From IMG/VR virus record IMGVR_UViG_3300046804_003948, positions 1-42,981 of that record: a stretch of 42,981 nt of DNA. The stretch is one strand, 5' to 3'. This document shows positions 1 through 42,981 of this stretch, piece by piece. The translations under genes and the position numbers were made by a program. Within the stretch, counting starts at the first letter, position 1, and each line of letters begins with the position of its first letter. This DNA is from a virus. The notes below the pieces were generated by a model. It made no database searches, was not told the DNA's origin, and saw only the letters and a program-made list of their open reading frames with translations.

Positions 1-63
1 AGATTTAGTTGAAGATGTGGATGTGGTAAATGAAACACCAGATCCAACTGGCCTATGAGTCAT
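1..63 (-). CDS. Partial CDS, N terminus of a Ser/Thr-rich probable virion protein
   Basis: An ATG at 63 opens a frame that runs off the left edge of the window; 21 residues are visible, beginning MTHRPVGSGVSF and very rich in Ser and Thr. It lies 42 bases after the stop of the preceding virion gene, on the same strand, and just behind a perfect match to the T4 late promoter octamer (88-95). Ser/Thr-rich N termini of this sort occur on decoration or structural proteins of marine phages, but so short a piece cannot establish a function. In the T4 order gp21 would be expected near here, and this N terminus does not look like a protease. The opposite strand also has a short open frame here (see rejected items). 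Confidence 0.55.
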   Translation of the reverse strand, partial: MTHRPVGSGVSFTTSTSSTKS

Positions 64-87
64 TATTCTTACAAATCATTTATTAGT

Positions 88-95
88 TATTTATA
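88..95 (-). promoter_or_regulatory. T4-type late promoter octamer TATAAATA (8/8)
   Basis: The minus strand reads TATAAATA, an exact match to the T4 late promoter -10 element recognised by the phage sigma factor gp55. It sits in the gap between the 406-residue virion gene and the partial gene starting at 63. A start site about 6 bases downstream would leave a leader of roughly 20 bases. Confidence 0.65.
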
Positions 96-105
96 ATTTG
101 CAAAA

Positions 106-1326
106 TTACCTACTAATTTCTTCCCAATCCATAGATGCAAAAACATTAGCACCTGCGGCGTCACTGGAACAAATAAGTGACAACTCGTAAGGAGTTTTAC
201 TCAATCCATCTCTTTCGAGTTGGAATTTAAATAGTGCTTCTTTAAGAATATCTACTGGTGTTGAACCTTGCTGGGAAGAATTGAAAAATCCTGATGCTAA
301 AACTCTTCCACCACTATAAGTTGCTGCATCAATTTTATATTCTATTGCACTATCTGTTCCTGCGCTTACCCAACTTCCCCCTGAAGAAGTTCCACTTGCT
401 CTTACTTGCCAATTATAATTTGCATTATTTGTAGATCCTAAAAGTGAAAGTGCAGTGAGAATTACAATTGCATCCAATCTATCTGGTGATGATTTGAGAC
501 GGAGTGAAACTAAATTATAATATATTCCTGCTGTAGTTAAAGATACCGGAGATGTAACTGCCGTTCCAGCTGCTTGTTGCAAACCACGAAGTTCATAACC
601 ACCTTCTGAAATTACAGAAGAACAAACTTGTTTTAGTATGCTTGCACTAGTTGTAATTCCAGTATTTGCAATTTCAAGTCTCAAAGGTAATGATGCTGTT
701 GTAATATAAGTGGATTGAACTTGATTTGCGTGGTGAAATGAATGGCAATGAATAAATTGTCCGTCAATCACAAAACCAACTCGGACTGTTCCTAATCCTA
801 ACCATTCAATATCAGTCCACATAATTTGACCTTTAGATGGGTCAAGTGTATAACCAGAGGGACCTGTTCCATCCAACTTATCATATAACCAAGATGATTG
901 AGGAACTCTGGTTTCGGAAGTAATTCCTGTTACTAAACTTCTTTCTACAAAATTTACAGTAGATCCATCGACTTCAAAATAAATTCCATTATCTGTACCA
1001 AAGTATCCTACTCTCTGACGAAGATTTGTTTTTGGAGCATTCATTACAAATGTATTAATTATTTGTAATGATTTTCCTGGTTGATATGAAAATACTTTTG
1101 TTGTTTCTCTGATAACTGAATCACCACTTGTAGTTCCAATACCAATATTGATTAAACCTTGAGTCGTAACAAACCCAACAGTTGAACCTGTTCCTACAAT
1201 CAAACTTGTCCAAAGATTATTATCTCTATATCTGTGAGAAGAATCAAAAAGTGTTAATGGAGTTGAAGTTCTTAATCGACCAAAAGCATCAAATTGTTCT
1301 TGACTTGGTTTATATAAATGTGACAT
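106..1326 (-). CDS. Virion structural protein with FGRLRTSTP-type N terminus (406 aa)
   Basis: I recognise the N-terminal pattern (FGRLRTSTPLTLFDS, residues about 15-29) from structural proteins of marine T4-like and other marine phages; the exact role is unknown. The protein is rich in Ser, Thr and Gly and contains the GIGTT motif common to fibre and baseplate proteins in this window. No membrane segment or enzyme motif is visible. The ATG at 1326 shares its A with the TAA stop of the upstream gene (TAATG), so the two are probably translationally coupled. Its place after the gp67-like core gene suggests a capsid-surface or appendage protein, which is inference. Confidence 0.6.
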   Translation of the reverse strand: MSHLYKPSQEQFDAFGRLRTSTPLTLFDSSHRYRDNNLWTSLIVGTGSTVGFVTTQGLINIGIGTTSGDSVIRETTKVFSYQPGKSLQIINTFVMNAPKTNLRQRVGYFGTDNGIYFEVDGSTVNFVERSLVTGITSETRVPQSSWLYDKLDGTGPSGYTLDPSKGQIMWTDIEWLGLGTVRVGFVIDGQFIHCHSFHHANQVQSTYITTASLPLRLEIANTGITTSASILKQVCSSVISEGGYELRGLQQAAGTAVTSPVSLTTAGIYYNLVSLRLKSSPDRLDAIVILTALSLLGSTNNANYNWQVRASGTSSGGSWVSAGTDSAIEYKIDAATYSGGRVLASGFFNSSQQGSTPVDILKEALFKFQLERDGLSKTPYELSLICSSDAAGANVFASMDWEEISR

Positions 1327-2030
1327 TATACTACCCTCCAGGAATTATTTTTCCAAATAAATGTAAGTGAACCATAATCATAAGCAAGAATCGCACGATC
1401 TCTACCGTCAATCAAATCGGATCCTGTTGGTAGAATTGTAATATATCTATTAGTCCCCTTTGAAGCTTCTCCTAATTCATCCTTAACGATAAAAACTTTT
1501 CCCTCTCTATCTGCTTTTGGTAAAGTAATAGATACTGCACCTGCATAATTCACACCAATATAATAATCATTAGTAGTTGCAGAATAGGAGGAAGAGGTTA
1601 CAGAAGTCAGTGGCAAATCCATATATGCCAAGTTAACTTCTCCACCCCCACCATGAGCATGAACATCACGCATCAATTGCCAAACAAGATTTTTTAATTC
1701 TTGTATTTCTCTTGATGATGGATTCTCTAAAGACTCAGAAACCTCTCTTGGTTTTTCTGTCTTTTTGATGAATTGTAGATATTGATCTACATAACTTAAC
1801 TCTGCAGATTCTTCAATTTCATCACCACTATCTTCTTCATCTTCATCCTCATCTTCATCTGAAGTATCTGGGGATTCTTTCTTTTCTTTTTTTGGTTTAG
1901 CAGATTCTAATAGATTCTCTAAAAAGTTTTCACCAAAAAAGTCGTCACCAAGAAGAGAATTAAATTCTTCTTCCTGCTTCTTTTTACCTTCAGATATTAT
2001 GTTAAAGAAAGAGGATAGATCATCGGACAT
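1326..2030 (-). CDS. Chimeric protein: acidic scaffold-like N half, fibre-type C-terminal domain (234 aa)
   Basis: Residues about 1-110 are low-complexity and highly charged, with a Lys-rich patch followed by an Asp/Glu run at about 58-75 (DEDEDEDEED), like prohead core or scaffold proteins. A Gly stretch at about residue 127 (HGGGG) then leads into a C-terminal beta-rich domain (about 135-234) with the pattern V-x-I-T-L-P, G-K-V-F-I-V-K-D, I-T-I and I-D-G-R. I associate that pattern with phage fibre and appendage ends. The gene occupies the position of T4 gene 68 (prohead core), directly after the gp67-like gene. The spacing is a TGA stop, two bases, then ATG, with a purine-rich binding site inside the end of gp67. 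Function is unknown; it could be a core protein, a decoration protein or both. Confidence 0.6.
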   Translation of the reverse strand: MSDDLSSFFNIISEGKKKQEEEFNSLLGDDFFGENFLENLLESAKPKKEKKESPDTSDEDEDEDEEDSGDEIEESAELSYVDQYLQFIKKTEKPREVSESLENPSSREIQELKNLVWQLMRDVHAHGGGGEVNLAYMDLPLTSVTSSSYSATTNDYYIGVNYAGAVSITLPKADREGKVFIVKDELGEASKGTNRYITILPTGSDLIDGRDRAILAYDYGSLTFIWKNNSWRVV

Positions 2031-2033
2031 TTA

Positions 2034-2210
2034 TCACTCTTCCTCTTCGTATTCTTCCTCAGAATCATTACCACCGAAGAATGAGTTTGCTACTTCGGGT
2101 TTAAAAGCATCAACTCTTTCCGATGCTTTTGCAAAAAGAATATCTTTGATTTTGTCACTGATCTGAGATGGACTCTCATCCGCGACAATCATATCCATTA
2201 ATTCATCCAT
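2034..2210 (-). CDS. 67: Prohead core protein, gp67-like (58 aa)
   Basis: This is a small gene between the portal gene and the acidic protein. It begins MDELMDMIVADESPSQISDK and ends in an acidic tail EEEYEEEE. T4 gp67 is an 80-residue acidic prohead core component encoded directly after portal gene 20, so position, size and charge all fit; cyanophage gp67 proteins are similarly short. The ATG at 2210 is the only reasonable start, and it has no clear Shine-Dalgarno sequence. A late-promoter octamer at 2235-2242 lies just upstream. The codons of the acidic tail (GAG/GAA) form the purine-rich binding site for the next gene. Confidence 0.75.
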   Translation of the reverse strand: MDELMDMIVADESPSQISDKIKDILFAKASERVDAFKPEVANSFFGGNDSEEEYEEEE

Positions 2211-2234
2211 AGTTTTGAAATTTACAATCGTTGT

Positions 2235-2242
2235 TATTTATT
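2235..2242 (-). promoter_or_regulatory. Late promoter octamer AATAAATA (7/8) before gp67-like gene
   Basis: The minus strand reads TAATAAATAAC, where TAA is the stop of the portal gene and the octamer overlaps its last two bases. It fits the T4-type late promoter with one mismatch and lies 25 bases before the gp67-like start. Confidence 0.55.
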
Positions 2243-3917
2243 AAATTTCTCCACCTTTGGGAACTTCAACTGTTTTGGATTGAGATTCTAAGTCTGGTTC
2301 CATAACTGGTTGACCCAAATCCATTCCAGCAGTACCAGCATCCATAGGCATAGGAATTGGTTGTCCTGTCATAGGATCAATTTGCATTTGGGATGGATCA
2401 GGAATTACACCATCCTCAATTTCCTTTTTAATAATTGCATCTTGTTCAACAATTTCCTGATCAGTTTGACGAAGAATTTTACGTCTTACATAATCCTGAG
2501 AATAATACTTGCCAACATAAGGAGCAGCAGTAGCAGCTAGTGAAAGTCTCTCATTTAAGAGTTCCGCATCCTTAAGTTCGGAGAAATGATTATCGTACAG
2601 GAAGTCATATTGAATATGCTCATTCATTAAATCCCAATCTTCGGGAGTAATGATGTTCTTAAGAATCAATTGAGTCTTTAACATGTCACTGAACATGTTT
2701 GAGAATCTCTTTCTTAAACGACCAACAAACTTACTGAACTTAAGTTCATCTCTCAGAATCTCAGATGATCTTCCGAGATTGAATCCACCTTCTCCACCAA
2801 CTCTTGAGGAAGGAACATTCAGGGAACGATAAAGTTTTTCTTGGAAATACTTAATATCTGTGATTTCTCCAAGGTTTTGACCACCAGGAAGAGTTGAGAT
2901 TTCTGTTCCTCTGCCACCTTCACGACGAGGCAACCAGAAATCTTCAAGCATACTCATATACTTTTTATCATCACGAATTTCTCCAGTATCTGCGTTATAA
3001 ACCAACTTATTACGATAACGCATCATAACATCACGGAGATATTGCTCTGCCTTTACCTTTGGAAGATTACCCACATCAATATAGAAAATTCTTCTTTCTG
3101 GAGCACGAGACAATCTGTAGATAACCAGAGAGTCCTCAATCATTCTAAGTTGATTGAGAGCTTTAATTGCTTTGTGTAGATATGAGAGAGTTGATCCCTT
3201 ATTTCTATCAACCAATCCAGATGTGCAATAAGTGATAGAATCCTTAGACATCTTAATGCCGTTGGATTGACTTGTTGATGTTGGATTTAGTGTTGGATAT
3301 GCTGTCTTTGGACTGTAGATAAAATACTCTTCAATTTCAGGGAACTCATAATCCATCGGATTATCATTATGAACATTTGCGAGTCTATATTGATCTTTCT
3401 TTTTCTTCTTATCTTGTCTCACATAACGCATCTTCATGGCGTCGATATATCTTAACTCTTGAATTCCTTCATGAGGATTCTTAAGATCAATGATTTTATG
3501 GTAGTAAATTCTTCCATCAACATACCAATTTCTATAGATTTCGTGTGCTTTCTTATCGAAATCTAAAAGTTCTAAGATATATTTAAATTCTTCTCTAATT
3601 TTTTTCTTGATACCATCACTGGCATTTAAATTATCCAGGTCAATTTGAACTGGACTATCATTTGTGTCTGATACAATTGCTTCATTTACAATATCTTCGA
3701 TGGCACTATCACACTCTGGATGAAGTGCCATCTCACGATATCTTTTAATGAGATCGAACTCAGTTCTATAAATTCCTTCAATATCGACATATGAACCAAA
3801 AAAACCACTACTCAGATAATGGTCAACCCCGTCCTCATTATTAGGTGGGACGGGGGAAACCGCATTCGGAGATAGTGGTTCAGTATCCTCAATAGAGAAT
3901 CCAAATAACTTTGCCAT
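2241..3917 (-). CDS. 20: Portal vertex protein gp20
   Basis: The 558-residue protein is close to the length of T4 gp20 (524). The T4-type portal forms the dodecameric ring at the unique capsid vertex through which DNA enters, and it joins the head to the neck. Recognisable portal features are the N-terminal FDLIKRYREMALHPECDSAI region (about 55-75), the YVDGRIYYHKII segment (about 127-138), the GLVDRNKG and YLHKAIK region (about 235-250), and RAPERRIFYIDVGNLP (about 271-286). The protein ends in a Pro/Met/Gln-rich tail. The gene lies between gp19 and the gp67-like gene as in T4. The start at 3917 has no strong binding site. Confidence 0.95.
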   Translation of the reverse strand: MAKLFGFSIEDTEPLSPNAVSPVPPNNEDGVDHYLSSGFFGSYVDIEGIYRTEFDLIKRYREMALHPECDSAIEDIVNEAIVSDTNDSPVQIDLDNLNASDGIKKKIREEFKYILELLDFDKKAHEIYRNWYVDGRIYYHKIIDLKNPHEGIQELRYIDAMKMRYVRQDKKKKKDQYRLANVHNDNPMDYEFPEIEEYFIYSPKTAYPTLNPTSTSQSNGIKMSKDSITYCTSGLVDRNKGSTLSYLHKAIKALNQLRMIEDSLVIYRLSRAPERRIFYIDVGNLPKVKAEQYLRDVMMRYRNKLVYNADTGEIRDDKKYMSMLEDFWLPRREGGRGTEISTLPGGQNLGEITDIKYFQEKLYRSLNVPSSRVGGEGGFNLGRSSEILRDELKFSKFVGRLRKRFSNMFSDMLKTQLILKNIITPEDWDLMNEHIQYDFLYDNHFSELKDAELLNERLSLAATAAPYVGKYYSQDYVRRKILRQTDQEIVEQDAIIKKEIEDGVIPDPSQMQIDPMTGQPIPMPMDAGTAGMDLGQPVMEPDLESQSKTVEVPKGGEI

Positions 3918-3944
3918 TATTAAAGTTCTTATCTACTTATGATC

Positions 3945-3952
3945 TATTTATT
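3945..3952 (-). promoter_or_regulatory. Late promoter octamer AATAAATA (7/8) before gp20
   Basis: The minus strand reads TAATAAATAG, with TAA the stop of the tail tube gene. The octamer overlaps the stop and lies 27 bases before the portal start, so portal and the following genes could be transcribed separately from tube and sheath. Confidence 0.55.
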
Positions 3953-4565
3953 ATGCTCCAGTTCCTGGTGCTTCAGGGAAGTAGTATTGGACTTGGAAGT
4001 CAACTGTAAACTCTTCAATTTGGTCTGAAGAATCATATGAAAGATCGATAGCAGAAACTGCAGTTGGGAAAATATCGATGAAACGATATTGTGCCAAAAT
4101 GTTTGCGTTATCTCCAGTTGTGTTGTTACCCTGAGTGTTTGATGCACTTCTACCGAGTTGATAGACAATTGCTTGTCCCATGTAATCGGTTGGGTTTACA
4201 AGACCAGAATGATCTCCATACTGAGCAACATTTTGCATCCATGCTTCAAATGCTCTTCTATGTGAGAAGTTCTCATCGTTGATGATGGTAACAGTCCATA
4301 CATCAAAGGTTCTATCTCCAGCAACTTTCAGAGTACGACCTCTGAAAGGAACTTCGATTGGGGCAACGTTTGATGCTGGCAGGGCAGCTGCCTTGCAAAG
4401 GAAACGGAAGTTTTCTTTGTCAAACTGCCCAGTGCCATCTCCTTGAACTCCAAGACTTACTCCTGCAGGAAAAGTAACGTCAACCTCAAACAGATTAGGA
4501 CGAGCACCACCACCAATCAGTTTTGACTTAAATTGGGAAATGCCTCTTGTTGGAATTTGTGCCAT
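3951..4565 (-). CDS. 19: Tail tube protein gp19
   Basis: The 204-residue protein is somewhat longer than T4 gp19 (163). It would form the inner hexameric-ring tube inside the contractile sheath. Family features seen are an N terminus with KSKLIGGGARPNLFEVDV (about 14-31), the CKAAALPASNVAPIEVPFRGR segment (about 57-77), DRTFDVWTVTIINDENF (about 83-99) and a C-terminal YDSSDQIEEFTVDFQVQYY. The gene follows sheath gp18 as in T4. It has the best Shine-Dalgarno site of the tail genes (AGGAGG, 9 bases before ATG), fitting a high-copy product. Confidence 0.95.
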   Translation of the reverse strand: MAQIPTRGISQFKSKLIGGGARPNLFEVDVTFPAGVSLGVQGDGTGQFDKENFRFLCKAAALPASNVAPIEVPFRGRTLKVAGDRTFDVWTVTIINDENFSHRRAFEAWMQNVAQYGDHSGLVNPTDYMGQAIVYQLGRSASNTQGNNTTGDNANILAQYRFIDIFPTAVSAIDLSYDSSDQIEEFTVDFQVQYYFPEAPGTGA

Positions 4566-4574
4566 TTTTAGGTT

Positions 4575-4580
4575 CCTCCT
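4575..4580 (-). promoter_or_regulatory. Strong ribosome binding site AGGAGG for tail tube gene
   Basis: The minus strand reads AGGAGG followed by 9 bases and the ATG of gp19. Most structural genes in this window have weak sites or none, so this one stands out. Confidence 0.8.
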
Positions 4581-4585
4581 TTAGT

Positions 4586-4593
4586 AATTTATA
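4586..4593 (-). promoter_or_regulatory. Late promoter octamer TATAAATT (7/8) before gp19
   Basis: The octamer sits in the 36-base gap between sheath and tube genes, immediately upstream of the AGGAGG site. One mismatch from TATAAATA. Confidence 0.5.
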
Positions 4594-4601
4594 ATCTAAA
4601 A

Positions 4602-6824
4602 TCAAACTTTACCAGCAACTTCTTCGAAGCTTACACCAGTTCTGGTGGCAACGAAGGTAAGAGTTACATAGTTGATGGACTTAGCTGGTTTCAGGAAGAT
4701 GTCAGCTCTAAACTCATTATTATCAATTACGTCAGGAGTATTATTTGTTTCATCACAAATAACCAGGAATCCATAGAGTCCTCTCTTTGCCTGAACATCA
4801 CGGAGATAAGGTTCAACAATATTGACGAAGTTTGCTCTTGTGATCTGATCGTTCAGTTCAAAGAGTTGTGCTTCTGCCGACTTCTGAAGTGCCTGCTCAA
4901 CTGTCAGGAACAGACGACGAACGTTGATTCTATCGAATGCTGATGCATATCCGAGAGCAGTTTTATCACCAAAGAGGAGAATACCAATTCCTGGTTGGTT
5001 AACGATTGAGTTAATTCTTGCAGGATAGAGTTGATCTCTCTGTGCTTTATTTGGATTATATGCAAGTTTGATTGCATTATTCAGAATGCCTCTCTGCTGT
5101 CCTGCAGGTGAGAACCAAGGATAAGCAAAGATCGAAGTTCTTACGCACATACCAGCAACATCAGGGTTGCAAGGAATGTAACGGAACTTGTTATTGAATC
5201 TATCGTAAGTGTACTTATATCCACTATCAAAGATTGCATAGGATGAAGATGAAAGTGGAGCAAAGAACTGGATCACATTATCAGTCTGAGTATCGGTGTT
5301 GGTGATAGGACCACCATCTCCTTGAATCAGATCAGCTCTGTGAGGAGAAACAACTGCAATACAATCCTTTCTGTTATTTGCAATTGAGATCAGATGATTT
5401 GCTTTTGCTTGAGACTCAAACTTGTTACCAAGTCCAGGACCCATGATCAGGTAATCAACTGCAATCTCATCTTTGTTTGAGAAGAGGTTATATGAAGTAA
5501 ACAGATTTCCGAGTGTTGCTGTCATTCCGTTTGTTGCGGAATAATCAACACCACCACCAAGTGCGTAGGTTACATTTCCTAATGCACTGAAGGTTATACC
5601 CTGAGCAAGTTGATTCCACTGACCAGCACCTTCGGTTACTTTCGTATAACCTGAAGAGAATCCAGTTGCAAGTGGAGTAGTTCCATGATAAGTATCATTT
5701 CCAGTTGAAGGATTGTCTCCAACATAGACGTAAGACGAGAAAAGTGACAGATAATCTTTCCAGAAGATCTTCTGTGGTGCGTTGACTGCAGAAACCGCAT
5801 CAGTTGACTTCGAGAGATTCAGATGCTTCTCTAAGAGGTTTCCTTGAATACCAGTTACTGAACCAGTGTCATCAACGACAACAACGTGCAGAGCATCGTT
5901 CTTACCCTGCCTATCAAGAACGTAACCGTTGCTGATAGGTTTAGGTGCAATTGAACTCCAGAAAATAGTGGTATTGGTAAGATCTAGAGTTTGTGAATCA
6001 TACCAATCTGCTACTGTAGTTACTGCAGAAACCGTTCCGTTTCCTGTTGCAATACCTGAGTTGTTGTAGAATGCGATTGTGTCTGATGCAACAAAGGAGG
6101 CATTTGCGTTTCCTTGTGCATAAGAAATTGGATACTCAACACCATTATCAGTTGCTCCAGTGGAAACTCTGGAGATGATCTTAACATCAATAGTGCTGGT
6201 TCCAGTTGTTGATGCAGTAGAAACACCAGTAATGATTCCCTTAATATATCCGTTGAAGGAATTTGTGGATCCTACTCCGGGGATAACAGCATTTACAAGA
6301 GGAGTTGTAACACCATATCCAATGACTGCACCAGCAGATCCAGGATCTGTTGTTGTAATACCGATAGTTTGATCTGCCTTGTCGTCAATTACACAGATCT
6401 TAAGATTGTTTGCCCAAGAACCAGGGTTCTTTGCAGCAAAAACATAATTTGCGATATCATCAGAGTAATTTGCCTGATAATCATCAAAGTTTTTAATTTT
6501 TAATGCGGTTGTGTATGCTAAACCAACACCAGCATTTGCGTTGTTTAATGATGTTCCATCAGTTCTTACAACCTTAAGAACACCACCATATGAAAGGAAT
6601 GATGATGCACTCATCCAGTACTCATACTGTCCATCTGTAGACAGTGGCTTACCGAATACGTTAATGAGTTCCTGCTCTGTAGTTACGTCAATTGGGTCAT
6701 CAACTGGACCGATTGCAAAAGGACCCGCAATTGCTCCAATATTATCTAAAACATTATCAGCTCTTCCTACGGTTAAATCAACCTCTCTGACGAGTACGCC
6801 TGGAGATAATTGAGGAGTCGCCAT
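4602..6824 (-). CDS. 18: Contractile tail sheath protein gp18
   Basis: The 740-residue protein is longer than T4 gp18 (659). It would form the outer contractile sheath around the gp19 tube. The N terminus (SPGVLVREVDLT, residues 7-18) is the conserved sheath start. The C-terminal region (about 500-740) contains the sheath core, including PCNPDVAGMCVRTS, AYPWFSPAGQQRG and INVRRLFLTVEQAL. The middle (about 120-330) is a Ser/Thr/Gly-rich variable insert, probably a surface-exposed domain. A late promoter, a small leader hairpin and a good AGGAG site precede it, consistent with abundant late expression. Confidence 0.95.
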   Translation of the reverse strand: MATPQLSPGVLVREVDLTVGRADNVLDNIGAIAGPFAIGPVDDPIDVTTEQELINVFGKPLSTDGQYEYWMSASSFLSYGGVLKVVRTDGTSLNNANAGVGLAYTTALKIKNFDDYQANYSDDIANYVFAAKNPGSWANNLKICVIDDKADQTIGITTTDPGSAGAVIGYGVTTPLVNAVIPGVGSTNSFNGYIKGIITGVSTASTTGTSTIDVKIISRVSTGATDNGVEYPISYAQGNANASFVASDTIAFYNNSGIATGNGTVSAVTTVADWYDSQTLDLTNTTIFWSSIAPKPISNGYVLDRQGKNDALHVVVVDDTGSVTGIQGNLLEKHLNLSKSTDAVSAVNAPQKIFWKDYLSLFSSYVYVGDNPSTGNDTYHGTTPLATGFSSGYTKVTEGAGQWNQLAQGITFSALGNVTYALGGGVDYSATNGMTATLGNLFTSYNLFSNKDEIAVDYLIMGPGLGNKFESQAKANHLISIANNRKDCIAVVSPHRADLIQGDGGPITNTDTQTDNVIQFFAPLSSSSYAIFDSGYKYTYDRFNNKFRYIPCNPDVAGMCVRTSIFAYPWFSPAGQQRGILNNAIKLAYNPNKAQRDQLYPARINSIVNQPGIGILLFGDKTALGYASAFDRINVRRLFLTVEQALQKSAEAQLFELNDQITRANFVNIVEPYLRDVQAKRGLYGFLVICDETNNTPDVIDNNEFRADIFLKPAKSINYVTLTFVATRTGVSFEEVAGKV

Positions 6825-6830
6825 GTTTTT

Positions 6831-6835
6831 CTCCT
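6831..6835 (-). promoter_or_regulatory. Ribosome binding site AGGAG for sheath gene
   Basis: AGGAG lies 6 bases before the gp18 ATG at 6824 and fixes this start. It is one of the few strong sites in the window. Confidence 0.75.
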
Positions 6836-6840
6836 GATAC

Positions 6841-6855
6841 TTCAGTTTATCTGAA
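6841..6855 (-). other. Small hairpin at predicted 5' end of sheath mRNA
   Basis: The sequence forms a 5-bp stem (TTCAG/CTGAA) around a 5-base loop. It starts about 3 bases after the late-promoter octamer, so it would lie at or near the extreme 5' end of the sheath transcript. A role in mRNA stability is inference; chance is possible for so short a stem in AT-rich DNA. Confidence 0.35.
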
Positions 6856-6857
6856 AA

Positions 6858-6865
6858 TATTTATT
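6858..6865 (-). promoter_or_regulatory. Late promoter octamer AATAAATA (7/8) before gp18
   Basis: The octamer lies in the 81-base gap between the zinc-ribbon gene and the sheath gene, the longest gene-free stretch in the late block. The rest of the gap (6866-6905) holds nothing I recognise. Confidence 0.6.
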
Positions 6866-6905
6866 AAAATGTACTTTTTGGGTGGGGAAATGGTGTGTGA
6901 ACAGA

Positions 6906-7136
6906 TTACCAGTCAGGATATTCCCATTTATCAAAGACTTTGGTAGTCATTCTACTGGTAATTATTCTCTTAATCGTACAGTCCTTACACTCGTAAGAAT
7001 ATGAAGATGGAACAGGACCTCTATCCTTTCTTGTTCTGTAGAATCCCTCTATTAAATTCTTTATTTCACCACAAGTTCTACACTTTCTATCGTTTAGAAG
7101 TAAGTGTCCAAGTCTAATCTGTCCGTCTAAATCCAT
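6906..7136 (-). CDS. Small zinc-ribbon protein (76 aa)
   Basis: Two Cys pairs (C19-x2-C22 and C50-x2-C53) form a likely four-Cys zinc site, with FYRTRKDRG and SYSYECKDC between and around them. Similar small proteins next to terminase genes occur in cyanophages; some resemble the zinc-binding half of HNH-type proteins, but no HNH motif is present. The ATG at 7136 is chosen over a GTG at 7154 because its A overlaps the gp17 TAA stop (TAATG), the pattern repeated elsewhere in the window, and the GTG would need a longer overlap. A GGGAG site lies 11 bases upstream. Function unknown; nucleic-acid binding is plausible. Confidence 0.75.
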   Translation of the reverse strand: MDLDGQIRLGHLLLNDRKCRTCGEIKNLIEGFYRTRKDRGPVPSSYSYECKDCTIKRIITSRMTTKVFDKWEYPDW

Positions 7137-8785
7137 TAGGATAGATACTCCCACATATATGCCCTATCACCATATTCATCAGTGTACCAACGATCTCCAT
7201 CAGAATCTACAAAACTACTGTTGTCAAATCCATCAACAATAAATCCAAATGGTGCCATATCTTGTTCAATCTGATTCTTTTGTTCTTCGTAGATTCTCTT
7301 ACGAACGTCCTGATCGGTAAGTTCTTTGAAATAATCTTGTGCAACTAACCAAGCATAAATTACCAGACACATAGCCAGGTCATCATTACAACCCTCCTCT
7401 GCTTCAAAGGAGTTATGCTTCTGAATAAAAGTTGTAAGTTCTGCAATTATCTCATAGTCATTCAAGAGAAGTTTATTCTCCTCAATCATCGTCTTAAGAT
7501 TGAGACATCCAACTTTCTTTACTGTCTTGGACATCTTAACTCCCAGTTGAGTTTTCTTACCAGAAAATCCCTGACCAACAATCTGTCCTGCTCTACCTCT
7601 CATAGAGCACATGAGGAGATTGTTGTATTCTAAATCATAGTGAATAATACTTGCTACCTGATCTCCAACATCATTTACTTCACATAAGATGTAAGAGTCA
7701 TTATAGTTTCTTGCAACATCTACAATAATGCTTGGGAAAAGCATCGGTTTAATTTCGTTGTTTCGATACTTTGCTACAACTTTATGTGGAAATGTTGTAA
7801 TATCAATTACGGTAAATGCTGAGTAGTCATTACCAACACCACGAGCAACGTCAACGGTTACAACATAATCATGATTATCTTTAACATCTTCATAAACATC
7901 TAGACCAGCACTTCGTTTAAGTGGATGATCATATACTAAGCTCTTAAGTTTGCTTGGTGCAATCAGAGTATCAACAGATCCTAAGAATTCGCATTCAAAC
8001 TCAACTTTAAATTGCTGTTCTGAGGTGTTTGCAATTGTTTGTGCTTTCCATGCATCATCTCTTCCCGGAACCTCACTCCAGTGAACGTCGGTTGGAATAT
8101 ATTCATTCTTTCTCTTTTCCGCATCATGCCACATACGGTAGAAGTGATTCATACCGTGAGGAGTAGAAACGATGATTACCTTCGTGCTCTTACCAGAAGT
8201 AATAGTTGGATAAACGGATGCAAAGAAAGAATCTGCAATATGATTTGGAACGAACGCAAATTCATCCAAGAAGAGAATATTAAATGACATTCCTCGGACG
8301 GCAGAAGCAGACGTTGATGCTGCCAGAATCTTAGAACCATTCTCCAGTTCTAATGAACCCTTATTCCAAGAGATGATACCCTGCTGCATCCACTTTGGTA
8401 AGTTCTCATAAGCAGTCTGTAACCTATCTAGGAGTTCCCTGGCGGTTGCTGCTTTGTTTGCCAGGATACCGATGTTAACATTATCGTTAAACACGGCATA
8501 ATGGAGCAGGAAGGATACAACAGTGGTTGATTTACCAGTCTGTCGTGGCATCTTACAGATATTAAATCTGTGATTATGGAAGTTATTAACTAACTTCTCC
8601 TGGAAGGGATACATCTGAAAAGGTTGTAATCCCTTATCAAGAGTAACAATCTTTACATAATTCTTAGCAAAGTAAACCGGATCTTCCTTACATTTTACAA
8701 ACTCAAGAATCTGATCTTGAGTAAATTCAATAGGAGTATTGGCTTTCTTTAGTAGTGGATTACCAAGATAAACATCATTTGACAT
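7136..8785 (-). CDS. 17: Terminase large subunit gp17 (packaging ATPase-nuclease)
   Basis: The 549-residue protein (T4: 610) is the motor that drives DNA into the prohead and cuts the concatemer. Motifs in order are Walker A RQTGKST (81-87, Lys85), Walker B ILFLDE (170-175, Asp174, Glu175) and the coupling motif STPHG (207-211). The RNase H-like nuclease acidic residues are near Asp312 (VTVDVARG), Glu369 (LCEVND) and Asp468/469 (CNDDLAM), so both domains look intact. It acts with the small subunit gp16 and portal gp20. Unlike T4, it is separated from gp16 by a 1.7-kb gene. Confidence 0.96.
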   Translation of the reverse strand: MSNDVYLGNPLLKKANTPIEFTQDQILEFVKCKEDPVYFAKNYVKIVTLDKGLQPFQMYPFQEKLVNNFHNHRFNICKMPRQTGKSTTVVSFLLHYAVFNDNVNIGILANKAATARELLDRLQTAYENLPKWMQQGIISWNKGSLELENGSKILAASTSASAVRGMSFNILFLDEFAFVPNHIADSFFASVYPTITSGKSTKVIIVSTPHGMNHFYRMWHDAEKRKNEYIPTDVHWSEVPGRDDAWKAQTIANTSEQQFKVEFECEFLGSVDTLIAPSKLKSLVYDHPLKRSAGLDVYEDVKDNHDYVVTVDVARGVGNDYSAFTVIDITTFPHKVVAKYRNNEIKPMLFPSIIVDVARNYNDSYILCEVNDVGDQVASIIHYDLEYNNLLMCSMRGRAGQIVGQGFSGKKTQLGVKMSKTVKKVGCLNLKTMIEENKLLLNDYEIIAELTTFIQKHNSFEAEEGCNDDLAMCLVIYAWLVAQDYFKELTDQDVRKRIYEEQKNQIEQDMAPFGFIVDGFDNSSFVDSDGDRWYTDEYGDRAYMWEYLS

Positions 8786-8800
8786 AACAAAAACCTACTT

Positions 8801-10498
8801 TTAATTACAGTTCCAACGACGAAGTGCTTTATTGATTCTTGAATCTGGATCTCTTGAAGTTTCTGCAGAAGTAAGTTTTGACTTCATACCTTTCATACGA
8901 CGGCAAAATGATGCACGACGATCTGCTCTCTTGCCAGTCGGATTCTTTTCTGTTACTGCTGTCTGAAGTTTTGAACCTGGATTCTCACGACGATATGCAT
9001 TAACTGCTTTCTGACTCAATCCGTCAGTTTTATCTTGACGATTAACCTTTTGCCAATCTTCTTCAATCTCAACTTCTTCTCCGATGTTCTTATTGTTCAG
9101 GAGATAATTCTTAGATCTCTGATCGATAACCTGAATCAGAGGCATTCCTGGTTGCAATCCTGATACGTTATACTGAAGAACTTGTGCTCCTGGATATATC
9201 TTTTGAATTTCGTCAGTTACATCCTTTCTTGATGGTGTATTAACTTGTGGGAAGAACATTCTTACCGAATAAGTTTTTCCTCTCCAAGAAAGAATAACTG
9301 CAATAATATTTCCATTTTCTGATTGAAGTTTAGTTGCTTCTTCCAATTCAACTTCTTCACTTACAGATTTCCATCCACCACCTTTTGACTTATACCACTT
9401 AGAAGCCCATCCATTTGCATATGCACTTGGATAAACATCAAATTTCTGCCTTGCAAGTGCCTTTGCTCTTGACCAAAGTTTTGTATTGGTTGGTTTATTT
9501 TCTTCTTCAAGTTGCTTTAATTGCTTTTCACCTTCAATCTGCTCTAAAATTTCATTAACCAATTTACTTTCACTGGTAGGAACACAATTTGGAACAATTT
9601 TCTTTCCCTTCTTTTTCATGCCAACTTGCTTGTATCCAGACCAACATGCCTCTTCCATTTCACCACTATCGATATAGTCAGCAGCACTGTCTAAGTAGTC
9701 TGCTGCTTTTGTGATTTTTGATTGAACCCATGCTTCAATATTTCCCTCACCTTTTCCTATTTTTTTCTGAAGTCTCTTAACAGCATTTGCTACTGTAGAT
9801 AACTCGGATCTTGCCATCGAATATTCATGATCTTTATTTTTGTTTTCCATTAACTTTGATGGGATAGAATACATATCCCAATACTTTGGACCATATGAAC
9901 ATTCCGATCTTAATTCATTCTTTTCACACTTCGGACAATATCTCTTTGCACCAGACATTACTGGTAAATCATTCATTTCCATTTCTTCTTTGATCTTATT
10001 AGATGACATGATGGGTTTTCCTCCTTTACCAGATCTATCAGCAACAGGATCTTTTGCTCTCTTCCTTCTCACTGCAGCAGCAATTTGATCTTTGGACATC
10101 TTTGCTGCTTTTTCCTTTGAAAGACACTTTGGTTTTGGTTCTCCAGGTTCACGAGCACACTTACCAATTCTTTCACCTTTAGTGTTATATCTATCCCATC
10201 CTCCACCACCAACACCACCTTCTCCACCTTTTCCAAACCAATCACGAAGATCTTCTTTTACATCTTTAAATTGTTTGTGGTGTTTTTTAGCATCTGATTC
10301 CATTTTCTTCAAACGAGTATAGTAATCTGGAATTTCATCTAAATGCTGAAGTGCAATATCCATTGCAAGTTCATGATCTTTTGTATGTTCATGTTCAATA
10401 GGTTCTCCCATGTCAAGTTGCTTTTGAATGAAAGAAACATCAAGACGATGCTTCTTAGCAATCTGTTCAACTGTTTTATGAGACTTCAGTTTATTCAT
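8801..10498 (-). CDS. Mosaic multi-domain protein between the terminase genes (565 aa)
   Basis: This hydrophilic, Lys-rich protein is built from short modules I know from other phage and giant-virus proteins, separated by low-complexity linkers. The modules are: a helical N-terminal piece with DHELAMDIALQHLDEIPDYY (41-60, DUF5661-like); a Gly-rich linker (89-100) followed by RYNTKGERIGKCAREPGEPK; a four-Cys region with CPKC (188-191); a helical DHEYSMARSEL...AADYLDSAADYIDS module (223-278); CWSGYKQVGMKKKGKK (285-300); LWSRAKALARQKF...SAYANGWASKWYK (341-370, DUF5872-like); and a C-terminal SFCRRMKGMKSK...DPDSRINKALRRWNC region (DUF6321-like). DUF numbers are from memory. It has its own late-promoter octamer. 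Function unknown; virion-internal or DNA-associated roles are inference. Confidence 0.7.
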   Translation of the reverse strand: MNKLKSHKTVEQIAKKHRLDVSFIQKQLDMGEPIEHEHTKDHELAMDIALQHLDEIPDYYTRLKKMESDAKKHHKQFKDVKEDLRDWFGKGGEGGVGGGGWDRYNTKGERIGKCAREPGEPKPKCLSKEKAAKMSKDQIAAAVRRKRAKDPVADRSGKGGKPIMSSNKIKEEMEMNDLPVMSGAKRYCPKCEKNELRSECSYGPKYWDMYSIPSKLMENKNKDHEYSMARSELSTVANAVKRLQKKIGKGEGNIEAWVQSKITKAADYLDSAADYIDSGEMEEACWSGYKQVGMKKKGKKIVPNCVPTSESKLVNEILEQIEGEKQLKQLEEENKPTNTKLWSRAKALARQKFDVYPSAYANGWASKWYKSKGGGWKSVSEEVELEEATKLQSENGNIIAVILSWRGKTYSVRMFFPQVNTPSRKDVTDEIQKIYPGAQVLQYNVSGLQPGMPLIQVIDQRSKNYLLNNKNIGEEVEIEEDWQKVNRQDKTDGLSQKAVNAYRRENPGSKLQTAVTEKNPTGKRADRRASFCRRMKGMKSKLTSAETSRDPDSRINKALRRWNCN

Positions 10499-10507
10499 TT
10501 TTTATTT

Positions 10508-10939
10508 TTATTTATCTTCCGGACCAAGTTGATTCTTCAATAACTTAGATAACTCTGCTGTGGATCCAACAAATAAAGCATTTGTAACATTTGTAGGACC
10601 TTTCACTTTCTGCTCATCGATATCTTTAAGCTTCTTTTGCAGATCAATTAATTTATCTGTAGCATCAGCAACATTTTTAATCAACTGTCCAGCAACCTCA
10701 TATGCCCTTGGCATTTCACTTTCTTGAGCAAGTTCTAAGATACCATTAAGTGCCTCCTGCCCCTTTTCAATAATAGAATAAAGATTACCTCTGGTGTACT
10801 CATAGTCCTTTTTCAAATCATCTGAGATTGAAGAAATAGATTCAATCTTTTTTTCAACAGTCTCTACTTCTGAAGATACAATATCTCCAGCAACATTAAA
10901 CGCATCATTTAAATTATCAAATTTTTTTGTCATTTTCAT
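10508..10939 (-). CDS. 16: Terminase small subunit gp16
   Basis: The 143-residue protein (T4 gp16: 164) is mostly helical by composition, with a central coiled-coil-like stretch (about 25-110), as in the T4 small terminase that forms rings and stimulates the gp17 ATPase. The gene follows gp15 and overlaps it by 4 bases (ATGA at 10939-10936), the expected T4 order. Identification rests on size, helical character, the VAGQLIKNVADATDKLIDLQ segment (about 82-101) and position. The gene is unusual in being separated from gp17. Confidence 0.8.
   Translation of the reverse strand: MKMTKKFDNLNDAFNVAGDIVSSEVETVEKKIESISSISDDLKKDYEYTRGNLYSIIEKGQEALNGILELAQESEMPRAYEVAGQLIKNVADATDKLIDLQKKLKDIDEQKVKGPTNVTNALFVGSTAELSKLLKNQLGPEDK
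10509..10516 (-). promoter_or_regulatory. Late promoter octamer GATAAATA (7/8) before the mosaic gene
   Basis: The minus strand reads GATAAATAAAAATAAA across the end of gp16; the octamer overlaps the gp16 stop codon. It sits 11 bases before the mosaic-protein start at 10498, so any transcript would have a very short leader or begin at the ATG. Confidence 0.4.
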
Positions 10940-11934
10940 AACGTTCCATTAAATCCAAAATCGTCCCCAAACTCTATGAGATTTGCATCTGCATTTGTAA
11001 TGAGTTTGACCTCAGCACCAGATACATGATTTGATGGTGATGTCTCATCAAATCCCCTTTCAACTGTAATCTTGTTTGCTGACTTAGAAGCAACTCTAAA
11101 GTTTTCATCATCAATAATAATAATTCCACCAACCGCAATAGAAGAAGAATCAGCAACTTCAATAATTGTTGCTAAATCTGTAAGATCTTTTACTAAAGTT
11201 GTTACAACATTATTTGTATAACTCTTAGTTGCTCTTGGATCAACAGAGTAAGTTACTTCTCTTGTTGGAGTATTTGTACGATCTCCCGCAATATAACCAA
11301 CAGAAACTTTTTCGATGATATCCTTGGAAACATCTGCAACAGGACCAAACAGGTATGTTTTTGCAGTAAATCTAAGAGTATAAATTAATGCTCTTCTTGT
11401 AGAGTAATCACCTTCATAATCATCTTGCATAGTGATTCCCTCAAGAACAACAGGAATATCTCTTTTTTCTCCTATTGTTTCAACCAAATCCACACTCATA
11501 GTGTATGCTGGCTGGAAATATGGAATAACCTGTTCAATAATCTGAAGCATGTCATCATTCAATTTAGTCATAATGCTCAGTTCAAATGACATATTATATG
11601 GAACTGGCATGAATGATTTTCTTGGTTTCGTTTTATCTGCTGTTATTGCGGATAAGAACGTTTGCGTTGTTGTTACTTTTCTTGAAGTATCGTAAGTAAG
11701 TCCAGTAAATTCAAATGACATTCTTGGTAGACTCATTTGAACTGGTTTATTAAGATCTGGAACTTGCTCTATTCTTGCTAAGAATTTTTGAGTTGGTCCA
11801 TAAGCAAGAGGAACTTTTATAGAACTTACAACTTGATTGGAATTATTTGTATGCTTAATTGTGATATTATTGAACAAAGAACCAAACGAAATAATAGTTC
11901 TTCTCAATATTTCGTGGTAAAAATATTCAAACAT
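10936..11934 (-). CDS. 15: Tail completion / sheath terminator protein gp15
   Basis: The 332-residue protein (T4 gp15: 272) belongs to the family whose hexamer caps the tail at its neck-facing end and locks the last sheath ring. Recognisable parts are MFEYFYHEILRRTIISFGSLF (1-21) followed by the NITIKHTN region, LPRMSFEF (about 69-76) and YNMSFELSIMTKLNDDMLQIIEQVIPYF (about 98-125). The extra length is a C-terminal extension (about 235-332). The gene lies between gp14 and gp16 as in T4, with a late promoter octamer overlapping the gp14 stop. Confidence 0.92.
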   Translation of the reverse strand: MFEYFYHEILRRTIISFGSLFNNITIKHTNNSNQVVSSIKVPLAYGPTQKFLARIEQVPDLNKPVQMSLPRMSFEFTGLTYDTSRKVTTTQTFLSAITADKTKPRKSFMPVPYNMSFELSIMTKLNDDMLQIIEQVIPYFQPAYTMSVDLVETIGEKRDIPVVLEGITMQDDYEGDYSTRRALIYTLRFTAKTYLFGPVADVSKDIIEKVSVGYIAGDRTNTPTREVTYSVDPRATKSYTNNVVTTLVKDLTDLATIIEVADSSSIAVGGIIIIDDENFRVASKSANKITVERGFDETSPSNHVSGAEVKLITNADANLIEFGDDFGFNGTL

Positions 11935-11956
11935 TTGTCAGGAAAGTTAGATATAT

Positions 11957-11964
11957 TATTTATG
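11957..11964 (-). promoter_or_regulatory. Late promoter octamer CATAAATA (7/8) before gp15
   Basis: The octamer covers the stop codon of gp14 (TAA at 11962-11960) and lies 23 bases before the gp15 start. Confidence 0.5.
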
Positions 11965-13345
11965 GATTTCCAAATGGATTCAACTCAGAAAAATCTATAA
12001 TTTCATCAGACTCGGTTTCTATATTATCGTTATCCGCAAATCTATCAACTTTATTGTATTCCTCAAGAACTCTGAGTTTGTATGATGCTCCTGATTTAGA
12101 TCCAGTTAAAACATCACCCTTAACAAAGTTTCCACTAATATTTGAAACTTGTAAGATATTTGTTTGAGAATTCCAGTTTTTAACTCTAGCTGTTGTTCCA
12201 CTAATACTTCCAGTCACAGTCTCATTAACAACGTAAGTACCTATACCTGAAGAATATGGTGAAGATATTGTGATTGTTGGAGTTGCTGTGTATCCAAGTC
12301 CTGCATTTTTGACATAAATTGATGTAACTACTCCTGCAGTATTAATATATGCAGTTGCTATGGCAGTTATTCCTGTTCCAATAGGGGCAGGACTAATAGT
12401 TACAATTGGTGCATTTTCATATCCAGATCCACCAGAAGTTACGGTTATAATTCCTACAATTCCATTTCCTATTGTTGCGGTTGCTGCTGCTCCTGCTCCA
12501 CCACCTCCGGCAAAGGCAATTGATGGAGCAACTGTATATCCATATCCTGGATTTATAAGTTCTACTCCCTGAACCTTATATTTTTCTTTATTACCATTAC
12601 AATCAATCAAACCACCAATCATGGTAGCAACACCAACAGCAGTTAATCCTCCAGCTGGTGCGGAAGAAATTGCAACTCTTGGTGCGGAAGTATAACCGTT
12701 TCCTCTATTTGTAACGGTAATAAATCTAATTCCACCATTAACAATTCCTGTTATTGCTGTTGCGGTTGTTCCGATACCAACCATAGTTAGAGATTGTATG
12801 TAACCCTCTTCAGTAACGTTATCATCAATGTAATCTATACCAGTATCAACAATTTCATCCTCATACCTAAACAGTTCACATCTTAATTCATAGACATAAT
12901 TCTTTTGAAGTTGATAGAATGGTTTTTCATGTTCAACAAATTTTATTTCAAATAATCTATCTCCAAGTGGGAAATAAATTAAGTCTCCTTCTTTTGGTCT
13001 AGTTGATAACTTGATATTTGCTAAATCTTTGATGAGAGGAGAAATATAATTTTCAAATCTTTCTCTAGAAATAACAAGGGTTAAATCATTTAATGGTTGA
13101 ACACCGAATTTTGATAGAATTGTTCCCTGTCCTTCATATCCTTCATAAGTGCTTACATATGCCTCTAATGGATATGCATTATCAAATTTAGATTCTATTA
13201 CCTCTTTAATTATTGTATTTTCAGTGACATATTTCCTAGGAATATAATAAATGTCAACCCCATACATTCGGAGTTGTTCATTTATTAAGTCTTGAATCAG
13301 ACCTTGTTCTGTACTTGAACCTTGTAGGAAAAATGGATTTAACAT
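11960..13345 (-). CDS. 14: Neck protein gp14 with a Gly-rich repeat insert (461 aa)
   Basis: Residues 1 to about 185 match the neck protein gp14: MLNPFFLQGSSTEQGLIQDLINEQLRMYG (1-29), VDIYYIPRKYV, EGYEGQGTILSKFG (about 69-82), PKEGDLIYFPLGDRLFEIKFVEHEKPFYQL (about 117-146). T4 gp14 is 256 residues, so this protein carries about 200 extra. The extra part (about 185-370) is a run of GxGYTxAPxVxIS repeats (for example NRGNGYTSAPRVAIS, NPGYGYTVAPSIAF, SGGSGYENAPIVTIS, NAGLGYTATPTITIS). The gp14-like end resumes after it (VDRFADNDNIETESDEIIDF). gp13 and gp14 form the neck above the tail; the insert probably decorates it. Confidence 0.9.
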   Translation of the reverse strand: MLNPFFLQGSSTEQGLIQDLINEQLRMYGVDIYYIPRKYVTENTIIKEVIESKFDNAYPLEAYVSTYEGYEGQGTILSKFGVQPLNDLTLVISRERFENYISPLIKDLANIKLSTRPKEGDLIYFPLGDRLFEIKFVEHEKPFYQLQKNYVYELRCELFRYEDEIVDTGIDYIDDNVTEEGYIQSLTMVGIGTTATAITGIVNGGIRFITVTNRGNGYTSAPRVAISSAPAGGLTAVGVATMIGGLIDCNGNKEKYKVQGVELINPGYGYTVAPSIAFAGGGGAGAAATATIGNGIVGIITVTSGGSGYENAPIVTISPAPIGTGITAIATAYINTAGVVTSIYVKNAGLGYTATPTITISSPYSSGIGTYVVNETVTGSISGTTARVKNWNSQTNILQVSNISGNFVKGDVLTGSKSGASYKLRVLEEYNKVDRFADNDNIETESDEIIDFSELNPFGNP

Positions 13346-13346
13346 A

Positions 13347-14186
13347 TTATCCTATCATGTCTAATGGTGGAAGCTCGTATGTATTGGACATTCTTTCCAT
13401 AATCAAATCAATTTCTCTTTGAGCATCGTCATAAATTTGACGACCATTTAGTTCAATACCACCAGGAAGTTTTACTCCTTGGAATTTAATCAAGTTCTGA
13501 CCCCACTGCTTTTTAATCAATGCAGTTAAATATGGTTTCAAGAATGAGTCATTCCACACTCTTGAATAATCATTAGGATCTAAGGTTCTGTAGCAATCTA
13601 TGACCAGATAAGTATCAGAACTCATGGCCCTCCAATCAATGTCGAGATATAATCTATCTTGCCTCTTATTGAATCTTATTTGTTTTTGTGTGGTAAGTAA
13701 AAACTCGATGTCTTCCAGATAAGTTTTTACCATCGCATAGGTTAATATCTCTGTCGAACCCCAGTAATAAACATCATTCAAGAATAACTGATACTTGACA
13801 CTAAACATATTATTGGTAATAGTATTAGTGCCATCAAAATGGAATATCTTATTTACTCCAATTACTGATGGTGGAATTGGTAAGTAGTTCCCAGTTTCGT
13901 AGAAATTAAACTGAGTTGATACTCCAACATTTTGATTAACTGTAATCGTACTAATTCCTACACCACTTGCCCCAGATGCTATTCCTCTATCAATATCATC
14001 TTGAGTAATTTTATATTTCAGATATGTTTGTGCAACTCCATCAAAATGCCTTTCTTGGAAAAACTGAATGGCATCATCAACTAGGTCCTCAATCTGCTCA
14101 TCAGCAACGTTAATTTCCAAAACTGGAGCACCCAGTTTTCTTTTGCAATAATCAATTAATTCTTGTCTGGTTGATGGTTGTGCCAT
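13347..14186 (-). CDS. 13: Neck protein gp13
   Basis: The 279-residue protein (T4 gp13: 309) begins MAQPSTRQELIDYCKRKLG and continues with the DEQIEDLVDDAIQFFQERHFDG segment (about 29-50), typical of the T4 neck protein that completes the head and binds gp14. Further family parts are YYWGSTEILTYAMVKTYLEDIE, FNKRQDRLYLDIDW and the C-terminal KFQGVKLPGGIELNGRQIYDDA. Its ATG shares a base with the stop of the preceding small gene (TAATG). It is followed by gp14 with one base between stop and start. Confidence 0.94.
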   Translation of the reverse strand: MAQPSTRQELIDYCKRKLGAPVLEINVADEQIEDLVDDAIQFFQERHFDGVAQTYLKYKITQDDIDRGIASGASGVGISTITVNQNVGVSTQFNFYETGNYLPIPPSVIGVNKIFHFDGTNTITNNMFSVKYQLFLNDVYYWGSTEILTYAMVKTYLEDIEFLLTTQKQIRFNKRQDRLYLDIDWRAMSSDTYLVIDCYRTLDPNDYSRVWNDSFLKPYLTALIKKQWGQNLIKFQGVKLPGGIELNGRQIYDDAQREIDLIMERMSNTYELPPLDMIG

Positions 14187-14350
14187 TAGAATTTAGATAC
14201 AACTTCTTGCTGTTTTAAATATAATTTAATATATGACTTAGCATAATTCTTGAGCAACTCAAGATCATCTATACTATCTATATCTCTAGAAAGTTTCTCA
14301 TATTCAAACATTTTATTCATATCCTCTAGTTGTATCTGATCAGGATTCAT
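14186..14350 (-). CDS. Small conserved-type helical protein (54 aa)
   Basis: This ORF begins MNPDQIQLEDMNKMFEYEK and ends QQEVVSKF. It is locked between its neighbours by overlaps at both ends: ATGA with the upstream 72-residue gene and TAATG with gp13. It is charged, probably all helical, with no Cys. The double coupling and good codon structure support a real gene. I recall similar small proteins before gp13 in cyanophages, but not their function. Confidence 0.75.
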   Translation of the reverse strand: MNPDQIQLEDMNKMFEYEKLSRDIDSIDDLELLKNYAKSYIKLYLKQQEVVSKF

Positions 14351-14565
14351 TTTGCCAAGTTCCTCAATAATTCTTTGATCTCACTTAAATCATTTTTAAC
14401 TTCACCAATATCACTTTCTAGCTTCTCAATTCTTTTTTTCTCAGACTCTTTATTGTTTTTTAAATTAATATAACTTTGATATGATAAAGAATCTGAGTTT
14501 ATTATCATATTGGTATCTGGATCACGATATAAATTTGGATGGTTTTCTACTTTTAATTTATTCAT
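14347..14565 (-). CDS. Small coiled-coil protein (72 aa)
   Basis: The first half (NHPNLYRDPDTNMIINSD, about 8-25) is a short conserved-looking motif. The second half (about 38-72) is a charged helix with a heptad-like pattern of Leu and Ile (IEKLESDIGEVKNDLSEIKE) and is likely a coiled coil. The gene begins 2 bases after the stop of the 842-residue gene and overlaps the next small gene by 4 bases. The NHPNLYRD segment resembles a motif I have seen in many small cyanophage proteins; function unknown. Confidence 0.75.
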   Translation of the reverse strand: MNKLKVENHPNLYRDPDTNMIINSDSLSYQSYINLKNNKESEKKRIEKLESDIGEVKNDLSEIKELLRNLAK

Positions 14566-14567
14566 AA

Positions 14568-17096
14568 TTATGCAAGTGCAATAACTCTCAGATCTTTTAA
14601 TCTTGGTGGATAAGCTTGATTGGTAGAAGATCCTATAATTTTAATACTAAAATATCTAAATGATGGTAGATTATCTATAGTAAATTCATAATCTTTAAAT
14701 TCTATCGAATTTGAATCAAATCCAATAATATCTGTTTTTGCGAAATTTACATCTGGTGTTCCATCACTTAGAGAATCATCTGGTTGGAGTCCAGAATCCA
14801 ATCTCTTTTTATTTACATATCCTGGGAATGGATAATAAATTGGAGATTCATCCTTATCATTCAATATAGAATATAAAACTCTTAAATCACAATATGTATT
14901 GATATGGGCAGATATTAGAACCTTTATTGAAGTTGCTGAATTTTCTAATGAAAGTGCATTAGTAGCATAAACAAAGGATGAAGGATCATTTTCTAATTTA
15001 GAAACTCTATCATCGGCAGCATAATTTGATATTGGATTATTAATTCTATTCGTTGTAAAGATAATACCAACACGATCTAAATCAATTACTGGAGATATGT
15101 AATCATTTGATGTAAATAGGTTTGATGTTAAAGTAAATGATTTATTACCAGGAAGACTATCAAGTTTTGTCGATTCATTAATAGGTGAACAAATAATTCT
15201 TGGATCATTAAAATAATTATTGGAATTTAAATCAATATTTTCAAAACCTTTGTCTAAGAATGAAGTTTCTGTACCATCAACACTTGTGCCACTTACAGTT
15301 CTTACAAAAGAACTAATACTGGTTCCTGGAACAGTAAGAGTTTCCACAGTTGGTCTTATCATTTCAAACTGTATATTTTTAGATGCTTTTATTCTTAAAC
15401 CACCTGAAGATTTTGTTTCATTTATATAAAGATTTGGGAAACTAGAAGAACTTCTATTAGTTATTCCTTGTGGTAAAGAACCAGTATAATCCGTATTTGA
15501 AGTATTAACCTTTAGAGTATAATAATCAAGATCAATAGGATCAGATACTGAAGCATCAGATAAAATATGTTGTTTATTTATCCTTCTCAAAGATATTCCA
15601 GAATTTTCATATTTAAATACTAAAGCATCACTGGGATAACTCTTTGAATTTGTGCCATCAATTCCACGAGTAATTCCTGTTAAAACATTTGCATTGACTC
15701 CTTCATATGCAATTATTTCTTTTCCAATTAAAATATAACCTGGATTTGTGGTTCCCACTCCAACATTTTCAAAGGTGCCAAAATTAGTTGCATCTTGTAG
15801 AATTATATCTGATGTTGATGTTGAATCATATGATGTCGTTAATTTAGTTGGTAAAATATCCGATTGAACATTTGATATAATCACTGTATTTTCGGTTGCG
15901 TGCATTCCGTGGTTCTTGTGATTTACTTTTATATGAAGTCCATCGGAAATTCCAATAATACCATCCGAAACTATCGTAACATTTCCACCAACAGATGAAT
16001 TTAAATTGGTAGTTATGCCGGAATTATTAATATATTGTATTGTTTTTCCAATTCCCGTAGCAAATGAACCTTGAACTTGATCTATGATTAATTGATTTAT
16101 CCCAAAAATATTTGATACCGAAAATTGTGCATTGAGACCTAAAGAACTTAGTCCAACTTGAGTTGGTGTTAAAATGTCACCAACAACATACCCTGTACCA
16201 CCACTTGTAATTGTTGCTGCAACAGCCACTCCATTTTGTATGCTAACATTAGCTGTTGCATTAAATCCACTACCAGTTAAACTAGTTAAAGATACATTAT
16301 TATATGTGTAATTTCCGGCAGATGGAGTGTATCCTATACCGGCATTTATAAGTTTTAAGGTTCCAAATGCAGATCCTGCTGATCCAACATAATTACCAGT
16401 ACCGTTAGATCCTTGTTGAATTATCGTATTTCCTAGTGTTAATCCTGAGTCTTGAACGGTTGTTCCCAATCCAACTCTAATTTTTCTGGATGTAAATTCT
16501 AAAGAATCTTTTAAAAGTGTTGGTAGTTGATTATTTCCTTCCAATAAAGATGGGTTATAGAAATTAATACTACCTTGAGTTTCTAAAAATCTTGCTCTAT
16601 AAAGATTAAACTTTAAGTCCTCATAAGGACTTTCTACCCAAGTAGATGAATTCTGAGACTTATATAATCCTCCAGAATTTGGTTGTTTGGTTACTACATT
16701 TCTAGAGAACTCTTGACCACCTTCTAATACAACCTCCTCTGGTAAGTTACTGACATCAAATTCTCCTATTTGCGAAACCCATACATTGTATGAGTTTGAA
16801 TTAGATGTTACTACTAATGCGTGAAATTTACCACCTTGAAGATAAACGGGAGAATCAAATGTAAATTTGGTTGGTACAGATGCATTATTGGAAACATTTA
16901 CTTTATTTGCATCTAAAACAACCTCACTAAATGGATAAACTGAATTTGTAGGATATCCAAGTTCAATGGGTCTTAATTGAACCGTAACAGGAAGTTGATC
17001 ATCTTTTGTTTGAAAAAACAACTCAACAGAAGTCACAAATATCCCAGTAGAGGGATTAACATAAAAAGTTTGTGCTAATGGATCTGCTAATTTCAT
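14568..17096 (-). CDS. Virion structural protein beginning DPLAQTF (842 aa)
   Basis: The N terminus (KLADPLAQTFYVNPSTGIF, 2-20, then VTSVELFFQTKDDQLPVTVQLRPIELG) is a block I associate with the C-terminal half of DUF4815-type structural proteins of T4-like phages. Here it starts its own gene, right after the DUF4815-type gene. Residues about 245-310 contain two copies of the GxGY repeat shared with gp14 and the giant protein. The C-terminal half is a beta-rich domain of unknown fold ending in PSFRYFSIKIIGSS and PPRLKDLRVIALA. It lies where T4 has genes 9-12, so a baseplate-periphery or short-fibre role is plausible. Confidence 0.65.
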   Translation of the reverse strand: MKLADPLAQTFYVNPSTGIFVTSVELFFQTKDDQLPVTVQLRPIELGYPTNSVYPFSEVVLDANKVNVSNNASVPTKFTFDSPVYLQGGKFHALVVTSNSNSYNVWVSQIGEFDVSNLPEEVVLEGGQEFSRNVVTKQPNSGGLYKSQNSSTWVESPYEDLKFNLYRARFLETQGSINFYNPSLLEGNNQLPTLLKDSLEFTSRKIRVGLGTTVQDSGLTLGNTIIQQGSNGTGNYVGSAGSAFGTLKLINAGIGYTPSAGNYTYNNVSLTSLTGSGFNATANVSIQNGVAVAATITSGGTGYVVGDILTPTQVGLSSLGLNAQFSVSNIFGINQLIIDQVQGSFATGIGKTIQYINNSGITTNLNSSVGGNVTIVSDGIIGISDGLHIKVNHKNHGMHATENTVIISNVQSDILPTKLTTSYDSTSTSDIILQDATNFGTFENVGVGTTNPGYILIGKEIIAYEGVNANVLTGITRGIDGTNSKSYPSDALVFKYENSGISLRRINKQHILSDASVSDPIDLDYYTLKVNTSNTDYTGSLPQGITNRSSSSFPNLYINETKSSGGLRIKASKNIQFEMIRPTVETLTVPGTSISSFVRTVSGTSVDGTETSFLDKGFENIDLNSNNYFNDPRIICSPINESTKLDSLPGNKSFTLTSNLFTSNDYISPVIDLDRVGIIFTTNRINNPISNYAADDRVSKLENDPSSFVYATNALSLENSATSIKVLISAHINTYCDLRVLYSILNDKDESPIYYPFPGYVNKKRLDSGLQPDDSLSDGTPDVNFAKTDIIGFDSNSIEFKDYEFTIDNLPSFRYFSIKIIGSSTNQAYPPRLKDLRVIALA

Positions 17097-17110
17097 TTAT
17101 CTTTTAGAAT

Positions 17111-17118
17111 AATTTATT
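17111..17118 (-). promoter_or_regulatory. Weak late-promoter-like octamer AATAAATT (6/8) before the DPLAQTF gene
   Basis: It lies in the 53-base gap between the 1805- and 842-residue genes. The match is weaker than at other sites and the gap is AT-rich, so this could be chance. Confidence 0.3.
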
Positions 17119-17149
17119 TTATGGTCCCTTTAATAGTATTTAGAACTTT

Positions 17150-20100
17150 TTAATAGTAGCTACCTGGTGCTGCAGGTGTTGAAGGACTTGAAGGACTTCC
17201 ATTACGAGCTCCATAACCGAATGCACTTCCTAAAGTGTGACTATATATTCCAGTATTACTGCTAGCTTTTACATTTGCTCCTGTCCATATGCTAGTTTGT
17301 CCAGGTGCATATTCAAAGATTCCGTTTCCAACATAAACACCATTGGTTACGGTTCCATCAGCATTGAAGGTTACTCCGTTATAAGTGCTTCCGGCAATAG
17401 TTGCAGAAGATGCAGTCCAGATGTCCACAGCTGGTCTCACTGAAGGACCTGATGGTCCACCTCCACGTCTTATTAGTCTTGGTTTCTGTGGTGCTCCTAC
17501 TGGTGTTCTTGGGGTTGAAGGAACAGGAGTATATGTTATACTCGTGGTTGAATCACTATCAGTTGTTGGTTGTTCCTCTGTAATTTCTGCAGTTTCAAGA
17601 CGGAGATCTCTAGTTACTAAGATATTTTCTTTAGTTTTTGTTGTAAATCCTTCTGCATAGAACTTTTCTTCAGCACTAGTGGAAACCAATCCACCTACTG
17701 ATGTATTAACATCACTACTGGTCATTCTAAAAAGTTTAGTACCTGTCTGGAATTTTGAACCCGATAAAGCATTAGGATCTGGAATAAAGAAAGATCCAAT
17801 GAGTGTTCCGACATTATCAGTAATAAGTCTTATATCAGTAATTTTTGCTATAGCTCCACTCTGAAGTCCGAATAAGATCGCATCTCCCTTAAATGCTCGT
17901 CCACCATACATCCCTTGAGTGATATTTGATAAAGAATATGTATCAATATTTAATAAGGTTGAAGTGCTTGAATAAGATGATGGAATTGTATTTGTTCTAT
18001 CGTATGGATTGACTGTGAAAACATCAGTAGGATTATTATATGGACCGTATTTGTGATTTGGTGTACAAAGTCTAAATGTAAAGTTTTCTTCTACAATTAT
18101 TGAAGGGTATGCACAAGTATTTCTATCTACTTGCGTTTGCATCGATGATAACATTGGGAAAGATCCCTTATCCGTAGTAGAAGAAATAGAAATAAGTTCA
18201 ACATCTTCTCCAGCAATAAAAGAACCACTTTGCATAGTGATTTCTAATAATTTAGGTGTACAATAATCAGTAACATTAACTCCATCAAAGAAATTATAAA
18301 CCTGAGTAAATGGTTTCATTCTCTTTGCAGTAAATTCAATGTTCCTCTTTCTCATGTAAGGAAGTAAATCAATACTTACAACAGAGTCTCCAAATGATCT
18401 ATTGTTATATTGTTCAGTAGCAACTTGTCTAGTTCCTGATCTAGTGGAGGTGCCAGTTTTTGTTACAGTAGTTGTAACTTCTGTGTACAGTTTATTACTC
18501 TGTTGATATTGTTTAGTCTGAGATGAAGAAGATTCCCCAGTCCAATTGGTTTCCCAAGAATTCCAAGTTACTGGACCAAAACCAGTTTGACTATCAAATC
18601 CTTCTTTTGAAAGTTGTTCTAATGTTTGAGTATAGTTTCCTTCAACAGTAATAGATGTTGCTTCAAGTCTTACTGGATCGATCCAAACATCAGATGATGG
18701 ATAAAGTTGAATAGTTCCTGCATAAAAAGTGCTTCTATAAGGAGCAACATTAACAACTTTTGTTGCATATGGTTGCGTAGTTTCTAATTCCTCACTATAA
18801 TCCAAAGTTAACAATTGACCAGTTTGCTTAACTCCAGAACCAACCAAATCTTCAACAAATCTTAAATCTACACTTGTGTTTGATGTTTGAGTAAGACCGA
18901 GAAGAGACTCAGATCCAATTACTAAATCTAATTGAGTTGTGTAGTGTGTTGGTCTTAGTTCTGATTGTTTAACATCAATACTATTTTTTACTCCAGTTAT
19001 TTTCTTTTGGAATAAAGTACTTGTAAAGTTATCAACAAAGAATCCAGATTTAAATCTATCTAATCCATTTTCATCTCTAATAGTAAAATTAGAAGTATCT
19101 GTTTCTAAAAGTGATAATGTTGTATAGAATTCTAAATTACTAATTCTTTCTTCGAGTTTTTGGATATCAGACATCCGATATCTCTTATGCTTCACTAAAG
19201 ATACTGTTGCCTCATTAACTGAGAACAAGTATGCAGGTAAAGTGATGGTTGCAATTTCTATTGCATCAAGTATTGGTAAAGGTAATTGTGGATTTTCCGA
19301 AGACTCTCCAATTTTTAACTGGAACAAACCATCTTTTGTGAAGAAAAGTCTATCTATTCTAGGAAGATAGAATGAATAATCAATATTGATAGATTCGTCA
19401 CTGGCTAAAATTTTAGTATTTTCATTCTGTGAAGAGATCAAATTTCTTCCTAAAAATTCAAATGGTGATCTTGAACCCTCAGATACTGTATATGTAGAAA
19501 CTCTTGGTCTAACATCAATTATATCAGAAACAGATCTTCTATTTCTATTTGTAATACTTGGGAGATTTGCATAATTAAACTGTTGATATGAATTTGCGGT
19601 TAAAATGTCTCCTCTATCAGAATCAGAAACAGAAGCCGATTCAAATATTACTCTTAATTTACGATTAGATTCTTTTGCATTCGGGTTTCTTACCAATTTA
19701 GAATAAGAGCATATTGTATCAAAATAACCACTATCTAAAGTATATCTACCCGTTATATTATTGCTTCCTAAAGAAACACTTGATACTATTGCTTCAATAC
19801 CAGATTCTTCAAATCTAACTACATCACCTACTGAGAATGAATTTTCATTCAGACTGACAAAACCAACCGATAAGTTACTCCTTATTTCTGTAAATAATGC
19901 AATAGTTTTTCCTGAGGAACTGATAATTTTTTCACCTATAATTAAGTCTGATGTTGATGCAGTTGGACCAGATAATGTTGAAAAAGTTAATGCGGGCAGA
20001 ATAGGATCATTAGTATCATTAGACTCTAATACTGCATAGATAAGTGTGACATTTGGACGCAATAAGCAAATTTCCTCATCTTGAACTCTAGTTCCGTATG

Positions 20101-22567
20101 GATAATTTCCATACGTTAATCCATCATTTAAAGTTGTATTTCCAATACCAGATCCTTCATTTTTAGAATTGGAAATTATTATTGAATTTACTCTATTTTT
20201 ATTTTGTACTTTCTCTCTAACATTAATTTTTCTTAATGTTGTTATTAATTTTGCTGCTCCAGATCCTGACAATCCATTAATCTCAAGACCTCTGCCTCCA
20301 GTATTAAACTGGAATTTATCCGAACTTAATGGTTCTATAGTTCCATTATTTCTTATTAATACATATCTTTCTTCATCATAAGGTAAGAAAGTTTCATCCG
20401 ATGAAACTAAAGTAGGAGATATAGTAACACTACCCGAAGAAATAGTTACATCATACTGTCTTCTGATTACTAAGTTGGAAGAAGTTAAATTAACTGAAGA
20501 AATTTTTTCCTTAGGTAAAAGAGTATATAAACTATTATCTGTGGAAGATTGTAATTTAGTAGTTAGTAATTTAAAGTCACTAGGATTTATAGAAACTGTA
20601 GGTAAAGCACCTTCACATATTCCAGATACTGTGGTTACTCCAGTTATTTCCAAATAAGACTTTTGTACATTGCGTACTCTTGCATATGTTGGAACACTAT
20701 CTCTTGGATTTGAGAAAGATACCAAATTACCTACAGTAGCAATGCCAACAAAATAGAAATCACCAGAAGTTACTGTACTAATTCCAGTGCTAACGTCTAC
20801 TGGACTAATATTTACTTGTCCTATAGCGTTTGATGTAGATTGGATGGTATCCGCACTAAATGTACCGGCAGAACCAACGTTAGAATAAATTGATTTTATA
20901 TCACCAATCCCATAAGAAGTTACTGCTGTAGAAACTCTAGTATTTTCTATTCCATCAAAAATAAGTTTCTCCCCAATACTAAATTTACCACTAACATTGT
21001 ATGCGGTAAGTATACCTGAATTTGAAATATCGTATCTTAAGAATCCTACTGCTCCACTAGATTTTCCTTTTACCTGTGTTGGAGTTAATAGGGTTATTGG
21101 TTCATTTAAACGAATTTCTGAATAAGTTTGAATATCATATAATGATATATCCCATTGATTTAAATCTAAATTACTTGAATTATAAGATCCCGACTCTAAG
21201 GCAAAATCATATACTCTAGCTAATCCAATTTCTTTTCCGGCAGCAATAGTGCTTGCAACTCCTATTATAGAATAGTTTGTAGAGGAGGTTCCAACTCTAC
21301 TATCTCTTAAACTTACATAATATGAGGTTGATATACCAATAGTAGGACATCCACTTACTCGATTTAAAGTAAATGCTGGTCCAACAGAATATATTAATTC
21401 TTGATTTGATAATGTTTTAGTGTCCCTTGGTTTTTTGAAATCTATAAAAGTTGTTGAAATAGTTTCTGCTTCAAAACCTTTTACATAAGCTTTTAATGGA
21501 GATACTTGATATGTGCCAAGATCATCTGATGGAGTGTTTCCTGAATAGGTTTGAACGTTACTTGAAAAAACTCCATTATTTCCAAGATAATCATTTAAAG
21601 TATTTCTTACGACTAAAGTTGGTGGATTTACATAATAATCACCAGACTCATCAAAAGTTCTTCTTGCAAATTCATTCTTTAATTCACCTAACTCAGTATT
21701 TACAACTCTTTCCGATAAAACTCCATTAACAATAGATGCAATTTGTACAAAATTTGAAGGATTGTCTACTTCCTGTGGAATTTTTACCAAAAATGCATTG
21801 ATACTAAATCTATCAGCACCAGGAGCTGCATAGTTTAAGAATCCATTAGCATTATCATTTAAAGTCTTATCTTCATTAGAGGTTATTATTTTTTCTTCAA
21901 TTTGGAAACCAACTTTATAATTTGGTGCATTATCGTATTGATCTAAGAATAATATTTGATTTGAAACAGAAACAAATGTTCCTCTTAGATAATATACACC
22001 ACTACTTAATATAAAAGCAGATCCTACAGAAGTTGAATTTTCTGGTAAAGTTCTTGCAAATGTTTCTCCCGCATTTATTAATATATTTCCTACACTTAAA
22101 AGAATATCTTCTTCACATATTAATTGCTCCCCATCAAGAAAAGTACTGGATCCATCAACTCCAGTGTCCAAATAATTCAAATATAATGTATTATTTCCTC
22201 TTTCCGATGCTCCTGCTCTAACAAAAGTTATAACTTTAGCTCTTACTCCACTAGTAAATCCTCTAATAACAGTTCCTGATGTCGAATTTAGGTATGTAGA
22301 TACATCAATCCCATTAAAAGAAGATTCTACTTCTACCGCATCAAACTGATTATTGTATTCCCAACTTCCAGGTATTACAACAGTTCCCTCACTCTTAAGA
22401 GTAAAATTGCCAAGTTGCTCAATTTGATTCTGTAAGGTTGTTTGTAGAGTCGTTAATTCTCTAGCCTGTACAGGGTATCCTGGTTTAAATAAAACCTTTT
22501 GATAATTTTTTTGAAAATCAAAATCATCAAAATATGGAAAAACGTTGAGGTTAGTCTGTTGTGGCAT
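17150..22567 (-). CDS. Large virion protein with DUF4815-type N terminus (1805 aa)
   Basis: The start (LNVFPYFDDFDFQKNYQKVLFKPGYPVQARELTTLQ, about 7-42) is the hallmark of DUF4815 phage structural proteins. A large beta-rich body with many GIST and GVAST motifs follows. The region about 1250-1700 resembles known tail proteins (KRMKPFTQVYNFFDGVNVTDYC, FRLCTPNHKYGPYNNPTDVFT, QGMYGGRAFKGDAI). Residues about 1680-1720 are Pro/Gly/Arg-rich (PSTPRTPVGAPQKPRLIRRG), then a small domain with IWTASSATIAGSTY and a C-terminal NGSPSSPSTPAAPGSYY. It directly follows gp8 (6-base gap, no clear binding site), so translation is probably coupled. Exact role unknown; baseplate-associated fibre or receptor-side protein is inference. 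Confidence 0.7.
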   Translation of the reverse strand: MPQQTNLNVFPYFDDFDFQKNYQKVLFKPGYPVQARELTTLQTTLQNQIEQLGNFTLKSEGTVVIPGSWEYNNQFDAVEVESSFNGIDVSTYLNSTSGTVIRGFTSGVRAKVITFVRAGASERGNNTLYLNYLDTGVDGSSTFLDGEQLICEEDILLSVGNILINAGETFARTLPENSTSVGSAFILSSGVYYLRGTFVSVSNQILFLDQYDNAPNYKVGFQIEEKIITSNEDKTLNDNANGFLNYAAPGADRFSINAFLVKIPQEVDNPSNFVQIASIVNGVLSERVVNTELGELKNEFARRTFDESGDYYVNPPTLVVRNTLNDYLGNNGVFSSNVQTYSGNTPSDDLGTYQVSPLKAYVKGFEAETISTTFIDFKKPRDTKTLSNQELIYSVGPAFTLNRVSGCPTIGISTSYYVSLRDSRVGTSSTNYSIIGVASTIAAGKEIGLARVYDFALESGSYNSSNLDLNQWDISLYDIQTYSEIRLNEPITLLTPTQVKGKSSGAVGFLRYDISNSGILTAYNVSGKFSIGEKLIFDGIENTRVSTAVTSYGIGDIKSIYSNVGSAGTFSADTIQSTSNAIGQVNISPVDVSTGISTVTSGDFYFVGIATVGNLVSFSNPRDSVPTYARVRNVQKSYLEITGVTTVSGICEGALPTVSINPSDFKLLTTKLQSSTDNSLYTLLPKEKISSVNLTSSNLVIRRQYDVTISSGSVTISPTLVSSDETFLPYDEERYVLIRNNGTIEPLSSDKFQFNTGGRGLEINGLSGSGAAKLITTLRKINVREKVQNKNRVNSIIISNSKNEGSGIGNTTLNDGLTYGNYPYGTRVQDEEICLLRPNVTLIYAVLESNDTNDPILPALTFSTLSGPTASTSDLIIGEKIISSSGKTIALFTEIRSNLSVGFVSLNENSFSVGDVVRFEESGIEAIVSSVSLGSNNITGRYTLDSGYFDTICSYSKLVRNPNAKESNRKLRVIFESASVSDSDRGDILTANSYQQFNYANLPSITNRNRRSVSDIIDVRPRVSTYTVSEGSRSPFEFLGRNLISSQNENTKILASDESINIDYSFYLPRIDRLFFTKDGLFQLKIGESSENPQLPLPILDAIEIATITLPAYLFSVNEATVSLVKHKRYRMSDIQKLEERISNLEFYTTLSLLETDTSNFTIRDENGLDRFKSGFFVDNFTSTLFQKKITGVKNSIDVKQSELRPTHYTTQLDLVIGSESLLGLTQTSNTSVDLRFVEDLVGSGVKQTGQLLTLDYSEELETTQPYATKVVNVAPYRSTFYAGTIQLYPSSDVWIDPVRLEATSITVEGNYTQTLEQLSKEGFDSQTGFGPVTWNSWETNWTGESSSSQTKQYQQSNKLYTEVTTTVTKTGTSTRSGTRQVATEQYNNRSFGDSVVSIDLLPYMRKRNIEFTAKRMKPFTQVYNFFDGVNVTDYCTPKLLEITMQSGSFIAGEDVELISISSTTDKGSFPMLSSMQTQVDRNTCAYPSIIVEENFTFRLCTPNHKYGPYNNPTDVFTVNPYDRTNTIPSSYSSTSTLLNIDTYSLSNITQGMYGGRAFKGDAILFGLQSGAIAKITDIRLITDNVGTLIGSFFIPDPNALSGSKFQTGTKLFRMTSSDVNTSVGGLVSTSAEEKFYAEGFTTKTKENILVTRDLRLETAEITEEQPTTDSDSTTSITYTPVPSTPRTPVGAPQKPRLIRRGGGPSGPSVRPAVDIWTASSATIAGSTYNGVTFNADGTVTNGVYVGNGIFEYAPGQTSIWTGANVKASSNTGIYSHTLGSAFGYGARNGSPSSPSTPAAPGSYY

Positions 22568-22573
22568 AATAGT

Positions 22574-24130
22574 TTAGAATTGCAAAATTACCTTAATGTC
22601 TTCTTTTTGGTTTGATGATCTAGTAATTGATGGTCTATTATCAACGTAAATTACATTTCCCGAGTGCTTTTGAACCTCTGGAGTTGCGATGCCATTCTCA
22701 AAATACTGCCCAAAGTAGTATGTTCTACTATTTATTACCGTAGAGATGCCAGTAAATGCTGTGTCGATACTTAAAGAAGTTCCACTTGATCCTACGATTA
22801 CTGTAGTACCACCAGATCCAACTGATGAAGTAAATTGATTTAAATTGAATCCATATTTTGGATTTGTATTTCTAGATCCATCAGTATTAAACCCAGCAGT
22901 TGATCTATCTTGCCAGTATTTTAAAATACCAGTATTTTGATCATAAGAAACCACTCTACCAACTGCTGTTGATCCTAATCCTACTGTTTGAATTATAAGT
23001 GAATCTGCCTCAAAAGTAGTTGAACTATATCCAATACCAGTTAATTTTATGGCAGATAATGCACTTACTTTATTTGCAGTGAGAATTGTAGATGAGTTGT
23101 ATGCTAATGGATTTTCAACTACTCCAACTCTTGCTATTTGATTCCCTATAATAAAATCTGGGTCCTGAAGATCATTTTCAATTCTAGAATATAGCATTAC
23201 ACTATAGGCACCAAGTTCACGATAAATGTCATAACCATGACCGACTTGAGGAGGAATGATAACGTCAAAAGTCGGTCTAGTTGTTCCCGTTGGGACACCA
23301 CCAGATTCCAAATCAATACTTGCAAAGGTATAACCAGATCCACCTCTGGAAATGGTAATTGTCTCTACTTTAGAGTCTGCATTTACAACAATGGTTGCTT
23401 GTGCTCCAGAACCATCTCCTTTGATTGGAACATTAAAATAAGTTGTATTAGCAGTTCCAATTCCAACTCCTCTATTAGTAATCGTTGCTATCTTAATTTG
23501 ACCACTAGTGGAAGCATTATTTCTAACTGCAGAATCAGTAGTATTAGTTTCCCAATCTTTTGGAACAGGTATAAAATTAAGAGAATCAAATCTAATGATA
23601 TCACTTGGTTTAATCGTATACAGATATTTCCAGATATATCCATCACCACTAGTACCAGCAGATCTTGGTTCCAAATCTGTAAATGTTGGTTCATCTAAAG
23701 AAGGTCTTCCTTCTGGATTTTCTGGAGAAACTCCATTATTCAAGCAAATATAGACCTTATAGTCACTATTGACAACATAATAATTTGCAGAGTATAAATT
23801 AGTTGCTCCAGATGGTTTTGATGTATTGGTTCTACTTATGTCATGACGATACATATCATAAGTAGTTCCAGAGGTCCAAGTATTTCTTCTAACTACCTGA
23901 GAAACATCACTTGCATTAATTTTTTTTAATGCAATCATTGTGTCCCAATAATCATCCTCTTCACTAAAATTATCTTTAGGTGCTGGAGGATTTACATCCC
24001 AATTGGCATCATAATCTGTTGCATTAGGTAATCCTACAAAAGCATAATAAGAATTTGCAGAAGAAGTTGCTGCTGAAACAAAGTTCTTCGCATTTAGTAT
24101 TCTTAATTGGTCAGTTATAATTGCAGACAT
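22574..24130 (-). CDS. 8: Baseplate wedge protein gp8
   Basis: The 518-residue protein (T4 gp8: 334) has the gp8 pattern: N-terminal ITDQLRILNAKNFVSAATSSANSYYAFVG, the DDYWDTMIALKKINASDVSQVVRRNTW segment (about 59-85), YRHDISRTN, YICLNNG and the strongly typical DGYIWKYLYTIKPSDIIRFDS (about 162-182). T4 gp8 is a dimer in each baseplate wedge, binding gp10, gp7 and gp6. The extra length includes one GSGY repeat (about 245-280) and a C-terminal extension. A late-promoter octamer lies in the 27-base gap upstream. Confidence 0.85.
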   Translation of the reverse strand: MSAIITDQLRILNAKNFVSAATSSANSYYAFVGLPNATDYDANWDVNPPAPKDNFSEEDDYWDTMIALKKINASDVSQVVRRNTWTSGTTYDMYRHDISRTNTSKPSGATNLYSANYYVVNSDYKVYICLNNGVSPENPEGRPSLDEPTFTDLEPRSAGTSGDGYIWKYLYTIKPSDIIRFDSLNFIPVPKDWETNTTDSAVRNNASTSGQIKIATITNRGVGIGTANTTYFNVPIKGDGSGAQATIVVNADSKVETITISRGGSGYTFASIDLESGGVPTGTTRPTFDVIIPPQVGHGYDIYRELGAYSVMLYSRIENDLQDPDFIIGNQIARVGVVENPLAYNSSTILTANKVSALSAIKLTGIGYSSTTFEADSLIIQTVGLGSTAVGRVVSYDQNTGILKYWQDRSTAGFNTDGSRNTNPKYGFNLNQFTSSVGSGGTTVIVGSSGTSLSIDTAFTGISTVINSRTYYFGQYFENGIATPEVQKHSGNVIYVDNRPSITRSSNQKEDIKVILQF

Positions 24131-24147
24131 TTTATGAGTTTTTTATC

Positions 24148-24155
24148 TATTTATG
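24148..24155 (-). promoter_or_regulatory. Late promoter octamer CATAAATA (7/8) before gp8
   Basis: The octamer is in the short gap between the fibre-like gene and gp8, about 18 bases before the gp8 start. It would restart transcription for gp8 and the large genes after it. Confidence 0.55.
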
Positions 24156-24157
24156 AG

Positions 24158-26458
24158 TTATACTGCAACGGTCTTTAAAGTACCATCATTCTCAACAAAG
24201 AGTTGATACTTAGTACCGTTTGGTGATGTGAGAATGACACCAGCAGAAGTATCAATACCAACTCTTGCACTACCATTTACTTCAAGTTTTACTGTTGGAT
24301 TCGTTGTTCCTAGTCCAACATTTCCACTAGAGTTTGCATAAAGTCTAATGTTTCCTGCACCATCGGAAAGAACTACATTGTTAGATGAGGTTCTGATGTC
24401 TAATCCATTTTGATTTCCATCAAAACCTCCAAGAATTGTATTTTCACGACCTGTAGTAATGTATCTTCCAGAATAGTTTCCAATAAAAGTATTTCTTAAA
24501 GTGGTTGTTGCAGATTGACCTGCAAAAGCACCAACAGCAGTATTTCCATTATATGTGTTGAGTCCATCATTATTACCAACAACATTTAATGCATAATAAC
24601 CGATAGCAACGTTTTCTACTGTTGCACCTGGTGTTGTGAATGATCCATCACCAATTGCAACATTACGACTACCATAAAATGTTGCAGAAGGATTTTGTGT
24701 AATAATTACGTTATCATTATAATCCCTAGAGTTTCCTTTAACAGTTAATCCATTGATATCTGCATAACCATAAACTTTGAGTGATGTTGTTCTAATACCA
24801 GTGTTAGGTGCCCCAAGAGTTAAGTTGTAACCATCTACAGGATTTGTGGTTCCTATTCCAACAGAACCACTAAAAGTAGAAACACCAGAAACACTTAACT
24901 GATTCGTAAATGTAGTTCCAGTGATTGTTACACCATTATTTGTGAATACCGCACGATTATCATATTGACCTTTAAGAACAATATCTCCTTCGTTAAGTGA
25001 TTGGATGGTTATTTTTCTATCATCCCCACCAAGATTGTTGCCATTATAAATTTCCATTCCAAGGGCAGAAGTCCATCGAATTCCTACATTAGTATTTCCA
25101 CTAAGATAAATTAATCTGCCTGGTTGAAGTGTAACATCACCAACGTTACTAATTTTAAGATTATCTGTTGCTATATTTGGATTTCCAAATGTAGAAACAC
25201 CAGAAACAAGAACATCTCCTTGAACTGTAAGAGCACTTGTTGGATTTGTGGTTCCTATTCCAACAGAACCACTAAAAGTAGAAACGCCAGAAACATTTAA
25301 ATTTCCACCAAAGTTTCCACTTCCGATAGTAGTAAAATATCCATTAGATCCTTTTATTTTTGTAACTTCTATTAAACCACCAAAAGTATCTCTCTTGTAA
25401 AAAACATAATCACCGTAATTAGATCCACCATCCCACTCACCAACAAACTTTAAATCTCTTCCAGACAGAAATATACTTCCCCAATAAATGTTTCCAGAAA
25501 GATTGAGATATCCGTCTGTTAATTTTGTTTGTCCTACAGTATATTGTGAAGCAGTAACTACACCAGAAATATTTGCATCACCAGAAACACTTAACTGATT
25601 TGTAAATGTAGTTCCAGTGATTGTTACACCAGCACCAAGAGTTTCAAATTTCTTGTTTCCATTATTATAAAGAGATACTGATCCATTTTTAGTAGCATAT
25701 AATGCATAAGTGCCATAACTACCAAGATCTAATGAAAAGTCATTTCCTGTTACTAAATTAATGTCTCCATTAGCATAATTTGCATAAAGTGTGCTAGTTG
25801 CATTTCCATTAAAACCAATTCTTCCTTGAGTATTTCCACCATCATTTGAAATTCTTATTGTTCCTCCACCAGACTCATTAACAAACTCAACACCTTTTGA
25901 AGCTCCTGTTCTAAAACTTGCAGTTCCAGCAACAGAAACATATCCATTAAATGTTGAAACACCAGTTACATAAAGTTGTGAGGTTGAGGTTCCACTTCCA
26001 ACTACCGTAAGAGCACTTGTTGGATTTGTGGTTCCTATTCCAATATTAGAAAGTGTATGAATTCCTGCTGCTGTTGTTACCCATTGTGATGAAGTTCCAC
26101 TAGCAGCAGTTACAGTTACAACTCCAGCGGATACAGCAGACACTGTTAAGTTGTCACCAAAATCAATAGTTCCTGCAGTTCCTACTGTAGAACCACTATC
26201 TTTTATAACAACTCTAGATGAATTTGCATAAGTAGCAATACCAGCAGTTGTAGCATAAGTTGCTATTCCTGCTCTGGTTGCGTAAGTGGAAATACCAGCG
26301 GTTACTGCAAATCCAATTGAATTTGTAATGTTAGTGCCATCTCCAAGAGCAGTATAAATTTCATTAAAATTTGCATTAATTTTAATGGCACCTGTTAATA
26401 GTGCATCACCATCTCCTGCATCGGGGGAAGAACCAGTGTTTATTCCTTGTCTTGCCAT
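24158..26458 (-). CDS. Repeat-rich fibre-like virion protein (766 aa)
   Basis: The protein carries at least six copies of a unit built on VGIGTTNPTSALTV or LGTTNPTVKLEV, linked to VSGVSTFSGSVGIG blocks, plus two copies of GVTITGTTFTNQLSVSG. The beta-rich, Gly/Ser/Thr-rich composition is typical of trimeric phage fibres or appendages. No chaperone-type peptidase domain (S74) is seen at the C terminus, which ends in PNGTKYQLFVENDGTLKTVAV. The gene is an insertion relative to T4, lying between the gp7-position gene and gp8, with its own late promoter octamer. At the DNA level it holds long near-identical repeats. Host binding is an inference. Confidence 0.7.
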   Translation of the reverse strand: MARQGINTGSSPDAGDGDALLTGAIKINANFNEIYTALGDGTNITNSIGFAVTAGISTYATRAGIATYATTAGIATYANSSRVVIKDSGSTVGTAGTIDFGDNLTVSAVSAGVVTVTAASGTSSQWVTTAAGIHTLSNIGIGTTNPTSALTVVGSGTSTSQLYVTGVSTFNGYVSVAGTASFRTGASKGVEFVNESGGGTIRISNDGGNTQGRIGFNGNATSTLYANYANGDINLVTGNDFSLDLGSYGTYALYATKNGSVSLYNNGNKKFETLGAGVTITGTTFTNQLSVSGDANISGVVTASQYTVGQTKLTDGYLNLSGNIYWGSIFLSGRDLKFVGEWDGGSNYGDYVFYKRDTFGGLIEVTKIKGSNGYFTTIGSGNFGGNLNVSGVSTFSGSVGIGTTNPTSALTVQGDVLVSGVSTFGNPNIATDNLKISNVGDVTLQPGRLIYLSGNTNVGIRWTSALGMEIYNGNNLGGDDRKITIQSLNEGDIVLKGQYDNRAVFTNNGVTITGTTFTNQLSVSGVSTFSGSVGIGTTNPVDGYNLTLGAPNTGIRTTSLKVYGYADINGLTVKGNSRDYNDNVIITQNPSATFYGSRNVAIGDGSFTTPGATVENVAIGYYALNVVGNNDGLNTYNGNTAVGAFAGQSATTTLRNTFIGNYSGRYITTGRENTILGGFDGNQNGLDIRTSSNNVVLSDGAGNIRLYANSSGNVGLGTTNPTVKLEVNGSARVGIDTSAGVILTSPNGTKYQLFVENDGTLKTVAV
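24840..24893 (-). repeat. 54-bp direct repeat A, copy 1 (fibre-like gene)
   Basis: It matches 25242-25295 at 53 of 54 bases. The repeat encodes the VSTFSGSVGIGTTNP unit, so the conservation is at DNA level, beyond what the protein motif alone would require. Confidence 0.9.
24883..24935 (-). repeat. 53-bp direct repeat B, copy 1 (fibre-like gene)
   Basis: It matches 25579-25631 at 52 of 53 bases and encodes the GVTITGTTFTNQLSVSG unit. It overlaps the end of repeat A copy 1. Confidence 0.9.
25227..25263 (-). repeat. 37-bp direct repeat C, copy 1 (fibre-like gene)
   Basis: It is identical to 26007-26043 and encodes the GTTNPTSALT part of the unit. Confidence 0.9.
25242..25295 (-). repeat. 54-bp direct repeat A, copy 2 (fibre-like gene)
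   Basis: Second copy of repeat A, with one base difference from 24840-24893; the copies are about 400 bases apart. Confidence 0.9.
25579..25631 (-). repeat. 53-bp direct repeat B, copy 2 (fibre-like gene)
   Basis: Second copy of repeat B, with one base difference from 24883-24935; the copies are 696 bases apart, a multiple of three. Confidence 0.9.
26007..26043 (-). repeat. 37-bp direct repeat C, copy 2 (fibre-like gene)
   Basis: Identical to 25227-25263; the copies are 780 bases apart, a multiple of three, so recombination between them would keep the reading frame. Confidence 0.9.
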
Positions 26459-26479
26459 CGATAGTTATACCTTTAGAAG

Positions 26480-26487
26480 TATTTATT
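26480..26487 (-). promoter_or_regulatory. Late promoter octamer AATAAATA (7/8) before the fibre-like gene
   Basis: The minus strand reads TAATAAATAC with TAA the stop of the giant gene; the octamer overlaps the stop and lies 21 bases before the fibre-like start at 26458. Confidence 0.55.
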
Positions 26488-29400
26488 AGTTAACATAATC
26501 TTCATACTTTAATGGATTGACTCTTATTACACTTGATGAGGTATCAATTCCAGCAAATCCATAAGACTTAAACTCTTGAGGATCTGGTCTTGTGAGATTA
26601 TAAATTTTACCCCAACTAAATTCACCAATATATCTTGAAGTAGTGATAGATCCTCCGGAATAAGTAGTAATTCCCAAATAATCCCAAGTATAGTAAGTTG
26701 AATCAAAGAATATTGTAGATGATCCCAATCCAACAGTGCTAATTCCTGTTGTTGTTTCTACAACAGCAAATATTCTCTTAATGACAGTAGTTCCAATTCC
26801 AGTAATGTTTTTATATTGAGTTTCAACAGCATTAACTTGATAAATTCCATCAACATATTGCGTTGAAAGTCCAATAATTGATCCATTATTTCTATATGTA
26901 AAGAAATTAGTGTTTGCGGATCCAACATTAGAATTTTGAATAATGAAGAAATCTCCAACTTGAAGTTGACTTACTGTAATTGCAGTCCCAACAACTTCAG
27001 TATCTCTCAGGAATGAATTTTGTGGAATATAAAGATCAAAGATGTTCTTATCAGAACCAGATATTGTAGAAATGCCATAACCAACAACAACTCCAAAATC
27101 TCCAGTATAAGAAACATTTTCTATTACCTCAGTTTTTACTGAAGGTGATTCAAATAACACTACTGGTGGATTAGTAGAGGTATATCCTGATCCTGGATTT
27201 GTTATTGTAACTGAAGAAACAGTGCCTGCAATTGAAACAATACAATTTGCAGTTGCTCTTTGAGAAGTTCCAATTCCAATTGGACTTTCTATTGTAACCG
27301 TTGGTGGATTTGTAAAAGTATAACCAAAACCAGAATTTGAGAATACTAAAGATGATATAGTTCCTGCTGTGGATACTATAGCAGTAGCAGCTGCTGCTAC
27401 TAATGTATCTTGAGAAATCAGTTTTACTTTTCTTTGTGGTTTTTCACTTGTTCCATTTTGGAAATATTCATCAGAACTATCAAAGAAAGTTTTTACACTT
27501 TCAACATAAATTACAGTTGATGATGCCCCTACATTCTCAATTAAGTTTGATGTTGGATTGATAAGTGGTTCGTAAAGAATTCTATCTTTAGCAACTTGTT
27601 GGTCATTGATGATCTTATCTTCAGTTTGTTTACACCAAATAACAGGTCTATAATAATTTGGATCATTAGAAACTCCAGGAGAAGTATAAACATTTGTTTT
27701 AACAGTATCTGTTGAAACAATTTCATTTACTAACCTAGAATCTTCTTTAAATCTTATATTATCATCATTTAATGTTACGGTATCACCAACTTTTATTGTT
27801 TCTAAAATATCAACATTAACAGTATCAACTTCACTCGTTCCTCTATAGAAAATGATCTTACATCTGTCACCTTCTTTTGGTGGTTCTGCAAAGGTTATAA
27901 CACTTCCACCATTAAATGAATATCCTTGACCAGGAACTTGTAAAACATCATTTAGGAATATTAAAAGAGTGGCTTCAACATCAATATTAGATCCTTTTTT
28001 AGATCTAATCGTTGTTTGATTCCCATCTACTTTTAGTGGGAAAGTGACTCTATTGCCATCAAATAAATTATCAATAACATCAAATACTTGAAGATCTCCA
28101 ATAACCCAACCATTAAATTCATCATTACCAGTTCTATCTACAATAATTTGGAATTCATTAAATGAAACTGAAGTATCTGTAGGAATACCAGTTGATCCAC
28201 CAACGTTAACTGTCAAGATCTCACCTTGACCATATCCATATCCAGTATTTGTAATTTCAAAAGAAATAACACTTGAACCTTGACCAACAACAATATTTGC
28301 AACAGCACCAGTTCCGAGTCCACTAGATGAAGAACTGTAAACCAGAGGAATGTCAGAATATGAAAGTGGAGAATCAAATACTACTATTGGTGGATTGGAT
28401 GAGGTATATCCTGCTCCTGGATTTGTGATAGCAACACTTACAATATGACCACCACTAATTGCAGCAGTTCCAATGAATTCGATATTTGGAATTCCTGTGT
28501 CTGAAGTAACAACACCTACATTGACAATGGTTTGAATTCCAACTCTATATCCAGATCCACTATTTCCAATAGAAATTGATGAAATTGTGCCTCCAACAGA
28601 AACAACAGCCGTTCCACCAGCAGCAACAAGAGGTTGGTAACCAAATCCTGCTGTTGATCCTACCGAAACAATTATTCCGCCTCTAGGAATTGTAGAAGTG
28701 TTTACATCATAACTGGTAGAAGCAGCAGCACCTGTAAATGTAATCGAAGTTATTCCAGAAGTTTCCGTTAAATCATAATCACCAATGATAGAAATAGCAC
28801 CAGATCTTTCTGGTCCTTGGAAAATAGAATTAACTAGAACTATTGCATTATTAGTAGAAAATCCTGAAATGTTTGATTTATTTGAGGTTAATCTAAATTG
28901 ATTTTTCTGTCCATCAAATTCATCTGATAAACCATCAAAAATATAATTCTTTGAATAGGGTTCTGAATCGGTATTTGGAACACCAGATCTGATAAAGGTT
29001 CTTCCACTAAAGGTAGAGTGGGTTTCTACTCCAACAAAATCTCTTTCGTCTGGTCTATTTGTCGTTGTACCTATTGGAGTTAATCCATAAGGTGCTGCTG
29101 CAAAATGAAGAGTATTTTCTACAATGTTATAATTTCCAGAAATCTTAGTAATAATGGAATCTTTTGCATGTGTTGCAATTCCAGTTCCAAGCCAAGGTCT
29201 TCTTACTGTTACTGTATTTGGATTAGTTCCTAGTCCAATAGAATTAATTCTCATGATCTCATCATCAATTTTGATAAGATCTCCACCAAAGAATGATGTT
29301 ATACCAGTAAAGTCAAATCTAACGGTAGATCTATCAATAAAACTTGTAAGTGAAGATGTTATTGCTGTTGAAACTACAGGAGATTGTATTACATTATCAA

Positions 29401-32400
29401 TAGATAATAAGACCTTAGAATTTTGATTCATAGATAAGAATCTATGAGATGTTCCAATTCCAACACTAGTAATTTCAACCGTATTAGGTGGAACTGCTAA
29501 TGCATCTGCTGTCGAAACTGCAACTTTAACATAAAGTTCATTTTCCTTCACAATATAAAGAGTGCTTGGAAGTTTGTCAGTTAATCCTATTCCAGAAATA
29601 GAAGTAGTTGCAATTCCTATAGCAGAAGTAGTTCCTGCACCAGAATAGGAATAAGTAACTTTTTCACCGGTAACAAAGAAGTTTTCTGGTATTTTAATTG
29701 TGGATGTTAATCCAAGGCCAACTATAGAACTGTCACTTCCATCAAAATATCTTTCGAAAATTGGTCTTTGTTTATGAGTAAGATTAAAGGATCTTCTAAC
29801 GTCAGATTCTGCTCCAGTATAAGAACCAGATCCTGAATTTATGGATGCATTATTAAAGTCAAGTTCTGTTGTAGAAATTGAGTCATTTGTTGGTCCAATA
29901 GAACCAGTAAATACAACTATTTCTGTATCAATATTGGCATTTGGTGTGAAATAAAGTTCAACTCCACCACCTGTTACAGTTGCACCAATCGAACCTAAAG
30001 AATCTCCTGTATTAACAACTCCAAATTCTGAAATATAGCAATTAGTATCATCATCTAAAACAATAACTTCAGAAACTTGATATTCATTATTTGTCGCATC
30101 TTTTACCGAAACAACATAATATGCACCATCATAATCAGAAGAATATGTGGAGATCGTTGTTATTCCTGGAGTCGATGAAGATGATATTGCAACATAATTT
30201 GATTGTATTTTTGAATTATTGAAAATATAAGATCCAGTTGATGTTGGATTATCAGACAAAGATATTTGTAATGTATTAATATTATACTCTACTACGGTAG
30301 AAACATCAGGAATAAAATCTAAGTTGATATTGGATCCGGAATAATAAACATGATATGTTCCAAGACCTGCTGTAGATGAAGTCAACAAGCTTGGTGTATT
30401 TAATTGACCATATTCTTCAAAGTCAACATTTGTACCATCATGCAATATTGTAATCTCATCCATTTCATAGTAGGAATTATCTGTGGATGAAATCTGAACT
30501 AAAACTTTAGATGATCTGTATGTTGATGCAATACCAACAACGGTTATTGGTGAGGATGTAGATGCAGGTAATGTTGTTGTACTAGACCCAACATATACAG
30601 AATCTCCTAAATTCTGATTACCAATTCCCAATATAGTATCTTCAATACTAAATGATAAAACATTTACATCATAGTCATTAATTGAACTCTTTCTTGGGTA
30701 GAATAAAAGTTGTCCTTCAGATCCACTAATACTAAAGTCAAAAGTTCCAAGGTCTAATTCAGATTCAACTCTACCATACTGATTCAAGAATCCAAATGAT
30801 TTATCTTGCAGTAAAGAAACTAAAAGAACCTGCCTTTCATTTGTAAAGATTTTATCTTGAACAAACGTTACAAATTTGTTGTAAGTTCTATCAAGATTAA
30901 AGGTATTTACGACACTAAATCTAGTTGATCTTGGATTGCTATTGAATTCATCACTGAAGTCATCAATATTCAATACTCTATTTCCGATAGATTCTGTATA
31001 ATCTTGTAAGATTCTAGAATTAAATATAACTTCATTAGATTTGGTATTGCCATCTATTATGATATTATTTTCCCTAGCTAAGTCAAAATCATAAACACAA
31101 TTTAAATCTACGACAGAAGAAATATCTGCTATTCCAACAAAATCTCCATTATTTTGATTTGTGGAAATTCCAGAAAAATCTTCAGTTTTTGATGTAACTT
31201 GAAGATCACTGAATTTCTTAAATCCTGCAGTGTGATTCAGTGAACTTACTGCATTTTCCCAAGTATTGTATTGAACTTCTGATTTTAATGAATAAGAGAA
31301 ATACTGATAATAATCTGAATCATGGACTCTTTGAGTTTCGTCATTTAAAAATCCTTTATTGGTTTTCCAACCATCATTTCTTATATTAAATGATGAAACA
31401 TCATAAGTTAAATCAGGATTGAATCTGGCAGTTGTAACAATACCTACAGTTTTTGAAGTCAATCCTTTTATCTGGGATCCAATAATAAAATCATCTGATG
31501 AAGAAACTTTTAGCAATCCTTTATTGGAATTCCATTCTTCTACTGTACCAAAATAATTTTTAGATACAACTTGCTCACCGACATAAAAATCATTTGATTT
31601 TAACTCAATATTAAAGATTGGGAAATGTCTTTGAGGAACAACCTGACCAGAAGAATTAATACTATCATAGTTTCCTGGATATTCATTTTGTCCCAGGTAC
31701 TCACTTAGATTATAAGAAATAGTGGCTCCAATTCCTCCAATATTTGGATCAATATTTACGATAGTGAAAAGTGAATAGTTATAAGACGATGAATTGTATC
31801 CCTTAGCAGTTGTTCCTACACCAACACTAACATTTTCAATCAATACTTTTTCACCAATAGCAAATGGGAAATCATTAATGCTACTAAAACTAGATCCTAA
31901 AGTTACAACAACATCCTTGGAGTTATTATTAAAACTAATAGAATTTATTGGAATTCCATTAGTATTATTAACTGGAATTATAGATGGAATGACTCCATCA
32001 ATTCCCTTTGTATTGGTTAAAATTGTAACCTCAGTATCACCTAAAGAATAAGTCAAATCTACATCAGAGATTATAGATTCATTTGATCCTTTAAGAATCA
32101 AATCTGGTGCTAGAGAATAATTTTTTCCAACAGAACTAATACCAATTTTACCCAAGGAGTAGAATGCATTAATACTTAATAAATCCGGTAGTTTTGCTGT
32201 TGGACTCAGAGTTAAATCTGATGGATAATCAAAACCAAAATCTATAATCCCTATAGATGTAATATTTCCAATATCTGCAGATCTTAACTCTAAATCTGCG
32301 CCACTTCCAAATTCAGTTGTTATTGTAGAAACTCCTGAAATTGATTTTGAGTCATAGTAATCAATACCAGAGAATACACTTTTTACTTGATTTATTGGTC

Positions 32401-35400
32401 CACTGGCAGTATCTGATGATGTATTATAATCTATTCTCGAATTTGTTTTATCATGATTTGTTAGTATATTTTCCCTTACATTATACTGGAATGTTGTAAG
32501 TCCTACTCCGACCAGGTTAAAAGTACCAGAATAAGAACTGTTTACTACAGATATAAAGTTATTTCCAAGAACCTCATTATCTTCAATAATTTGTTTTTTG
32601 GTTTCTGGTGCAATATCCAGATTTATTGGGGATAATTTATAATATAGTTGCTTAGGAGTATTATTCTTTAAATTAAGAGATACATATGCATTTGTCGAAA
32701 TACCAATTTGTCCAAATTTAACTACTTCTCTATCTGCAAAGTCTTCATATAATTCAAATTTATTTTTGAATGATGGATCAAAGTAAAAATCAAAATCAAA
32801 TGCTGAATATCTTTGAGAATTATTTGTAAATGATAATGAAGAATCTGATAGATCAAATACTACACTTTCATTAGATACTAAATTGATTTGAGGATTTACT
32901 TGAGAGAAAGATCCAGTACCAGTAGATGTTAAAGTTATATAATCTGGGAATTTTTTAGTTGCAGAATAATAAGTATTTGCAAGTTTTATTTCATCTTTAT
33001 TGACAACAATTGCATAATAAATTTTTTGATTGGATAATCCACCTACGGGAGAATTTGATTTATATAAAATCTTATCACCGGTTTTATACCCATGATTTTC
33101 AATTGCAATTTTATCTAAAGTTGTATCTACTTGACTTGAAATAAATGATCTTTCATTTACTACTAAAACTCTATTGTAATCATCATACTTTACATGTAAA
33201 GTAGTAGATGCAAAGGAAACCAAAGAAATATCTACAACATCGTTTAATGATAATCCATGAGTTTCTGCTGTAGAAACAGTAACCGTGTTTTTATATACAC
33301 TTCCAGTTAATATATCATCATAGTTTGTTGTGAAACTATGAATAACTCCTGTACCAATTCCTGTAAAATAAAGAGTTGATTTTGTCGAGTTTGTAGTTCC
33401 AAGACCAACGAAAGATCCGTTGGTTCCAAGTCCAATGTTTACTGTAGATATTCCAATCAAATCATCTGAAACTCTTGCACAATAAACTATAGAGTTTTCT
33501 CCAAGGACGAATGAAGAAACACCATCAGTAGAAACTGAAATAGGATTTCCGCCATTTGATGAATAAATTAATTCGTCATTTGTTTTTAATCCATGAGATT
33601 GTATATAAAGTGTTTTTGTTGGAATGAATAATTGAGTTGCCCCTGCTCCTGGATTGGAAAAACTTAATGTAGTTCCAACACCAGTGCCTGCAGTTGTTCC
33701 CAAACCAACGGTTTCGAATGGATTGAAGTAATATTCTTTGTTCTGATTAAATTGATATGATGTTTGTAGACCAACATCTATTTGGAACTTTCTTGATCTC
33801 TCTGTCAATGCAATACCAACAGAGAAAGTTGAAAATCCAGATACTGTATTGTTATAGTTTCTTAATACTCTTATTCTTGAATTTATTTTATCAACATTTA
33901 ATACTTTAACTTGTTCATCGACAATTTGATAAACATCATTTTCATTTATGGACAGATTTCCATAAACATTGAAATAAGTAACTATTCCAGTATAGGATGT
34001 AGAACCAATTCCAGCATTAAGTTTTAAAATATTAGAAGTTACAACAATATTTGAACTTTCAATCAATTCTGGAATTGAAATAGTGACTACATCATTATTC
34101 AAATATCCATGGGGGATTGTTGTAAATCCTGTAATAGAATTTTTATTTCCGTCCAATGAGAATTCAACATTAGAAAATTCTGAAGTAGCAATACTAATTG
34201 ATTCTACTGACTTTCCTTTTATTGATGTAACTTTTGAGAAGTCTGTGGAAGATTTATATGTAACTAAATCATTTACCTTATAATTATTTCCGCCTGTAAT
34301 TATACCAACAGATGAAATTTTTCCAGAAGAGACTGATTTAACATTAGATAGTTGATTTGTATTTCTTTTATCTTTATTGAAATAAGTATAAGAACTATTA
34401 AAAGAATCAAAATTATATGGTTTAATATTTCTCAATAAACCTTTTTCGACAAGATCTACTTGATTTTGGTTTGAAGAATTTTGATAGTTGAATACTATAA
34501 TTTGTGATTTGTATGTATCTCCGATAATATATGGAAAAACTGGTTTCCTGTAGTTTATAAAAACTCCATTAGAGTCTACCGAACTATCATTTATGGTACA
34601 AAAATATGCATAGACACCTTTAGGAAATTCTGGTGTTACACAGAATCTTCCATTATGTTCATCTAAATCAGGTGATCCAGTGTATTCATAATCTTCGACA
34701 AAAAATCCAGAAGGATATATTGATACTGATGGTCTATTTTCTTTAATAACTTCAGAATATCCTGATGTTAAAATTTTAGTAGTAGAACTTCCTGATGGAT
34801 TAGAGTAACCATACGGACCATAAATTGGATTTCCATCATATGCCCATCCAATTATTGGAGAGTGGGATACTGATCTTTGTTCTATTCCATTCAGAACAAT
34901 TAAATCTGGAACATAAACAGTTTCCCCATTAGCATTCTTTTTAGATAAAATATATTTTCTTAAACTTCTTGGAGCATACTTATGACAATATTGTAATTCA
35001 TAGGTTTCATTTGAACTATTTACAATTATACTATCATCATCAGAAATCTTTTTGGTTCCTATCAATCTTTCTACATCATTAACTCTCCAACTCTTAATGT
35101 TGGCATTAAGTTTTAATTTGGTTCCTGATGGAATTACGTCAATTGAAGTAGAGTTTTTTGTATATCCTTTACCTTTATTTTCAATAATAACTGATACTAA
35201 TTGTCCATCTCGAATAATAGGAATCAACTTTGCACCAAATCCAGATCCCGTTACAACTAAATCTGGAACGGAATTATATCCAGATCCAAAATTGGTAATA
35301 ATTACATCTGTTATTGAACCATTGTTTATAACAGGATAAACTTGAGCAGATGCTGCAGTATTCGCAGAAAATTCTGGTTGCCTGTTAAAGTTAAGAATAT

Positions 35401-38400
35401 TTTCGGAACCATATCCAGATCCACCATTTTTAATAAAAACAGATTGAACTTTTCCTCTAAAAATTGGTTGAACAACAGCGTTAAAATCTTGAGAAGTAAG
35501 AGTGGAAATTCCAATATTACCTATAACATTAACAACTATTGGTTCATAGTCAAAAATATGCGTACCAGAACCAACAGATGTTATATCTACATACTGTTTT
35601 GTTCTATAGAAGAAATTCTTCTCTTCGGAAGATAAACCTACGTTCGATAATTTAATAGTATCGTTATCAACTTTCGTGACATAATATGACGTTTGAGATA
35701 GTCCAGCAGCAGGAGCTCCATCATAACTATAAACAATTATTTCTCCACTGGAATATCCATGATTCTTAAGTGTTATTTCATTTAGTGCAGTATTAATTCC
35801 AACAGAACTGCAAGATGTCTTCTTGGATTGATAGTTTGATCCTGAATTAGTTACTGTAATTGAAGATATTTTTTTCTTTAATGATGTGGACTTAAAACTA
35901 TGATTTCCAACTCCATATGAGTTTAAAGATATTGTATTAATACCAGATACACTATCAGAAAAAGATTTGTGTAACTTTATAGTAAATGCATCTTGAACTG
36001 AAACGTAATATGATGATAAAGTTGAAAGTCCACCAATAGCAGATTGACCTTGTGGATCATATACTACAGATTCGTTATCTCTGAATTTATGATAACTGCT
36101 AAATCCAATCTTATCATTTGATAGATCAACTAGAGTAGATGCTGAATTAAATAAAACTCGATGTTCAAATGAAGTTAGTTTAACTTTTGCTGCTGCCCCA
36201 GATCCATTTCCTCCAGTGATTGAAACTTGTGGTTCATCAAGATAATCGAATCCAGGATCTATTACATCAATTCGTAATAAATTACCATTTACAGAAGAAT
36301 ATACAGATGCTCCAGATCCAACAGAATCTGAGATATTAATATCTGGTGGATTTATTACATCAAAATTACCTGATGATGAAAGGACATCTACAGATTCTAT
36401 AGGACCATAATAAACAAAATCATTAGACTTATAACTATGAACCTCAACTCCATTTGCAAAAATTCCTATTGGACCAACTGGAGTAGAATCTTTTACTACA
36501 CTGGTAAGTGGAGATCTAATCTTTCTTAAAAGATTTTGTGGTTGTATATATTTTCTTTTTAAAGATTCGGTAGTTTGATTTCTGAAAACAAATACATCAT
36601 TTGATGCAGACCCTGAAATAGAAATAAATCTACCATTAAATATATCATTTCTGCTTCTTGATATTTTAAAAGTATTATTGGTTACCTTAGTTGCAAAATA
36701 TATGGCAGACGTTAAGTCAAGAGTGCTATTTGCACTTGGATAGTAAACTATAGAATCTCCAGTGTACAATCCATGATTTTGGCAAAAAATCTCAAAATCA
36801 TCATTAAAGGTTCCAGAGAAAGATATACTTCTATCATTTGGTGCTACAGACTCATTCCCATAAAATGGTAAAGATGATGATGAAACATAAATCGAGTCTT
36901 CTGCTTCAGAATAATATACATTCTGTACGTTGGCATTAAAAATACTCAGATCATTTTGAGAATACGTTATATTCGTTTTAAGTAACTGCTTCTCTACTTT
37001 ATAACTAAAAGTAGTGTTTAGAATAGAACTGACTCTTACTTCAATAGAATTTGAATTTAGATAAGAAACAACAGTTGCTGAATAATTTTGACCGTTTGAG
37101 GAAATTATTCTAGCAGTGTCTCCAACCTTAAAAATATGTTCGTCGTAAAAATTTATTTGATAAATTGGAGCTGATGATGAATCCTTTAATCTGATTGATT
37201 GTACATCATATGTTAATGGAATATTGAAGAACCAATCATTACCCTTGTTTCCCAGTAACTTTTTACCAAGGGACTTGATTCTAATAGTATCTCCTTTTTG
37301 GTACAGGTTGCCAGAATTAAAAGGTTTTATATTTGATAAAATTCCAGTAACTCTTACTGAAATAATATCCTCACCGAAGTAAGAATATGCAAAAGCATTA
37401 AGTCTAATAAAATCTTCTTTTTGAATATTTTGAGTTATTCCAGTACAACCTAAAAATTGATTTAAATTTTTAGATGTGTAATTAACATTCAAAAATGTAC
37501 CATTCTGTAAAGCAATGATCAGATCTCCCTGCTCAGGAAATCCAACTGTAGAATCTACATCAATATATTGAGAATTAATTGAAATATTAGATAAACATTT
37601 TGTATTTGGATGTATAGAAAATTCACTGAAAACCGACTGTACATTAGTGTCAAAGTAATAATCCAAACCAATTAAGAAATATTCTTTATTATCTCTAAGA
37701 AAAGGTTCTACACTAACAACAGTTCCTTGTGATTTTGAAATATTGTATACCTGGTCTTGATATAAAGTTCTATTTTCTAATTTTTTTGGATCTCCTTGAA
37801 TTGCTTCTACAACTAAGAACTTTAAGTTCCTATATTCTGCAGTAGAGGGTTCAATTACATAATCTCTTGGTTTTAATACCTCAACATCCTTTCCATACAA
37901 TGCCCTGAAAAGAATTTCAAAAGATTCATCAGAACCCTTACTCTTATAAAAATCTACAGATTGTTTTACAAAAAGTCTTTCATTTAGATTTTCGTAAAAT
38001 TCTCTGTCTTCAAATCCTGGAGTTATTTGAATCTTTAGTTTCCTAAAGAATTCTTTTAGGAACAATACACTAAGGTTAGTTACAATAGTCCCTTGAGTAT
38101 GAGTCTCAGAATTAGTTTCTTGGAAAGTTAATTCGGATCCATATTCAGTTACTCCACTAAATCCACGAACGCAATCCTCGAAAGTAGTATTAGTTTTTGA
38201 TTTATATGTAATAATTTCACCATCAATCAAAATCAAACCATATCTTTGAGGAAATCCTGCTGTGGATTCTACGGATATGGACTGACTAAAATAGTCTACA
38301 TCTTGAAGTAATACTGTAGATTCTATTAAGTTAGTTAAATTATCTACCTTAACATATTGGTCAATATTTTGAATTAAATCAAGTGTTCCACTTTGATTCT

Positions 38401-38515
38401 CTAAGGAACTATAGTACTCTGATAGAAACTCTTGAACAAGAGGAAACTCCTGTCTAACAAAATCTGGAAGTTGATTTTGTACTATTGAATTGATTTGAAT
38501 TCTAGTATTGCTCAT
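26486..38515 (-). CDS. Giant baseplate protein in the gp7 position, with YHYH-like domain (4009 aa)
   Basis: This gene fills 28 percent of the window. The N terminus (LPDFVRQEFPLVQEFLSEYYSSLENQ, about 15-40; FKKL-type and DFYKSKGSDESFEILFRALYGKDVEVLKPRDYVIEPS, about 190-225) matches the opening of baseplate wedge initiator proteins in cyanophages. About 1205-1315 is a YHYH-like domain (WAYDGNPIYGPYG, then DLDEHNGRF and GVYAYF). The rest is beta-rich: at least eleven GSGY repeats (clusters about 750-1120 and 3310-3790) and about seven HG[YL]-type repeats (about 570-1850). The C terminus ends GEFSWGKIYNL and PLKYEDYVN. Position after gp6 equals T4 gene 7 (1032 residues). It starts 4 bases after the gp6 stop. 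The gp7 assignment is likely, not certain. Confidence 0.75.
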   Translation of the reverse strand: MSNTRIQINSIVQNQLPDFVRQEFPLVQEFLSEYYSSLENQSGTLDLIQNIDQYVKVDNLTNLIESTVLLQDVDYFSQSISVESTAGFPQRYGLILIDGEIITYKSKTNTTFEDCVRGFSGVTEYGSELTFQETNSETHTQGTIVTNLSVLFLKEFFRKLKIQITPGFEDREFYENLNERLFVKQSVDFYKSKGSDESFEILFRALYGKDVEVLKPRDYVIEPSTAEYRNLKFLVVEAIQGDPKKLENRTLYQDQVYNISKSQGTVVSVEPFLRDNKEYFLIGLDYYFDTNVQSVFSEFSIHPNTKCLSNISINSQYIDVDSTVGFPEQGDLIIALQNGTFLNVNYTSKNLNQFLGCTGITQNIQKEDFIRLNAFAYSYFGEDIISVRVTGILSNIKPFNSGNLYQKGDTIRIKSLGKKLLGNKGNDWFFNIPLTYDVQSIRLKDSSSAPIYQINFYDEHIFKVGDTARIISSNGQNYSATVVSYLNSNSIEVRVSSILNTTFSYKVEKQLLKTNITYSQNDLSIFNANVQNVYYSEAEDSIYVSSSSLPFYGNESVAPNDRSISFSGTFNDDFEIFCQNHGLYTGDSIVYYPSANSTLDLTSAIYFATKVTNNTFKISRSRNDIFNGRFISISGSASNDVFVFRNQTTESLKRKYIQPQNLLRKIRSPLTSVVKDSTPVGPIGIFANGVEVHSYKSNDFVYYGPIESVDVLSSSGNFDVINPPDINISDSVGSGASVYSSVNGNLLRIDVIDPGFDYLDEPQVSITGGNGSGAAAKVKLTSFEHRVLFNSASTLVDLSNDKIGFSSYHKFRDNESVVYDPQGQSAIGGLSTLSSYYVSVQDAFTIKLHKSFSDSVSGINTISLNSYGVGNHSFKSTSLKKKISSITVTNSGSNYQSKKTSCSSVGINTALNEITLKNHGYSSGEIIVYSYDGAPAAGLSQTSYYVTKVDNDTIKLSNVGLSSEEKNFFYRTKQYVDITSVGSGTHIFDYEPIVVNVIGNIGISTLTSQDFNAVVQPIFRGKVQSVFIKNGGSGYGSENILNFNRQPEFSANTAASAQVYPVINNGSITDVIITNFGSGYNSVPDLVVTGSGFGAKLIPIIRDGQLVSVIIENKGKGYTKNSTSIDVIPSGTKLKLNANIKSWRVNDVERLIGTKKISDDDSIIVNSSNETYELQYCHKYAPRSLRKYILSKKNANGETVYVPDLIVLNGIEQRSVSHSPIIGWAYDGNPIYGPYGYSNPSGSSTTKILTSGYSEVIKENRPSVSIYPSGFFVEDYEYTGSPDLDEHNGRFCVTPEFPKGVYAYFCTINDSSVDSNGVFINYRKPVFPYIIGDTYKSQIIVFNYQNSSNQNQVDLVEKGLLRNIKPYNFDSFNSSYTYFNKDKRNTNQLSNVKSVSSGKISSVGIITGGNNYKVNDLVTYKSSTDFSKVTSIKGKSVESISIATSEFSNVEFSLDGNKNSITGFTTIPHGYLNNDVVTISIPELIESSNIVVTSNILKLNAGIGSTSYTGIVTYFNVYGNLSINENDVYQIVDEQVKVLNVDKINSRIRVLRNYNNTVSGFSTFSVGIALTERSRKFQIDVGLQTSYQFNQNKEYYFNPFETVGLGTTAGTGVGTTLSFSNPGAGATQLFIPTKTLYIQSHGLKTNDELIYSSNGGNPISVSTDGVSSFVLGENSIVYCARVSDDLIGISTVNIGLGTNGSFVGLGTTNSTKSTLYFTGIGTGVIHSFTTNYDDILTGSVYKNTVTVSTAETHGLSLNDVVDISLVSFASTTLHVKYDDYNRVLVVNERSFISSQVDTTLDKIAIENHGYKTGDKILYKSNSPVGGLSNQKIYYAIVVNKDEIKLANTYYSATKKFPDYITLTSTGTGSFSQVNPQINLVSNESVVFDLSDSSLSFTNNSQRYSAFDFDFYFDPSFKNKFELYEDFADREVVKFGQIGISTNAYVSLNLKNNTPKQLYYKLSPINLDIAPETKKQIIEDNEVLGNNFISVVNSSYSGTFNLVGVGLTTFQYNVRENILTNHDKTNSRIDYNTSSDTASGPINQVKSVFSGIDYYDSKSISGVSTITTEFGSGADLELRSADIGNITSIGIIDFGFDYPSDLTLSPTAKLPDLLSINAFYSLGKIGISSVGKNYSLAPDLILKGSNESIISDVDLTYSLGDTEVTILTNTKGIDGVIPSIIPVNNTNGIPINSISFNNNSKDVVVTLGSSFSSINDFPFAIGEKVLIENVSVGVGTTAKGYNSSSYNYSLFTIVNIDPNIGGIGATISYNLSEYLGQNEYPGNYDSINSSGQVVPQRHFPIFNIELKSNDFYVGEQVVSKNYFGTVEEWNSNKGLLKVSSSDDFIIGSQIKGLTSKTVGIVTTARFNPDLTYDVSSFNIRNDGWKTNKGFLNDETQRVHDSDYYQYFSYSLKSEVQYNTWENAVSSLNHTAGFKKFSDLQVTSKTEDFSGISTNQNNGDFVGIADISSVVDLNCVYDFDLARENNIIIDGNTKSNEVIFNSRILQDYTESIGNRVLNIDDFSDEFNSNPRSTRFSVVNTFNLDRTYNKFVTFVQDKIFTNERQVLLVSLLQDKSFGFLNQYGRVESELDLGTFDFSISGSEGQLLFYPRKSSINDYDVNVLSFSIEDTILGIGNQNLGDSVYVGSSTTTLPASTSSPITVVGIASTYRSSKVLVQISSTDNSYYEMDEITILHDGTNVDFEEYGQLNTPSLLTSSTAGLGTYHVYYSGSNINLDFIPDVSTVVEYNINTLQISLSDNPTSTGSYIFNNSKIQSNYVAISSSSTPGITTISTYSSDYDGAYYVVSVKDATNNEYQVSEVIVLDDDTNCYISEFGVVNTGDSLGSIGATVTGGGVELYFTPNANIDTEIVVFTGSIGPTNDSISTTELDFNNASINSGSGSYTGAESDVRRSFNLTHKQRPIFERYFDGSDSSIVGLGLTSTIKIPENFFVTGEKVTYSYSGAGTTSAIGIATTSISGIGLTDKLPSTLYIVKENELYVKVAVSTADALAVPPNTVEITSVGIGTSHRFLSMNQNSKVLLSIDNVIQSPVVSTAITSSLTSFIDRSTVRFDFTGITSFFGGDLIKIDDEIMRINSIGLGTNPNTVTVRRPWLGTGIATHAKDSIITKISGNYNIVENTLHFAAAPYGLTPIGTTTNRPDERDFVGVETHSTFSGRTFIRSGVPNTDSEPYSKNYIFDGLSDEFDGQKNQFRLTSNKSNISGFSTNNAIVLVNSIFQGPERSGAISIIGDYDLTETSGITSITFTGAAASTSYDVNTSTIPRGGIIVSVGSTAGFGYQPLVAAGGTAVVSVGGTISSISIGNSGSGYRVGIQTIVNVGVVTSDTGIPNIEFIGTAAISGGHIVSVAITNPGAGYTSSNPPIVVFDSPLSYSDIPLVYSSSSSGLGTGAVANIVVGQGSSVISFEITNTGYGYGQGEILTVNVGGSTGIPTDTSVSFNEFQIIVDRTGNDEFNGWVIGDLQVFDVIDNLFDGNRVTFPLKVDGNQTTIRSKKGSNIDVEATLLIFLNDVLQVPGQGYSFNGGSVITFAEPPKEGDRCKIIFYRGTSEVDTVNVDILETIKVGDTVTLNDDNIRFKEDSRLVNEIVSTDTVKTNVYTSPGVSNDPNYYRPVIWCKQTEDKIINDQQVAKDRILYEPLINPTSNLIENVGASSTVIYVESVKTFFDSSDEYFQNGTSEKPQRKVKLISQDTLVAAAATAIVSTAGTISSLVFSNSGFGYTFTNPPTVTIESPIGIGTSQRATANCIVSIAGTVSSVTITNPGSGYTSTNPPVVLFESPSVKTEVIENVSYTGDFGVVVGYGISTISGSDKNIFDLYIPQNSFLRDTEVVGTAITVSQLQVGDFFIIQNSNVGSANTNFFTYRNNGSIIGLSTQYVDGIYQVNAVETQYKNITGIGTTVIKRIFAVVETTTGISTVGLGSSTIFFDSTYYTWDYLGITTYSGGSITTSRYIGEFSWGKIYNLTRPDPQEFKSYGFAGIDTSSSVIRVNPLKYEDYVN

Positions 38516-38519
38516 ATTA

Positions 38520-40424
38520 TTACAGTCTTACTAAGTCTCCGTTAACAAAGCTTGAACTTGATATGTATGTTGTACCCGACACATCTGCCCCTGACGAAAT
38601 TCTGTCCGATATCATGGTCAAAGTGCTGTTAGTAGTATTTAGTTGTAAATATAAATCCTGAAGTCCGATTACATCATTGGATTTTGGAATAGCAGATATT
38701 TCTATTATTGGTGATCCGTCAGTAGTTTTGGCAGTTGATATAATGGATATTGGAGAAAGATAAATTTCTCCTTTAACATAATCAATAGTTCCAATATTTT
38801 GCAAAACTACATTTGGATTTCCTGGATTTTTAAAAAGGAAAATAGTTCCTGTTCTTAAATCACTGTTTGGTATATCTGAAAGGTATACAGTTTCTGTAAT
38901 TCCATATACATTAAAACCCGATGACTTAATATTATAACCACGACTGTCTTTTACGTGAAATTCATTTCCGTAGCAAATTTCATAAGTAGACAATCTATTC
39001 AATATTGGTCTTAAATTTCTTCTAATGACAATTTTAGTGATGTTAGAGGTTATTGATGGGTGACTATCATCAATTACTTTTAAAAATTTACTGTATTTAA
39101 ATCTTGCACCGTATCTATTCATCTCAGAAGAATCTGAGTATTTTGAAATATTGCTTTGGATTATAGTTGATACGTCCTGAGCATTTTTTGCAGCATTATT
39201 ATTAAAATAGACTGATGACTCATACTCAATATACAAATATTTTAAATCTATGATTTCAGGAACTATACCTGAAACAGAATATTTTCTGAGTCTTCTTAAT
39301 AAATTAGTTTTAACAAAAGTGGATAAGATTTCACCATTAAATGGTTTAATTGAAATAAAAACCTTTCCAAACTGTGGTGGATTTAAATCTTCACCACCAA
39401 AAACAGAAACTGATTCTGATTCTGGATATATTTGTGGAATAATTGCCTCATAATCTGCTGGAGTTACTGCTCTCATTTGAGACGCATAAATCTGCGGAGC
39501 ATATTTTCTTACAGACTCAACAGATTCAATTTCTTTACCACCTCTGGATGATATATTTGTAGTGATTAATGAAATGCCAGAGTTTATAACTCTGTTCTTA
39601 TTATCAACTAATCTTCCACTATAAGTAAATGATTTGACACCATTACCACTTTCACCATTTGTTGTTGAATATGAAACTTCAATAAAATTCAGATTTTCTA
39701 ATTTTTCACCAAATACACCATCACCAAATATTAATTCATATCTTTGATCTTCTACTTCTTGAATGAAGAAAACTCTAGAGTTTTCTCTAACATTAAATAT
39801 AGAACTGGCAAGATTAAATTGTCTACTAATATTACTCGATTGAGTATTTCTTACAGTAACTCTAATCAGAGAAGTATCTATATTTGGGTTTCCTAAGATG
39901 TATCTTTGATTTGGATTATTAGAATCTACCGTGAAATTTTCGGTAAGAAATGTACCCTCATAAATTTCAACTCCTTCAAACAAAGCAATTCCATTTACCA
40001 CAGGAACTGTTATATCTGCTGGAACTACAAAGGAATAACTTGTAGAACCAAAAGTAGACGAACTAGTACATACAACTCCACTCTTAAGAGTAACTGTTTG
40101 TGGATTTGTTGTCAGTGCAGTAGTATCAACAAAAAATGATATATTTGCTACGGCAGCTGCCCTTGATCTTGGAACATAACCTATATTTCTAGCAAGAGAA
40201 ACAACGTTCTCTCTCAGTGTCGCACTATCAATGAATACCTCATTGCTAATCATATTAGCATTGTATGAGGTAATATAGGTGTTATATGCTAAAAGATCAA
40301 TAATTGTGGATAAAGTAGATCCTTCAAAATCATAGTCAGTAAAATTTGAATTCGATCTAAGATAATCCTTAATCGAAGTCTTTATTTGATCGAAATCTAA
40401 GTTTGTGAAATTTACAAGTGCCAT
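38520..40424 (-). CDS. 6: Baseplate wedge protein gp6
   Basis: The 634-residue protein (T4 gp6: 660) belongs to the gp6/J-like family that forms the ring joining baseplate wedges around the hub. The conserved N terminus (FDQIKTSIKDYLRSNSNFTDYDFEGSTLSTIIDLLAYNTY, about 11-50) is followed by NMISNEVFIDSATLRENVVSLARNIGYVPRSRAAA. Further family parts are RYELIFGDGVFGE (about 226-238) and RAVTPADYEAIIPQIYP (about 317-333). The TAA of gp25 is directly followed by its ATG, with no clear binding site, so translation is probably coupled. Confidence 0.95.
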   Translation of the reverse strand: MALVNFTNLDFDQIKTSIKDYLRSNSNFTDYDFEGSTLSTIIDLLAYNTYITSYNANMISNEVFIDSATLRENVVSLARNIGYVPRSRAAAVANISFFVDTTALTTNPQTVTLKSGVVCTSSSTFGSTSYSFVVPADITVPVVNGIALFEGVEIYEGTFLTENFTVDSNNPNQRYILGNPNIDTSLIRVTVRNTQSSNISRQFNLASSIFNVRENSRVFFIQEVEDQRYELIFGDGVFGEKLENLNFIEVSYSTTNGESGNGVKSFTYSGRLVDNKNRVINSGISLITTNISSRGGKEIESVESVRKYAPQIYASQMRAVTPADYEAIIPQIYPESESVSVFGGEDLNPPQFGKVFISIKPFNGEILSTFVKTNLLRRLRKYSVSGIVPEIIDLKYLYIEYESSVYFNNNAAKNAQDVSTIIQSNISKYSDSSEMNRYGARFKYSKFLKVIDDSHPSITSNITKIVIRRNLRPILNRLSTYEICYGNEFHVKDSRGYNIKSSGFNVYGITETVYLSDIPNSDLRTGTIFLFKNPGNPNVVLQNIGTIDYVKGEIYLSPISIISTAKTTDGSPIIEISAIPKSNDVIGLQDLYLQLNTTNSTLTMISDRISSGADVSGTTYISSSSFVNGDLVRL

Positions 40425-40826
40425 TTATCTTGTTGGCTGTAGTGCGAATGATAACTGTTGCGTGGGAACATCAATCCCAACGATGTAATAGTTAATGGTT
40501 ACATTAAACTCATTATTCTCGTAATTTGGAGAAACTTCTACTGATATTAAATCAACTCTTGGTTCGTAATTATTAATTGTATTCTCAATTTCATCCTTTA
40601 TAACCGATGCAGAAATCTCATCCATGTTCTCAAAGAGAACTTTAGATACTCTTGAACCTAAATTTTGATTAAAAAACCTTTCTCCAGGCAGAGTAAAGAT
40701 GAGATTCCTGACAGAACGGGCAATCGCGGTCTCATTTGTAATAGAAATCAAGTCATTATTCAGGGGATTAACCTGAAATGACATACTTATGTCTTTAAAT
40801 CCTTGACTTACCCGTTCTACAGGCAT
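40425..40826 (-). CDS. 25: Baseplate wedge protein gp25
   Basis: At 133 residues it equals T4 gp25 (132). It is the gp25/lysozyme-like fold protein that sits at the junction between baseplate and the first sheath ring. Seen are FKDISMSFQVNPLNNDL (about 10-26), AIARSVRNLIFTLPGERFFNQNLGSRVSKVLFEN (about 34-67) and the EPRVDLISVEVSP segment (about 92-104) with its conserved EPR. It heads the baseplate block, behind a late-promoter octamer, and is followed by gp6 as in many T4-like phages. Confidence 0.95.
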   Translation of the reverse strand: MPVERVSQGFKDISMSFQVNPLNNDLISITNETAIARSVRNLIFTLPGERFFNQNLGSRVSKVLFENMDEISASVIKDEIENTINNYEPRVDLISVEVSPNYENNEFNVTINYYIVGIDVPTQQLSFALQPTR

Positions 40827-40847
40827 GAAAATATTGTAAATCTATCT

Positions 40848-40855
40848 TATTTATC
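40848..40855 (-). promoter_or_regulatory. Late promoter octamer GATAAATA (7/8) before gp25
   Basis: The minus strand reads TGATAAATAAG, with TGA the stop of the 80-residue gene. It lies 22 bases before the gp25 start and probably drives the baseplate block. Confidence 0.55.
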
Positions 40856-41096
40856 ACCCATAAAGTGGTTCTGTACCATATTCCCAGTCATCATAGTCAT
40901 CATCGTTGCGAATTTTTGAGTGTAATTCGTTTTGAACGTGAAAATCATGCTTTTTGGGAGTCAAATCATCATTAGAAATCTCACGAAGCATCTTTTTATC
41001 TTTAATTTTTTCAAAAACTCCATAATCCGAGGTTAAATTTGTGGTTCCCCACAGTTCGTACATGTAATTTTGGTCACGATCCGCTGGTTTTCCCAT
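40854..41096 (-). CDS. Acidic small protein (80 aa)
   Basis: Hydrophilic protein starting MGKPADRDQNYMYELWGTTN and ending DDDYDDWEYGTEPLYG; about half the C-terminal third is Asp, Glu or Tyr. It overlaps the end of the preceding gene by 23 bases. The start at 41096 is supported by a good AGGAGAG site 6 bases upstream, inside that gene. I recognise no domain. Position directly before gp25 suggests a tail-related or late small protein, which is inference. Confidence 0.65.
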   Translation of the reverse strand: MGKPADRDQNYMYELWGTTNLTSDYGVFEKIKDKKMLREISNDDLTPKKHDFHVQNELHSKIRNDDDYDDWEYGTEPLYG

Positions 41097-41601
41097 TTGT
41101 GCTCTCCTGATTTATAAAATCAGAACTTTTTACGGGGTTGCTATCCCGTTTTTTCACTAGATCATAGTCATCTTCTAAGATTTCTTTCAAGTACTCATTA
41201 TCCCACATGTCATAATAACTGGATTTTGCAAGATTTTCTCTAAATTTTCTTAATTTTTCAGTTGGTTGCGCTAAAATCAGGTTATATTTTCCATTATTTG
41301 TTTTAATTCCATTAATGAACGTGTCATATGAAGCACAGTCCTCAAAAAATTTCCATTTTTCATGTTTGGAATTATGATGTTCTACCCAAAATTGAACAGT
41401 ATCCAGATTAAAATAGTCTTCTACGATAAAAATGATGACTTGATATCCTTCAATTGGAAAAATATCCTCAGCAGGGCACTCAACTATCTTAAATTTTGAG
41501 TTAGATGCAAATGGACAAACTGCAAATCCATTCAATTCATCTCTAACCTTTGATACCTCTTTGATCCAATTTAGAATATAAAGTTCTTTTTCCGAAAACA
41601 T
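41074..41601 (-). CDS. CPFA-motif protein, possibly DUF1415-related (175 aa)
   Basis: The N terminus has the order W-x18-CPFA (NWIKEVSKVRDELNGFAVCPFA, residues about 11-32), which recalls the W/CPFA pattern of DUF1415 proteins; the rest (hydrophobic YQVIIFIVEDYF strand at about 53-64, QFWVEHHNSKHEKWKFFED) does not settle it. The C terminus is charged. The ATG at 41601 directly abuts the U-run of a terminator-like hairpin, leaving little room for a binding site (only AGG within the hairpin). No other Met occurs before residue about 131, so an alternative start would have to be non-ATG. Function unknown. Confidence 0.6.
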   Translation of the reverse strand: MFSEKELYILNWIKEVSKVRDELNGFAVCPFASNSKFKIVECPAEDIFPIEGYQVIIFIVEDYFNLDTVQFWVEHHNSKHEKWKFFEDCASYDTFINGIKTNNGKYNLILAQPTEKLRKFRENLAKSSYYDMWDNEYLKEILEDDYDLVKKRDSNPVKSSDFINQESTNGKTSGS

Positions 41602-41633
41602 AAAAAAAGAGTGCCTAATCTATTTAAGCACTC
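41602..41633 (-). terminator. Intrinsic terminator-like hairpin before the CPFA gene
   Basis: Read on the minus strand, GAGTGCTTAA and TTAGGCACTC form a 10-bp stem (one G-U pair) around a 5-base AT-rich loop, followed by seven T residues. This is the form of a rho-independent terminator. It would end transcription of the upstream small-gene cluster before the late block, but its position against the ATG of the next gene suggests it may also act as a leader hairpin. Confidence 0.8.
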
Positions 41634-41641
41634 AATATAAA

Positions 41642-41785
41642 TTATTTACCTTGACCCCGATACCTTTTCTTCCGACCATTACGAGATGTTGCGGAGAGAA
41701 GAGTCCGGGCAGAACGACCCTGACGAGTCTTCTTAGGTGCTCCAGGTTGAAAAATAGTCTTATTAGATCCACCACCTTTAGCCAT
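41642..41785 (-). CDS. Very basic small protein (47 aa)
   Basis: The protein begins MAKGGGSNKTIFQPGAPKKT and ends SRNGRKKRYRGQGK; more than a quarter of it is Arg or Lys, almost all in the second two thirds, with no acidic residue. Nucleic-acid binding is a reasonable inference. The ATG at 41785 shares a base with the stop of the upstream gene (TAATG), and its GGAGG binding site lies inside the end of that gene. I recall similar basic mini-proteins in cyanophages but not a function. Confidence 0.75.
   Translation of the reverse strand: MAKGGGSNKTIFQPGAPKKTRQGRSARTLLSATSRNGRKKRYRGQGK
41643..41650 (-). promoter_or_regulatory. Weak late-promoter-like octamer GGTAAATA (6/8)
   Basis: It overlaps the end of the basic 47-residue gene. 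If used, transcription would begin at about 41637, so the terminator-like hairpin would form the 5' end of the new RNA. Two mismatches make this tentative. Confidence 0.25.
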
Positions 41786-41931
41786 TAGATTTCCTCCAGT
41801 TCCAGTTGTTCAATATTAAATTCCTCATCAGTGTAATACTTAGAGGATAGTTCGTCAAGAACCTCAGCACATTCTTCATGAGTGAGGTTCTGATATATCT
41901 TACGTCCTTTGTATAAGATATTAAATGCCAT
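41785..41931 (-). CDS. Small acidic protein (48 aa)
   Basis: It begins MAFNILYKGRKIYQNLTHEE and ends EFNIEQLELEEI. The start overlaps the stop of the glycosyltransferase-like gene (TGATG) and its stop overlaps the start of the basic gene (TAATG), so three genes are chained. No domain is recognised. Residues LTHEECAEVLDELSSKYY (16-33) look like an amphipathic helix. Confidence 0.75.
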   Translation of the reverse strand: MAFNILYKGRKIYQNLTHEECAEVLDELSSKYYTDEEFNIEQLELEEI

Positions 41932-42698
41932 CAGATTACACGAGTCTTCTCGTGTCCAACACGAATACGAGGATCACACCAGATATCAAATCCAGCTTCT
42001 TTTGCATCGAGACAGAAAGAAACGTCCTCTCCGCACATATCTTGTACCGCACCAGATTCAAAGACTTGCATCTTAGGAGCAAACCAAGGATACTCAAGAT
42101 TTTCAAATACACCGTTCTTAATCAGAACCCAACCAAATCCAGTGTAATCAACAGTAAATGGTTTACGACGTTTCGAAATACCTTCTACGTTCTCATGATT
42201 CATGACTCCACCGTTCTTACGGAAGTCATCTTCTTCTAACCAGTGAGCAACAGATGTCGTGTGACCATCTTCAGTAGCATACCAACCTGCTACGATCTCT
42301 TTCTCCTCACCATCTTCAGAAAGTGCAAGATCACAGAGTTGCCAGAACTTTTCAGTAGTGAATACAATATCACTATCAATCCACAGTTGATAATCATATT
42401 GCAACTTACCATCCCAAGGAATCTGCTTGGGTCCACGCAGAACATTTGCCCCAAGAACTTTACAACGAGCAAAGTTCACCATCGAAGAATAGTCTTGAGA
42501 AATCTGAATACTCATTCCATTTTGAACAAGATCAAAACAGAGTTGCACAAATGCCTTTAGAAAAGTAAATGAACATCCACGACCAGGAAGACAGAAGACA
42601 ATTGATTTGCCCTTCATTCGTTCCTTAATTGCCTCATAATCCCATTCTGCTTCCTTTGGTTTGGGAGCATTAGCTTTCAAAGTAAATCCTTTTGCCAT
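41931..42698 (-). CDS. Glycosyltransferase-like protein with DSD motif (255 aa)
   Basis: The sequence has the GT-A-like layout: KSIVFCLPGRG (31-41) at the first strand, ARCKVLGANVL (77-87), the metal-binding type DxD motif as WIDSDIVF (106-113), then GWYATEDG and FGWVLIKNGVFE, with MCGEDVSFCLDAKEAGFDIWCDPRIRVGH near the C terminus (about 221-250). The family would transfer a sugar from a nucleotide-sugar donor. The acceptor here is unknown; phage DNA, virion or host surface are possible. It lies behind a sigma70-like promoter and leads a three-gene overlapping chain. The binding site is weak (GAAGG, 13 bases upstream). Confidence 0.75.
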   Translation of the reverse strand: MAKGFTLKANAPKPKEAEWDYEAIKERMKGKSIVFCLPGRGCSFTFLKAFVQLCFDLVQNGMSIQISQDYSSMVNFARCKVLGANVLRGPKQIPWDGKLQYDYQLWIDSDIVFTTEKFWQLCDLALSEDGEEKEIVAGWYATEDGHTTSVAHWLEEDDFRKNGGVMNHENVEGISKRRKPFTVDYTGFGWVLIKNGVFENLEYPWFAPKMQVFESGAVQDMCGEDVSFCLDAKEAGFDIWCDPRIRVGHEKTRVI

Positions 42699-42722
42699 AA
42701 GAAAAAATAACCTTCAAGATCA

Positions 42723-42752
42723 ATTTTAACAGTCTATATATGCTCTTGTCAA
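42723..42752 (-). promoter_or_regulatory. Sigma70-like promoter before the glycosyltransferase-like gene
   Basis: The minus strand has TTGACA (42752-42747, 6/6), an 18-base spacer and TAAAAT (42728-42723, 5/6 of TATAAT), giving a transcript that starts about 18 bases before the ATG at 42698. The -35 box overlaps the stop codon of the 63-residue gene. This is a host-type promoter, unlike the late octamers elsewhere, and suggests earlier expression of this cluster. Confidence 0.6.
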
Positions 42753-42940
42753 TACGAACCCTCTAAGGAGACTTTCCGGTTCACCATAAGCTCCTCATAA
42801 GATAAATCAGAGATTTCATAATCAGTTTTCATAATACCAACCATGTTCTTTAAAGTGTTCCAAGTAATCTCAAACTCTTCTTCCTTGACCGAATGAAATA
42901 AACAACGGTCCTTTGCGTATATGTGATAAATCTTTTCCAT
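42749..42940 (-). CDS. Small hypothetical protein (63 aa)
   Basis: It begins MEKIYHIYAKDRCLFHSVKE and is of a type I recall from cyanophages, without known function. The ATG at 42940 is preferred over a GTG one codon upstream because its A overlaps the TGA stop of the preceding gene (TGATG). A strong GGGAGGGTAGAG binding site lies just upstream. The protein has one Cys and a mixed alpha/beta pattern; no motif is identifiable. Confidence 0.75.
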   Translation of the reverse strand: MEKIYHIYAKDRCLFHSVKEEEFEITWNTLKNMVGIMKTDYEISDLSYEELMVNRKVSLEGSY

Positions 42941-42981
42941 CACTCTACCCTCCCATAATTGTCCTCTAATCGAACGATGTC
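42940..42981 (-). CDS. Partial CDS, C-terminal end of an unknown gene
   Basis: An open frame enters from the right edge and ends DIVRLEDNYGRVE followed by TGA, whose A is shared with the next ATG. This TGATG junction matches the overlap style of the neighbouring genes and supports a real gene. The visible 13 residues do not allow identification. Confidence 0.55.
   Translation of the reverse strand, partial: DIVRLEDNYGRVE

Follow-up and report, generated by a model that had tools for sequence, protein, structure and literature searches.

A shuffled multi-module gene between the terminase genes of T4-like phages, proposed as a precursor of internal head proteins

A gene between the two terminase genes of a marine T4-like phage encodes a string of small modules whose linkers are enriched in the cleavage motif of the T4 head protease gp21. 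We consider it fairly likely that the gene specifies the precursor ('polyprotein') of several internal head proteins, which would be directed into the prohead, released there by gp21 cleavage and would probably leave the head together with the DNA upon ejection.

A modular gene between terS and terL

The gene was found on a 42,981-bp fragment from IMG/VR (IMGVR_UViG_3300046804_003948), which was analysed at its full length and is called the window hereafter. It is an open reading frame of 565 codons with an ATG start (8801-10498, minus strand), separated by 9 bp from the terminase small subunit gene upstream (gp16, terS; 10508-10939, minus strand; phrog_445, E 2.6e-55) and by 15 bp from the large subunit gene downstream (gp17, terL; 7136-8785, minus strand; Terminase_6N/6C; phrog_2, E 7e-77). 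The original prediction, made from the letters alone, that a 1.7-kb gene separates the two terminase genes was thus borne out by Pfam and PHROGs. The gene for gp21 lies outside the contig. A small endonuclease VII-like ORF (phrog_4723; 6906-7154, minus strand) sits directly 3' of terL, as it does in S-SM2 and S-SZBM1. The gp16-gp17 interval is already known as a hypervariable hot spot of variable genes (PMC3037559), and it also houses fibres and nucleases. In the 216 loci bearing the gene family, the gene directly follows terS in 114 of 145 cases and directly precedes terL in 93 of 165. The fibre-like S-SM2_107 occupies this slot in S-SM2, whereas its window counterpart (1326-2030, minus strand), with a similar N-terminus (MSDDLSSFFNIISEGKKK against MSGDLGQFFSLIGKAKK), stands after gp20; this gene pair has moved.

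The gene had also been credited with its own late-promoter octamer, a claim that held in part. The octamer GATAAATA (10509-10516, minus strand) is present 11 nt upstream of the ATG, but it is one base off the T4 sequence TATAAATA and is made of the last codons of terS, while the remaining late-promoter-like octamers of the window lie 18-34 nt ahead of genes. The motif class looks real, since the coding (minus) strand of the window has 11 copies of ATAAATA and the opposite one none; its use at this gene is only a candidate. For seven of the 11 copies, an ORF starts within the next 45 nt, a placement like that of late promoters.

A tblastn search detected relatives in 515 GenBank phage records, mostly of Synechococcus, Prochlorococcus and Pelagibacter phages; in IMG/VR, relatives are encoded at no fewer than 142 loci. 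Only 2 of the 515 records reach a query coverage of 80% or more, which points to a mosaic family. In PHROGs, the protein gave a full-length match to the phrog_727 profile (residues 41-564, E 1.1e-59) and 16 further weaker or partial matches, each of unknown function. The S-SM2 ortholog, S-SM2_109, is annotated 'T4-LIKE GC: 119' and placed before gp17, hence the same family and locus. The family (T4-GC 119 / phrog_727) is therefore already known among cyanophages, with no function assigned. The novelty claimed for the gene is not undone by its relatives, which do carry it at this place but are annotated as hypothetical or merely as 'virion protein'.

The six modules initially quoted were all found, in the order stated and joined by Gly- and Glu-rich linkers. 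Among the Pfam families that had been suggested, DUF5661 (PF18905; residues 11-68, E 2.2e-13, 50.8 bits against a curated cut-off of 27) and DUF6321 (PF19846; residues 488-562, E 5.7e-15, 56.1 bits against 28.5) were confirmed, and DUF5872 was dropped, as it gave no Pfam match at E≤1. We denote the modules A (DUF5661), B (LRDWFGK..GW..C..PG...C), C+D (CPxC plus SMARSEL/AADY), E (CWxGYK...C), F (SAYASG/SAYANG), G (beta-beta-alpha-beta) and H (DUF6321, the last module in the window protein). Module sharing with other phages was confirmed as well: relatives carry the same modules, mostly in the gp16-gp17 slot, in differing order and number, so that modules are shuffled, lost and added. Some relatives hold modules absent from the window protein (CxxGYYYC, KPGQP, KYKKSIDC and, in S-SM2, DUF192).

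Cleavage motifs and targeting leaders

During T4 head maturation, gp21 cleaves head proteins after the Glu of a short motif (PMC9026906, PMC5694885). We scored this motif as [LIVMF]xE (hydrophobic-x-Glu, PhixE; a slash marks the known or putative cut after Glu) in the window protein and in 125 non-redundant homologs. At the sequence level, the window protein shows candidate sites at residues 82, 171, 283, 332, 387 and 480, delimiting seven units, all on the minus strand. Unit 1 (residues 1-82; 10253-10498) holds the DUF5661 module and ends at VKE82/D. Unit 2 (83-171; 9986-10252; pI 10.0) holds the LRDWFGK...GW...CAREPGEPKPKC...RRKR module and ends at IKE171/E. Unit 3 (172-283; 9650-9985) combines a zinc-ribbon-like CPKC part with a SMARSEL/AADYLDSAADY helical part and ends at MEE283/A, and unit 4 (284-332; 9503-9649), the CWSGYKQVG...NCVP module with a Glu-rich linker, ends at LEE332/E. 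Unit 5 (333-387; 9338-9502) holds the LWSRAK...SAYANGWASKWYK module and ends at LEE387/A; unit 6 (388-480; 9059-9337) is module G, recognised by AF2 and hhalign, and ends at IEE480/D; unit 7 (481-565; 8804-9058; pI 10.8) is the DUF6321 module. The whole protein is basic (pI 9.4), as T4-type internal head proteins are, with units 2, 5 and 7 at 9.4-10.8 and units 3 and 6 acidic (5.3 and 6.5).

AF2 predicts local order in a bead-on-string architecture with a mean pLDDT of 55.6, at which PDB matches of the whole fold are meaningless and were discarded. The predicted linkers with pLDDT below 50 span residues 76-98, 149-182, 333-392 and 448-494, and five of the six candidate sites lie in or beside such stretches. 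Modelled alone, module G is a beta-beta-alpha-beta fold (mean pLDDT 76.8) with no PDB match below E 0.19; in BFVD it matched only cyanophage relatives, an S-SCSM1 'Virion protein' among them.

Across the homologs, linkers contain 311 motifs against 170 in shuffles and module bodies 182 against 194, that is, no enrichment in the bodies; this ratio is descriptive and not a probability, because the linkers are related by descent and any significance is overstated. Of the 26 distinct kinds of junction between modules, 25 have the motif in most of their linkers. Upstream flanks carry it far above their residue-shuffled counterparts for modules B (67/78 against 18), E (97/104 against 41), F (73/90 against 27), H (69/87 against 42), A (18/24 against 5) and G (33/33 against 14). 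Directly upstream of module G, PhixE/A is found in 33 of 33 cases, independent of the preceding module. The strongest point is this retention of the motif at each shuffled junction, since the flanking modules differ. No motif separates C from D, and the two are hence counted as one unit. A few motifs inside window modules (LDE55, VTE517) count against the cleavage model. The same motif is seen at the T4 cleavage position of five cyanophage gp23s (LLTE/A, FLAE/A, ILTE/A, FLSE/A, MIAE/Q). The gp23 N-arm that follows this site is copied in small proteins, for example as GATGFTGAAAPEGPVAGYDPLM (L084:11285-11713, L246:7342-8235, L250:43121-43306); the second and third of these, S-CREM2 gp160 and S-SCSM1 gp97, are virion-positive.

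T4 internal proteins bear a 10-residue capsid targeting sequence (CTS) that is removed by a gp21 cut (PMC9026906, PMC5694885); in the T4 record, IPII and IPIII begin MKTYQEFIAE/A. A pattern derived from T4, [KRQ][TSN][FY]..F[ILMFVT].E, matched 140 times among 7286 locus ORFs, against 2-3 times in shuffles. The matches comprise the T4 internal proteins, a cyanophage mini-protein family (MKSFKQFISE/S...), linkers of the polyprotein family and one stray; all but one of those that are not N-terminal fall in linkers that directly precede the final module of a family protein (such as EGKTFFQFMIE/A and EQKTFSTFISE/A). In the window protein itself, a full CTS is missing both from the N-terminus (MNKLKSHKTVEQIAKKH) and from the interior, and the pattern matches nothing else in the window.

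In relatives, the modules themselves stand on such leaders. S-SZBM1 gp192 consists of the CTS MKTFKQYITE/A, a short linker and DUF6321, and the domain of the MKSFKQFISE/S mini-proteins is homologous to window module G (hhalign E 6e-9). One polyprotein relative (locus L120) starts with the CTS MKSLNLFINE/G. Proteins of the S-SM2_108 type combine an N-terminal CTS, a gp23 N-arm copy, a second CTS (KTFEEFRE/S, KTFGQFQE/G) and the KYKKSIDC module. In the gp16-gp17 slot of S-SZBM1, S-SZBM1_194 carries an S-AdoMet lyase behind the internal CTS ITYREFIAE/G. A DUF3008-like stretch occurs at the N-terminus of that protein (L247:17253-19376), and another in the virion-labelled, 69-residue S-SCSM1 gp93 (L250:41626-41835), which ends RTFKEFLEYIE. 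We dropped the idea that polyprotein and CTS mini-gene are mutually exclusive homes of module G: they seemed to be so in the pooled loci, but not when loci were sampled by polyprotein only (p=0.12).

Relatives in virions

Virion mass spectrometry of related phages, a check that had been suggested with the prediction, places two relatives in published virion proteomes, and a third proteome does not report its slot proteins. Purified S-CREM2 virions contained gp136 and gp137, whose genes lie between terS and terL; gp137 was detected by 4 peptides only (4.1% coverage) (PMC10665884). This gp137 is made of modules G and H, with PLEE/A and SMNE/D at the boundaries that match VELEE/A and VEIEE/D of the window protein, and gp136 begins MQTFSMFFSE/D. 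The S-SCSM1 record gives the polyprotein gp29 the label 'virion protein', and the labels of this record closely track the mass spectrometry data (about 48 labels, where the paper has 45 proteins; PMC9602691); gp30, a CTS mini-protein, has no such label in the record. The slot proteins gp191, gp192 and gp194 are not reported in the virion proteome of S-SZBM1, in which gp139, containing the module E of window unit 4, is present (PMC9146016).

Among 216 S-CREM2 N-termini, four display a strict CTS (gp6 S-AdoMet lyase, gp13, gp136 and gp154 cytidylyltransferase), and all four proteins are in the virion, against 52 of the 216 overall (p=0.003). A broader pattern (17 ORFs, 8 in the virion, p=0.027) was judged too loose. 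Variant leaders are also virion-positive in S-CREM2 (gp14 kinase, VKRFDAFLTE/E; gp12, LRFASFMAE/A). CTS-like N-terminal stretches of S-CREM2 virion proteins map to L244:3837-5081 (gp6), L244:10579-12846 (gp14) and L244:7704-10313 (gp12); the last is annotated as Cas9, a doubtful name given that no Pfam match supports it. An NMNAT-like cytidylyltransferase of three cyanophages (L246:3608-4468, L250:38819-40048, L255:6390-7478) was found in all three virions and has a CTS-like leader in each: MKNFSSFLTE/A, MKSFLQFLKE/A (S-SCSM1) and MRFRQFIIE/A (S-SZBM1, PMC9146016).

From its position, the gene had been linked tentatively either with DNA packaging or with a product that is packaged alongside the DNA. 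Nothing ties the protein to terminase; co-packaging is well supported, because relatives are in virions, the linkers carry the gp21-type motif and the modules stand on CTS leaders.

Proposed function and alternatives

In the reading that we favour, some seven compact modules, of which three are strongly basic (pI 9.4-10.8), would be strung on disordered Glu-rich linkers, and the precursor would go into the prohead core. There the T4-type protease gp21 would cut every linker after hydrophobic-x-Glu; the freed modules would remain in the head alongside the DNA and then enter the host with it, where they may act like T4 internal proteins, in DNA binding, counter-defence or host takeover. T4 internal proteins are described as diverse defence proteins with only the CTS in common, one of which, IPI*, blocks a restriction enzyme (PMC3012670). 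S-AdoMet lyase was originally discovered in phage T3, as a means against restriction (PMC7877911). Here the lyase occurs on a CTS in S-CREM2 gp6 and behind an internal one in S-SZBM1_194, which leads us to propose head-packaged, injected effectors. Tentatively, the gene might be a 'cassette polyprotein', in which shuffled small effectors flanked by gp21 sites let one precursor carry many counter-defence effectors via the head to the next host.

The main rival is a scaffold-like component of the prohead core, comparable to T4 gp22, gp67 or gp68, which would receive many PhixE cuts and lose most of its pieces after a role in assembly. T4 core proteins are likewise cut to short fragments by gp21 (PMC5694885), and both the low coverage of S-CREM2 gp137 and the unseen slot proteins of S-SZBM1 are as expected if pieces exit. 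We nevertheless think this unlikely: the modules look like cargo, being compact, conserved, rich in Cys and subject to shuffling; slot enzymes (S-AdoMet lyase, DUF192) make no sense in a scaffold; and these phages possess a separate gp22. The virion detection and the predicted bead-on-string architecture would also suit an uncleaved structural or decoration protein of the head, neck or tail with linkers that are just flexible and Glu-rich, as would the fibre-like genes elsewhere in the slot (S-SCSM1_26, _28). Such a protein is improbable, since the order of residues in PhixE is enriched above linker composition, and not in module bodies, and homologous linkers hold full T4-like CTSs.

Least probable, in our estimate, is a non-virion protein with either an accessory role in packaging, through terminase, or a late role in the host, detected in virions by carry-over, which the S-CREM2 authors allow for highly expressed proteins (PMC10665884). 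The location of the gene, which most loci keep between the two terminase genes, fits this, but that interval is known to be hypervariable (PMC3037559) and also accommodates fibres and nucleases, and the cleavage-motif data and the same modules on CTS leaders speak against it. The terminase-accessory role was rejected, position being its sole support.

Internal proteins of the CTS type are already known in T4, and the multi-module precursor is probably a new arrangement of that mechanism. The relatives' modules resemble T4 IPI, IPII, IPIII and Alt in their leaders (MKTFKQYITE and MKSFKQFISE against MKTYQEFIAE), the PhixE motif, the small basic products expected from cleavage and, for two relatives, detection in virions. 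They differ in that several modules, unrelated in sequence to the T4 internal proteins, make up one precursor with a site per junction, and the window protein lacks a full CTS. Multiple gp21-type sites per chain also characterise T4 gp22, gp67 and gp68; the cyanophage modules, however, are folded, shuffled and Cys-rich, and in relatives include enzymes. The ejection-protein bolus of the giant phages phiKZ and SPN3US likewise consists of inner head proteins matured by a protease at Glu-directed motifs, with one mature chain and one propeptide per gene instead of the multi-product precursor proposed here. Our literature search, in which most subscription journals were outside the scope, returned no report of a cyanophage CTS or of a phage internal-protein polyprotein; on the DUFs of the protein it yielded a single paper, about an algal virus, that was of no help here.

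If the proposal is true, a prohead protease would release many head proteins from one precursor, a use that we did not find described in the literature searched. T4-type leaders would explain the recurrent virion enzymes of cyanophages (NMNAT-like cytidylyltransferase, S-AdoMet lyase, APH-like kinase) and would provide a sequence rule for finding injected effectors. A function would then be assigned to several DUFs and to a gene that ranks among the most widespread of those without one in marine T4-like phages.
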